Shown in pieces: positions 1-48,773 of a stretch of 48,773 nt of DNA; the stretch's first letter is position 1; every line of letters starts with the position of its first letter. The stretch spans positions 1-48,773 of the forward strand of contig JAFXDG010000042.1 in the NCBI GenBank assembly GCA_017521285.1, written 5' to 3'. The notes under the pieces were generated by a model. The model searched no databases, was not told the DNA's origin, and saw only the letters and a program-made list of their open reading frames with translations. This DNA comes from Bacteroidaceae bacterium (GTDB lineage Bacteria > Bacteroidota > Bacteroidia > Bacteroidales > Bacteroidaceae). A program made the translations under genes and the position numbers.

Positions 1-554
1 CTTGTCCATCTTTACGCAGGTGTAAACAATATCAGGATGGAAATGACGGAAGTGTAAAGACTTTCAGGGAGCTTTCAATAAAAGCGTCTACGAATGTAGT
101 TAATGAAACAGATAACCGTCTACTGAAATCAGGAAAAGACAAGCAGCTATCTTCTCCGATCAAGTAAGCTATCTTCTTCGGCAAAGTAAGCTATCTTCTC
201 CGGCCAAGTAAGCTATCTTCTCTGGTCAATTAAGCAAGCTTCAACGAAACTCAACGTTTCAACGAAATACGCCATTGCCATCGCTAACAGCCATCGCCTA
301 CATTGTAAATGGTAAACAGTCCTTCGTCCTTTGACCTCTCACCTCTCAACGCCTCAACGAAACTCACCCTCTCAACCGCACGAAGTGCTATAGCATCCCT
401 CGGATACTGCTTCCTTTTTCACGATTCCTTTGGGGGTAAGTCCGAGGATGCTACTTTCATTAAAACGACTATAGAGTCATTCATTCGTTCTCCACAATGT
501 TTTGGTGAATGTTTAATAATTAACGAATGTTCTATTACAGATTAGATTAAAAAT
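1..554. other. Leader region before the polysaccharide locus; no clear gene
   Basis: No convincing complete gene is visible. Two + strand frames are open from the left edge, one stopping at 55-57 and one at 165-167, so the 3' end of an unidentified upstream gene may be present. A 22-bp tandem repeat occupies about 141-240. A 78-residue open frame at 309-545 is low-complexity and rich in Ser/Thr/Leu, and is probably not a gene. A hairpin-like inverted repeat (agcatccctcgga at 392-404 and tccgaggatgct at 441-452) lies about 100 bases before the flippase and could belong to the operon leader. No invertible-promoter repeats were recognised. Confidence 0.5.
141..240. repeat. Short tandem repeat, 22-bp period
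   Basis: Three 22-base units start at 162, 184 and 206, with the core taagctatcttctccgg. They are preceded by a 21-base variant at 141 and followed by a decayed partial unit at 228. Units differ at one to three positions. The repeat sits upstream of the polysaccharide operon. No function can be assigned; it may be a variable-number tandem repeat. Confidence 0.75.
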
Positions 555-1997
555 ATGTCAGATCTTAATAATCAAATAGTAAAAGCTACCAAATGGTCAT
601 CAATCACTGAGATTGTGGCTAAATTGATAACGCCTATTACAAGTATTCTATTGGCTCGGTTGTTGACTCCCGAAGCTTTCGGAGTGGTGACTACATTGAC
701 CATGGTGATAACTTTTGCTGAAATATTTACTGATGCAGGCTTTCAAAAATATCTGATTCAGCATGAGTTCAAGGATGAAGTGGATAGAACGCAAAGTACC
801 AATGTCGCATTTTGGAGTAATTTGGTAATGTCATTGTTGATATGGCTTCTCATAGGGGTGTTTTGTGAACCCTTAGCTACTATGGTAGGAAATCCGGGAT
901 TAGGGCATGTATTGACCATTGCATGTGTCTCAATACCTCTTGCTGCGTTCTCCAGCATACAGATGGCATTGTATAAACGTGATTTTGATTTTAAAACCTT
1001 ATTTAAGGTTCGTATAGTTGGAATCTGTATCCCATTGGTTGTTACGGTACCGTTGGCATTGTGGCTGAAGAATTATTGGGCACTTGTTGTTGGTACTATT
1101 GCTTCAAATCTGGTTAATGCGGTGCTTTTAACAGTATATTCCAAGTGGAAACCTTCGTTATATTACTCCTTTGCAAAATTGAAGGAGATGCTTTCGTTTA
1201 CAATTTGGTCAATGATTGAGGCTGTTTCTATATGGATGACAAGTTATGTTGATGTCTTTATTATTGGAGTCTATTTGAATGAATATTATTTGGGATTATA
1301 CAAGACATCCATCACTGTTGTTGGTCAAATTATGGGATTGATAACAGCTGCAACAACTCCTATATTATTCTCTTCATTGTCACGTTTGCAAACCGATGAA
1401 AAAGCTTTTCAAGAAATGTTCTTCAAGTTTCAAAAATTGATTGGAATATTAGTCATTCCTGTAGGAGTTGGAATTTATTGTTTTAGTGATTTGATTGTTT
1501 TAATTTTGGGAGAACAATGGACAGAAGCCGCTGGTTTTATTGGTTTGTGGGGATTGACAAGTTCCATAACGATAGTATTGTCACATTATAGTAGTGAGAT
1601 ATACAGAGCAAAGGGACAACCCAAACTTTCAGTCTTAGCACAAATCTTACACCTCATAGTGTTGTGGCCTGTTGTTTTAATAGCGGTAAAATATGGCTTT
1701 GAGGCATTATATATTTCACGCTCATTGGTAAGATTAGAATTGATTTTAGTAAATCTTATAATCATGTATTTTGTTGTACATATTTCCGTATGGAGTATGT
1801 GTAGAAATATTTCAGCTTCTTGTCTATCTGCTATAATAATGGCTTTTGTATCCCATGGCTTATTGATGATAAATCAATCCATTTGGTGGCAAGTAATCTC
1901 AATTATTGCATGTGCAATTGTTTATTTTACTGTTATAGTATGTTTTCTTACTGAGCGTCGGATGTTATTTTCATTTATGCAAAAAATCAAATTATAG
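555..1997 (+). CDS. Polysaccharide flippase (Wzx/MOP family)
   Basis: A 480-residue, strongly hydrophobic protein with about 12-14 predicted membrane helices. It reads as a member of the MOP superfamily of lipopolysaccharide/capsule exporters (WzxC-like), which move undecaprenyl-linked oligosaccharide repeat units across the inner membrane. The N-terminal pattern (KATKWSSITEIVAKLITPIT, then LARLLTPEAFGVV) is typical of the family, and the length is normal. It is the first gene of a tightly packed operon; the next gene starts 2 bases after its stop. Family call is strong; the sugar substrate cannot be read from sequence. Confidence 0.9.
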   Translation: MSDLNNQIVKATKWSSITEIVAKLITPITSILLARLLTPEAFGVVTTLTMVITFAEIFTDAGFQKYLIQHEFKDEVDRTQSTNVAFWSNLVMSLLIWLLIGVFCEPLATMVGNPGLGHVLTIACVSIPLAAFSSIQMALYKRDFDFKTLFKVRIVGICIPLVVTVPLALWLKNYWALVVGTIASNLVNAVLLTVYSKWKPSLYYSFAKLKEMLSFTIWSMIEAVSIWMTSYVDVFIIGVYLNEYYLGLYKTSITVVGQIMGLITAATTPILFSSLSRLQTDEKAFQEMFFKFQKLIGILVIPVGVGIYCFSDLIVLILGEQWTEAAGFIGLWGLTSSITIVLSHYSSEIYRAKGQPKLSVLAQILHLIVLWPVVLIAVKYGFEALYISRSLVRLELILVNLIIMYFVVHISVWSMCRNISASCLSAIIMAFVSHGLLMINQSIWWQVISIIACAIVYFTVIVCFLTERRMLFSFMQKIKL

Positions 1998-1999
1998 AT

Positions 2000-3130
2000 A
2001 TGTTTAAATTATTGATTGCAGGAGATTTCTGTCCCCAAAATCGAGTACAAGATCTTATAGAAAAAGAAGATTATCATGCAGTATTTGGTGAAGTAATAGA
2101 ATACACATCAAAAGTTGATTATTCTATTGTGAATTTAGAAGCACCTGTTGTTGAATCTCCTGCTAAACCAATTGAGAAATGTGGTCCAAATTTGAAATGT
2201 ACTTCTAAAGCTGTTAAAGCCTTGAAATATGCAGGTTTTGATATGGTTACTCTTGCTAATAATCATTTTTTTGATTACGGAGAGGCAGGTGTAAAAGATA
2301 CATTAGTCGCCTGTGAAAAAGGAGGGATTGCGACAGTAGGTGGTGGAATGAATCTCTATGAAGCTTCACAAACTGCATATATTAATATTAAAGGTTCTCA
2401 AGTGGCTATAATCAATTGTTGTGAACATGAATTTTCAATAGCTACTGACAATTCAGGAGGTTCTAATCCTTTAAATCCCATTCAGCAGTATTATGCAATA
2501 CGAGAAGCAAAAGAAAAGGCTGATTATGTAGTGGTCATAGTTCATGGTGGACACGAAATGTATCAATTGCCAAGTCCAAGAATGAAGGAGACTTATCGTT
2601 TCTTTGTGGATGCTGGTGCTGATGCTGTGATTAACCATCACCAACATTGTTATAGTGGATATGAAGTTTATAATAGTAAACCTATTTTCTATGGTTTGGG
2701 TAATTTCTGTTTTGATAGAATTAATAAATGTGTTCCTCTTTGGAATGAAGGTTTTATGGTTACGTTAACAATGAATGAGTTTGCAATTGATTTTGAATTG
2801 ATTCCTTATATTCAAGGTAATGATGAAACAGGGGTGAGAATAATAGAAGATAAGGATGTTTTTTCTAAAAACATATCTTGTTTAAATGAAATAATATCGG
2901 ATAATACGAAACTAAAAATAGAATTTAAGTCTTTTATGGATAGAACATCAAAAGGGTATTTGTTGGCTTTGGAACCATATCAAAATAGATATATGAAGGC
3001 TTTATATTGTAAAGGATTGTTGCCTTCATTTTTGACGAAAGATAGGCTGTTGATGTTAGCTAATTATTTAAAATGTGAGGCCCACATTGAAAGGCTTATA
3101 AATAGTTTAAAACATAACTATTTATGTTGA
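2000..3130 (+). CDS. CapA family protein (calcineurin-like metallophosphatase fold)
   Basis: 376 residues. The beginning LLIAGDFCP, the NLEAPVV stretch near residue 45, LANNHFFDYG near 90 and VVIVHGGHE near 180 are metal-binding motifs of the PGA_cap/CapA family, related to metallophosphatases. CapA proteins are linked to poly-gamma-glutamate capsule synthesis, but relatives within Bacteroidales polysaccharide loci probably have other modification or processing roles. No signal peptide is evident. It lies 2 bases after the flippase stop and shares its high AT content, so it is co-transcribed. The exact reaction is unknown. Confidence 0.85.
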   Translation: MFKLLIAGDFCPQNRVQDLIEKEDYHAVFGEVIEYTSKVDYSIVNLEAPVVESPAKPIEKCGPNLKCTSKAVKALKYAGFDMVTLANNHFFDYGEAGVKDTLVACEKGGIATVGGGMNLYEASQTAYINIKGSQVAIINCCEHEFSIATDNSGGSNPLNPIQQYYAIREAKEKADYVVVIVHGGHEMYQLPSPRMKETYRFFVDAGADAVINHHQHCYSGYEVYNSKPIFYGLGNFCFDRINKCVPLWNEGFMVTLTMNEFAIDFELIPYIQGNDETGVRIIEDKDVFSKNISCLNEIISDNTKLKIEFKSFMDRTSKGYLLALEPYQNRYMKALYCKGLLPSFLTKDRLLMLANYLKCEAHIERLINSLKHNYLC

Positions 3131-3224
3131 ACTATTTTATATATAACATTATAATGTTTGTAAATTAGTAAAATGTATTATTTCAATATCAAATAAGCCA
3201 TAATAGGTAGTAATATAAATTAAT

Positions 3225-4133
3225 ATGTTGTTAGAACGTATAAAACTAGCATTAAAAAATCCAAGTAAAATAATTGTAAAGATTTTGCATGAAACGGCTC
3301 GAATATGGTCAGATAAATTGTATTTACAACTTCTTTATCGTTTTGAGATGGGGAAGAAATTAGATTTGAAGAATCCCAAATCGTTTTGTGAGAAACTACA
3401 ATGGTTGAAGTTATATAATCGTTGTCCAGAATATACCATAATGGTGGATAAATATGCAGTAAAACGTTATGTCGCAGATAAAATAGGAGATAAGTATATT
3501 ATTCCAACTCTTGGCGTATGGGAACGAATAGACGATATTGATTGGAAAAATCTTCCTAATCAATTTGTGTTAAAAACTACACATGGTGGTGGTGGTGGTG
3601 GTGTTATCATTTGTAGAGATAAAATTAAGTTTAATAAACAAGAAGCTTGCAAAAAGCTAGAACACTCTATGAAACATTCAATCTATGTTAAACTGCGTGA
3701 ATGGCCATATAAGAATGTTCACAAACGTATTATTGCTGAGAAGTTTATATCTGATAAAGGAAATGCTGATTTGGTAGACTATAAATTTTATTGTTTTGAT
3801 GGTAAACCTACTTATTGTCAGGTGATTCGTGATCGTAAAACAAATGAAACAATAGATTTTTATGACATGCAATGGAAGCATATGCCATTTGTTGGTTTGA
3901 ATCCTAATGTAAGTAATGGTTCAACTCCTGTGGCTAAACCTGTTCATTTGGATACAATGATTGATATTTGCCGAGAATTAAGTAAAAACATTCCATTTTC
4001 TCGCATAGATTTATATATAGTTAATAATGTAATTTATTTTGGCGAAATTACTTTTTATCCTGCAAGTGGTATTGGTGCATTTACTCCAAAGGAATGGGAT
4101 TACAAATTAGGCGATTTGATAAATTTGTCGTAA
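3225..4133 (+). CDS. TupA-like ATP-grasp protein of a polysaccharide locus
   Basis: 302 residues resembling the TupA-like ATP-grasp family (PF14305), often annotated as glycosyltransferase in capsule loci. Typical features are NPKSFCEKLQWLKLYNR near residue 50, DKYAVKRYV near 75, a glycine-rich loop LKTTHGGGGGGV near 120 that fits an ATP-grasp phosphate-binding loop, and a conserved GEITFYPASG near the end. By analogy with TupA it may ligate an amino acid or similar group onto a glycan. It follows a 94-base AT-rich gap after the CapA-like gene. Confidence 0.8.
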   Translation: MLLERIKLALKNPSKIIVKILHETARIWSDKLYLQLLYRFEMGKKLDLKNPKSFCEKLQWLKLYNRCPEYTIMVDKYAVKRYVADKIGDKYIIPTLGVWERIDDIDWKNLPNQFVLKTTHGGGGGGVIICRDKIKFNKQEACKKLEHSMKHSIYVKLREWPYKNVHKRIIAEKFISDKGNADLVDYKFYCFDGKPTYCQVIRDRKTNETIDFYDMQWKHMPFVGLNPNVSNGSTPVAKPVHLDTMIDICRELSKNIPFSRIDLYIVNNVIYFGEITFYPASGIGAFTPKEWDYKLGDLINLS

Positions 4134-4274
4134 TATTCTAATGGCTATATCTTTCTTTTTTATCTAATCTTGACTAAAATTATAATCTATATATTTACGT
4201 TTGGATGGGGAGAGAATGATTGTTGATTATTAATTAGATATTTGTTGTACACTACTATTTGAATTAAATTCATT

Positions 4275-5417
4275 ATGAAAATATCTTTTAATAAGTATGT
4301 TATACTTAGAGACATGACTTTATTAGTAACTATGGGTTATTTATTATATTTTATGTTCCCATTTCCCCCTATAATTTGGCGACTTTTATTTGTTGTTATT
4401 GCATTGATTGCAACATCATATAGAATAAATGAACTAGAGAAACATGAAAAACTTGCTATTGTTTTTTTATGTTTTAATTTATTATACTTTATAATAAGTT
4501 TTAATTGGCTTAAAAATCCTTCTTTTACACAAATTGGTAATATTATTTGTACTTTACTTGCAATACCTTTATTCACTTCATTAGGACGAAAGGGAGTATT
4601 TACAAATAAATTTATAATAGTTTCTTTCATTTTGTTGTTTATTGCAGGAATAGGTTATTTTATTGATGGATTTCGAGTTGCGACTGATTTACAAGGTAAT
4701 AATGATGAAGAGGTAACGAATAATTCTGGTACTGTTTTTTTGTTTCTTTTACCTTTTATATTATGTGTCAAAAATAAGATTCTATCTTTTATAGCTTTTG
4801 TATTATGTATCCTGTTTTTGTTATTTGGTGCTAAAAGAGGCAATCTTGTTTGTGCTGTAATTCCTTGTTTTTTGTTCGTTAAATATATTTTAACGGATCG
4901 CGGAACTAAAATTCGTGAAAAAATCTTATTATTCATTCTTTTAATAGTATCATGTTTCATTTTTATGAGTCAAATAGAAGGAAATGACTATTTATTAGAA
5001 AGAATAGATGATACAGTTGAAGGGGATAGTTCTAATCGTGATTATATATATGCAAAAGCTTGGGGGATATGGGCTAATTCTGAATATTTTTATAATATGT
5101 TATTGGGATACGGATATGATACGACTGTAAATCATCCAGCTATGAAAATACATGCTCACAGTGATTGGCTGGAAATTCTTGTAAATTATGGTCTAATAGG
5201 TATTGTTTTCTATTTCCTTATTTTAAAAGATTATATTAAACAAATATTTATAATCAAAGGAAAAAGGAAAAAATATGTTTTAATCTCAATTGTGTCAATT
5301 TGGTTTGTTAAATCTATATTTTCAATGGGGTTTACTTCGCCAATTATGTTTGTAAATCTTTTTTTTATGGGATATGTTTACTCTTTTAATGGATATAAAA
5401 ATTTTTGCAAGAACTAA
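4275..5417 (+). CDS. O-antigen polymerase/ligase family membrane protein (Wzy-like)
   Basis: 380 residues with about 10-11 hydrophobic segments. A periplasmic-type loop contains GNDYLLERID and later IHAHSDWLEILVNYGLIG (about residues 290-310), the characteristic Wzy_C/O-antigen ligase signature. The family polymerises or ligates lipid-linked oligosaccharide on the periplasmic side of the inner membrane. As the only such protein in the locus it is the likely Wzy polymerase. Very AT-rich, a 141-base gap from the previous gene. A second possible start of the following gene would overlap its end. Confidence 0.85.
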   Translation: MKISFNKYVILRDMTLLVTMGYLLYFMFPFPPIIWRLLFVVIALIATSYRINELEKHEKLAIVFLCFNLLYFIISFNWLKNPSFTQIGNIICTLLAIPLFTSLGRKGVFTNKFIIVSFILLFIAGIGYFIDGFRVATDLQGNNDEEVTNNSGTVFLFLLPFILCVKNKILSFIAFVLCILFLLFGAKRGNLVCAVIPCFLFVKYILTDRGTKIREKILLFILLIVSCFIFMSQIEGNDYLLERIDDTVEGDSSNRDYIYAKAWGIWANSEYFYNMLLGYGYDTTVNHPAMKIHAHSDWLEILVNYGLIGIVFYFLILKDYIKQIFIIKGKRKKYVLISIVSIWFVKSIFSMGFTSPIMFVNLFFMGYVYSFNGYKNFCKN

Positions 5418-5467
5418 TAAGAACTAAAATTGTTTTGGACAAGAGAATCTTAGATAAGATATATAAT

Positions 5468-6541
5468 ATGAATAGAGTAATTTTATTTACAGACTCTTTA
5501 GGTGCAGGTGGAGCACAACGTCAAATTGTAGGATTAGCACAATTGTTACAGGAGAAAAGTTTTGATGTTACTGTATTAACTTATCACAATGATGAATTTT
5601 ATCTTCCTTTGTTACAGAAATACGCAGTCAATTATGTTTTGTTGCAAAATGTCCAAAGACCTATAAGGCGGATTTTAAAAGTTTTGAAATTCGTAAAGCA
5701 AAACAATCCAGATACACTGATTGCCTACCAAGAAACACCATCTCTGATAGCTTGTTTTATAAAAATGGTATTACCTAAGATAAAGATAATTGTATCAGAG
5801 CGTAATACTACACAAGTGTTAGACCTTAAAACCAAACTTCGTTTTTTCCTATATAAATGGGTTGATTATATTGTTCCTAATTCTTATTCTCAGGGAGAAT
5901 ATATAAAGAAATGTTGTCCTAAATTGGCTTATAAAATAATCACCATATCAAATTTTGTGGACTTACAGAATTTTTCACCTGTGAAAAGAGTAAGAAAACA
6001 GAAACCTACAATTATGGTCGCAGCTAGTATTTGGCCTTCTAAAAATACCTTAGGATTCATAGATGCGCTTAAAATTGTTAAGGATAGAGGATTTGGTTTT
6101 GAAGTCAAATGGTATGGAAAGTCAAATTTAAATATTGATTATTTTAATAAATCTTTGCAAAAAATAAAGGCGCTTTCCTTAGATGATTGTGTTCATTTAT
6201 TAGATAAGAGTAAAGATATAAAGAGGAAATATGATGAAGCAGATTTTTTTTGTTTACCTTCTTTTTATGAAGGAACTCCTAATGTGATTTGTGAAGCAAT
6301 TTCATGTGGTCTTCCTGTATTGTGCAGTAATGTTTGTGATAATTCTATTTATGTGTATGAAAATGAAAATGGTTTCTTATTTGATCCCAATTCTCCAGAA
6401 AATATTGCCGATAAAATTATATGCGCATTGAATATGGAAGAGCATTTTTATTATACATATTCGAAAAAGAGTCGTATTATTGCAGAAGAGAAACTTTCAT
6501 CAAGTTTGTTTATTGAAAAATATTTAAAAATTATAAAATAA
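5468..6541 (+). CDS. Glycosyltransferase family 4
   Basis: 357 residues from the chosen start. An in-frame start at 5405 would overlap the upstream gene; I chose 5468 because MNRVILFTDSLGAGGAQRQ is the canonical GT4 N-terminus (sugar-acceptor loop GAGGAQRQ). A GT-B fold is indicated. The C-terminal half contains FFCLPSFYEGTPNVICEAISCGLPVL, the E(x7)E donor-nucleotide motif of retaining GT4 enzymes. It probably adds one sugar to the undecaprenyl-linked repeat unit on the cytoplasmic face. The stop shares one base with the next start (TAATG), indicating translational coupling. Confidence 0.9.
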   Translation: MNRVILFTDSLGAGGAQRQIVGLAQLLQEKSFDVTVLTYHNDEFYLPLLQKYAVNYVLLQNVQRPIRRILKVLKFVKQNNPDTLIAYQETPSLIACFIKMVLPKIKIIVSERNTTQVLDLKTKLRFFLYKWVDYIVPNSYSQGEYIKKCCPKLAYKIITISNFVDLQNFSPVKRVRKQKPTIMVAASIWPSKNTLGFIDALKIVKDRGFGFEVKWYGKSNLNIDYFNKSLQKIKALSLDDCVHLLDKSKDIKRKYDEADFFCLPSFYEGTPNVICEAISCGLPVLCSNVCDNSIYVYENENGFLFDPNSPENIADKIICALNMEEHFYYTYSKKSRIIAEEKLSSSLFIEKYLKIIK

Positions 6542-7143
6542 TGTTAATAGAGAGAGCCAAAGAAAATAGATTTGTGAGAGGATGCTGGAGATTATGGAGT
6601 TCTTATTTTTCCGCACATCGTCCAGAATTTGGTTATATAGGAAAGAATGTCAAAATAACTCCTCCTTATTTTTTTCATAAGAAGAATTTATTCATATATG
6701 ATAATGTTGGTATCGGTCCTAATAGCTTTATTTCTACTCCTAATGCAAAAGTAATCTTCAAAGGTCATACAGCTGTGGCCGAAGGATTAACTATTCATTC
6801 TGGAAATCATGCAAGAGTAATTGGTAAATTTGTTTCTGATATTACAGAAAAGAACAAGCCGTTAGGATATGATGATGATGTGGTAATAGAAGAGGATGTT
6901 TGGATAGGAAGTAATGTTACTATTTTGATGGGGGTTACAATTGGTAGAGGGTGTACCATTGCTGCAGGTGCTGTTGTGACTAAAAGTATTCCACCATATT
7001 GTATTGCTGCTGGTATACCTGCAAAGGTTATAAAAGTTATATGGTCAATAGATGAGATTTTATATCATGAAAAAGAATTGTATTCTGAGGATGAAAGATA
7101 TACAAGAGAAGATTTGGAAAAGATATTAAAGCAATATAAATGA
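6541..7143 (+). CDS. Hexapeptide-repeat acyl/acetyltransferase (LbH fold)
   Basis: 200 residues with a left-handed beta-helix pattern: IGKNVKITPPYF near 33, then VVIEEDVWIGSNVTILMGVTIGRGCTIAAGAVVTKSIPPYCIAAGIPAKVI at about 115-165, the standard C-terminal signature of CysE/LacA/NodL-type O-acetyltransferases. It probably acetylates a sugar hydroxyl of the surface polysaccharide using acetyl-CoA. It overlaps the upstream glycosyltransferase by one base and the downstream one by four (ATGA). Confidence 0.88.
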   Translation: MLIERAKENRFVRGCWRLWSSYFSAHRPEFGYIGKNVKITPPYFFHKKNLFIYDNVGIGPNSFISTPNAKVIFKGHTAVAEGLTIHSGNHARVIGKFVSDITEKNKPLGYDDDVVIEEDVWIGSNVTILMGVTIGRGCTIAAGAVVTKSIPPYCIAAGIPAKVIKVIWSIDEILYHEKELYSEDERYTREDLEKILKQYK

Positions 7144-8255
7144 AACAACGTGTAAATAAAATTTTGTTATGCTCTCCTTTAAATGTACAAGGGGGAATAA
7201 CGCAGTGGACAAAGCATATAAAGAGGTATTACGAGAGTATTATGGATGAATCCATTGAACTTGATTTTTTTGCAATGGATCGTTCCAAATATATTCTAAA
7301 TATAAATTCTATTGTTCGTCGTGTTATATGGGGTATAAAAGACTATACAAAATTAATTAATGAATTAATGTATAGAGTAAAGACCGGTGATTATAGTATT
7401 GTACATATAGCTTCGAGCGCATCAATAAGTTTAATGAAGGACTTGTATATACTTTGGATGCTAAAAAGAAAAGAAATAAAAACTATTATACACTTTCATT
7501 TTGGTAGAATCCCACAATTGTATGAAATGCAAAACTGGGAATGGAAATTATTGAAAAAAGTTGTAGGTATATCTACTGCGGTTATAGTAATTGATAAGTA
7601 TTCATATGAGGTTCTGATTAAAGAAGGATTTACTAATGTTTACTTTTTACCTAATCCATTATCTCCTCAAGTAGAAGATTTGGTAAAAGGCAAATTTACA
7701 ATGCGTGAAAAACGTAAAATACTTTTCGCTGGACATGTTATAAAAACAAAAGGGATTTTTGAATTAGTTAATGCGTGTGTCGATATTCCTGATATAGAAT
7801 TAAAATTGGTCGGGAAGGTTTTGCCTGAAAATAAAAGGAAACTCGAAAAATGTTGGGAAAAAGGAAGAGGTAAACTTGTTATAACGGATAATATACCATT
7901 TGAAAATGTTATTATGGAAATGTTATCTTGTTCTGTTTTTGTATTGCCCACGTATACAGAAGGATTTCCGAATGTGATACTTGAGAGTATGTGTTGTGCT
8001 TGTCCTATAATCACAACTCCTGTAGGTGCAATTCCTGAAATGTTGAATTTCTATGGGGATTTAAAATGTGGAATATGTATTGCTCCTCGAACGATTGAAC
8101 CGTTAAGAGAGGCAATCGTGAAATTATTGGATAATGAGGAAATGGCAAAAGAGTATGGAGAGAATGCAAAAAATAGAGTTTTAGAGTGTTATTCAATGGA
8201 TGTTGTTTGGAGTCAATTGATGTTGATTTGGAAGAAACTTTTAACTAATTCGTAG
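7140..8255 (+). CDS. Glycosyltransferase family 4
   Basis: 371 residues. The N-terminus ILLCSPLNVQGGITQWTKHI carries the GT4 glycine loop. The C-terminal domain has GHVIKTKGIFELVNAC near 200 and FVLPTYTEGFPNVILESMCCACPIITT near 265, with the E(x7)E motif. Length is normal. The start overlaps the acetyltransferase stop by four bases. The following open frame is broken; this gene's last residues (KKLLTNS) may originally have run close to or overlapped the start of the next gene. Sugar specificity is not readable. Confidence 0.9.
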   Translation: MKQRVNKILLCSPLNVQGGITQWTKHIKRYYESIMDESIELDFFAMDRSKYILNINSIVRRVIWGIKDYTKLINELMYRVKTGDYSIVHIASSASISLMKDLYILWMLKRKEIKTIIHFHFGRIPQLYEMQNWEWKLLKKVVGISTAVIVIDKYSYEVLIKEGFTNVYFLPNPLSPQVEDLVKGKFTMREKRKILFAGHVIKTKGIFELVNACVDIPDIELKLVGKVLPENKRKLEKCWEKGRGKLVITDNIPFENVIMEMLSCSVFVLPTYTEGFPNVILESMCCACPIITTPVGAIPEMLNFYGDLKCGICIAPRTIEPLREAIVKLLDNEEMAKEYGENAKNRVLECYSMDVVWSQLMLIWKKLLTNS

Positions 8256-8811
8256 ATTAGGTTTACAACTTAAATATTGGCAGGCTAAAATCAAATATCG
8301 TCATGCTGTAATGTTTAATGGATATACAGTCTGTTTTGCTTTTTCTGGTTCTGTAATAGAATTTAAGCGAACTGAAAGAAAAACGATTGTGAAAACAGCG
8401 ATTTTGTAAGTAACTTAGTCGGCTTATACCAGCGAACTATTATTGTGGCACGTTTGGTGGTAAGATTAGTATTGGTAGAGGATGTGGTATAAGTGGGAGT
8501 ACCATTTATGCAATGAATCGGATAGAGATTGGTGAAAGGGTACTTGTTGGAGGAAATTGTAAAATATCGATAATGATTTTCATCCATTGCATGAGGACCT
8601 TAGAAATCCACAAAAACATGAAGATATAAAGACCAAACCGATAAAAATCGGAGATGGTTGTTTCATTGGTGCTAATTCCATCATTCTGAAAGGAACTACT
8701 TTAGGGCGAAATGTGGTTGTGGGAGCTGGAAGCGTTGTACATGGGGAGTTTCCGGATAATGTGATCATTGCTGGCAATCCGGCCAAAATAGTAAAGGAGA
8801 ATACTAACTGA
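8245..8811 (+). pseudogene. Frameshifted hexapeptide acyltransferase
   Basis: Four frames read consecutively give one hexapeptide-type acyltransferase: LKYWQAKIKYRHAVMFNGYT, then SDFVSNLVGLYQRTIIVAR, then GGKISIGRGCGISGSTIYAM to GGNCKI, then DNDFHPLHEDLRNP to the end AGNPAKIVKENTN. Three single-base losses separate the frames: one in the A run at 8392-8395, one in the T run at 8453-8455, one near 8564-8567. Restoring three bases yields about 189 residues, a normal size for this family. No start codon is visible; the reading frame is closed upstream by TAA at 8242-8244. It is either decaying or the sequence has dropped bases. Only the last part (8587-8811) would be called as a separate small gene. 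Confidence 0.8.
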
Positions 8812-8926
8812 TTTATTTCCATTTTTCCTATGTATGGAAAGGAATGGATGAACGAGGAGTGTCTATAGTTTCAGGTTCCGAGTTTCAATGCACTTTATGC
8901 AATTTAGATTCCTGATTCCAAGTTTC

Positions 8927-9016
8927 AAGTTCCAAGTTTCAAGTTTCAGGTTTCAGGTTCCATGTGTGCTTGCGCACTGGTTTCAAGTACCACCTGAAAT
9001 TTGAAACTTGGAACTT
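8927..9016. repeat. Long inverted repeat (25-bp arms, one mismatch)
   Basis: Left arm 8927-8951 begins aagttccaagtttcaag; right arm 8992-9016 is its reverse complement (ends gaaacttggaactt) with one mismatch. The 40-base loop contains a smaller hairpin gtgcttgcgcac. The arms are part of a longer stretch of TTTCAAG/TTTCAGG-like short repeats from about 8917. It lies between the broken acyltransferase and the MNT gene, at the left boundary of the accessory island. It could act as a terminator-like hairpin or be a remnant of a recombination site. Confidence 0.8.
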
Positions 9017-9082
9017 TAATCTGTTATTTTCTTGTTTTCTGAAAGAAAATGTGTTTCTTTGCAGATAGAAAAAAGAAATGCG

Positions 9083-9415
9083 ATGAAAGAAGTGTTGAAA
9101 CATTCTGATGTATTGACTGAAATACGTGGTGTGGCTAAGACTGCAATGCCATGTGGAGGACGTATGTTTCTATTTGGTTCGCAAGCTCGTGGAGATGCGC
9201 GAGTGGATTCGGATTGGGATATTTTGATTCTGTTAGATAAGGAAAGGATTAAGAATGAAGATTTTGATACTATCGCTTATCCAATAGTTGAACTTGGATG
9301 GAAACTTGGTGTTGAAATCAATCCGATTCTGTACACTTACAGTGATTGGGAAAAGAGATATTTTACTACCTTTTACAAAAATGTACAAAAAGACAGAATA
9401 GAACTATGGCTTTGA
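9083..9415 (+). CDS. MNT-type nucleotidyltransferase, antitoxin of an MNT-HEPN pair
   Basis: 110 residues from the start at 9083 (an in-frame ATG at 9032 precedes a region with promoter-like sequence and is less likely). Residues 32-46 read GSQARGDARVDSDWD, the nucleotidyltransferase signature GSxxRGxxxxxSDxD, with D44 and D46 as metal-binding acids. Minimal nucleotidyltransferases paired with a HEPN RNase are known toxin-antitoxin modules in which the MNT protein inactivates the toxin by adenylylation. The HEPN gene starts at 9406, overlapping by 10 bases. The gene appears intact. A weak promoter (CTTG 9031-9034, 19 bases, TTTCTTTG 9054-9061) precedes it. Confidence 0.85.
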   Translation: MKEVLKHSDVLTEIRGVAKTAMPCGGRMFLFGSQARGDARVDSDWDILILLDKERIKNEDFDTIAYPIVELGWKLGVEINPILYTYSDWEKRYFTTFYKNVQKDRIELWL

Positions 9416-9832
9416 CAATTGATGAGAAAAAAGCAATTATCGCATATAGGATTGAAAAGTCACGAAAAACAATGATTGAGGCTCGTGACAATGCGAAAAT
9501 GAAACATTGGAGTCTGGCTGCCAATTGTTTGTATTATGCGTTGTTTCAGATAGCTTCAGCGTTGCTGGTTGACAAAGGATATACGTCGAAAACTCATAGT
9601 GGATATTGTGTATTCTTGGACAAGAATTTGTGGCTAAAGGTTTGTTGGGGAAAGAATACAGACCGATAGAATCAGAACCAACTGTCGCCGCCGACCCTGC
9701 GGTGGCGTATGGGTGTATGGATACGACTCCAAATTCGGCAAAATGAATCTCCCGGGAAACATTGGAGGCTGAGTGCTATTCGTTGGAAGAATCTAAGGCA
9801 AGACTCCTTGAACTTGAAACTTTAAACCTCAA
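9406..9832 (+). pseudogene. Broken HEPN-domain toxin partner of the MNT protein
   Basis: The first frame (9406-9669, 87 residues) reads ALTIDEKKAIIAYRIEKSRK, then WSLAANCLYYALFQIASALL and KTHSG, the usual HEPN helix pattern. It then runs out of frame. One base lost in the T pair at 9616-9617 restores FGQEFVAKGLLGKEYRPIES. Around 9680-9760 further changes interrupt the frame. A last recognisable piece, EAECYSLEESKARLLELE, lies at 9765-9818. HEPN toxins are about 125-135 residues and this one is not intact. Either the toxin is dead while the antitoxin survives, or several bases are missing from the assembly. The 3' limit is approximate. Confidence 0.7.
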
Positions 9833-9950
9833 AACAAGGACATTCCTTCTTCACCCCCGGCAAGTCGCGATGTCCGGTGATGCGTGCTTTCGGATAGTCA
9901 GTATGCAGGCGGTGGAGTGGTTGGTGAAAGTTTCAGGTTTCAGGTGAAAT

Positions 9951-9970
9951 GGGCTGTACTTCAGTAATAA
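9951..9970. repeat. Left copy of an imperfect direct repeat flanking the three-gene operon
   Basis: The sequence gggctgtacttcagtaataa at 9951-9970 matches ggactgtacttcagcaataa at 12662-12681 at 18 of 20 positions, in the same orientation. The pair brackets the DUF262-ATPase-effector operon (10060-12497) and little else, as boundary repeats of a mobile or exchangeable cassette would. No integrase or transposase is visible, so mobility is inference. Confidence 0.55.
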
Positions 9971-9983
9971 AAAACGTTATTCC

Positions 9984-10015
9984 TTTGGAATTTTGAAGGG
10001 AAATATGTTCCTTTG
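9984..10015 (+). promoter_or_regulatory. Bacteroidota promoter of the DUF262-ATPase operon
   Basis: A -33 box TTTG at 9984-9987, a 20-base spacer, and TTCCTTTG at 10008-10015, one base off the -7 consensus TAnnTTTG. Transcription would start about 10019, giving a 5' leader of about 40 bases before the DUF262 gene at 10060. Confidence 0.6.
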
Positions 10016-10059
10016 CAAAGTTTATATTGAAAATGAACATTATAAGATAGAATTGTTTA

Positions 10060-10515
10060 ATGAATAACACTATAGGCAGTACGGATTTCAGAATGCAGTA
10101 TTTTACCATTCGGGAATTGATGCAGAGAATGGATGATGAGCAGTTGATCGGTAAGAGAGTGCTTCGGAAACAATGGAATAGACAAAAGCAAATGAACTTT
10201 ATTGAATCCGTATTATCGGGCATTCCCATTGCTTCTGTCTATTTTGATGGTTCGAAACCGCGGTGGACAGTTTTGGATGGTGTGGAGCGGCTATGTGCCA
10301 TAGAGGATTTTGTAAATAATGCGTTCCCTTTAAAGGATTTGAATTTATTGTCGCCTGATTATGAAGATAAATTTTTCAGAAATTTCCCTTTTGCTGTGAA
10401 GCGCCGGTTTATGAATACTCCTGTAATCGGATATGTGCTGACAACAGAGTTGCCCAAAGAGGTGCTGGAACTTATTTTTAAGAGATTAAATGGTGAATAT
10501 GAATACGATGCTTGA
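10060..10515 (+). CDS. Short DUF262 (ParB/GmrSD N-terminal-like) protein, gene 1 of a candidate defence operon
   Basis: 151 residues. The order YFTIRELMQRM (14-24), then RKQWNRQKQMNFIESVLSGIPIASVYF (36-62), then WTVLDGVERLCAIEDF (69-84) matches the DUF262 N-terminal domain. That domain is known from GmrSD type IV restriction, SspE and BrxU, where it binds or hydrolyses nucleotides. The canonical DGQQR motif reads DGVER here (73-77): the two glutamines are replaced, the Asp and Arg kept. Full DUF262 proteins are usually several hundred residues with a C-terminal nuclease; this one ends just after the equivalent of the IFxRLN element, so it is a stand-alone N-domain. The next gene overlaps its end, so the two are translationally coupled. 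Confidence 0.75.
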   Translation: MNNTIGSTDFRMQYFTIRELMQRMDDEQLIGKRVLRKQWNRQKQMNFIESVLSGIPIASVYFDGSKPRWTVLDGVERLCAIEDFVNNAFPLKDLNLLSPDYEDKFFRNFPFAVKRRFMNTPVIGYVLTTELPKEVLELIFKRLNGEYEYDA

Positions 10516-11611
10516 ATATATTGTCTTAAAGAACTTCAAATGCTTTGATGAACTCCAGATTCGTTTGGCTCCGTTGACTCTCGTAACGGGTATGAATGGA
10601 GTTGGAAAATCAACATTGATCCAATCGCTGTTGATTATACGGCAGAGTTTTGTTGCACGGTATCTGCAAGATGGTTATATATCGCTGAACGGTGAGCTTG
10701 TGAATCTGATAAATGGAAGTGCTTTGTTGTATAATCAGGCAAATGACGAGTGTGTAGAAGTACGAATTGAAGATGAAGAAGACGAATACATTTTTACATT
10801 GCCAAAGGTGGAAAACGATAACCATCTGCAACTGATGGAAATATCTCCGGAGGGATACACTAAAAAAGGACTGCTTTTGTTAGAAGATGATTTTGTGTAT
10901 TTGAATGCAGAACGTTTGTCACCACAGATTTATTATAAACCGACCAATTCATCTGAAAAGAATTACAGCCGCATGGGAAACCGTCATGGCGACAAGGCGG
11001 TGGGGGTATTGTTTGATGCTATTGATAAGGTGGATGATTTGAACATTGTCGCATTAAAGGCTGAAACAGCTGCTTCCAATCGTGTGGGAGATAATGTGTC
11101 TGCATGGTTGGGATACATTATGGGGACAAAGATTACTGCGAAAGTTGAAAAAGTGAACAGTGAGGATTTGCGCTTGACTTATACGGTCGGTGATGTGGCC
11201 AAGGAAAATGTCTTTTCTCCGTTGAATACAGCTTTTGGAAATTCTTATCTGTTACCAATCATTGTAGCTGTGCTGACAGCGAAAAAAGGAGGACTGATTT
11301 TATTGGAAAATCCTGAGGCGCATTTGCATCCTGCTGCACAATTCAGATTGGGAAAACTTCTTGCTATGGCTGCAGAACAGGGTATTCAGTTGATTGTGGA
11401 GACACATAGCGATCATTTGTTGAATGGGATACGTGTAGCAGCAAAAAATGGCCAAATATCATCGGATAATGTAGCTATCCAATATTTTGTAGAACATGAC
11501 GGTTGTCATGATGCCCAACGGATTGTACTGAATAATGATGGGGAATTGGACTGTTGGCCTCAAGGCTTTTTTGATGAATGGGAAAAGGCTTTGGATTCAT
11601 TAATCGGCTAA
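10508..11611 (+). CDS. DUF3696-type AAA/SMC-like ATPase, gene 2 of a candidate defence operon
   Basis: 367 residues from the start at 10508 (MLEYIVLKNFKCF). Starts at 10490 and 10499 are also possible, but 10508 gives the short overlap ATGCTTGA with the upstream stop. Walker A GMNGVGKST at 28-36. Walker B/signature LLENPEAHLHPAAQ from about 265, followed by VETHSDHLLNGIR near 298-310, a layout typical of COG4938/DUF3696 ATPases related to OLD and RecF/SMC enzymes. In known systems such ATPases (OLD/Gabija, PARIS, AbiL types) sense phage or DNA and release a toxic or nucleolytic partner. No nuclease domain is fused here, which suggests the partner is the downstream protein. Confidence 0.85.
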   Translation: MLEYIVLKNFKCFDELQIRLAPLTLVTGMNGVGKSTLIQSLLIIRQSFVARYLQDGYISLNGELVNLINGSALLYNQANDECVEVRIEDEEDEYIFTLPKVENDNHLQLMEISPEGYTKKGLLLLEDDFVYLNAERLSPQIYYKPTNSSEKNYSRMGNRHGDKAVGVLFDAIDKVDDLNIVALKAETAASNRVGDNVSAWLGYIMGTKITAKVEKVNSEDLRLTYTVGDVAKENVFSPLNTAFGNSYLLPIIVAVLTAKKGGLILLENPEAHLHPAAQFRLGKLLAMAAEQGIQLIVETHSDHLLNGIRVAAKNGQISSDNVAIQYFVEHDGCHDAQRIVLNNDGELDCWPQGFFDEWEKALDSLIG

Positions 11612-11621
11612 GTGAACTGTC

Positions 11622-12497
11622 ATGAAATTACCGTTGAATGAGTGGGCGGCAGCTATAAGGTCTGAAACTTTTATTGGAAATGAGCCGTGGAATGAATTTG
11701 AACAATTGGTCAAAACCTTGGCCAATGAATACGACATTCAAAAAATCCTATTCACCAAAAGTGATGCATCTGACCTTCAAAAGGAAATTTATGCGCTACA
11801 ATCCAGAACAGAGCAGCAGAGAATGAAAACCTTTTATGATAAGTATATTGAAAAATACACAGTCTCCTCTTTTTCAGAGGAATATATTTGTCGGGAGGTG
11901 AAGATGAAAGAAAGCGTAGCGGTGCTGTTAACCGTGGCTTATAGTGAGAAAGTTCCCACTGTAAGCATTCTGTATGACAATGCCTTTGTTTGCGATTCGT
12001 TTAAGGCTTGTCTGTTTAACAGTCGGAAAGAAAAAGGAAAAACTGTGATTCTTAAGAATCTACATGTTGAGAATCTGGAAATATATAAAGAATTCTTTCT
12101 TACTGGAATTCCACCGCGTGAATTGAACCCCCAATCGAATCCTATATGGAATGTGGAAAAAACAAAAAAGTATTATGATACATTGCCTAGTTTGATAGGG
12201 TTATCTAAAGAAGAGAAAAATTACTTGTTTATTCAAGAGGGAACTCATGTGGCTCAATTGAATGGTTGGGAAAAAGATAAGAATTTGTCTGAAATCAATT
12301 CTACTTCTCAAAAAATGAGGCATGTGTTCCGTCCTAAAAAGTTTAAAGATAAAGATGCGGCTTTTTTGAGTATTGATTTTGAAAAACGAGCATTTGAATT
12401 ATTGAATCATCGGGGTAAGCATTTGGGTGAAATTTCATATTTGGGTGAGAAGAATACAGGCCCCAAGCCTAATCATGATATAAAGTTGAAACGTTAA
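11622..12497 (+). CDS. Unrecognised 291-residue protein, gene 3 and candidate effector of the operon
   Basis: I do not recognise a family for most of this protein. It starts 10 bases after the ATPase stop. Residues 1-190 look mixed alpha/beta and soluble. A middle segment reads HVAQLNGWEKDKNLSEINS. The C-terminal 44 residues hold D252 FEKRAFE259, then HRGKHLGE (263-270) and GPKPNHDIKLKR at the end. From memory this resembles the colicin E3/cloacin rRNase C-terminus (acidic and His catalytic residues, then GQHLGS, then GPDPKRNIK); however, the catalytic His between D and E in E3 is K255 here. It could be an RNase effector, an adaptor or a sensor. No signal peptide or membrane segment is seen. 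Confidence 0.55.
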   Translation: MKLPLNEWAAAIRSETFIGNEPWNEFEQLVKTLANEYDIQKILFTKSDASDLQKEIYALQSRTEQQRMKTFYDKYIEKYTVSSFSEEYICREVKMKESVAVLLTVAYSEKVPTVSILYDNAFVCDSFKACLFNSRKEKGKTVILKNLHVENLEIYKEFFLTGIPPRELNPQSNPIWNVEKTKKYYDTLPSLIGLSKEEKNYLFIQEGTHVAQLNGWEKDKNLSEINSTSQKMRHVFRPKKFKDKDAAFLSIDFEKRAFELLNHRGKHLGEISYLGEKNTGPKPNHDIKLKR

Positions 12498-12503
12498 TGA
12501 ACT

Positions 12504-12639
12504 ATGGTTGAATTCGTTTATACGTTGAGAGACTTCTTAGCTCAACCTGAAGCTTTGAACTTGAAACTGAAAAAAGATAAAAGTTCTTGCCATTGTTAAT
12601 AATCTGTGGGACGAGTTGATGAGAGCTGTGCTCGAATAA
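12504..12639 (+). pseudogene. Possible small frameshifted ORF after the defence-like operon
   Basis: An ATG at 12504, 7 bases after the operon's third stop, opens MVEFVYTLRDFLAQPEALNL. If one extra A in the runs at 12570-12575 or 12579-12582 is removed, the frame continues as KVLAIVNNLWDELMRAVLE and stops at 12637-12639, giving about 44 residues of helical, plausible protein. As sequenced, the frame stops at 12597-12599. It may be a fourth small operon gene with a one-base insertion, a fragment of a larger lost gene, or chance. Confidence 0.3.
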
Positions 12640-12661
12640 TTTAGAGAACCCACCTTAAAAC

Positions 12662-12681
12662 GGACTGTACTTCAGCAATAA
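12662..12681. repeat. Right copy of the direct repeat flanking the three-gene operon
   Basis: ggactgtacttcagcaataa, 18 of 20 identical to the copy at 9951-9970 and in the same orientation. It lies about 165 bases after the third gene of the operon and before the leader of the aminotransferase gene. Confidence 0.55.
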
Positions 12682-12772
12682 TAAGTAATAGAAAAAATAG
12701 TCGGTATTCGCTAATTATTAATTATTTGTTAGATATTTCTGAGTTATCTACTGTTTGTTAGATATTTCTTTG

Positions 12773-12916
12773 TATATTTGCGGTATAGTTTTTGTAATAT
12801 GATAAGGATGGAGATACACCTAAAACGGAATATGTGTTGGCAGGAACTCTCATCAGTGTCTTTGTTGCAGTAATAAGCGAACTCCTGCTGATAAAGTTGT
12901 ATTCTGAGAGTTCCTG
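12773..12916 (+). promoter_or_regulatory. -7 box and long structured leader of the aminotransferase operon
   Basis: A consensus -7 box TATATTTG lies at 12773-12780; the only TTTG nearby (12754-12757) is 15 bases upstream, closer than usual. Transcription from it would give a leader of nearly 200 bases before the gene at 12981. The leader holds a perfect 12-bp inverted repeat, caggaactctca at 12841-12852 and tgagagttcctg at 12905-12916, around a 52-base loop with a further atcag/ctgat pairing inside. This could be an attenuator, an antitermination site or a regulatory RNA element. Confidence 0.45.
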
Positions 12917-12980
12917 TTTTATAGTGGCAGGGTGACAGAATATGCAAATTAGGAAATTATATAAACTAAAAAAGAAAGAT

Positions 12981-14189
12981 ATGAAACTAAGAAATATTCC
13001 ATTCAGTCCTCCTGATATGACTCAATTGGAGGCTGATGAAGTGGTTGAAGCAATCCGTTCGGGATGGATTACTACAGGACCACGAACTAAAGAGTTTGAA
13101 CGACAGATAGCAGCTTATTGTCATACAGAAAAGGCTGTATGTCTCAATTCGGCTACGGCTTGTATGGAACAGGTGTTGCATCTGTTGGGTGTCGGGCCGG
13201 GTGATGAAGTGATTACATGTGCCTACACCTATACGGCTACGGCCAGTGTGACATGTCATGTAGGGGCCAAGGTGGTGATGGTAGATACTGCACCAGAATC
13301 ATTTGAAATGGATTACGACAAATTGGCGAATGCCATTACGGAACGTACCAAAGTGATTATCCCCGTGGATTTGGCAGGTATTGTATGTGACTATGACAAG
13401 GTGTTTGCTGCTGTTGAGAGTAAGAAGCATTTGTTCCGTCCTGTAAACGATATCCAACGGGCTTTTGGTCGGGTTGTGGTGATGGCCGATGCGGCTCATG
13501 CTTTCGGAGCGCAGCGTCAGGGAAAAATGTGCGGTGAGATTGCAGACTTTACCAGTTTCTCTTTCCATGCGGTGAAGAACTTGACAACAGCAGAGGGTGG
13601 TGCCGTGACATGGCGGAATATTCCAGGCATTGACAATGAATGGATATACAAACAGTTCCAGTTGCTCTCGCTTCACGGACAGAGTAAGGATGCACTGGCC
13701 AAAACGCAGTTGGGAGCATGGGAGTATGATATTGTGGCACCCAATTACAAGTGTAACATGACGGATGTTATGGCTGCCATCGGATTGATGCAGTTCAAAC
13801 GCTATCCGGAAATGTTGGAGCGGAGGAAGGAAATCATCAGCCGTTACAATGAGGGACTGAAAGATTGTCAGGTGAAAGTGTTGGAACATTATGGAACAGA
13901 CCATGCTTCAAGTGGTCATCTGTATTTGGTTCGTCTGACAGGTAAGGATGTGGAATACCGCAACGAAGTTATCATCAAGATGGCAGAGCGGGGAATAGCC
14001 TGCAATGTGCACTATAAACCACTGCCCATGATGACTGCCTATAAGAATTTGGGCTTTGACATCAAGGATTATCCTAATGCCTATAACCAGTATCGAAATG
14101 AAATTACCCTACCGTTGCATACCCGATTGACGGATGAAGAGGTGGAGTATGTGATTACTAATTTTGTGGAATTTGTTGATTCTTTATGA
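12981..14189 (+). CDS. DegT/DnrJ/EryC1/StrS family sugar aminotransferase
   Basis: 402 residues from the start at 12981 (MKLRNIPFSPPDMT); an ATG at 12942 would add 13 basic residues with no family match. Fold-type I PLP enzyme: VCLNSATACMEQ (PLP phosphate contact), VVMADAAHAFGA (Asp for the PLP ring), and SFHAVKNLTTAEGG with K199 as the Schiff-base lysine. It transfers an amino group to a 3- or 4-keto nucleotide sugar. With the acetyltransferase, PglC-like and GT4 genes that follow, the set resembles the module that makes and loads an N-acetylated amino sugar (bacillosamine type) as first sugar of the polysaccharide. Confidence 0.9.
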   Translation: MKLRNIPFSPPDMTQLEADEVVEAIRSGWITTGPRTKEFERQIAAYCHTEKAVCLNSATACMEQVLHLLGVGPGDEVITCAYTYTATASVTCHVGAKVVMVDTAPESFEMDYDKLANAITERTKVIIPVDLAGIVCDYDKVFAAVESKKHLFRPVNDIQRAFGRVVVMADAAHAFGAQRQGKMCGEIADFTSFSFHAVKNLTTAEGGAVTWRNIPGIDNEWIYKQFQLLSLHGQSKDALAKTQLGAWEYDIVAPNYKCNMTDVMAAIGLMQFKRYPEMLERRKEIISRYNEGLKDCQVKVLEHYGTDHASSGHLYLVRLTGKDVEYRNEVIIKMAERGIACNVHYKPLPMMTAYKNLGFDIKDYPNAYNQYRNEITLPLHTRLTDEEVEYVITNFVEFVDSL

Positions 14190-14803
14190 TAATTAGAAAG
14201 GCTACATTGAATGATGTGTCACAAATTGTTGAGATTCATAGTGACGCATTTGAAGATTTCTTTTTGACGAGTTTGGGCCCTATGTTCCTAAATTTTTATT
14301 ACGGTGCTTTTCTTCGTAATAAAGAAACGGGAATGTTTTGTGTAGTTGAGAATGATGAGATTTTGGGGTTCTCAGCTGTTACGAAATATTGTAGTGGATT
14401 TAATTCGAAACTATTGAAAGAAAATCTGTTTCGCTTTGGATGGGTAGGTTTGAAGTTATTGTTTACACGACCAGACGCCTTGTTGCGATTAATTAAAAAT
14501 TTTACAAAAAAGAGTGAAAGTGTAAATGAACCTGAAGATTATGCAGAATTATATTCTATAGGGGTCTCTAAGATAGCACAAGGAAGGGGGGTCGGTAAAG
14601 TGTTGTTAACAGCGACGGAAGAATTTCTGATTAAAAATGGCGTTTATAAAGTCTCGCTTACAACTGATTTTTACAATAATGAATCTGCTATTGCTTTTTA
14701 CAGTAAAATGGGGTATTCTATATTGTATGATTTTGTCGCTTATCCTAATAGAAAAATGTATCGTCTTATTAAAAATTTGAATACGAGTGAAACGGTTATT
14801 TGA
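14186..14803 (+). CDS. GNAT family N-acetyltransferase
   Basis: 205 residues. Begins MIIRKATLNDVSQIVEIH; the acetyl-CoA loop QGRGVGKVLL sits at about 131-140 after SIGVSKIA, followed by NNESAIAFYSKMGY, all standard GNAT motifs. It overlaps the aminotransferase by four bases (ATGA) and the next gene by 17, so the three are translationally coupled. The likely substrate is the amino group installed by the aminotransferase on a UDP-sugar, making it a functional counterpart of PglD or PseH. Substrate is inference. Confidence 0.82.
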   Translation: MIIRKATLNDVSQIVEIHSDAFEDFFLTSLGPMFLNFYYGAFLRNKETGMFCVVENDEILGFSAVTKYCSGFNSKLLKENLFRFGWVGLKLLFTRPDALLRLIKNFTKKSESVNEPEDYAELYSIGVSKIAQGRGVGKVLLTATEEFLIKNGVYKVSLTTDFYNNESAIAFYSKMGYSILYDFVAYPNRKMYRLIKNLNTSETVI

Positions 14804-15377
14804 TATTGTAGCAAGTGGATGTGGTTTGGTTATATTATGTCCTATTTTTATAATTATTGCAATTTGGATTAAATTGGATTCTTTTGGACCAATCTTTTAT
14901 AAACAAATTCGAGTTGGAAAAAATAATGAAGATTTTGGTTTATTCAAATTTCGTAGTATGCGAGTTGGAGCTGATAAAGCAGGACTCATTACCATAGGTG
15001 GGCGCGATCCAAGGGTTACAAGATCTGGTTATTATATTCGTAAATATAAGTTGGATGAATTGCCTCAATTGATTAACGTATTTATTGGGGATATGAGTCT
15101 TGTCGGACCACGACCGGAAGTTCGTAAATATGTCAATTTATATACGCCTGAACAAATGAAGGTGTTGAATGTTCGTCCTGGAATCACAGATTTAGCCTCT
15201 ATTCGTTATAGGAACGAAAATGAATTACTTGAAAAGTCAGAAGATCCTAATAAATTTTATGTGGAGGTAATTATGCAAGATAAATTGAAAATTAATTTAG
15301 AGTATGTGAATGAACACTCATTGTGGTATGATATTAAATTGATTTTTAGGACATTTGTTGCTATTATAAAAGGATAG
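14787..15377 (+). CDS. Initiating phosphoglycosyl transferase (PglC-like sugar transferase)
   Basis: 196 residues, the short monotopic form of the bacterial sugar transferase family. One N-terminal re-entrant hydrophobic segment (residues 8-30), then VGKNNEDFGLFKFRSM, then KLDELPQLINVFIGDMSLVGPRPE (88-111) with the catalytic Asp-Glu pair D90-E91. It transfers a sugar-1-phosphate from a UDP-sugar to undecaprenyl phosphate, the first membrane step of the pathway. It overlaps the GNAT gene by 17 bases and precedes a GT4 gene by 2. Confidence 0.92.
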   Translation: MKRLFDIVASGCGLVILCPIFIIIAIWIKLDSFGPIFYKQIRVGKNNEDFGLFKFRSMRVGADKAGLITIGGRDPRVTRSGYYIRKYKLDELPQLINVFIGDMSLVGPRPEVRKYVNLYTPEQMKVLNVRPGITDLASIRYRNENELLEKSEDPNKFYVEVIMQDKLKINLEYVNEHSLWYDIKLIFRTFVAIIKG

Positions 15378-15379
15378 AT

Positions 15380-16615
15380 ATGAGAATATTATTTTTGCCA
15401 CCATATTTTATTCCTGAACAAACAGCTAGTTCACATTTAGATGATAATCGTTATCACGCATTTGCAGATAATGGTTTTTATATGATATGCCATGTTTCAA
15501 CTCCTACTCGAGGAATTGATGATGCAGTAAGAAATGAATACCGTAATCGAAAATTTGAAACGATGTATCACGGTCAAATGGAAGTGTATCGTTTTTCCAT
15601 GTATAAAGAAGGTCGAAATCCGATAGGAAGAGCATTTAGGTATATGTTTTGCTGTGGACTGCAATTTTATAAATCATTATCGGTCGAGAATATTGATTTG
15701 ATTTATTTGGTGAGTACACCTCCTATTCAAGGAGTATTGGGTGGTTTACTGAAAAAAATAAAAAAAATTCCTTTCGTGTATAATTTGCAAGACATCTTCC
15801 CCGATTCGTTGGTAGGCGCAGGTCTTGCTAAGAAGGGTGGATTATTATGGAAGATTGGCCGTGTGATAGAGGATTTTACCTATCGAAATGCAGATAAAAT
15901 TATCGTAATTTCTGAGGACTTCAAACGCAATATTATGGCGAAAGGAGTTCCGGAAGAGAAAATTGTGGTAGTGTATAATTGGGTGGATGAAGAGGCGGTG
16001 AAGCATGTACCAAGAGAGAATAATAAATTGTTCGATGTGTATGGCCTTGACCGCAGCAAGTTCTATATTACATATTGTGGCAATATTGGACTGACACAAA
16101 ATATGGATATGTTACTTGATGTTGCAAAAGAATTGGAGAATGAACCTAATATACAATTTGTATTGATTGGAGAAGGAGCCTATAAGGAAGAAGTAAAGGT
16201 GATAATTAAAGAAAAGAATATAAAGAATGTAACATTGTTACCTTTTCAACCATACGAAGATATCAGTCATGTCTTTAGTTTGGGGGATGCAGGACTTGTC
16301 ATCTCCAAGCCTGGGGTAGGAGAGAACTCGGTGCCGAGCAAGACATGGAGCATACTTTCTGCATCACGTCCTGTTTTGGCCAATTTTGATGAAAATGAAC
16401 TGAAAAGCATTATTGATAAAAATAAATGTGGTATATTCACTGCAGCAGGTGATAAGGCCGCTTTCAGAGAGGCAATCCTTACCATGTATAAGAATAGAAG
16501 TCTTTGCAAAGAAATGGGAGAAAACGGTCGGCAGTTCATCTTGGATAATCTGACGAGGGCGGTCGGAACACAGAAGTATGTGGATGTGATAAAGGCTTTT
16601 GAAACTAACAAATGA
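15380..16615 (+). CDS. Glycosyltransferase family 4 (WbuB/PglA-like)
   Basis: 411 residues. N-terminus RILFLPPYFIPEQTASSHL, then PPIQGVLGGLLKKIKKIPFVYNLQDIFPDS near 118-148, as in WbuB-like enzymes that add the second sugar. The C-terminal domain has GNIGLTQNMDMLLDVAKEL and LVISKPGVGENSVPSKTWSIL. Placed right after the PglC-like gene, it probably extends the first undecaprenyl-linked sugar. Donor sugar unknown. Confidence 0.9.
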   Translation: MRILFLPPYFIPEQTASSHLDDNRYHAFADNGFYMICHVSTPTRGIDDAVRNEYRNRKFETMYHGQMEVYRFSMYKEGRNPIGRAFRYMFCCGLQFYKSLSVENIDLIYLVSTPPIQGVLGGLLKKIKKIPFVYNLQDIFPDSLVGAGLAKKGGLLWKIGRVIEDFTYRNADKIIVISEDFKRNIMAKGVPEEKIVVVYNWVDEEAVKHVPRENNKLFDVYGLDRSKFYITYCGNIGLTQNMDMLLDVAKELENEPNIQFVLIGEGAYKEEVKVIIKEKNIKNVTLLPFQPYEDISHVFSLGDAGLVISKPGVGENSVPSKTWSILSASRPVLANFDENELKSIIDKNKCGIFTAAGDKAAFREAILTMYKNRSLCKEMGENGRQFILDNLTRAVGTQKYVDVIKAFETNK

Positions 16616-16627
16616 ATTTGGGAGGCT

Positions 16628-17731
16628 ATGAAATCTAAACTTCTAAAAATCATACATGCGGCAATCAATGGAGTGCCTTTAGATGAAACGGAATTTTCGG
16701 CTTTGACTGGACAGGAATGGGCTGAATTGTTTCGCTTGTCGGCCAGACAAGGCGTGAAGGCTGTGGCATTTGAAGCCGTGAGCAAACTGTCGGCAGCGGT
16801 ACCGATTCCCAAACAATTGAAGATACAGTGGTTTGGAGCGGCTGTAGGGGTAGAGAATGAGTATGCTCACAGACTACAAGCTTCCGCTGATTTTGCAGAA
16901 CGGATGGAGGATAGTGGACTGCATACTATGGTGTTGAAGGGATTGGCTGTCGGCACTTATTATCCGATACCGGCGCATCGGGAGTTTGGAGATTTGGATT
17001 GCTATCTGTTTAAAGGTGAACTGCCGGATGCACAGTGGGGAAGTGGGTATGAACCGGGAAATGTGGCTGCTGAAAACGCAGGAGCCAAAGTGGAACGGGG
17101 ACATTACAAACACTCGCATGTGGTGTATAAACGGATGCAGATAGAGAACCATCAGTTCTTTCTGCCTGTCCGAGGAAAAAAAGATGTGAAGGAGTTGGAA
17201 AGACATTTACGCAGTGTGGCTTTGCCGGCAACGGAAGAGGTAAAGTATGTGGAGGGAACCCGACTGATTATGCCGTCGGCGGACTTCAATGCGTTGTTCC
17301 TGACGGCTCATGCCATGAATCATTTCCTCTATGAAACTATCCGCTTGCGGAATATGTGTGATTGGGCTTTGTTCTTGAAAGCTGAGCAGCAGCATGTAAA
17401 CTGGAAGGTGTTTTACCAGTGGTGTGACAAGATGCACTATACCCGCTTTGTGAATAGTTTGAACTATATCTGTCACCACTACCTGGGAGTGGAACTTTGC
17501 AGTGAACTGAAAGAGGATGAATATCATGCAGGGCTGATTCTGAATGATATGTGGGAAGGTGATACCTTGTATAATAAAAAGTATTCTTCCAGAATACAAT
17601 TCCGTATAGAACTTGCCATGAATTTTATCCGCTCTTCCTGGAAATATAGTAAAATCTATCAGAGAAATGCATTCGTCTCATTGACAAGTCAAGGGATCAG
17701 CATGTTGTTGGATAAACATCCGAAAGTGTGA
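16628..17731 (+). CDS. NTP_transf_5 family nucleotidyltransferase-like protein
   Basis: 367 residues. Residues 98-122 read VLKGLAVGTYYPIPAHREFGDLDCY, the LKG-x(n)-R-x-x-GDxD signature of the uncharacterised nucleotidyltransferase family PF14907, common at the ends of Bacteroidales capsule loci. No signal peptide. Base composition is closer to the core genome than in the first half of the locus. It starts 12 bases after the GT4 stop and is followed by a strong terminator, so it is the last gene of the operon. Role unknown; a sugar or protein modification is possible. Confidence 0.8.
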   Translation: MKSKLLKIIHAAINGVPLDETEFSALTGQEWAELFRLSARQGVKAVAFEAVSKLSAAVPIPKQLKIQWFGAAVGVENEYAHRLQASADFAERMEDSGLHTMVLKGLAVGTYYPIPAHREFGDLDCYLFKGELPDAQWGSGYEPGNVAAENAGAKVERGHYKHSHVVYKRMQIENHQFFLPVRGKKDVKELERHLRSVALPATEEVKYVEGTRLIMPSADFNALFLTAHAMNHFLYETIRLRNMCDWALFLKAEQQHVNWKVFYQWCDKMHYTRFVNSLNYICHHYLGVELCSELKEDEYHAGLILNDMWEGDTLYNKKYSSRIQFRIELAMNFIRSSWKYSKIYQRNAFVSLTSQGISMLLDKHPKV

Positions 17732-17831
17732 TAGAGGAGGCGATTGTTTGAGAAACTATGGCTAATGGCGATGGCTGATGAGCAAACACCATAAGTGCTG
17801 ACGTTATACAGCAGCTATTGCTTAATCCATC

Positions 17832-17873
17832 AAAAAAGGGATGCGACCTTTGCGGGTCGTATCCCTTTTTTTG
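17832..17873. terminator. Bidirectional rho-independent terminator
   Basis: Arms 17832-17848 and 17855-17871 pair over 17 positions with a single G-U and a 6-base loop. Because the stem begins with A6 and ends with T6-7, it can terminate transcription in both directions: the polysaccharide operon on the + strand and prs on the - strand. Confidence 0.9.
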
Positions 17874-17896
17874 TTTATAGTCAGAATTGGGAAAAA

Positions 17897-18834
17897 TCAA
17901 ATCAGATACTGTGAGCTTATACTCTCGTTTGACTCTACGCGGCGGATGGTCTCGGCAAAGAGGTCGGCAATGCTGAGCTGCTTCACCTTGGCGCAACGGT
18001 TGGTGTAGGGGATGCTGTCGGTGAAGACCATCTCTTCGAGAGCTGATGCCTGAACACGGTCGCTGGCAGGACCTGACATGACGCAGTGCGATGCAATGGC
18101 ACGCACACTGGCGGCTCCGGCTTCCATCATGATGTCGGCTGCTTTGGTGATGGTACCGGCGGTATCTACCATGTCGTCCAGAATGATGACGTTCTTGCCT
18201 TTCACGTCACCGATAATCTGCATGGAGGCCACTTCGTTGGCTTTCAAGCGCTGTTTGTTGCAGAGTACGAGGGGAACGTTGAAGTATTTGGCGTATGAAC
18301 TGGCACGCTTGGAACCACCTACGTCGGGGCGGCAATTACCAGATTCTCCAATTTCAATGAAGCGATATAGGGAACGAACACACCGCTGGCATACAGGTGG
18401 TCAACGGGGATGTCGAAGAATCCTTGAATCTGGTCGGCATGAAGGTCCATGGTTATGAGACGGTCGATGCCGGCTACGCTCAACATGTCTGCTATCAACT
18501 TGGCTCCGATAGATACACGGGGCTTGTCCTTACGATCCTGACGTGCCCATCCGAAATAGGGGATGACGGCTACGATGCTTTTGGCAGATGCACGCTTGGC
18601 GGCATCAATCATCAGCAACAGCTCCATCAGGTTGTCGGAGTTGGGGAAGGTTGACTGTACAAGGAATACGTCGCGTCCGCGGATGGACTCTTCGTATGAG
18701 ACTGCAAACTCGCCGTCGGCAAAATGCATGATGTTCAGGTTGCCCAATGGACATCCGAGGCTGGCGCAGATTTTTTCGGCAAGGTATCTCGACTTTGTGC
18801 CCGAGAATACCATGAAAGAGGGTTTTTCGTTCAT
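17897..18834 (-). pseudogene. prs: Ribose-phosphate pyrophosphokinase, one-base frameshift
   Basis: Two - strand frames together give a complete PRPP synthetase. Residues 1-170 (18834 to about 18325) include FSGTKSRYLAEKI, PYFGWARQDRK and DLHADQIQGFF. The second frame (about 18325-17897) includes KANEVASMQIIGDV and NVIILDDMVDTAGTI, the PRPP-binding loop. The join is at the C run opposite 18326-18329: the frame runs LVIAAP then stops, and one more C restores DVGGSKRASSYAKYF. With that base the protein is 312 residues, the normal length. Prs makes PRPP for nucleotide, histidine and tryptophan synthesis and is usually essential, so a base-call loss is more likely than true inactivation. Confidence 0.85.
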
Positions 18835-18876
18835 GATTATATGGCTGGTTTCTCGACCTGTATTTTAAAATTTGTG

Positions 18877-18884
18877 CAAAGGTA
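18877..18884 (-). promoter_or_regulatory. -7 box of the prs promoter
   Basis: The - strand reads TACCTTTG (TAnnTTTG consensus) here, about 42 bases before the prs start at 18834. No clear TTTG -33 box is seen at the expected distance. It separates prs from the thiamine operon. Confidence 0.5.
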
Positions 18885-18911
18885 TGAAATATATTTTGAT
18901 TTCTTGTCCTT

Positions 18912-19520
18912 TTAGTCCGCCAATTTCTTCAATTGTTTGAAGCGTTGCAGTACTTCGGCATAATTAATGGCGTTGTGCTCGTCAAAACGGTCCCAAATGT
19001 CACCGAGGACGGCAGCTCCACCAAACCCCAATTTACGGATGAGGCGGATGCTTTCGGGACGAATGCCTCCCAAGGCAATTACCTTCTTGTCGATGATGCC
19101 GCTTTTGGAGGCTGCCTTCAATTCGTCGAACGAGAAATTACTCAGGTATTCCTTTTTGGAGATGCTGTCGAAGATGGGACTCATGAACACGTAGTTGAAA
19201 TGTCCTTTCTTCTGTTTCACCTCTTCCAAGGAGTGGCATGAACAACTGACGTGGCCCTTGTAGTTGAGAGGGACATCGGGGTTACGGCTGTTCAGATGGA
19301 CCCCCATCAGGTTGAATTCTTCCTTCAGGTAGAAGTGGTCGTGGGTGACGATACGCTTGTGGTACTGCTTGGGGATGAGTGTCAGCAGGCGTTCGGAGAA
19401 CATGGGGGCCGTGTCCGGCTTCCTCAGGTGCAGGACATCCAGACCCTCTTCGAAGAGTGCGGTGATAATCTGATCTTCCTCGATGAAGAACTTTGGGGTT
19501 GTTATCAATATCAGTTTCAT
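18912..19520 (-). CDS. ThiE/TenI-like thiamine phosphate synthase family protein
   Basis: 202 residues from the start at 19520 (MKLILITTPKFF); an upstream ATG at 19547 lies inside the promoter. Contains LDVLHLRKPD, MGVHLNSRNP, YVFMSPIFDSISKKEY and VIALGGI, matching the TIM-barrel ThiE/TenI family. It is a second copy beside the thiE in the operon and more divergent, so it may be a TenI-like paralogue or have a salvage role. A -7 box lies between thiF and this gene, so it may be transcribed separately. Confidence 0.75.
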   Translation of the reverse strand: MKLILITTPKFFIEEDQIITALFEEGLDVLHLRKPDTAPMFSERLLTLIPKQYHKRIVTHDHFYLKEEFNLMGVHLNSRNPDVPLNYKGHVSCSCHSLEEVKQKKGHFNYVFMSPIFDSISKKEYLSNFSFDELKAASKSGIIDKKVIALGGIRPESIRLIRKLGFGGAAVLGDIWDRFDEHNAINYAEVLQRFKQLKKLAD

Positions 19521-19544
19521 ATCATCAGATAACGTTTTCGGCCG

Positions 19545-19552
19545 CAAAAGTA
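19545..19552 (-). promoter_or_regulatory. -7 box before the second ThiE-like gene
   Basis: The - strand reads TACTTTTG, a match to TAnnTTTG, in the 52-base gap between thiF and the ThiE/TenI-like gene, about 24 bases before its start at 19520. No TTTG is seen 19-21 bases upstream. Confidence 0.4.
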
Positions 19553-19572
19553 CGAATTATCCCCCATATTTC

Positions 19573-20271
19573 CTATGATTGGAGCGAAATAATGTGGCTC
19601 TGCATGGTCAAAAGGTCGAAGGTGAGGAGGTGGGAGAGGAGGGGGGAGGGGATGCCGGTGATGTACTTGAGTGCTTCGTTGGCAGCTATGCTTCCGATGA
19701 TGGCAGGGGTGGTGCCGATGACTCCTTGCTCCGCTTGGTGGCTGGTCGCAGTCTCTTCCGGATATATGTCGCGATAGGTGGGGGCATCGGGATGGTGACA
19801 GAGGAGAGCCACTTGTCCCGAGAGACTGCCGATGGCGGCATAGACGTATGGTTTGCCGAGGCGGTGACATACATCGCTGATGAGGTAGCGTGTGGCATGA
19901 TTGTCGCATCCATCGACAACGAGGTCGTAGCGGCTGATGATTCCGGTAGCATTGTCAGCTGTGAGGCGAAGGGGATATGCATCGATACAGAGGGCACTGT
20001 TGAGTTGGCGGAGCCGTCGGGCGGCGCAGTGTACCTTACTTTGTCCCACTTCGTCTTCGGTATAGAGTATCTGACGGTGCAGATTGCTGGGGCTGACAAC
20101 ATCGTCGTCGATGATTCCCAACCGGCCGATGCCAGCTCCTGCCAGATAGAGGGAGATGGGGCATCCGAGGCCGCCAGCGCCTACAATGAGTGCGCTGGCG
20201 TGTGATATCTTTTGTTGTCCCTCCTCTCCGACTTCGGGAAGGAGGATCTGGCGGTGGTAACGTTCATTCAT
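19573..20271 (-). CDS. thiF: ThiF/MoeB/HesA family adenylyltransferase for ThiS
   Basis: 232 residues from the start at 20271, where ATGA couples it to the thiH stop. Begins NERYHRQILLPEVGEEGQQ; nucleotide loop GAGGLG at 31-36; YDLVVDGCDNHATRYLISD in the middle. It should adenylate the C-terminal Gly-Gly of ThiS. Unlike E. coli ThiF, the zinc cysteines are absent: the CYRC position reads TYRD, and the cysteine before the AGV loop is replaced in SHQAEQGVIG. MoeB-like function cannot be ruled out, but context points to thiamine synthesis. Confidence 0.85.
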   Translation of the reverse strand: MNERYHRQILLPEVGEEGQQKISHASALIVGAGGLGCPISLYLAGAGIGRLGIIDDDVVSPSNLHRQILYTEDEVGQSKVHCAARRLRQLNSALCIDAYPLRLTADNATGIISRYDLVVDGCDNHATRYLISDVCHRLGKPYVYAAIGSLSGQVALLCHHPDAPTYRDIYPEETATSHQAEQGVIGTTPAIIGSIAANEALKYITGIPSPLLSHLLTFDLLTMQSHIISLQS

Positions 20272-21398
20272 ATTGTCTGTTGTTTGTAATCGAAACTTGC
20301 ATCCCAATCTTTCCATACTGGTTCGATACCGAGCTCCTTCAATCGCTTGCATACTTCCACAGCGGTGCGATTGTCGCTGATGGCAAACTGCTCCAGCGCT
20401 TCGGGATAGGTGGCATAGCCGCCCGGTTCGGTGTGGCTCTCGGCACTCATGGTGGTGACACCCAGCGGGGCCATGTGGTCACGGAAGTGTGCCGTCTCGC
20501 GAGTAGAGTAGGAGATGTCCACATCGTGGTCGAAGATGCGCATGGCAAAGGTGAGTTGTGCCAGTTCGCGGTCGGTCATCACAACGTTTGGTTGGAAGCC
20601 GCCATTGTCGGATGGACGCAGACGGGGAAAATTCACACTGTACTTGGTGCGCCAGTACTTCCGTTGCAGATAGCGCAGATGGCGGGCCATCATGGTGACA
20701 TCGGTGCGCCACTCTTCCAAGCCGATGAGTACTCCCATACCGATGCTGTGTACGCCGGCCATACCCATGCGGTCGGGGGCATTGACGCGCCAGTCGAACT
20801 TCGACTTCATGCCTCGGGGATGGTAGATGTTGTACCGCGCGGCGTTGTACGTCTCTTGAAAACAGATGACGCCATTCAGACCGTGATTGGTCAACTCCTT
20901 GTATTCCTCAGTCTTGAGGGGCATGACCTCAATTTTCAAGTTGGCAAAATACTCCTTTGCCTTGTCGAGTGCACGGGCCAGATAGGGCACTCCTGCTTTG
21001 GCGGGGTTTTCACCGGTGACGAGTAGCAGATTCTCGAATGGGCCGAGCTGTTTGATGGCTTTGTATTCGTTCTCCATTTCCTCGGGAGTGAGGATGGTGC
21101 GTGGCATGGGGTTCGATATGTGAAAGCCGCAATAGACGCACGAATTGGCACATGAGTTGGTGAGATAGAGAGGGATAAAGAGCGACATGGTGTGTCCGAA
21201 CCGCTCTTCGGTATAGCGCTTGCTCAGTGTCGCCATCTGTTCCAGATACGGGGCTGCGGCGGGTGAAACAAGAGCCATGAAGTCATCGATGCAGCAGTGC
21301 TCTTTGGTGAGTGCACGGCGCACGTCGGCATCGGTCATGGCATAAATCTGTTCCGTGGTCTCTTTCCACGAATAGTTGGTGATTTCTTCGCTGAACAT
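20268..21398 (-). CDS. thiH: 2-iminoacetate synthase, radical SAM enzyme
   Basis: 376 residues. Radical SAM cluster motif CANSCVYC with C83, C87 and C90, followed by GF as in ThiH. ThiH cleaves tyrosine to give dehydroglycine for thiazole formation, the anaerobic route, fitting a gut anaerobe. Length and the C-terminal segment ISDNRTAVEVCKRLKELG match the family. It starts 15 bases after thiC and overlaps thiF by four bases. Confidence 0.93.
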   Translation of the reverse strand: MFSEEITNYSWKETTEQIYAMTDADVRRALTKEHCCIDDFMALVSPAAAPYLEQMATLSKRYTEERFGHTMSLFIPLYLTNSCANSCVYCGFHISNPMPRTILTPEEMENEYKAIKQLGPFENLLLVTGENPAKAGVPYLARALDKAKEYFANLKIEVMPLKTEEYKELTNHGLNGVICFQETYNAARYNIYHPRGMKSKFDWRVNAPDRMGMAGVHSIGMGVLIGLEEWRTDVTMMARHLRYLQRKYWRTKYSVNFPRLRPSDNGGFQPNVVMTDRELAQLTFAMRIFDHDVDISYSTRETAHFRDHMAPLGVTTMSAESHTEPGGYATYPEALEQFAISDNRTAVEVCKRLKELGIEPVWKDWDASFDYKQQTI

Positions 21399-21413
21399 AA
21401 GTCTTGTCGGATG

Positions 21414-23006
<1,593 letters not shown>

Positions 23007-23028
23007 TTAGATGTTGATAATTATTGTT

Positions 23029-23805
23029 CTATTCACCCAAGAAAGCGGTGAGTGGTGACGAGGCTGATGCCATCATTCCTGTGGCTGTAGCTCCCAAACC
23101 AGCTTCGTAGGCCTTTCGGCCTGCAATGACTGCTTCTTTAAATGCGATGGCCATTTCTACGGGATTACTCGCGATGGCTATTGCCGTATTCACCAGACAG
23201 GCCGAGGCTCCCAATTCCATCGCTTCGGCTGCATGGCTGGGTGCACCGATACCTGCATCTACCACCACTGGCACACCTGCTTGCTCAATGATGATGCGCA
23301 AGAAATCGCGTGTCTGCAATCCCTTGTTTGTCCCAATGGGTGCACCGAGTGGCATGACCGTGGCTGCTCCGGCTTCCTCCAATTGACGGCACAGCGTGGG
23401 GTCTGCCTGACAGTAGGGGAGTACTACGAATCCCATTTTTACCAATTGCTCTGTGGCTTTCAATGTTTCAACAGAGTCAGGCAAGAGGTATTTCGGATCG
23501 GGGTGAATCTCCAACTTCAGCCAATTGGTTCCGAAAGCTTCGCGGGCCATCTGTGCTGCAAATATGGCTTCTTCGGCCGTACGTACTCCACTTGTATTAG
23601 GCAGTAATTGGATGTCCGGATGTACGATATGGTTGAGCAGGTCGTCCTCTTTGTCATGGAGCTCAATACGCTTCATGGCAACGGTTACCATTTCGGTCTT
23701 GGAAGCTGCAATGGCCTCCTTCATCAGTTGGTTGTCGGGGAACTTTCCGGTTCCCAGAAACAGACGTGAATTGAATTCGCGTCCGGCAATGATCAGTTTT
23801 TCCAT
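23029..23805 (-). CDS. thiG: Thiazole synthase
   Basis: 258 residues from 23805 ([22 protein letters not shown]). Landmarks: PNTSG at 69-73, WLKLEIHPD with K97 in the place of the Schiff-base lysine, then [14 protein letters not shown] and [20 protein letters not shown]. It forms the thiazole ring from DXP, dehydroglycine and ThiS thiocarboxylate. The start overlaps the end of thiE by 13 bases. In-frame codons further upstream belong to the overlapping thiE region and give no family match. Confidence 0.95.
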
Positions 23806-24448
23806 AATGTTATTTTTTTTATTATTTCTTTCATTTCCTCTATCGGATTTTCTGCCCGTAGAATCGAACCGCTGATGGCAATGCCAGTGATGCCTGTCTG
23901 TATCAGTGCGGAGATGTCTTCTTTTGTGATACCGCCAATGGCTACGATGGGGAGGTTGATGCCTTCCGCTTTCATGTGTGACACAATATCGGTATAACCT
24001 TCCATGCCCAGAATGGGGGACAGATTCCTCTTGGTGGTTGTGAAACGGAATGGTCCGCATCCGATGTAGTCCGCTCCTTCGGCCGACAGTCTGCGTACGT
24101 CGTCAATTGTGTTTGCTGTTCCACCGATAATAAACTCTTTTCCCAATATCTGCCGGGCTTTGCTGACAGGCATATTTTCTTTCCAAGATGTACGCCATCA
24201 GCTCCAATCTGTTTCACCAGCTTCACATGATCATCAATGATGAATGTCGCTCCGTATTTGCGACACATTGCCATAGCCTCCTTGGCTATGGGCATCATAT
24301 CTTCAGGTGTTGTTTCCTTCATTCGGAGCTGAATCCATCGGCATCCGCCTTCAAGGGCGATGCGCACCGAGTCGAGATAGGTGTACCGGTCGGTAAAATG
24401 TGTGATAAATTGTACTCGGGATTTCTCCTTTAATTCTTTCTTCTTCAT
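23793..24448 (-). pseudogene. thiE: Thiamine phosphate synthase, one-base frameshift
   Basis: Two overlapping - strand frames make one ThiE. The first (from 24448, MKKKELKEKSRVQFITHF) runs through IQLRMKETTPEDM and TFIIDDHVKLVKQIGADGVHLG; the second carries [32 protein letters not shown] and [11 protein letters not shown]. The switch lies in the T run at 24180-24182 (+ strand); one extra base restores GVHLGKENMPVSKAR and gives 218 residues. ThiE couples HMP-PP and thiazole phosphate. The otherwise complete operon suggests a base-call loss or very recent mutation. It starts 16 bases after thiS. Confidence 0.85.
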
Positions 24449-24464
24449 TCTTCGTTCTTCACTC

Positions 24465-24662
24465 TTACCCTCCGCATACCGCCTTGATGATAAGAATATT
24501 GTCACCTTCATTCAGGGTAAAAGCTTCCCATTTGATGCGAGGTACCATACATTGGTTTACAGCCACAGCCACACCCCGTGATGGCCACGACAATTCCGTA
24601 GCCAACCCGCTCAGCGTGTCGGCTTCTGTGCAAATCTCTTGATTGTTGACTTTCAGTTTCAT
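24465..24662 (-). CDS. thiS: Sulfur carrier protein
   Basis: 65 residues from 24662 (MKLKVNNQEICTEADTL), with a ubiquitin-like pattern and the required C-terminal Gly-Gly (IIKAVCGG). An upstream ATG at 24764 would translate the riboswitch region and is rejected. First gene of the thiamine operon; ThiS thiocarboxylate supplies sulfur to ThiG. Confidence 0.93.
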   Translation of the reverse strand: MKLKVNNQEICTEADTLSGLATELSWPSRGVAVAVNQCMVPRIKWEAFTLNEGDNILIIKAVCGG

Positions 24663-24763
24663 GCTTCCCAAGAATTTGTTGGTTCCTAAAAATGTCAACA
24701 AAGGGGAAGCCCGGATAGAAAAAATGCCCTTGACGGGCACAGACGTTACATACAAAATATCCA

Positions 24764-24838
24764 CAATTCCTACGGCAGCATGACCTGCATCAGGTTCGAG
24801 GGTATAATCTCAGCCCCCTATCCGGGGCACCCCTTTGT
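24764..24838 (-). promoter_or_regulatory. TPP riboswitch (THI element)
   Basis: On the - strand the sequence includes gggggctgagattataccc, then cgaacctgatgcaggtc and atgctgccgtaggaa, the conserved THI-box core (CUGAGA, ACCUGA, GUAGGGA-like). It lies about 100 bases before thiS. It senses thiamine pyrophosphate and represses the operon; whether it acts on transcription or translation cannot be told from sequence. Confidence 0.95.
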
Positions 24839-24850
24839 CTATGTCGGGGG

Positions 24851-24858
24851 CAAAGGTA
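24851..24858 (-). promoter_or_regulatory. -7 box of the thiamine operon
   Basis: The - strand reads TACCTTTG, the TAnnTTTG consensus, 12 bases upstream of the riboswitch, so the aptamer would lie at the very start of the transcript. No clear -33 TTTG is seen. Confidence 0.6.
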
Positions 24859-24898
24859 GTGGATTTTTGGGAAATGAAATAGTTTCTTTCTGTTTTTT

Positions 24899-25825
24899 TC
24901 AGCTTTCAGCCATTTTTTTTCGTAAAACGGAATAATAGCCCAGTTTGTAGAAGGCAAAAAGAAGAAGGTTGGGTGATGTCCCTGTCAAGTTTCGCTTGAG
25001 TAAAGGGCGTGACCATTGGAAAATCATGCGGATGAGTGGTGTCAGGCCGAATCTCTTCAAGTGTGTATAAATTTTGTGGAGATATACGGATTCCCCTAAT
25101 TTGTCAGCCTGTTCAGACAAAGTCTGTATGGCCTCCTCTGTCTTTTTCAGGAAGATGCTGTTTGGTTCAATGTCTTGATTCTCCAAGGGATTGTCGATGT
25201 GCAGAATGTTGAAACCCGCTTCTTTCAAATGCATTCCGAACAACACATCTTCGTATCCGTATTGGCGAAAATCCTCGTCGAACCGTACATGGTTGAAGGC
25301 ATTGCTCTTTATCAACACATTGAATGTGCGGAACGAAGCGTAAGGCTGCAGGTTGCGCTTGGCCGCTGTATAATTCTTTTCTGCTGCTTTTTCGTAGGAA
25401 TAACGCAAAGAAACTTCGGGCGATGGTAAAGACGACGGATGAATGATACCGCCGCAAATGACATTTACATCAGGATTGGCTTGAATGGCCTCTATGTATC
25501 GTTTCAGAAATTGGTCATCTGTCGGCAATCCGTCACAATCGGCTACCAGCATCCATTCCCTTTGCGCTTGGTCAGCCAAAAAATTGCGGATGCGCGAGCG
25601 ACCCATATTCTCTGTCAGACCGATGAATCTGCAGTGTGGCAGAGAGGCAATGGCTTCGTTGGCCCGCCGGCAAGTGTTGTTCGTTGAGGCATCGTCAGCC
25701 ACAATGATTTCGATGTCATTGGGAGATACGTCAGGCTCTCCGGCCAGCCCGTCGGCTTGTCTGGACAATTCTTTGGCCAAAGGATAGGCCACATAATTGT
25801 ATGCAGGAATCAATATCGAAATCAT
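24899..25825 (-). CDS. Glycosyltransferase family 2
   Basis: 308 residues from 25825 (MISILIPAYNY), the canonical GT2 start; an upstream ATG at 25900 precedes a lysine-rich stretch without family match. GT-A features: EIIVADDASTNN near 48, then MLVADCDGLPTDDQFLKRY near 100 (DxD region reading DCDG). The C-terminus is basic and hydrophobic, possibly membrane-associated. Inverting glycosyltransferase with unknown substrate, divergent from the DUF5686 gene. Confidence 0.85.
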   Translation of the reverse strand: MISILIPAYNYVAYPLAKELSRQADGLAGEPDVSPNDIEIIVADDASTNNTCRRANEAIASLPHCRFIGLTENMGRSRIRNFLADQAQREWMLVADCDGLPTDDQFLKRYIEAIQANPDVNVICGGIIHPSSLPSPEVSLRYSYEKAAEKNYTAAKRNLQPYASFRTFNVLIKSNAFNHVRFDEDFRQYGYEDVLFGMHLKEAGFNILHIDNPLENQDIEPNSIFLKKTEEAIQTLSEQADKLGESVYLHKIYTHLKRFGLTPLIRMIFQWSRPLLKRNLTGTSPNLLLFAFYKLGYYSVLRKKMAES

Positions 25826-25950
25826 CTCTATCTCCAATTCTTGGGTGCGAAGATAGTTAATTTTGATGGAATTATCAGAATTTCTCTTATTTTTTCGCAA
25901 ATTGGACTTTAATTCCTCCCTTTCCTTCTTTCTACTTCATTCTTTATCCG

Positions 25951-25958
25951 TACCTTTG
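25951..25958 (+). promoter_or_regulatory. -7 box before the DUF5686 gene
   Basis: TACCTTTG fits TAnnTTTG. It lies 10 bases before the ATG at 25968 and 34 before the one at 25992, so it argues against the far-upstream start at 25863 and favours 25992 unless the leader is very short. Confidence 0.5.
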
Positions 25959-25967
25959 CCGCGAATT

Positions 25968-28562
25968 ATGAGAGAGAACCAGAAAATATATATGGCGGGA
26001 AGGTTGCTCCTTTTCGGAGTCTTGTTGATGATGGCTGTGGGCGCAAGGGCACAGGTGCGTGGCACTGTTACCGACTCATTGACCCTGAATCCCATATCTT
26101 TCGTACAGGTCTATTACGAAGGTACTTCCATCGGAACCCAGACGGATGACCGTGGCCGTTATGAATTGCCCTCTCCCTCAGGTGGCAAGCCTGCTGTGCT
26201 TGTCTTTTCTTCTATTGGATATGGCAAGAAGATGGTTGTAGTGAAACCAAGGGAAGTCAAACGTGTCAATATGAAGTTGAGTGAAACTGCCCATGCCTTG
26301 TCTGAAGTGATGGTGAAGCCTCGTCGCGAACGGTATTCCCGCAAGAATAATCCGGCCGTAGAACTTATCCGTAAGGTGATAGCCAACAAGAAAAAGGCTG
26401 ATTTGCGCAACCATGATTGGTACAGTTACTATGGTTATCAGAAGATGACCACATCACTGGACGATGTCACTCCAGCCATGTTGGACGAAGGTGTTTTCCG
26501 GCAGATGCCTTTCTTGAAAGAGCAGGTGGAGATGGATTCTGCCACGAAACGGATGGTTCTGCCTGTAGCCATGGACGAAACGGTTACACGCTATGTCTGG
26601 CGCCGTTCGCCGAAGGCCGAAAAATCCATTGTGTTGGGACAGAAGAGTGTAGGTGTGAACAACCTGTTGAGTGTAGGCGAAGGAATGACTACCATTATGG
26701 AGAGTATCTTCGGACAGATTGACATCTACGACGAGGATATCGACCTGCTGGAAAAGCGTTTCATCAGCCCCATTGCATCCACTGGCGCCATTTCTTTCTA
26801 CAAATACTATATTATGGACACGCTGAAGGTGGAATCCGACAGTTGCATCCATTTGACATTTGTGCCCATGAACAGCCAGGATTTCGGCTTCAGTGGCCAC
26901 CTCTACATCGTAAAGGACTCCTCTTACCAGGTAAAGATGTGTCGCATGACATTACCGCGGAAGACCGGCGTGAATTTTGTCGATGAAATAGACATCCTGC
27001 AGGAGTATCAGCAACTGCCGGATGGTTCGTGGGGAATGAAAACCGATGATTTGCGTGTGAACCTTTCGTTGGTGGATATGTTGCAAGGGGTACAGGTGCA
27101 ACGCACGACACGCTATACGGGCTACTCTTTTGCACCGTTGGAGGCTTCGCTTTTTCAAAGTAAATTGAAGGAGGAGGTACATGCTGATGCACAGATTCAG
27201 GATCAAATCTTTTGGGACAAACATCGTCCGGTTCCTCTGACAGAGAAAGAGAATGGAATGAAACGCTTCGTCGATGACATCAAGCGAATGTCAGGATACA
27301 AATATCTGATATTTGCTGCGCGGGCATTGGTGGAGAACTTCATCGAGACAGGAAGGGGTGACCAACCCAGCAAGTTCGACATCGGCCCTGTGAACACGAT
27401 GGTCTCAAGCAACTATATCGACGGCCTTCGTCTGCGATTGAGCGGAAAGACTACAGCCGCCTTGAATCCACACCTCTTTTTCAATGGTTATGCAGCCTAT
27501 GGCTTCAAGGATGGCAAACCCAAGTACAAGGCTGAAGTGGAATACTCCTTTGCCAAGAAAAAGCGCTTGCCTTTTGAGTTTCCCCGTCGCTCGGTGTCGC
27601 TTTCCCATCAGTACGACGTCATGTCGCCCAGCGACAAATATTTGGTGACAGACAAGGACAATATGTTCCTCTCTTTCAAATCGAACACCGTGGACCAAAT
27701 GTCTTTTATGCGCAAAACCATTCTGACATTCAATTATGAGACTGTCACCAATTTTTCCACCCGTCTTGAGTTGCGCCACGTTAACGACCGTCCTGTTGGA
27801 AAACTGGCCTATATCCGCCACGACGGAACGGGAATGAATGCTGTCCGCGACATTACCACCGCCGAAGCATCTGTCACCTTCCGCTATGCTCCGGGAGAGA
27901 CGTTTGTCAATTCCAAACAAGGACGTATGGCTGTCAATCGCAATGCTTCAGTCCTTTCCCTTACCCACACTGTCGGTCTGAAAGGGCTGTTGGGTAGCGA
28001 TTACAATTACCAGATTACCGAACTGAGTCTTTACAAACGATTCTGGCTCTCCTCGTGGGGACGGATCAATGCCACATTGAAGGGTGGGGTAGTGTGGGAC
28101 AAAGTGCCTTTCCCGCTCCTCTCTTTCCCTGCTACTAACCAGTCTTACATCATCCAGTTGAACCATTTCCACCTGATAAACAACATGGAATTTCTCAACG
28201 ACCGTTATGCCTCTCTCGATTTGACGGCCGATTTGAATGGCGTCCTGCTCAATCGTATCCCCTTGATAAAGCGTTTGAAGTGGCGCGAGGTTTTTGGGGT
28301 GAATATTCTCTATGGTAGTCTTTCAGACAAGAACAATCCCGCTGTCTGTCCGTTTGACGAAGATCTCTTTCTTTTCCCTCAGCGCGATGGCCGTGTCACC
28401 AGTTTTGCCATGGACCCCGATGTCCCCTACATCGAATATCACGTGGGAGTGCACAATGTCTTCAAGATTCTTCGCGTCGAATATTTCCGTCGCCTCACCT
28501 ACTTGAACCTCCCCGATGTCAACAAACACGGTGTCCGCATGTCGCTTCAGTTCAAGTTCTGA
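25968..28562 (+). CDS. DUF5686 family outer-membrane protein with carboxypeptidase-like domain
   Basis: 864 residues from 25968; 25992 (MAGRLLLFGVLLMMAVGARAQ) is an equally good start given the promoter at 25951. Signal peptide ending near ARAQ. Next VRGTVTDSLTLNPISFVQVYYEGT to NMKLSETAHALSEVMVKP, a carboxypeptidase-regulatory/CNA-B-like beta domain, then the DUF5686 body (NPAVELIRKVIANKKKADLRNHDWYSY). The C-terminal half is rich in alternating aromatic strands ending VRMSLQFKF, as expected of an outer-membrane beta-barrel. Function unknown; common in Bacteroidota. Confidence 0.85.
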   Translation: MRENQKIYMAGRLLLFGVLLMMAVGARAQVRGTVTDSLTLNPISFVQVYYEGTSIGTQTDDRGRYELPSPSGGKPAVLVFSSIGYGKKMVVVKPREVKRVNMKLSETAHALSEVMVKPRRERYSRKNNPAVELIRKVIANKKKADLRNHDWYSYYGYQKMTTSLDDVTPAMLDEGVFRQMPFLKEQVEMDSATKRMVLPVAMDETVTRYVWRRSPKAEKSIVLGQKSVGVNNLLSVGEGMTTIMESIFGQIDIYDEDIDLLEKRFISPIASTGAISFYKYYIMDTLKVESDSCIHLTFVPMNSQDFGFSGHLYIVKDSSYQVKMCRMTLPRKTGVNFVDEIDILQEYQQLPDGSWGMKTDDLRVNLSLVDMLQGVQVQRTTRYTGYSFAPLEASLFQSKLKEEVHADAQIQDQIFWDKHRPVPLTEKENGMKRFVDDIKRMSGYKYLIFAARALVENFIETGRGDQPSKFDIGPVNTMVSSNYIDGLRLRLSGKTTAALNPHLFFNGYAAYGFKDGKPKYKAEVEYSFAKKKRLPFEFPRRSVSLSHQYDVMSPSDKYLVTDKDNMFLSFKSNTVDQMSFMRKTILTFNYETVTNFSTRLELRHVNDRPVGKLAYIRHDGTGMNAVRDITTAEASVTFRYAPGETFVNSKQGRMAVNRNASVLSLTHTVGLKGLLGSDYNYQITELSLYKRFWLSSWGRINATLKGGVVWDKVPFPLLSFPATNQSYIIQLNHFHLINNMEFLNDRYASLDLTADLNGVLLNRIPLIKRLKWREVFGVNILYGSLSDKNNPAVCPFDEDLFLFPQRDGRVTSFAMDPDVPYIEYHVGVHNVFKILRVEYFRRLTYLNLPDVNKHGVRMSLQFKF

Positions 28563-28612
28563 TTGTAGTATATTTATTATTTGTATAACTTTGGTGTAAT
28601 AATTAAAAACAA

Positions 28613-28656
28613 ATCTGCGTCATCCGCGTTATCTGCGTCTAAAAAGTTAATTATGA
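28613..28656. repeat. Dispersed 9-bp-periodic repeat, copy 1
   Basis: The units tctgcgtca, tccgcgtta and tctgcgtct run in tandem, followed by aaaaagttaattatga. Related copies lie at 31962-32053 (inverted pair) and 48675-48702. All are intergenic. It looks like a genome-wide dispersed element of this organism. Confidence 0.7.
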
Positions 28657-28720
28657 TATACCTTTATTCTTTTGCTATGCGAAGATAGCCTTCACCTCTG
28701 AAATAAAAATAAATATTTAT

Positions 28721-28751
28721 TTTGTATTTCTCTCGGTTTGCACTATCTTTG
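28721..28751 (+). promoter_or_regulatory. Near-consensus Bacteroidota promoter
   Basis: TTTG at 28721-28724, a 19-base spacer and TATCTTTG at 28744-28751. It now drives only a short remnant ORF starting at 28770 and may also transcribe rarA at 28944. Confidence 0.75.
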
Positions 28752-28769
28752 CCCCAAAGATTAAAAGTT

Positions 28770-28889
28770 ATGATACCTTCACCGTCCAACTATCGGAAGA
28801 GAATCCCATACGGGATGTCCAATTTTGCCAGTGTCCGCAGAGATGATTGTTACTTTGTGGACAAGACTGTTAAAGCACTTGATTCTTGA
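28770..28889 (+). pseudogene. N-terminal remnant of an AAA-ATPase-like/PD-(D/E)XK protein
   Basis: 39 codons reading MIPSPSNYRKRIPYGMSNFASVRRDDCYFVDKT then a stop after a short tail. The segment IPYGMSNFASVRRDDCYFVDKT is typical of the first 35 residues of the large Bacteroidales ATP-binding family (AAA-ATPase_like, PF09820, with a C-terminal nuclease-like domain), normally over 500 residues. The rest is missing, so this is a deletion remnant that retained its promoter. Confidence 0.65.
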
Positions 28890-28943
28890 TATTTTTAAGT
28901 CAAAGGTGTGTGAAGAGGTGTAATAATTGTAGATGTTTAATCA

Positions 28944-30215
28944 ATGGGACAACCGTTAGCTGAGCGTCTGAGACCGAGGACGCTGGATGAATACATAGGT
29001 CAGAAACATTTGGTGGGACAGGGGGCTGTGCTTCGCAAGATGATTGATGCGGGGCGTATCTCTTCGTTTATCTTATGGGGACCGCCGGGAGTGGGAAAAA
29101 CCACATTGGCTCAGATTATCGCAAACAAATTGGAAACTCCGTTCTATACACTGAGTGCTGTCACTTCGGGTGTGAAAGATGTGCGTGAGGTCATAGAGCG
29201 GGCACAGAGCAACCGCTTTTTTTCACAAGCAAGCCCTATTTTGTTCATCGACGAAATTCACCGTTTCAGCAAATCGCAGCAGGATTCATTGTTGGGGGCG
29301 GTGGAGAAGGGAGTGGTGACACTGATTGGTGCTACCACGGAGAATCCGTCGTTCGAGGTGATACGTCCGTTGCTTTCTCGGTGTCAGCTGTATGTGTTGA
29401 AGTCGTTGGAGAAGGATGACCTGATGGAACTGCTCCAGCGGGCTATCACGACGGATGAGCAGATGAAAAGCCGCCACATAACGCTTAGCGAAACGGATGC
29501 TTTGCTACGCTATTCGGGAGGTGATGCACGCAAGTTGCTGAACATTCTCGAACTGGTAGTGGAGGCCGATGCGGACAAAGAGGTGGTGATTACTGATGAG
29601 AAAGTGGTGGAGCGGCTGCAACAGAATCCATTGGCATACGACAAGGATGGGGAGATGCACTACGACATCATCTCGGCCTTCATCAAAAGTATCCGGGGCA
29701 GTGACCCTGATGGGGCACTCTATTGGTTGGCCCGTATGATAGAGGGTGGGGAAGACCCTGCCTTCATAGCCCGCCGCCTGCTCATCTCGGCTGCTGAAGA
29801 CATTGGACTGGCCAATCCCAATGCTTTGCTGTTGGCCAATGCAGCTTTTGATGCCGTGATGAAGATCGGATGGCCTGAAGGACGTATTCCGTTGGCTGAG
29901 GTGACGGTCTATCTGGCTACCAGTCCCAAGAGTAATTCGACTTATATGGGTATTGGAGCAGCTTTAGAAACAGTGCGTGCTACCGGTAATTGTCCTGTCC
30001 CCCTGCATCTGCGCAATGCACCGACCAAACTGATGAAACAGTTGGGATATGGAAAAGACTATAAGTATGCCCATAATTACGAAAATCACTTTGTCGAACA
30101 GCAATTCTTACCCGACGAAGTTAATAACGCACGCTTCTGGCAACCACAGGAGAATGCAGCCGAATCCAAGCTGAAAGAGCGGATGATGATGTTGTGGGGA
30201 GACAGATATAAATAA
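28944..30215 (+). CDS. rarA: Replication-associated recombination protein A (RarA/MgsA ATPase)
   Basis: 423 residues. PLAERLRPRTLDEYIGQKHLVG at the start, Walker A GPPGVGKTT at 46-54, Walker B ILFIDE at 99-104, the clamp-loader sensor GATTENPSFEV near 130, and the C-terminal family features YLATSPKSN and PLHLRNAPTKLMK. It acts at stalled replication forks. Full length. Its stop overlaps the Shine-Dalgarno of the next gene, so the two form an operon. Confidence 0.95.
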   Translation: MGQPLAERLRPRTLDEYIGQKHLVGQGAVLRKMIDAGRISSFILWGPPGVGKTTLAQIIANKLETPFYTLSAVTSGVKDVREVIERAQSNRFFSQASPILFIDEIHRFSKSQQDSLLGAVEKGVVTLIGATTENPSFEVIRPLLSRCQLYVLKSLEKDDLMELLQRAITTDEQMKSRHITLSETDALLRYSGGDARKLLNILELVVEADADKEVVITDEKVVERLQQNPLAYDKDGEMHYDIISAFIKSIRGSDPDGALYWLARMIEGGEDPAFIARRLLISAAEDIGLANPNALLLANAAFDAVMKIGWPEGRIPLAEVTVYLATSPKSNSTYMGIGAALETVRATGNCPVPLHLRNAPTKLMKQLGYGKDYKYAHNYENHFVEQQFLPDEVNNARFWQPQENAAESKLKERMMMLWGDRYK

Positions 30216-30220
30216 GGAGG
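30214..30220 (+). promoter_or_regulatory. Strong Shine-Dalgarno, unusual for Bacteroidota
   Basis: AAGGAGG lies 9 bases before the ATG at 30230 and overlaps the rarA stop codon. Most Bacteroidota genes lack such a site; none of similar strength was noticed elsewhere in the window. It fixes the start of the dehydrogenase gene. Confidence 0.75.
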
Positions 30221-30229
30221 AACAAGAGT

Positions 30230-31201
30230 ATGAACAAAAAGAATATGACCATTTGTGTATTGGATGGCCTGGCTGCCAATCCGGGAGACTTGTCATGGGA
30301 ATCGCTGCAACAGTTAGGAGAGTGTGTCGTGTACGACCGGACCACTCCCGATGAATTGTTACAACGAGTTGCCGGTGCTGAAGTCTTGTTGACCAACAAG
30401 ACGGTGATAACAGCTTCAGATATGGGCAATCTGCCCTCACTGAAGTATATCGGAGTGTTGGCTACGGGTTACAATGTTGTAGATATCGATGCAGCTCGTC
30501 AGCGAGGCATTATTGTAACCAACATACCGGCTTACAGTACAAACTCTGTAGCACAGATGGTCTTTGCCCATTTGCTACACATCACACAACGTGTTGGGCA
30601 CTATGCAGAAGAGAATACACGAGGCCGATGGTCTTCCTGCTCCGATTTCTGTTATTGGGACACTCCCCTCATGGAATTGGCAGGTAAGCGTATGGGAATC
30701 GTAGGTTTAGGGAATACGGGTATGGCTACTGCACGTATCGCATTAGCTTTTGGCATGGAAGTTGCAGCATATACGTCCAAACAGGCAGAGGAACTTCCTC
30801 AAGGATTTACTCCATGCTCTATGGATGAACTGTTTGCCACTGCTGATGTCGTGAGTTTGCATTGTCCGCTCACTGCGGATACTCATCATTTGGTAAATGC
30901 TGCCCGTCTGCGGACAATGAAGCCCACGGCAATACTAATCAATACGGGACGAGGACCATTGGTGAACGAACAGGATTTGGCGGATGCTCTGAATCAAGGG
31001 CGTCTCATGGCTGCCGGGCTTGATGTCTTGTCACAAGAACCACCGCAAGCAGACAATCCTTTGCTGACTGCACGAAATTGCTTTATCACTCCGCATATTG
31101 CATGGGCTACTGTAGAAGCGCGTACCCGTCTGATGGAAGTGGCGGTGGAGAACTTGCGCCAATACATTGCCGGTACACCGGTGAATAATGTGGCACAGTG
31201 A
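30230..31201 (+). CDS. D-2-hydroxyacid dehydrogenase (glycerate dehydrogenase-like)
   Basis: 323 residues. NAD-binding loop GIVGLGNTG near 156-164, TGYNVVDIDAARQRGIIVTN near 80, LHCPLTADTHHLVN and INTGRGPLVNEQDL, GLDVLSQEPP with the catalytic Glu, and ITPHIAWAT with the catalytic His. It probably reduces hydroxypyruvate or a related 2-keto acid with NADH. Coupled to rarA with a 14-base gap and a strong ribosome site. Confidence 0.9.
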   Translation: MNKKNMTICVLDGLAANPGDLSWESLQQLGECVVYDRTTPDELLQRVAGAEVLLTNKTVITASDMGNLPSLKYIGVLATGYNVVDIDAARQRGIIVTNIPAYSTNSVAQMVFAHLLHITQRVGHYAEENTRGRWSSCSDFCYWDTPLMELAGKRMGIVGLGNTGMATARIALAFGMEVAAYTSKQAEELPQGFTPCSMDELFATADVVSLHCPLTADTHHLVNAARLRTMKPTAILINTGRGPLVNEQDLADALNQGRLMAAGLDVLSQEPPQADNPLLTARNCFITPHIAWATVEARTRLMEVAVENLRQYIAGTPVNNVAQ

Positions 31202-31271
31202 GAATGCTCCAATAAGAGAGACTGCATATCTTTCTTTTCAAAAAGGAATATAATACTATGTATCTATAACT

Positions 31272-31901
31272 ATGGAATTCCCCAGTTTTATGGAGGTACT
31301 TGATTTTATTGGTACCTTCGCTTTCGCAATTAGTGGCATACGGTTGGCTTCTGCCAAGCAATTTGATTTATTCGGGGCCTACGTCGTGGGTGTAGTAACA
31401 GCTATCGGAGGTGGTACTTTGCGTGACCTCATGTTAGGTGTCACCCCCATTTGGATGATTAATCCTATGTACCTCATCTGTTCCGGTATAGCCTTGTTAT
31501 GGGTGATCTTGTTCGAAAAGAAACTTGTCCGTCAAGAAGTCACATTTTTTATATTCGATACTATCGGATTGGCCTTGTTTACGGTCGTTGGTGTTGAGAA
31601 GGCTCTCGGTTTGGGCTTTCCTCTGTGGGTGGCTGTCATCATGGGTACCATTACAGGAGCGGCAGGTGGAGTGTTTCGCGATGTGTTTATCAATGAAATT
31701 CCCCTCATTTTTCGCAAAGAGATTTATGCTTTGGCCTGTATCATCGGTGGCCTTTTCTATGGCCTGTTCAATTGGTTGAATGTCGATTTGGTACTGACCC
31801 AATGTCTCAGTGGTTTCAGCGTTTTCCTTGTGCGGATTTTAGCTGTTAAATACCACTTGGGCTTGCCCCGATTAAAAGGAGAAGATTGCGAAAATTCATG
31901 A
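31272..31901 (+). CDS. Trimeric intracellular cation channel family protein (UPF0126)
   Basis: 209 residues with about seven hydrophobic helices in two internal repeats. The duplicated signature appears as GTFAFAISGIRLASAK plus GVVTAIGGGTLRDLMLG and again as GLALFTVVGVEKALG plus GTITGAAGGVFRDVF. This is the bacterial TRIC-like family (YadS/UPF0126), proposed to pass monovalent cations. It follows the dehydrogenase by 70 bases and ends before a large inverted repeat. Confidence 0.9.
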   Translation: MEFPSFMEVLDFIGTFAFAISGIRLASAKQFDLFGAYVVGVVTAIGGGTLRDLMLGVTPIWMINPMYLICSGIALLWVILFEKKLVRQEVTFFIFDTIGLALFTVVGVEKALGLGFPLWVAVIMGTITGAAGGVFRDVFINEIPLIFRKEIYALACIIGGLFYGLFNWLNVDLVLTQCLSGFSVFLVRILAVKYHLGLPRLKGEDCENS

Positions 31902-31961
31902 TAATCCCCCCACAATGGGAATCCCGATACTTATGGGGGAATGTTTAATAAGTAACTTTTC

Positions 31962-32053
31962 AGACGCAGATGACGCGGATGACGCGGATTTATCTTAATT
32001 ATTATACCTGATTAGGTTATAATTTATCTGCGTTATCCGCGTCATCTGCGTCT
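31962..32053. repeat. Large inverted repeat of the 9-bp-periodic element between convergent genes
   Basis: Left arm 31962-31994 (begins agacgcagatgacgcggat) and right arm 32024-32053 (ends ccgcgtcatctgcgtct) pair over about 30 bases with a few mismatches around an AT-rich loop. It lies between the convergent TRIC-like and MG2 genes and may act as a bidirectional transcription barrier. A TTTTGACACACCCCC segment follows at 32074-32088. Confidence 0.75.
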
Positions 32054-32112
32054 AAAGAATGAAATGAGGGCATTTTGACACACCCCCGATTCTTTTTTGT
32101 TCTATAGGAGTA

Positions 32113-34695
32113 TCAATACTCAAAACTGCCCATCAAACCACCAAAGGTGATGGTCTCTGCGCTGACTTTGAGCCGTTTGCTATACGGACTGTTGTAGAAA
32201 GTGACGCTGGCTTCGCCCTGCTTGTTTGTGGTCACATAGGGTGCCCAATAGAGGGTACGGCGGAAGTCCTTTTCGTCAGGCAGGTCGGCATAGCTGTAGT
32301 CGGGCTGGTAGAAGTATAATGCCGGGGTGTATCCCTGAATCTTGGTACGGCGCACACCCTTGTATTCCTTGTGACGGAAGTAGTCGTTGCGCACGAAGAT
32401 AGAGATAACCACCGTATGGCCTTGAGTGTTGACCGAATCCAGTCCGTAGCGTGCCAAAGCCATCTCTACGTTGGGTTTGTCGCTAATGGCAATGGCCTCC
32501 ACATCGTGAATAGTCAAATCCTCTATGTTGATACTGACATTCTGTTCCACCAACCAACTTCCAGTACCGACGCGACTGATGAGGAAGCGAACGGGACGTC
32601 CTTTGTAACGAGCAGAAAGACCGCTTGAGTCCATGTCGAGGTCGAATGTAAAGTAAGGATTGGTCTTTTCCAACCATCGGTAAAACTCTACCAGATACTC
32701 TTCGCCTGTCTCGTCAATGCGCATACGCTCATCCTCCATTTCGTATATCATGTTGTGCCACTTGCGCACCAGATCTGAGTGCCACTCCCGATCTTCCTCA
32801 ACCTCTACGGTAGGAAGCAGGTTTTCCCAACGTGTTCTTCCTTTTTCGTCGTACAATTTCGTGGAGTCTTCTACTTGTACGAACTCCTTTTGGGTATCTT
32901 CCGTATTCTTGAAGAGAGTCATTTCTTCAGCATTGAACAAGCGTCCCTGTGGTGAGGGAGTCTTATGCAGGTTGACGTTCATCTCTTTCAACTTGTCATT
33001 CTCATACGTCTGTATGTTCATTTGCCAACGTCCGTTGAAGTCTTCGGACAGGAAAGCAAACTCTCCCAATGAGTCGGTCAGGCAAGAACCTTTCAATGAG
33101 CGGCCTGAACCGTTGTAGAGGAATATCCTGATGTCTGTCTCGTCTTTCTTCTTATTGCGGAAGATGGAGGTGAGATTGCCTCGGATGAGTATTCCCTCTT
33201 CTACCGGATGGGTCACAGTGAAATCTTCGGGACGGGTCATTTGTTTCCAATCATACCGACGCCATCCTTGCGTACACAGTAACAGGTCAAGGGCCTGACG
33301 GTGGGTGGCATCGTCGGCTTCGAAGTAGTAACCAATGTCGTGGATATATCCCTTCACTTCCGAACCGAGCAACAGGTTGGCTGTGATGTTACCTCCGTTG
33401 GCTTGGTTGGTTGGTGTTTCGGTATCAGCATCGCGTACAGCGAGTGAGAACATGGTGTGTAGGGGATTCCCTTCGTTGTCGGTCAGTTTGAAATTCATCT
33501 CCACCTTTTCACGCGGTTGATATATGTTCTTCTTGTTTTCAAGAGCGAACTGTACTTGCTTTGTGGGTTTGATGAAGAAGAGGCGGTCGGCATAGATGCG
33601 TCCTTCAGTATCGAACAGGGTGAGTTGGTTCACACCCTCGGGCAGAGTATTCTTGGGTATTTCCAAAGTGGTACTGGTTTGGCCATTCCATTTGATTTGG
33701 TCAAAGCGGACTACGACTCCTCTACACATGACTGTCAATCCCAAGGCGCGTGTTGTGTCGATGCGTCCGTTGTGCTCCAGTTTTATGGTGAGGTTCTCTG
33801 TCTTCATGTTGTCAGCCTTCATGGCTATACCCTGTGTCATGGGGACTGGCAGATTGAATGGTTGGGATTTTTTCCCCTCTGTCTGTACCTCCATATAGTA
33901 GGTTTCGCCTTCTGTGGGTGTCAGGTTGAAACTGCCCATGCCCTGATGGACGACTTGGGCTGTGGCCACAGATTCCTGCTTGCTGTTGTAGATGATGGCA
34001 TTGGTTGCAAGCGGATTTCCTTGTTTGTCTGTAACCTTGAAGGCAATGCGGTTATCAACTCCCTGCACTAAGTTTCCTCCTTCAGGAAAGAATGCGACGT
34101 TCACTTTTTCTGCTTTGGGCTGTTTGGCACGCATGTCTGGCCGACGTTCACTGAAGGGGGATGGAACCATGAAAGGATCCTTGTACATGCCCATTCCTTC
34201 GGTTTGGGGAGCATTGAAAACTGGGAATACGCGTGAGAAAATGGGAGCGTCAGGCCAGTTGAGCATCGCGGCCGTGTAGGCTCTCACTTCGTAATATCCT
34301 GAATGGAGAATATCTTTCAGCGAGAGTTGTCCGCTGCATTGTCCGTTTTCAATCTTGAATTTATGCGACTGTATAACACGTCCTTCCGGGGTCAGTAACT
34401 CGACATAGAGCACACGACTCAATATGTTGGGGCGGTTGTTCATAGGATTTACTACGTAAGCCTTGAACCAGATGGTTTCGCCCATGAAGTAACCGGTATT
34501 ATCGAAATGCAGATATACTTTCTCCTGGACGAACATATTGTTATACGTCACAATATTCCTCACGAACTGTGCCAGACTGTCCGTTTGGGGCGATAAGGGT
34601 TGTTGTGCATTGATGGTTCCTATACAAGGATTTGTCATCAGTGTGATGCATGCTAATAGCAGGCGGGTCAATTTCCATTTCTTATTCATGGTCAT
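32113..34695 (-). CDS. MG2-domain (alpha-2-macroglobulin-like) envelope protein
   Basis: 860 residues from 34695 (MTMNKKWKLTRLLLACITL); 34689 is an alternative. The ATG at 34743 lies within the promoter and is rejected. Signal peptide to about NAQQ. Near residues 55-90 EKVYLHFDNTGYFMGETIWFKAYV is the MG2 domain start; the middle holds repeated beta domains (VNVAFFPEGGNLVQGVDNRIAFKV). Near the C-terminus a TonB-plug-like domain (IEDLTIHDVEAIAI), then LYWAPYVTTNKQGEASVTFYNS. Probably periplasmic or outer-membrane-attached; function unknown. Confidence 0.85.
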   Translation of the reverse strand: MTMNKKWKLTRLLLACITLMTNPCIGTINAQQPLSPQTDSLAQFVRNIVTYNNMFVQEKVYLHFDNTGYFMGETIWFKAYVVNPMNNRPNILSRVLYVELLTPEGRVIQSHKFKIENGQCSGQLSLKDILHSGYYEVRAYTAAMLNWPDAPIFSRVFPVFNAPQTEGMGMYKDPFMVPSPFSERRPDMRAKQPKAEKVNVAFFPEGGNLVQGVDNRIAFKVTDKQGNPLATNAIIYNSKQESVATAQVVHQGMGSFNLTPTEGETYYMEVQTEGKKSQPFNLPVPMTQGIAMKADNMKTENLTIKLEHNGRIDTTRALGLTVMCRGVVVRFDQIKWNGQTSTTLEIPKNTLPEGVNQLTLFDTEGRIYADRLFFIKPTKQVQFALENKKNIYQPREKVEMNFKLTDNEGNPLHTMFSLAVRDADTETPTNQANGGNITANLLLGSEVKGYIHDIGYYFEADDATHRQALDLLLCTQGWRRYDWKQMTRPEDFTVTHPVEEGILIRGNLTSIFRNKKKDETDIRIFLYNGSGRSLKGSCLTDSLGEFAFLSEDFNGRWQMNIQTYENDKLKEMNVNLHKTPSPQGRLFNAEEMTLFKNTEDTQKEFVQVEDSTKLYDEKGRTRWENLLPTVEVEEDREWHSDLVRKWHNMIYEMEDERMRIDETGEEYLVEFYRWLEKTNPYFTFDLDMDSSGLSARYKGRPVRFLISRVGTGSWLVEQNVSINIEDLTIHDVEAIAISDKPNVEMALARYGLDSVNTQGHTVVISIFVRNDYFRHKEYKGVRRTKIQGYTPALYFYQPDYSYADLPDEKDFRRTLYWAPYVTTNKQGEASVTFYNSPYSKRLKVSAETITFGGLMGSFEY

Positions 34696-34714
34696 AGTTG
34701 TTTTGTACGAGCCG

Positions 34715-34744
34715 CAAATATAGTGAAAAAAATAATCCTCCAAA
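34715..34744 (-). promoter_or_regulatory. Promoter of the MG2-domain gene
   Basis: - strand: TTTG at 34744-34741, an 18-base spacer, and TATATTTG at 34722-34715. The expected start of transcription, about 34711, leaves a leader of about 16 bases before the ATG at 34695. Confidence 0.7.
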
Positions 34745-34806
34745 AGAATGAAGAACTTTTGGAGGATATATTTATAGTGTTTTAACTTTTTACTTACATA
34801 GACTCA

Positions 34807-36462
34807 TTAGTCGGCTGCATTCTGATAAAGGAAACGTTTGATACTCTTCTTCGGTGTTTTCTCAAACTCGTCTTTCATAATGACGAAACGTGAGATTTGT
34901 GAGTAGTGAGGAATCATGGTGTTCAGTTCCTGCACGTTGGTCTGCATTACCTGTTTCAATTCCTCTTCCGGCATTTCACCGGCTTCGTCGTAATCGGGAT
35001 GGATAAGGGCTACTAATTTGTCTCCCTTTTGGATGATGATGGACTCTGAAACCAGATGCAGGTTGTTCAGCTTGTCCTCAATTTCTTCAGGATAGATGTT
35101 TTGGCCCGATGCGCTCAGCAACATATTCTTTGAACGGCCTTTGATGGTGATGTTTCCTTCGGCATCAATCACACCCAAGTCTCCCGTATGCAACCATCCT
35201 TCGGCATCAATGGCTTCACGGGTTGCTTCTTCATTCTTGTAGTAGCCAAGCATTACGTTGGCGCCACGGCAAACAATCTCGCCCACTATATTTTCGGGGT
35301 CTGGACTTAGCACCTTCACCTCCATACGCGGGGCAGCCTTTCCGCATGAAGCCATCTTGAAACGCTTCCAGTCCTCATAGCAGATGATAGGGCCGCACTC
35401 CGTCATACCATAGCCTACGGTATAGGGGAAATCTATCATGCGAAGGAACTTCTCCACATCTTGGTTGAAGGCTGCACCACCCACAATGACTTCGTAGAAA
35501 CGTCCGCCAAAAGCTTCAATTACCTTTTGACGTACAGATGCCTTAATCTTGTCGTTGATGATGGGCACTTTCAACAATATCTTCATGGTCGGGGTTTGCA
35601 ACTTGGGCAATACGGCTTTCTTGATGATTTTTTCAATAATCAACGGTACGGCAATGACAATGTGGGGCTTCACGTCGGCAAATGCCTGGAAAATAATTTT
35701 CGGACTGGGTACACGGGTCAAGAAGTAGATGTGTAAGCCTTGACAGAACTCATACAGAAATTCAAAGGCCATGCCGTACATGTGAGCCATGGGGAGCATG
35801 GACACTACACTGCTTCCTGGTTTCAGATTGATGACTTCTTTGGCAAACTCTACGTTTGATAACAGTGAACGGAAAGGAAGCATTACACCCTTTGAAAGTC
35901 CTGTACTGCCTGAAGTATAGTTGATGATGGCCAGTTGGTCTGGCGAACTTTCGTGTTCATAGTGGATATGTTCGATGCGGAAGTTCTTGGGATATTTCTT
36001 GCCGAACATTTCATTGAGGTGTTCACGGGCATAGGTCAATTTCTCCGAACGGCTCACCAACAGGGAAAAGTCGTTTACCAGAATGATGCCTTGCAAAGCT
36101 GGCATCTGTTCTGCATCCAAAGTGGGCCATACGGCATCACCTACAAACATGAACTTGGCATCGGAATGGTTCACAATGTTGTGTACCACCTCAGGGGTAA
36201 ATTCATGCAAGATAGGAACTGCTACAGCACCATAAGTCACAGTTGCCAAGAAAGCCACTCCCCAATGGGAAGAGTTACGTCCACAGATGGCAATCTTGTC
36301 ACCTTTTTCTACACCACCCTCAGCCATGAGGATATGCATTTTCTCAATTTTGCGCGCTACATCCTTGTATTGTAGTGTGCTTCCATTATAGTCGGTCAAG
36401 GCATCCAAGTCCCAATTCTGCTTCAAGGTACCTTCTATTTGACCTATAAAAGTATTGTCCAT
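34807..36462 (-). CDS. AMP-dependent long-chain acyl-CoA ligase
   Basis: 551 residues from 36462 (MDNTFIGQIEGTL); the ATG at 36534 lies upstream of the promoter. ATP/AMP motif YTSGSTGLSKGVML near residue 182, GYGMTECGPIICYE near 347, then WLHTGDLGVIDAEGNITIKGRSKNMLLSASGQNIYPEEIE (about 440-480) with a C-terminal lysine-containing PKKSIKRFL. It activates fatty acids as acyl-AMP then acyl-CoA, in the cytoplasm or at the membrane. Divergent from the UDP-glucose dehydrogenase gene. Confidence 0.93.
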   Translation of the reverse strand: MDNTFIGQIEGTLKQNWDLDALTDYNGSTLQYKDVARKIEKMHILMAEGGVEKGDKIAICGRNSSHWGVAFLATVTYGAVAVPILHEFTPEVVHNIVNHSDAKFMFVGDAVWPTLDAEQMPALQGIILVNDFSLLVSRSEKLTYAREHLNEMFGKKYPKNFRIEHIHYEHESSPDQLAIINYTSGSTGLSKGVMLPFRSLLSNVEFAKEVINLKPGSSVVSMLPMAHMYGMAFEFLYEFCQGLHIYFLTRVPSPKIIFQAFADVKPHIVIAVPLIIEKIIKKAVLPKLQTPTMKILLKVPIINDKIKASVRQKVIEAFGGRFYEVIVGGAAFNQDVEKFLRMIDFPYTVGYGMTECGPIICYEDWKRFKMASCGKAAPRMEVKVLSPDPENIVGEIVCRGANVMLGYYKNEEATREAIDAEGWLHTGDLGVIDAEGNITIKGRSKNMLLSASGQNIYPEEIEDKLNNLHLVSESIIIQKGDKLVALIHPDYDEAGEMPEEELKQVMQTNVQELNTMIPHYSQISRFVIMKDEFEKTPKKSIKRFLYQNAAD

Positions 36463-36489
36463 AATTTGCACATTATTGCTTAGATTGTG

Positions 36490-36520
36490 CAAATATATAG
36501 TATTTTCTTCGTACTCCAAA
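36490..36520 (-). promoter_or_regulatory. Promoter of the acyl-CoA ligase gene
   Basis: - strand: TTTG at 36520-36517, exactly 19 bases, TATATTTG at 36497-36490. The expected leader before the start at 36462 is about 25 bases. Confidence 0.8.
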
Positions 36521-36634
36521 TAAAAACGGCACATTTTTTGATTTTATGTGCAATGTTTGTGCTTTTTCCCTCTTTCCCCTATACCAATTCACTAAATAAT
36601 TATAATGAAAGCATGTATGGAGGGAATAATCCGT

Positions 36635-36642
36635 TATATTTG
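36635..36642 (+). promoter_or_regulatory. -7 box of the UDP-glucose dehydrogenase gene
   Basis: TATATTTG, a full match to TAnnTTTG, 32 bases before the ATG at 36675. No clear TTTG at the -33 position. Confidence 0.55.
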
Positions 36643-36674
36643 CATAAATAATCAAACCCAGAAAAAATGAACGT

Positions 36675-38012
36675 ATGAAAGAACTGAAAGACATAAGAAT
36701 TGCAGTAGCCGGTACCGGTTATGTAGGTTTGTCCATGGCTACCTTGTTGGCTCAGCATCATCCCGTAGTGGCGGTGGATGTGATACCGGAGAAAGTGGAG
36801 AAAATCAATCAGCGCATCAGTCCCATTCAGGATGAGTATATCGAACAATTCTTTGCCGAAAAGCCTCTTCAACTGACCGCAACATTGGATGGGGCGACTG
36901 CTTACCGCGATGCAGACTTTGTCATCATTGCTGCTCCTACCAACTACGATCCTCAGAAAAATTTCTTCGATACGCACCACATCGAGGATGTCATTGACTT
37001 GGTGTTGGAGGTGAATCCTGAAGCCACAATGGTCATCAAGAGTACGATTCCTGTAGGGTATTGTCGCTCACTCTATGTAAGGTATGCCCGTAAGTTCAAG
37101 GAGCGCGGATGGGACACAACACATAAGCTCCGCCTGCTCTTTTCACCCGAATTCTTGCGCGAAAGTAAAGCTTTGTACGACAATCTGTATCCCAGCCGTA
37201 TCATTGTAGGTTATCCCAAAATGATAGAGCATTATGATGAAGAAAATGATGCTATCCGTGCCATTGCCGGCAACCATTTGGAAGAAGTAGCCCACCAGTT
37301 TGCTGCCCTGTTACAAGAAGGAGCCGTCAAGCCTGATATTGACACCTTGTTCATGGGGTTGAAGGAGGCGGAAGCCGTAAAACTCTTTGCTAACACCTAT
37401 CTGGCTCTCCGGGTGAGCTATTTCAACGAACTGGACACCTATGCCGAAATGAAAGGTCTGGATACACAAGCCATCATCAATGGGGTAGGTCTGGATCCCC
37501 GTATTGGAACTCACTACAACAATCCCTCTTTCGGATATGGCGGCTATTGCCTTCCTAAGGACACCAAGCAATTGTTGGCTAACTACAACGATGTGCCCCA
37601 GAACATGATGACTGCCATTGTAGAGAGTAACCGTACCCGTAAGGACTTTATTGCCGACCAAGTACTGCATAAGGCGGGCTATTACAGCTATAGTGAACAG
37701 AATCGCTATGACAAGGCACACGAAAAGGAATGTATCATAGGTGTCTATCGCCTTACCATGAAGTCAAATTCCGACAATTTCCGCCAAAGTGCCATTCAAG
37801 GAATCATGAAGCGCATCAAGGCCAAGGGGGCTACTGTCATCATTTATGAACCTGCATTAGAAGATGGAAGCACCTTTTTTGGTAGCCGCATTGTAAACGA
37901 TTTGAGCGAATTCAAGCGTCTGTCCGATTCCATCATAGCCAATCGTTACGACTCCTCGTTGGATGATGTCTGCCAAAAGGTCTATACCCGCGATGTATTC
38001 AAGCGGGATTGA
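36675..38012 (+). CDS. ugd: UDP-glucose 6-dehydrogenase family
   Basis: 445 residues. NAD loop GTGYVG at 13-18, STIPVGYC near 120, [24 protein letters not shown] near 155-180, and [11 protein letters not shown] with the catalytic cysteine C292. It oxidises UDP-glucose (or a UDP-HexNAc) to the uronic acid, a precursor for capsular polysaccharide. It lies outside the polysaccharide cluster but can feed it. A UDP-N-acetyl-hexosamine dehydrogenase is the alternative. Confidence 0.88.
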
Positions 38013-38135
38013 TCGTGCGTCGCTTTGTTATATACCTTATTATTAATTAATAGGTATAGTCCGTTGATGTGATTCTGTTATAAACAGATGTATATCAAAA
38101 AAGAACTGTACCACATTTGATATACAAAATACAAA

Positions 38136-38174
38136 GAAGGTGTCAGAATGAAATGAGGTCATTTTGACACCTTC
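38136..38174. terminator. Inverted repeat/terminator between convergent ugd and GH31 genes
   Basis: Arms gaaggtgtcagaatga (38136-38151) and tcattttgacaccttc (38159-38174) pair with one mismatch and a 7-base loop. The same AATGAAATGAGG-CATTTTGACAC wording occurs at 32060-32082, which suggests a recurring terminator cassette. Confidence 0.7.
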
Positions 38175-38208
38175 CTTTGCATTTAGGAAATTACGGAACA
38201 ACGGTTGG

Positions 38209-40614
38209 TTACAGTTTTACACGTACACGGCGGCCGTTGTAATTTACTGTTTTTTCTATTCCACCGGCAATCTTTACATTGAATGTGCGGTTCTGTATCA
38301 TACCCGGATATTCGCCTTGACGACGATCGATGGTGAGAGTCTGTGCTTTATCGTTCCACTTGAAGGTGATGGTAGAGTACAGCCCCTTCTGGTAGTTGTA
38401 ATTGTCACCTTCATCTTCATAGAGCGTAAATTCAGCATTTGCACCGGGATAGACAACGATGTCGAGGTTGTCCCAAGGCTTTTCTGTGGTATATTGTACT
38501 TCAGGACCTACTGGGATGATAGAACCGGCCTTGATGTACAATGGAGAATAAGCGAGGGGAGCATTGGCTTTCACGTTTTGTCCACCATCATACAACTTGT
38601 TTGTCCAGAAGTCGTACCATTGGGCTCCTGCAGGCAGATATACTTCGTAAGTTTTCATCTCCTTCCAGTTCACAGGACGATAGAGTTCCCCTGTGGCCTC
38701 ATTCTTGTTCCATCCTGAAAGTTCGTCGGTGCGGACGATGCGTTCTTCTGTGTAAAGAGGATGGGCAACGGGGCACACCAATATATTACGGCCGTACATA
38801 TACTCGTCACCCATGTCCCAGACATTCTTGTCTTCCTTGAAATCCATCATAAGCGGACGCATGAAAGAGTCGTCGTTCTTGCTTACTTGCCATGAGAGGC
38901 TGTAAGTGTAGGGCATCAGGCGGTAACGCAATTTGATGGCATCGACCAATGCGTCATAAACCGGTTCACCAGGTTTGCCGTAGTAGTAGATTTCGCGATA
39001 CACATCGGTTCCGTGGCTACGCATCATAGGAGTAAAGGCTCCGTATTGCATCCAACGGACGTAGAGTTCCTGATACTGTGGGTTGCGGGTAGCAGAGTTG
39101 CGTCCTTGGGTGTTATACGAACCTGCAAAGAAACCACCGATGTCGGTATTTGTATTGGGGTTGGCTGTCAATGTATAGTTGAGGCAGATGGGAATTTGTT
39201 TGCGCAGATTTTCCCACGATGAGCCAACGTCGCCACTCCATGTGTTGGCACCATAGCGCTGCTGCCCGGCAAAGTAGCTGCGTGTGAGGATAAATACACG
39301 CTTGGTTGAATCAACAGCACGTTGGTGTTCATCAACACCACCAACGGCCATGAAAGGATACAGATTGCGTACTGAACGCCATGAACCCATTGCCGTCAAT
39401 TCGTCGAGGTCAGAATCTTTGTATTGCATGTGGTCCGGGTCTGTAGAGTCCATCCACCAGGCATCGATACCCATTTTGTGCAGACGAGTGAGGTGTTTCC
39501 AATAAATGTCGCGTGCTTCTTCTGAATATACATCATAGCAGCGTACACCACTCGGGTAATCTCTGCGAGGAGGCCAAAAACTAAGTCCGCTTTCAGGCCA
39601 TGTTTCGAATGACATCATGTGTCCCTTTTCTTTCAGTTCCTTATAAGGTTTGGTTTCGGGACCGAACGAAGACCAGATAGAGATGGAAATGTGTGCATTC
39701 TTATCATGTATTTCGTTAATCATGCGCTGTGCGTCGCCAAATTCATCGTTGAGGAACTCCATGGCATTCCAAGTGTAGTTTGAACCCCAATATTGCCAAT
39801 CCTGAATGATTCCGTCGAAGGGTACACCCAGTTCGCGGTATTTACGCACCACTTCCAATGTCTCGTGTTGGCTTTTGTAGCGTTCGCGACTTTGGTGAAA
39901 ACCGTATGTCCATAACGGTAGCATGGGAACCTTTCCGGTAAGCTGGCGCATCTGTGCAATGACACCGTCGGCATCGCCGCCATAGATGAAGTAGTAATCA
40001 ACACCTTTGCCCACTTCACTTTCCAATACCATTTCTCCACTGACACCTTTCTTGGGAGTGATGAAGCGGGTGGGAGAGTAGTTGTCCCAATAGATGCCAT
40101 ACCCCTTGATGCTTTGGAATACATGAGCGTAATCCTCCAGATTGCTCTGTTGCATATTGCGGTTTTCGTCTCGTTGGGACATCTTGCCATTTTGTAACAG
40201 ACCTACACCGTAGATACCTTCGTCGGCATCCATTGAAAAAGATTGTTTTACTTTGAAAGCCCCTTTGTCAGGTCCTTGGGTGATGGGAGTGAATCGGGTC
40301 TCAACCTCAGAGGTGAGCATATTGCCATGGTTGTCGGCAAATGAAACTTTGCCATCCTTTACCGTCACGGTCAAAAACGCACTTTTATAGACCGTAGCTC
40401 CATTCACTGTACTTTGTTTTACTTTAACCTTTTCAGGTTGGGCTATGACAACGAGCGACTGACGGGTGCTTTGTCCGTCCTGTGGTTTTTCCACTCGCAC
40501 AGTACGCGGTGTATAGAAGGTCACCGTCTGTGCATTCAATTCTTCACCATGTATTCCTATCAGATTTAAGGCCAACAGGATGATGGATTTTCCGAATAAA
40601 GATTTTCTTCTCAT
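38209..40614 (-). CDS. Glycoside hydrolase family 31 (alpha-xylosidase/alpha-glucosidase type)
   Basis: 801 residues with a signal peptide (MRRKSLFGKSIILLALNLIGIHGEELNAQ), hence periplasmic or surface. N-terminal galactose-mutarotase-like beta domain, then the GH31 barrel: FDGIIQDWQYWG near 265, nucleophile region GIDAWWMDSTDPDHMQ with D389, TRSYFAGQQRYGANTWSGDVGSSWENL near 445. The C-terminal domain resembles DUF5110 (YPGANAEFTLYEDEGDNYNY). GH31 enzymes release terminal alpha-xylose, alpha-glucose or alpha-galactose; the exact bond is unknown. The upstream operator-like repeats suggest substrate-induced control. Confidence 0.92.
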   Translation of the reverse strand: MRRKSLFGKSIILLALNLIGIHGEELNAQTVTFYTPRTVRVEKPQDGQSTRQSLVVIAQPEKVKVKQSTVNGATVYKSAFLTVTVKDGKVSFADNHGNMLTSEVETRFTPITQGPDKGAFKVKQSFSMDADEGIYGVGLLQNGKMSQRDENRNMQQSNLEDYAHVFQSIKGYGIYWDNYSPTRFITPKKGVSGEMVLESEVGKGVDYYFIYGGDADGVIAQMRQLTGKVPMLPLWTYGFHQSRERYKSQHETLEVVRKYRELGVPFDGIIQDWQYWGSNYTWNAMEFLNDEFGDAQRMINEIHDKNAHISISIWSSFGPETKPYKELKEKGHMMSFETWPESGLSFWPPRRDYPSGVRCYDVYSEEARDIYWKHLTRLHKMGIDAWWMDSTDPDHMQYKDSDLDELTAMGSWRSVRNLYPFMAVGGVDEHQRAVDSTKRVFILTRSYFAGQQRYGANTWSGDVGSSWENLRKQIPICLNYTLTANPNTNTDIGGFFAGSYNTQGRNSATRNPQYQELYVRWMQYGAFTPMMRSHGTDVYREIYYYGKPGEPVYDALVDAIKLRYRLMPYTYSLSWQVSKNDDSFMRPLMMDFKEDKNVWDMGDEYMYGRNILVCPVAHPLYTEERIVRTDELSGWNKNEATGELYRPVNWKEMKTYEVYLPAGAQWYDFWTNKLYDGGQNVKANAPLAYSPLYIKAGSIIPVGPEVQYTTEKPWDNLDIVVYPGANAEFTLYEDEGDNYNYQKGLYSTITFKWNDKAQTLTIDRRQGEYPGMIQNRTFNVKIAGGIEKTVNYNGRRVRVKL

Positions 40615-40670
40615 GTTTTAAAACTCTGTATGTAATAATTATAGATATTGCAAGTCCTACTATTTTTTTG

Positions 40671-40735
40671 CAAATTTACAGAAAAGAAACCAATGTTGAT
40701 ACTACAAATGTTGAAATGGTTATCACAAATGTTGA
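40671..40735 (-). promoter_or_regulatory. -7 box and paired operator-like repeats upstream of the GH31 gene
   Basis: The - strand -7 box is TAAATTTG at 40678-40671. Just upstream are two exact 11-bp direct repeats, acaaatgttga at 40704-40714 and 40725-40735, 21 bases apart (two helical turns), and a weaker accaatgttga at 40689-40699. Their place next to the -33 region and their phasing fit an activator binding site such as that of an AraC-type hybrid two-component regulator. Confidence 0.55.
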
Positions 40736-40902
40736 TTTTTGGATATTCAAGAAGAGGGAATGGCTGTATTTGTAGATTCAAGGCACTGAAAAAGTTTGCT
40801 TTAAAGGGGAGTGAATCCCTTTTGGGAGATATTGCTGAGGCTTTGGAAAACGTTGAATAGTGGTATCTAAAAACATATAGAAAAGGAAATGAAACGCTTG
40901 TT

Positions 40903-40934
40903 ATTGGCTGTTCGGCCATTTTGTGTTACTTTTG
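40903..40934 (+). promoter_or_regulatory. Promoter of the GH98-like gene
   Basis: ATTG at 40903-40906 (one base off TTTG), a 20-base spacer, then TACTTTTG at 40927-40934. Predicted leader is about 25 bases before the ATG at 40963. Confidence 0.65.
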
Positions 40935-40962
40935 CAGCACAGATTAACAAAACAATTAATAT

Positions 40963-43900
40963 ATGAACAAACGATTTTACTCTTTTCTCTTCCTCTTCCT
41001 GCTGATGATGGTGGCGGGAAAGGATGTGGCGGCACAGCAACGCCGACCGATTGACAACAAGAACCCTTTGTGGTTAGTGCATGTGGATGTGTGGAACAAG
41101 GCAGACCCGCAAAAGATTATTGACTTGATTCCTGATGACATCAAGCCTTACGTCTGCTTGAATCTGTCACTTTCGTGTGGTTATGACACGGAACGGGAAG
41201 TCTATAAGATGCCGCAGAATGCCATCCCGACTTATAAGTCGTGGGCATCGGTGTGTCAGCACAATGGCATGTGGTTCACTTGCCAGCCGGCGAGTGGCGG
41301 ACATACCCATCTTCGCGACGATGATTTGGAGATATTTGAATACTTCTACAAGACTTACCCCAACTTCCTTGGTTGGAATTATTGCGAACAGTTCTGGGGC
41401 TTCGATGAACCTAACGACAAAAGTTCCAGTTCACAAACTGACCGTCTGGCTTTGTTTGCCAAGTTGGTGCCCATGGCTCACAAGTATGGCGGCTTCCTGA
41501 CTATCAGTTTCTGTGGAAACATTTGGTCACATGGACTTAATCCCATCGGTATGATGAAGCGCAACAAGGATCTGTTGAAGGCTTGTAAAGATTATCCCGA
41601 GGCTTGCTTGTGGCTTTATAAATACACCACCTCGTCTTGTTTCTACAACAACGAGAGTGTAACCATGTCTCCCTTCATCAGCGGTTTGGCCACCAGCTAT
41701 GGTGTGCGTTACGACAACTGTGGCTGGAACGGAGCATTGGATGCCATTTTGGGCGAAGGACACGGCAAGAAATATCCTACAGCGGCCGGATTAGGTACAG
41801 TGATGGAACAGACATGTGTGAATGGTGGAGCTGTATGGGATGGTCCGGAATTGATATGGACAGAGGACTTCCAGAACCTGAGCAACACAAATGTAGATGG
41901 TTACACCCGTCGCAACTGGGGAACTTTCAACAGTTTCAAGGGCGGATGGATTGACATGTTCCGCAAGATTATTGATGGAACCATGTACATTCCTACACGC
42001 CAAGAGGTTGTGGAGAATACCAAAATTGTGGTGGTGAACGACATAAACAATACGGATTACGAACAGAGCTATGCAGCTTGGGGTAGTCTGTATGACGGAT
42101 TGTACAAACAGGACGATCCCTTCAACCGGGGCAATGGTCAATGGATGGACAACTTCTGCTATTTCAAGAAGACGGGCCGTTATGCTGCTATTCCTATCGT
42201 TATCGGTCTCTATGACTCGGTAGCAAAAGCTATTCCCGTACAGGTAAAGAAATCGGCTTACCAGTCACGTTGGGGTACTCAGACTGCCAAAGTCAATGAT
42301 TTCAACAAGCAATATCCCGAGGTGAGCAAGGGAGACCTTTATGTGTCACGTCGCGGAAACCAGCTTATCACTTACACTCCTTATACCTATTTGAATAAGA
42401 AAAAGAAGGCATCGGCTGAGATTCCTTTGCTCTACAACCGTTGCGATACATTGGAATTGAATTATGGCAAACTCAGTACGGGTACTATCCGTGAATACAG
42501 AGACAGTATCGTATTCTACTTGAATAACTATCGTTCTGACTCTACTGCTATGCAAATCGATCAGATTGTTCTTCGTGGCGTGGAGAAAGAACCGACTTTT
42601 GCAGTGAAGAAACGTTACCTTACTTCTGTTACGGCCACAGACTCTTGGGACGAAGCCGCTAAAGTCTATAAATTGAACGTGAAGCACATGGGTGGTGTAG
42701 ATTTGGTCATCAAGACAGAAGGAACAAGCGAACCTGAAGGCAAGTTGGCCGATGCTCCTGCCATTGCTCCCCTTGGCATTCCCCAACAGCCCGAGGCTTT
42801 TCGTGGTAAAATCATCATTGAAGCCGAAGATATGGACTTCAAGAGCATCAAGAGTTGTGTGACTGATCCCTATGGATGGTATCCTACTGTATTTGGTCAT
42901 GCCGGTAATGGCTTTGCCGACATGGGAACCAATACGAGCGGTTCGCTCCGTCATCAGCTGAATTGCAAGAATCCTGGTGAACACACTGTTTTCGTGCGTT
43001 ATACTTCTCCGTCGAAGGCGGGCAATATCTCTATTACTATCAATGGAATAAAGAAGACCGTGAAGTGCGAGAAGACTGCTACGAACGAATGGCGCAAAGT
43101 ATTTGTGACGACTAATTTGAAGGAAGGAAAGAATAACCTTATCATTACCAACGTGGGCGGTGCAGCCATGTATATCGACCAGATTATCTATACACCCGCA
43201 GGTATTGAAGCCGAGAAGTTCCAAGTGACTCTTCGCGAAGCTGAAGGTGGAAGTGTTTCAGCTGAGGTGACAGAGGCCGCTGAAGGTCAGAAAGTACAGC
43301 TCAACGTTACGCCCGCTGAAGGTTATGCCCATGTGGGATGGGAAATCATTCACGGTAATGTGACCATTGGTGACGACAACTCGTTTGTAATGCCCGACGA
43401 CATCGTAACTTTGCAACCCCTCTTTGCCGACCAGACAGCCATGTATGCTCTTGACTATACAACTGTGCTGAACGGTACTATCCCCGAAGGTTGGCGTGTT
43501 ACACAGGAGGATAACGGTATTCATGACTATCCCAATTCTTACGGTTCTGGTTCACGTACCTTTGTTGGTTTCAACGGTTATCAGGGCAAGGCCCTCTATT
43601 GGCGTGTGGGCAAGGCCGAGTATGGTATGCAGAGTGGTTATCCGCTTACTCTGAAAGCAGGAAAGTACAAGCTGAGCTATGCTATGGCTGCTTGGAAATA
43701 TACTCCGCAATACAAGGTGAGCATCCTCAACAAGAGTACAGGCAAGGCGGTAGTCACATCGGCTACACATACGGCAACACCCAATGCCGAAGGAAATACG
43801 GCAGCCAACCTTACTTCTGCCCGATTGTATGAGTTGGATTTCAACATTACTGACGCAGGCAACTATGTCATCCGTTTCCAGAATGCGGGTGGTGGCTTTG

Positions 43901-44085
43901 AAGAGTTCCTGCTGTTGGAATGCCGTATCAATAGCGAGCCTGATGGTATTGAGAATATAATATCCACTCCTGCTACGACGAAGGCTATCTATGACATCAA
44001 TGGTGTACGCCGCGAGTCATTGCAGAAGGGCTTGAACATCATCGTCACTACAGACGGTAAGGTTCGTAAACTTATGATTAAGTAA
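40963..44085 (+). CDS. Secreted multidomain glycoside hydrolase, GH98-like
   Basis: 1040 residues. Signal peptide to about VAAQ (residue 25). Residues about 30-620 read as a GH98-type catalytic region (NPLWLVHVDVWNKADPQKIIDLIPDDI; FLGWNYCEQFWGFD; LTISFCGNIWSHGLNPI; GVRYDNCGWNG). Residues about 625-750 form a CBM6/35-like carbohydrate-binding domain (KIIIEAEDMDFKSI to MYIDQIIYTP). Residues about 760-825 look like a divergent InlB/Bacteroidales repeat (VQLNVTPAEGYAHVGWEI), then a beta-sandwich, then a C-terminal tail AIYDINGVRRESL to KLMIK as in many exported Bacteroidales proteins. GH98 includes endo-beta-galactosidases acting on blood-group glycans and xylanases; which applies here is open. 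Confidence 0.8.
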   Translation: MNKRFYSFLFLFLLMMVAGKDVAAQQRRPIDNKNPLWLVHVDVWNKADPQKIIDLIPDDIKPYVCLNLSLSCGYDTEREVYKMPQNAIPTYKSWASVCQHNGMWFTCQPASGGHTHLRDDDLEIFEYFYKTYPNFLGWNYCEQFWGFDEPNDKSSSSQTDRLALFAKLVPMAHKYGGFLTISFCGNIWSHGLNPIGMMKRNKDLLKACKDYPEACLWLYKYTTSSCFYNNESVTMSPFISGLATSYGVRYDNCGWNGALDAILGEGHGKKYPTAAGLGTVMEQTCVNGGAVWDGPELIWTEDFQNLSNTNVDGYTRRNWGTFNSFKGGWIDMFRKIIDGTMYIPTRQEVVENTKIVVVNDINNTDYEQSYAAWGSLYDGLYKQDDPFNRGNGQWMDNFCYFKKTGRYAAIPIVIGLYDSVAKAIPVQVKKSAYQSRWGTQTAKVNDFNKQYPEVSKGDLYVSRRGNQLITYTPYTYLNKKKKASAEIPLLYNRCDTLELNYGKLSTGTIREYRDSIVFYLNNYRSDSTAMQIDQIVLRGVEKEPTFAVKKRYLTSVTATDSWDEAAKVYKLNVKHMGGVDLVIKTEGTSEPEGKLADAPAIAPLGIPQQPEAFRGKIIIEAEDMDFKSIKSCVTDPYGWYPTVFGHAGNGFADMGTNTSGSLRHQLNCKNPGEHTVFVRYTSPSKAGNISITINGIKKTVKCEKTATNEWRKVFVTTNLKEGKNNLIITNVGGAAMYIDQIIYTPAGIEAEKFQVTLREAEGGSVSAEVTEAAEGQKVQLNVTPAEGYAHVGWEIIHGNVTIGDDNSFVMPDDIVTLQPLFADQTAMYALDYTTVLNGTIPEGWRVTQEDNGIHDYPNSYGSGSRTFVGFNGYQGKALYWRVGKAEYGMQSGYPLTLKAGKYKLSYAMAAWKYTPQYKVSILNKSTGKAVVTSATHTATPNAEGNTAANLTSARLYELDFNITDAGNYVIRFQNAGGGFEEFLLLECRINSEPDGIENIISTPATTKAIYDINGVRRESLQKGLNIIVTTDGKVRKLMIK

Positions 44086-44113
44086 TTAGATTGTAGATAA
44101 CGGTTCTGAAAAG

Positions 44114-44151
44114 AAGAGGCTGTGCCGCTGGTGTTGGCACAGCCTCTTTTT
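44114..44151. terminator. Bidirectional rho-independent terminator
   Basis: Stem aagaggctgtgcc (44114-44126) with ggcacagcctctt (44136-44148), a 9-base loop, then T5. It lies between the convergent GH98-like and alcohol dehydrogenase genes. Confidence 0.92.
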
Positions 44152-44177
44152 GTGGGCTACGACACACTTTCATGAAT

Positions 44178-45359
44178 TTACTTCGCCATCTTGTAGATTG
44201 CTTCCATGTCCTCCGCACGGAGCACCTTGAAGCTTCCTTGGGTGGCACGGTAGTCGCGGCTGCACTTGCGCACCATCTCCTTGATTTCATCGTCGGTGAT
44301 GTCGCGTCCGATGAGTTCGTGGATGTTGATGGGCATACCGATAGCGTGGTAGAAGCGCTCCATGGCTTCGATGCCCTTCAGTGCTGTGCCTTCAGGGTCA
44401 GAGAAGTCGTTGGGCACACCCAACACATTGACGGCAAAGCGCACGAAGCGGCTCACATTCTCCTTATATACATAGCGTGCCCAAGCAGGCCATACGGCTG
44501 CAAGGCCGGCACCATGGGTCACGTCGAACATACCGCTCAGCTCATGTTCCAATTGGTGGGTAGCCCAGTCATCTTCCACACCACAGCCTGTCAGTCCGTT
44601 GTGGGCAATGCTGCCGCCCCACATGATTTGGGCACGGTTGCGGTAGTCTTCGGGATTCTTCAGCACGGCAAACACGCTGTCCATCAGTGTACGCATGATG
44701 GCTTCGGCCACTTCGGTCGTCAGCGTCATGTCATCGTCGTGGGTGAAGTAGCGCTCCATGGTGTGCATAATCATGTCGGTCACACCTGCTGCCGTCTGAT
44801 AGGGTGGGAGGGTAAAGGTGCGGCAGGGATTCATGATGGCAAACTTCGGACGCGAGATGTCATTGGAATATCCCAACTTCACGTCACCCTCTTCCTTGGT
44901 CACCACACTGGCTTCGCTCATTTCGCTGCCTGCTGCAGGGATGGTGAGCACACAAGCCAACGGCAAGCATGTCTGTGCATTGTCCTTTCCCAAGTAGAAG
45001 TCCCATACGTCACCCTCGTAAGGCACACCGTAGGCAATACCTTTGGCTGAGTCGATAACGCTACCTCCACCTACGGCCAGAATGAAGTCCACTCCTTCTT
45101 TGCGGCAAAGGTCGATTCCTTCGTAAATCTTCGACAAGCGCGGATTGGGCACCACGCCACCTAACTTCACGTATTCAATACCGGCTTCGTCCAGCAAGTT
45201 GCACATCTTGTCCAGCAAGCCCGACTTGATGGCGCTCTGTCCGCCATAGTGTACCAACACTTTGTGTCCGCCATACTTCTTTACCAGACGGGCCACCTGT
45301 TCTTCCGACTCCTTTCCGAAGACCACTTCGGTGGGGGCATAATAGATGAAATCTTTCAT
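44178..45359 (-). CDS. Iron-containing alcohol dehydrogenase (YqhD/butanol dehydrogenase type)
   Basis: 393 residues. Starts MKDFIYYAPTEVVFGKESEEQV; NAD(P) loop FILAVGGGSVIDSAKGIA near 93-110; metal ligands in GVTDMIMHTMERYF (Asp and His) and in the later His-rich stretch WATHQLEHELSGMFDVTHGAGLA. It reduces aldehydes with NAD(P)H using Fe or Zn. The length and motifs fit YqhD/BdhA rather than FucO. Transcribed alone, with a shared terminator at its 3' end. Confidence 0.92.
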   Translation of the reverse strand: MKDFIYYAPTEVVFGKESEEQVARLVKKYGGHKVLVHYGGQSAIKSGLLDKMCNLLDEAGIEYVKLGGVVPNPRLSKIYEGIDLCRKEGVDFILAVGGGSVIDSAKGIAYGVPYEGDVWDFYLGKDNAQTCLPLACVLTIPAAGSEMSEASVVTKEEGDVKLGYSNDISRPKFAIMNPCRTFTLPPYQTAAGVTDMIMHTMERYFTHDDDMTLTTEVAEAIMRTLMDSVFAVLKNPEDYRNRAQIMWGGSIAHNGLTGCGVEDDWATHQLEHELSGMFDVTHGAGLAAVWPAWARYVYKENVSRFVRFAVNVLGVPNDFSDPEGTALKGIEAMERFYHAIGMPINIHELIGRDITDDEIKEMVRKCSRDYRATQGSFKVLRAEDMEAIYKMAK

Positions 45360-45766
45360 GTTTTTTGTTCTGTTAAAGCCCCCTCTAACTTCCCCAAAGG
45401 GGGAGGATTCAAGGGAACTGCTTTGATTTACTATTTGGTTATTTACGATTTACTGTTTATTTACTGCCCCCTCCTAAATCCTCCTTCAAAGGGAGAACTT
45501 AATGAATGATGTCTTGTATTCCAATTTCCTCTCCTTCGGGGAGGGTTAGGGAGGGGTTTCGGGCCTTTACTTTCTGAACTGCAAAAATACAGAATTTATG
45601 TGGGAAAACTATTATCAAACCTTTATTTGTTGTTGATAAAGATGGAAATTATATATATAACGAAAAAAGTTCGAACAATCTGATGCTCGAACTTGATTCC
45701 GTACAGTTTGAGGTGTAAATCATGATGTCAAATCTTTGATTACACGAACAACAGTTTTCATATCCT
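45360..45766. other. 407-base gap with dispersed intergenic repeats
   Basis: Holds short palindromic blocks (ccccaaaggggg near 45395, ctccttcaaagggag near 45480, ctccttcggggag near 45530) and a TTTACTATTTGGTTATTTACGATTTACTG-like segment at 45427-45460. The last resembles 48575-48618, so both gaps carry copies of one dispersed element. A 63-residue - strand frame at 45649-45840 overlaps the small membrane gene and is not considered real. No other gene seen. Confidence 0.6.
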
Positions 45767-45865
45767 TTATCTGGTATGAACTTCTTTCTTTTCTTCCAAA
45801 TAGAAATATATGCCGCCAACGATGGCGATGAGCGACACAAAACCGAACATAATCAGTGCTCCCAT
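45767..45865 (-). CDS. Small single-span membrane protein (32 residues)
   Basis: Starts MGALIMFGFVSLIAIVGGIY, one hydrophobic helix, then a charged tail FYLEEKKEVHTR and a TAA stop. It begins 2 bases after the stop of the 62-residue membrane protein upstream, so the two are co-transcribed and probably coupled. No known function. The coherent transmembrane-plus-charged-tail layout and tight spacing support a real gene despite its size. Confidence 0.6.
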   Translation of the reverse strand: MGALIMFGFVSLIAIVGGIYFYLEEKKEVHTR

Positions 45866-45867
45866 AT

Positions 45868-46056
45868 TTACTTTCCTTTCTCTTTATTATCCCGAACGAG
45901 CCAAAGCCCGATACCGAGTGTTAATGATATAGAAACGATACCTCCGGCATAGATAATCCATTTCTGTTCTATCTCGCCGAATATGGAAGTAAGGATAACT
46001 GCCGTTGTAATGTACTTGGCAATATCCATTAACCATTTACCGAATTCCTTTTTCAT
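45868..46056 (-). CDS. Small two-span membrane protein (DUF6722-like)
   Basis: 62 residues: MKKEFGKWLMDIAKYITTAVILTSIF (amphipathic then hydrophobic), a short polar turn, then WIIYAGGIVSISLTLGIGLWLV and the tail RDNKEKGK. From memory it resembles the small Bacteroidales family DUF6722, which I am not sure of. The promoter lies so close that transcription should start at or next to the ATG. A second in-frame ATG at 46029 (MDIAKYITTAV) could be used instead. Confidence 0.7.
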   Translation of the reverse strand: MKKEFGKWLMDIAKYITTAVILTSIFGEIEQKWIIYAGGIVSISLTLGIGLWLVRDNKEKGK

Positions 46057-46060
46057 GGCG

Positions 46061-46091
46061 CAAAGATAGATATTATTTTCTTGAATACAAA
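46061..46091 (-). promoter_or_regulatory. Full-consensus promoter abutting the start codon of the small membrane gene
   Basis: - strand: TTTG at 46091-46088, 19 bases, TATCTTTG at 46068-46061, then only CGCC before ATG at 46056. The predicted first transcribed base falls on or beside the A of the ATG, implying a leaderless mRNA. Confidence 0.7.
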
Positions 46092-46151
46092 CAATGTTTT
46101 AGCCTTTTTAGTTTTAGCATAGACTCTTTTTACATTTTTTCCTGATTCTTC

Positions 46152-48530
46152 TTATCCCTTGCAAATCTCATCTGCCGGATGGGCCGTTGCTGTCTTCCAC
46201 ACGCGCCAACCGACGCAGAGGGCGACGAGCAGGGCCACCATGAGGAAGATGCCGACGTAAATCCACCACGGGATTTCGGTCTGCACCACATATTGCTCCA
46301 GCCATGGTTTTATGCAGGCATAGCTGATGGGGAAGGCCACGAGGGCGGCCACTCCTTGCAGCGCCATGTATTCAACGATGAACATGTCCAGGATGTCTTT
46401 TGTCGTAGCACCGAACACCTTGCGTACGGCAATCTCTTTCCGCCGTTGCTCACAGGTGAGCATAATCATCGACCACACACCGAAGAGGGCGATGAGGATG
46501 CAGACGCTGGTGATGATATTGAGGAGTTTTTGCAGATTACGCTCGCTTTGAATAATTTTTTCGTATGCTTCTTCACAATCCATCCAATAATTGGTATTGT
46601 AATTTTTAAGTCCACGCTTTTCGGCATATGCTTCTACTTTATCCTTCACAACCTGTTTCATGTTAGGTTTGTATTTTACCAAAATAAAGGACATATACTT
46701 TATATCCGCTTCAAAAGGATTGAACCTGTACATGGTTGGTCTGGCTGGTGTAGTGGGCGATTGGTTATAAACGTCCTTCACTACACCTACGATTTTATCA
46801 CCGATAAAAGTCTTCTCCAAAGGATCTGTCCACCCTAACAGATGAACAAGGGCTTCATTGATTAAAATGCAATTACAATATAACCAGTCACTGCCCTCAT
46901 CCCTTATTAAATCAGCATCATTCAACCAACGTCCTTCAACAAGTTGGATTCCGTAAAAATCAACGAGTTCTTTGGATATGTTCTGATCTACAATCATTGT
47001 ATGATCCTTTAAATCTGGGCATTCTCTCGGTGAAACATGCCGCATACCACTACCAGTATAAGGAAAATATGAAGTCATGGAATAAAAGACAGTGTCCACT
47101 TCAGGACATTGTTTTAAGAAGTGCAGCAATTCGACATTCTCTTCACTCCGATCTCTACTATGGCATCTCAATATCATGCGATTCTCTATTTCAAACCCCT
47201 TTTTATTACTACGCAAACTGTTCAATTGTTTCATGAATACGACTGTGCAGAAGATGCAGAAGATGCTGATGGCTATTTGCAGCCCTGTACTGAAACGGCG
47301 GAAAATGTAGTAGCGGGTGAGGGCGCCTACTCCAGTAATGCTGCTTTGCAATGACTGGCGGCGGAAATACCAAATGGCCGGAATCGAAATGAGCAGGGAA
47401 ATGACGCTCACAGACAAGAGGTAAACAATGGTTTCGCCATAAATGAATTCCGTATCTCGAGGCAATTCAGTTATTGCCAGAAACCATTCTAAGGAAAGAT
47501 TGATTACCATAAGGCCGGCGAACATGGCAATGGCCAACAACAGGCCATATTCGGTCAGGAATTGCAGTATCAGGTCGCGTCCTGTGGCACCAAACACTGT
47601 GCGAAGGGCTATCTCGCGCTTTCGGATGAAAAGACGGTTGATGAACATGGTCAGGTAATTCAGCAATCCACACAATATCAGCAAACAGCTGGCAAAGGCA
47701 AACAAATAAATGTGATTGATTTTGGCCTGACCACTGTGCTTGTATGATTCCGTCGAATGGCGCAACTTGGTGATGGGGACTACATTCGCACGTTCAAAGT
47801 GTTCGAATCCATCCTTATTCCTCAATTGGGTAGTGTCCAATCGGCTGTTCAGTTCGTCAATATCTACTTTCGGAGAGATATGAGCCATCATGTATGAGTA
47901 TCCGCTATAGCATTCTTTGGGTACTTCAGGTGTGAAGCAACTGACTTTATCAAATCTGAAATTGGAATGCCTTCCCCATGAGTAAAACACGGCCGACACG
48001 GTGCGTGTGCGTCTGAAAGTTCCTTTATTAAAACATTCTACGGTTGTCAATGTTTTCCCTATTGGTGATTCATCTCCCCACAAACGGGCTGCCAACACAT
48101 CGCTAACGGCTACCTCTTGAGGATTGTGTACAAACGAGGTTGTCCCTTCCTTTATGCGCAAACCGACCAGCGATACAAAATTGGTATCGAGTACCACCCA
48201 TTCTCCTTGCCGACGGGATTCTTTCCAATCCAAACCATTGATAGAATCTGAAAGCAGTTGATAAATTTGGGTCAATTGCTCCAATTGGGGCATTTCGTGT
48301 AATTTCTGCACGTTTATCCATCGTGATACATTGTACTCTCTATCACATCTGACAATATACAGATTCTCCGCATCCTTATGAAATGCGTCATACGTCGTTT
48401 CATACTTAATCCACATGCTTGCCAGCGCGAAGCAGGCAAAGCCGATGGCCAGGCTGATGATGCTGACCAATGATTGCAGGCGGTACTTTTCCAGTTGCTG
48501 CCATGCCAGACTCAAATAATGCCGTATCAT
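46152..48530 (-). CDS. ABC transporter permease, MacB/FtsX family
   Basis: 792 residues from 48530 (MIRHYLSLAWQQLEKYRLQ). Layout: first helix LVSIISLAIGFACFALASMW (19-40), a large periplasmic MacB-like domain, three helices around residues 280-400 (FtsX domain, with REIALRTVFGATGRDLILQFL), a second half with helix RFSTGLQIAISIFCIFCTVVF, another periplasmic domain, and a final FtsX domain (RRKEIAVRKVFGATTKDILDMF). Ends in helix WIYVGIFLMVALLVALCVGW and tail KTATAHPADEICKG. A mechanotransmission permease of unknown cargo; the ATPase is not in the window. A paralogue lies just upstream. Confidence 0.9.
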   Translation of the reverse strand: MIRHYLSLAWQQLEKYRLQSLVSIISLAIGFACFALASMWIKYETTYDAFHKDAENLYIVRCDREYNVSRWINVQKLHEMPQLEQLTQIYQLLSDSINGLDWKESRRQGEWVVLDTNFVSLVGLRIKEGTTSFVHNPQEVAVSDVLAARLWGDESPIGKTLTTVECFNKGTFRRTRTVSAVFYSWGRHSNFRFDKVSCFTPEVPKECYSGYSYMMAHISPKVDIDELNSRLDTTQLRNKDGFEHFERANVVPITKLRHSTESYKHSGQAKINHIYLFAFASCLLILCGLLNYLTMFINRLFIRKREIALRTVFGATGRDLILQFLTEYGLLLAIAMFAGLMVINLSLEWFLAITELPRDTEFIYGETIVYLLSVSVISLLISIPAIWYFRRQSLQSSITGVGALTRYYIFRRFSTGLQIAISIFCIFCTVVFMKQLNSLRSNKKGFEIENRMILRCHSRDRSEENVELLHFLKQCPEVDTVFYSMTSYFPYTGSGMRHVSPRECPDLKDHTMIVDQNISKELVDFYGIQLVEGRWLNDADLIRDEGSDWLYCNCILINEALVHLLGWTDPLEKTFIGDKIVGVVKDVYNQSPTTPARPTMYRFNPFEADIKYMSFILVKYKPNMKQVVKDKVEAYAEKRGLKNYNTNYWMDCEEAYEKIIQSERNLQKLLNIITSVCILIALFGVWSMIMLTCEQRRKEIAVRKVFGATTKDILDMFIVEYMALQGVAALVAFPISYACIKPWLEQYVVQTEIPWWIYVGIFLMVALLVALCVGWRVWKTATAHPADEICKG

Positions 48531-48540
48531 AATTTTCAGA

Positions 48541-48622
48541 AGTCCCTCAAGCTCCCCCAAAGGGAGAGGAATTTGTTATTTACTATTTTGTTATTTTCGA
48601 TTTACTATTATTTACTATTTTA
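48541..48622. repeat. Dispersed intergenic repeat, second copy of the 45.4-kb element
   Basis: Contains a ccccaaaggg palindrome block followed by gttatttactattttgttat and cgatttactattatttact. It parallels the segment at about 45390-45465 (ccccaaaggggg, then tttactatttggttatttac and gatttactg). Both lie upstream of - strand genes. Confidence 0.5.
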
Positions 48623-48674
48623 TTGATTGGTCTATTTCAGTCGGGGGTGTGTCAAAATGCCTTCTTTTTATTCT

Positions 48675-48702
48675 TTATCTGCGTCTAAAAAGTAAATTAT
48701 GA
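48675..48702. repeat. Dispersed 9-bp-periodic repeat, copy 3 (short)
   Basis: ttatctgcgtctaaaaag followed by taaattatga, nearly identical to 28629-28656. It is flanked by TGTGTCAAAAT at 48647-48657 and TTATGACACCCC from 48698, a terminator-like pair as seen at 38.1 and 32.0 kb. Confidence 0.6.
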
Positions 48703-48727
48703 CACCCCTCTTAGGGTGGGACTCCCC

Positions 48728-48773
48728 TTACCCCTTGCAAATCTCATCTGCCGGATGGGCGGTTGCTGTCTTC
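48728..48773 (-). CDS. C-terminus of a second MacB/FtsX-like permease (partial)
   Basis: The last 14 residues, KTATAHPADEICKG, followed by TAA at 48730-48728 are identical in protein to the end of the 46152-48530 permease. The gene runs off the right edge. This shows tandem duplication of the permease, a common layout in Bacteroidales. Confidence 0.75.
   Translation of the reverse strand, partial: KTATAHPADEICKG

What the first reader, a model, noticed from the sequence alone, without database searches (positions are those of the whole stretch)
10060..12497. Candidate new defence operon: short DUF262 protein, DUF3696-type ATPase and an unrecognised effector-like protein
Seen: three tightly coupled genes under one promoter (9984-10015), inserted in a polysaccharide locus beside a toxin-antitoxin pair. 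Known: DUF262 domains occur in GmrSD, SspE and BrxU anti-phage systems, and OLD/DUF3696-like ATPases in Gabija-, PARIS- and AbiL-type systems, usually with a separate effector. Inferred: the ATPase senses and the third protein acts, with the DUF262 protein as nucleotide-dependent regulator. I know of no named system with exactly this trio of a 151-residue DUF262, a 367-residue ATPase and this third protein.
Basis: partly seen in the sequence, partly recalled or inferred. Interest (0 to 1): 0.8.

Follow-up and report, generated by a model that had tools for sequence, protein, structure and literature searches.

The report
Menshen phage-defence operon, shortened NsnA variant
These three genes look like a copy of a known bacterial anti-phage system called Menshen, in a gut-bacterial variant whose first protein has lost its second half and whose third protein seems to end in a ribosome-cutting domain like that of the bacterial toxin colicin E3.

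Summary
The three genes are really there: one strand, overlapping or 10 nt apart, inside a polysaccharide locus. They are not an unnamed trio. Two features are unusual. (1) NsnA has 151 aa and covers only positions 44-185 of a 385-position model. Two other Bacteroidaceae share this short form, under purifying selection (dN/dS 0.11-0.15), as one clade (100/100) beside relatives whose DUF262 motifs are also eroded. (2) The end of NsnC matches the colicin E3 rRNase family profile-to-profile (P about 1e-6; controls 0.5-0.7), keeping equivalents of D510 and E517 but with Lys in place of H513. Best mechanism, inferred: NsnB-controlled activation of an NsnC ribosomal RNase (abortive infection), with NsnA as scaffold. 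The 2025 Menshen domain paper could not be read and may already describe this effector. A new variant of a known kind, of moderate interest.

The parts
10060..10515 (+). nsnA, short form (DUF262 core only, 151 aa)
   Evidence: PADLOC NsnA 113.5 bits over profile 44-185 of 385; Pfam GmrSD_N 29.8 bits, below cutoff 33.2; ends at the IFKRLN motif as in L001 and L002
10508..11611 (+). nsnB, AAA_15/AAA_21 ATPase with DUF3696 tail (ORF opens at 10490; 367 aa from 10508)
   Evidence: PADLOC NsnB 331.4 bits, residues 7-372 over profile 1-343 of 345; Pfam AAA_15 and DUF3696
11622..12497 (+). nsnC, two-part effector candidate (291 aa)
   Evidence: PADLOC NsnC 33.5 bits, residues 206-288
12330..12494 (+). 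colicin E3-type (PF09000-related) C-terminal part of NsnC; D252, K255, E259, H267
   Evidence: hhalign A6 vs A5 P 1.3e-6; A4 vs A5 3.7e-6; A1 vs A5 4e-6; controls 0.51 and 0.74; the window sequence alone does not hit PF09000
9984..10015 (+). possible Bacteroides-type promoter, one mismatch to the consensus
   Evidence: sequence; not an exact match
9947..9973 (.). left copy of a 27-nt direct repeat bracketing the operon
   Evidence: 85% identical to 12658-12684; the 17-nt core occurs exactly only at these two places in the assembly
12658..12684 (.). right copy of the 27-nt direct repeat

Best explanation
A Menshen (NsnABC) anti-phage operon of a Bacteroidaceae subclade. SHOWN by sequence: NsnB is an intact ATPase with a DUF3696 tail; NsnC ends in a part related to the colicin E3 ribosomal RNase; NsnA is cut down to its DUF262 core, lacks the full family motifs, and is nevertheless kept by selection. 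INFERRED: NsnB forms a complex with NsnA and NsnC and keeps NsnC silent; a phage-derived trigger acting on the NsnB complex, with ATP turnover, activates or frees NsnC, whose C-terminal part cuts 16S rRNA at the decoding site and stops translation, so that the infected cell makes no phage. In this clade the short NsnA serves as scaffold or adaptor rather than as an NTPase. Step by step (my estimates): Menshen 0.96; C-terminus of E3 ancestry 0.85; short NsnA functional 0.85; NsnA without NTPase activity 0.6; still an active rRNase in this copy 0.5.
For: All three genes match Menshen models, in order. Of 12 NsnB-bearing genomes among 399 Bacteroidaceae, 10 have a DUF262 gene directly upstream and 12 an ORF of 225-314 aa directly downstream. 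Two other species have the same short NsnA, with dN/dS 0.153, 0.113 and 0.124 for the three pairs, as one clade in the NsnB tree. The complete F/YQR, DGxQR and RINTG motifs are missing in 6 of 6 members of the wider group, while 11 of 11 correctly read outsiders keep DGxQR. NsnC C-terminus: D, E, G, H, E invariant in 11 of 11 relatives; L010 reaches PF09000 at its cutoff; profile comparison P about 1e-6 with controls at 0.5-0.7. Colicin E3 cuts 16S rRNA between A1493 and G1494 (PMC2615495, passages).
Against: The window NsnC alone does not hit PF09000; PF09000 is hit by only 2 of 11 relatives, one of them weakly; the C-terminal profile finds no colicin among PDB sequences. The His called essential in colicin E3 (PMC4905994, passages) is Lys in the window, L001, L002 and L026 and Asn in L010 and L058; it is His in 5 of 11. 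dS of the two window pairs of nsnA is 1.3-2.0, near saturation. The NsnC match of the window is short and weak (33.5 bits), and L058, one of the relatives used, hits no NsnC model at 1e-5. The deeper placement rests partly on a long branch, L027.
Confidence: 0.6

Rival explanations
1. Menshen in decay: nsnA was truncated by deletion and the operon is losing function, as the broken HEPN gene next door suggests.
For: NsnA lacks more than half of the model; the family motifs are eroded; the colicin-type His is replaced; the neighbouring HEPN frame appears broken.
Against: The same short end occurs in three species that differ by 24-30% in NsnA and NsnB at protein level or more, with dN/dS 0.11-0.15 for nsnA; nsnB and nsnC frames are intact.
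Confidence: 0.12
2. Menshen with an effector that is not a ribosomal RNase: the C-terminus of NsnC is an E3-derived or look-alike RNA-binding or structural part, and the harm is done by NsnB (OLD-type) or by another activity.
For: The His is not conserved (5 of 11). A review passage speaks of a predicted OLD nuclease and a TOPRIM domain in Menshen (PMC10952713). Other NsnC proteins end differently, and a related locus is said to end in a YoeB-like RNase (PMC11980606).
Against: No TOPRIM family is among the 17 Pfam matches of NsnB, and its DUF3696 tail ends the protein. The invariant D and E fall on colicin residues said to be essential.
Confidence: 0.25
3. A genuinely new, unnamed system that only resembles Menshen.
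For: The NsnC match is weak and confined to the C-terminus, and NsnA is unusually short.
Against: NsnB is matched over its whole length at 331 bits, with all three genes in Menshen order. L003, L026, L027, L056 and L010 bridge to longer NsnA and to full NsnC matches.
Confidence: 0.03

Closest known systems
Menshen (NsnA-NsnB-NsnC; attributed to Millman et al. 2022, seen here only through PADLOC and passages of PMC10952713 and PMC10121019)
   Same: Gene order, DUF262 first gene, ATPase second gene matched over its full length, NsnC third gene.
   Different: NsnA is 151 aa instead of about 320-650 aa in the other loci read; its motifs are eroded; NsnC matches only at its C-terminus.
ptuXYZ (PMC11980606, section 26 read)
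   Same: DUF262 gene, P-loop ATPase, two-part third protein; it looks like Menshen under another name, which is my inference.
   Different: PtuZ is described with a YoeB-like BECR C-terminus; here the C-terminus resembles colicin E3. The PIN-like N-terminus could not be tested.
Colicin E3 / cloacin / pyocin S6 rRNase domain (PF09000)
   Same: Aligned C-terminal stretch with D, E, G and H conserved.
   Different: Here it is the end of an intracellular three-gene system; Lys replaces the His in this copy; no + strand ORF of 60 aa or more lies between 12498 and 12942 that could be an immunity gene.
GmrSD, BrxU, SspE (DUF262 plus DUF1524 enzymes; PMC10952713, passages)
   Same: DUF262 core in the first protein.
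   Different: No DUF1524 match in any of the three proteins; DGQQR is DGVER here.

Membership tests
Menshen | NsnA: DUF262 protein as first gene | tested here: met
   113.5 bits to PADLOC NsnA, but only positions 44-185 of 385; C-terminal half absent
Menshen | NsnB: ATPase of the NsnB family as second gene | tested here: met
   331.4 bits, profile 1-343 of 345
Menshen | NsnC as third gene | tested here: met
   33.5, 25.9 and 25.1 bits to three NsnC models, C-terminus only
Menshen | A-B-C order on one strand, close together | tested here: met
   overlap and a 10-nt gap
Menshen | anti-phage activity | not testable with these tools
   needs an experiment
Colicin E3 rRNase (PF09000) | match of the protein itself to the family model | tested here: not met
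   no PF09000 hit for the window sequence; relative L010 reaches the cutoff, 22.0 bits. So it is not filed as a member, only as related by profile
Colicin E3 rRNase (PF09000) | D510, H513 and E517 (essential according to PMC4905994) | tested here: inconclusive
   D252 and E259 fall on D510 and E517; K255 falls on H513
GmrSD / BrxU / SspE | DUF1524 nuclease domain | tested here: not met
   none among the Pfam matches of the three proteins
ptuXYZ | YoeB-like BECR C-terminus and PIN-like N-terminus of the third protein | tested here: inconclusive

The most novel reading that the evidence does not exclude
A Menshen subtype of Bacteroidaceae polysaccharide loci in which the DUF262 subunit has shed its nucleotide pocket and C-terminal half and survives as a bare adaptor, so that sensing and gating rest on the NsnB ATPase alone, while the effector is a bacteriocin-type 16S rRNA nuclease recruited into an intracellular immune protein, working with Lys in place of the catalytic His.
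Probability: 0.3. Interest if true: 0.5.

Novelty: new variant of a known kind. Interest (0 to 1): 0.36.

Why it matters
It shows that the DUF262 part of Menshen can be reduced to about 150 residues without its nucleotide motifs. That separates 'DUF262 is required' from 'DUF262 nucleotide turnover is required' and makes the second testable. It also suggests that Menshen effectors include a ribosomal RNase of colicin E3 type beside the YoeB-like kind described for ptuXYZ; both would strike the ribosomal A site (for YoeB recalled, not looked up). As a discovery of a new defence system it does not stand.

Tried and rejected
Unnamed system: rejected by PADLOC. Truncation as artefact or pseudogene: made unlikely by two relatives with the same short form and by dN/dS; NG86 gave no usable dS for nsnB and nsnC of the pair window-L001, and YN00 failed for five of the nine comparisons. 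Phage-borne origin of this form: no relative in viral contigs by NsnB, NsnA or the NsnC alignment and no match for NsnC in plasmids or phages; distant NsnB relatives do occur in 2 phage records, 28 plasmid records and 15 viral contigs. A second DUF262 gene in the genome that might stand in for the lost half: PF03235 finds only this one at E 0.01 (assembly 86% complete). NsnC by sequence against PDB: nothing meaningful. The 27-nt repeat as a general capsule-locus element: its core has no match within 3 mismatches in eight relatives' loci and no exact match outside window-derived loci among the 67 loci held then. The L004 row was read in a wrong frame by my script and dropped; the correct L004 NsnA has all three motifs. 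L012 and L013 matched NsnB only over 45-48 residues and were left out of the later counts.

Literature: NAR 2025 gkaf357 on Menshen domain polymorphism is not held; I saw only its title and authors in two reference lists. Searches for NsnA/NsnB/NsnC names brought unrelated papers (25 of 72 listed, 15 of 145 listed, 1 paper). One search found 3 papers naming the Menshen system. One search (colicin E3 with anti-phage terms) listed 25 of 583 papers, none of those listed holding 'colicin E3', 'DUF3696' or 'PF09000'; it is no proof that this effector is unreported. One search found 1 paper and nothing on Menshen in capsule loci. Searches looked for the colicin catalytic residues.

Full report
OBSERVATION. 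The three ORFs exist as described: 10060-10515, 10490-11611 (probable start 10508, 367 aa) and 11622-12497, on one strand, overlapping or 10 nt apart. The surroundings are a polysaccharide locus: glycosyltransferases, hexapeptide transferases, a DegT aminotransferase, a GNAT protein and a PF02397 sugar transferase. The pair upstream is an NTP_transf_2/HEPN pair whose HEPN frame appears broken.

IDENTITY. PADLOC gives NsnA 113.5 bits, NsnB 331.4 bits and NsnC 33.5 bits for the three proteins in order. This is Menshen. A review (PMC10952713, passages) says that Menshen has DUF262 but no DUF1524, and that mutating or deleting the DUF262 gene abolishes resistance. PMC11980606 (section 26 read) describes a three-gene ptuXYZ locus with a DUF262 protein, a PtuA-like ATPase and a third protein with PIN-like and YoeB-like BECR parts; 'Menshen' does not occur in its main text. 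That the two are one system is my inference. NAR 2025 gkaf357 on Menshen domain polymorphism is known to me here only by title and authors and could not be read.

CO-OCCURRENCE. Of 399 Bacteroidaceae genomes, 12 have an NsnB match at E 1e-40. In those 12, 10 have a DUF262 gene directly upstream and all 12 an ORF of 225-314 aa directly downstream. Six of the ten upstream proteins were scanned and are NsnA by PADLOC; the other four are judged by their motifs. Six of the twelve downstream proteins were scanned and match NsnC; six were not scanned. The two loci without NsnA (L032, L034) have a protein of 113 or 91 aa in its place, without PADLOC hit at 1e-5. Among 15 distant viral-contig relatives an upstream ORF of 384-653 aa is present in 15 and a downstream ORF of 294-336 aa in 14; 5 of the 15 upstream ORFs were scanned and are NsnA, and 3 of the 14 downstream ones were scanned and are NsnC. 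So the genes do travel together, as a named system. With an alignment of five NsnC as query, 4 of 393 genomes of the order match at 1e-6, the window's own included, and the three others have NsnB next to it.

SHORT NsnA. The window NsnA covers positions 44-185 of 385. L001 (149 aa) and L002 (152 aa) have the same short form. All three run to the motif IFKRLN; L001 and L002 end one residue later, the window seven. The next gene overlaps or begins about 10 nt on, so nothing of the missing half remains between them. Nei-Gojobori dN/dS is 0.153 (window-L001), 0.113 (window-L002) and 0.124 (L001-L002), with dS 1.3 and 2.0 for the two window pairs. In an NsnB tree of 24 rows the short forms are one clade (100/100), inside a group with L003, L026 and L027 (100/99) and then L056 (97/92); L027 is a long branch. 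In L003, L026 and L027, whose NsnA have 345, 320 and 320 aa, the NsnA model also stops at positions 182, 181 and 188, and their C-terminal halves show little or no similarity to each other or to canonical ones. Three family motifs are eroded in these six members: none has a complete F/Y-Q-R (L001 keeps QR, L003 has FHR); none has DGxQR (DGVER or DGVERI-type in the short forms, DGRKR, TGERQ, DGFER); none has RINTG (the short forms end after RLN, L027 has LNASG). Outside the group, of 11 correctly read rows, 10 keep F/YQR, 11 keep DGxQR and 11 a recognisable third motif; L010 is the loosest. The likeliest course is decay of the pocket first and then one loss of the C-terminal half.

NsnC. The window protein has no meaningful Pfam hit. 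Its C-terminus aligns with ten others, with D, E, G, H and E invariant in 11 of 11. L010 reaches PF09000 at its cutoff (22.0 bits) and L056 weakly (E 0.17); scanned as C-terminal pieces, 2 of 11 match PF09000, best E 4.1e-5. A profile of five colicin E3-type domains (A5; L059 matches solved colicin E3 chains at 7.1e-10) aligns with three NsnC profiles at P 1.3e-6, 3.7e-6 and 4e-6, whereas the NsnA and NsnB profiles give 0.51 and 0.74. The three NsnC profiles share sequences, so these are not independent tests. PMC4905994 (passages) states that D510, H513 and E517 are essential in colicin E3. The window has D252, K255 and E259 there. At the His place 5 of 11 relatives have His (L003, L027, L033, L056, L057), 4 Lys (window, L001, L002, L026) and 2 Asn (L010, L058); four of the eleven (L003, L026, L027, L033) have one or two extra residues before the Glu. 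Against this reading: the PDB search with the C-terminal profile did not find colicin, the window sequence alone does not reach PF09000, and L058 hits no NsnC model at 1e-5.

MECHANISM. Shown: composition, order, motifs and relatedness. Inferred: NsnB senses and gates, NsnA is an adaptor, NsnC is a ribosome-cutting effector, since colicin E3 cuts 16S rRNA between A1493 and G1494 (PMC2615495, passages). With Lys in place of His, activity of this very copy is about an even bet. No structure could be predicted.

MOBILITY. A 27-nt direct repeat (85% identical) brackets the operon. Its 17-nt core occurs exactly at two places in the 3.38 Mb assembly, both here; two further places have 2 mismatches. 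In L001 the operon is bracketed by a 131-bp, 97.7% identical copy of the 5' end of a sugar transferase gene; in L002 the corresponding comparison gives only 25 nt at 80% (E 0.032), although the upstream DNA reads like the start of such a gene to my eye. All three short-form loci have a PF02397 sugar transferase and a glycosyltransferase nearby; L026 has a gene with a phage-integrase SAM-like domain upstream instead. This suggests, from a small sample, that the operon moves as a cassette into polysaccharide loci.

VERDICT. Observation confirmed; claim of a new system refuted; a new variant of a known kind with two testable oddities.

Noticed in passing
window 9032-9669: NTP_transf_2 gene overlapping a HEPN gene; the HEPN reading frame appears broken (PF05168 matches only positions 3-55 of 117, and the continuation reads in another frame).
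   Followed up: partly
window 9947-9973 and 12658-12684: 27-nt direct repeat on both sides of the operon; the exact 17-nt core is found nowhere else in the genome assembly.
   Followed up: partly
L001 5303-5433 and 8090-8220: 131-bp, 97.7% identical direct copy of the start of a sugar transferase gene on both sides of the Menshen operon, as if it had entered or moved recently.
   Followed up: partly
L032 and L034, ORF directly upstream of NsnB: NsnB and the downstream gene occur with a small protein (113 and 91 aa, Cas2-like to my eye, no PADLOC hit at 1e-5) in the place of NsnA.
   Followed up: no
L035 5088-5648 (same contig as L001): A second AAA_15 ATPase fragment of 186 aa about 2 kb beyond the Menshen operon, with a PIN-like gene between them by eye: a possible small defence cluster at the end of a polysaccharide locus.
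   Followed up: no
PMC11980606 section 26: The 'novel potential defense locus' ptuXYZ of that paper looks like Menshen under another name; the word Menshen is not in its main text.
   Followed up: partly
L033, L056, L057 NsnC C-termini: NsnC proteins outside the short clade also carry the colicin E3-type end, with the His present, so this effector type is older than the shortening of NsnA.
   Followed up: partly
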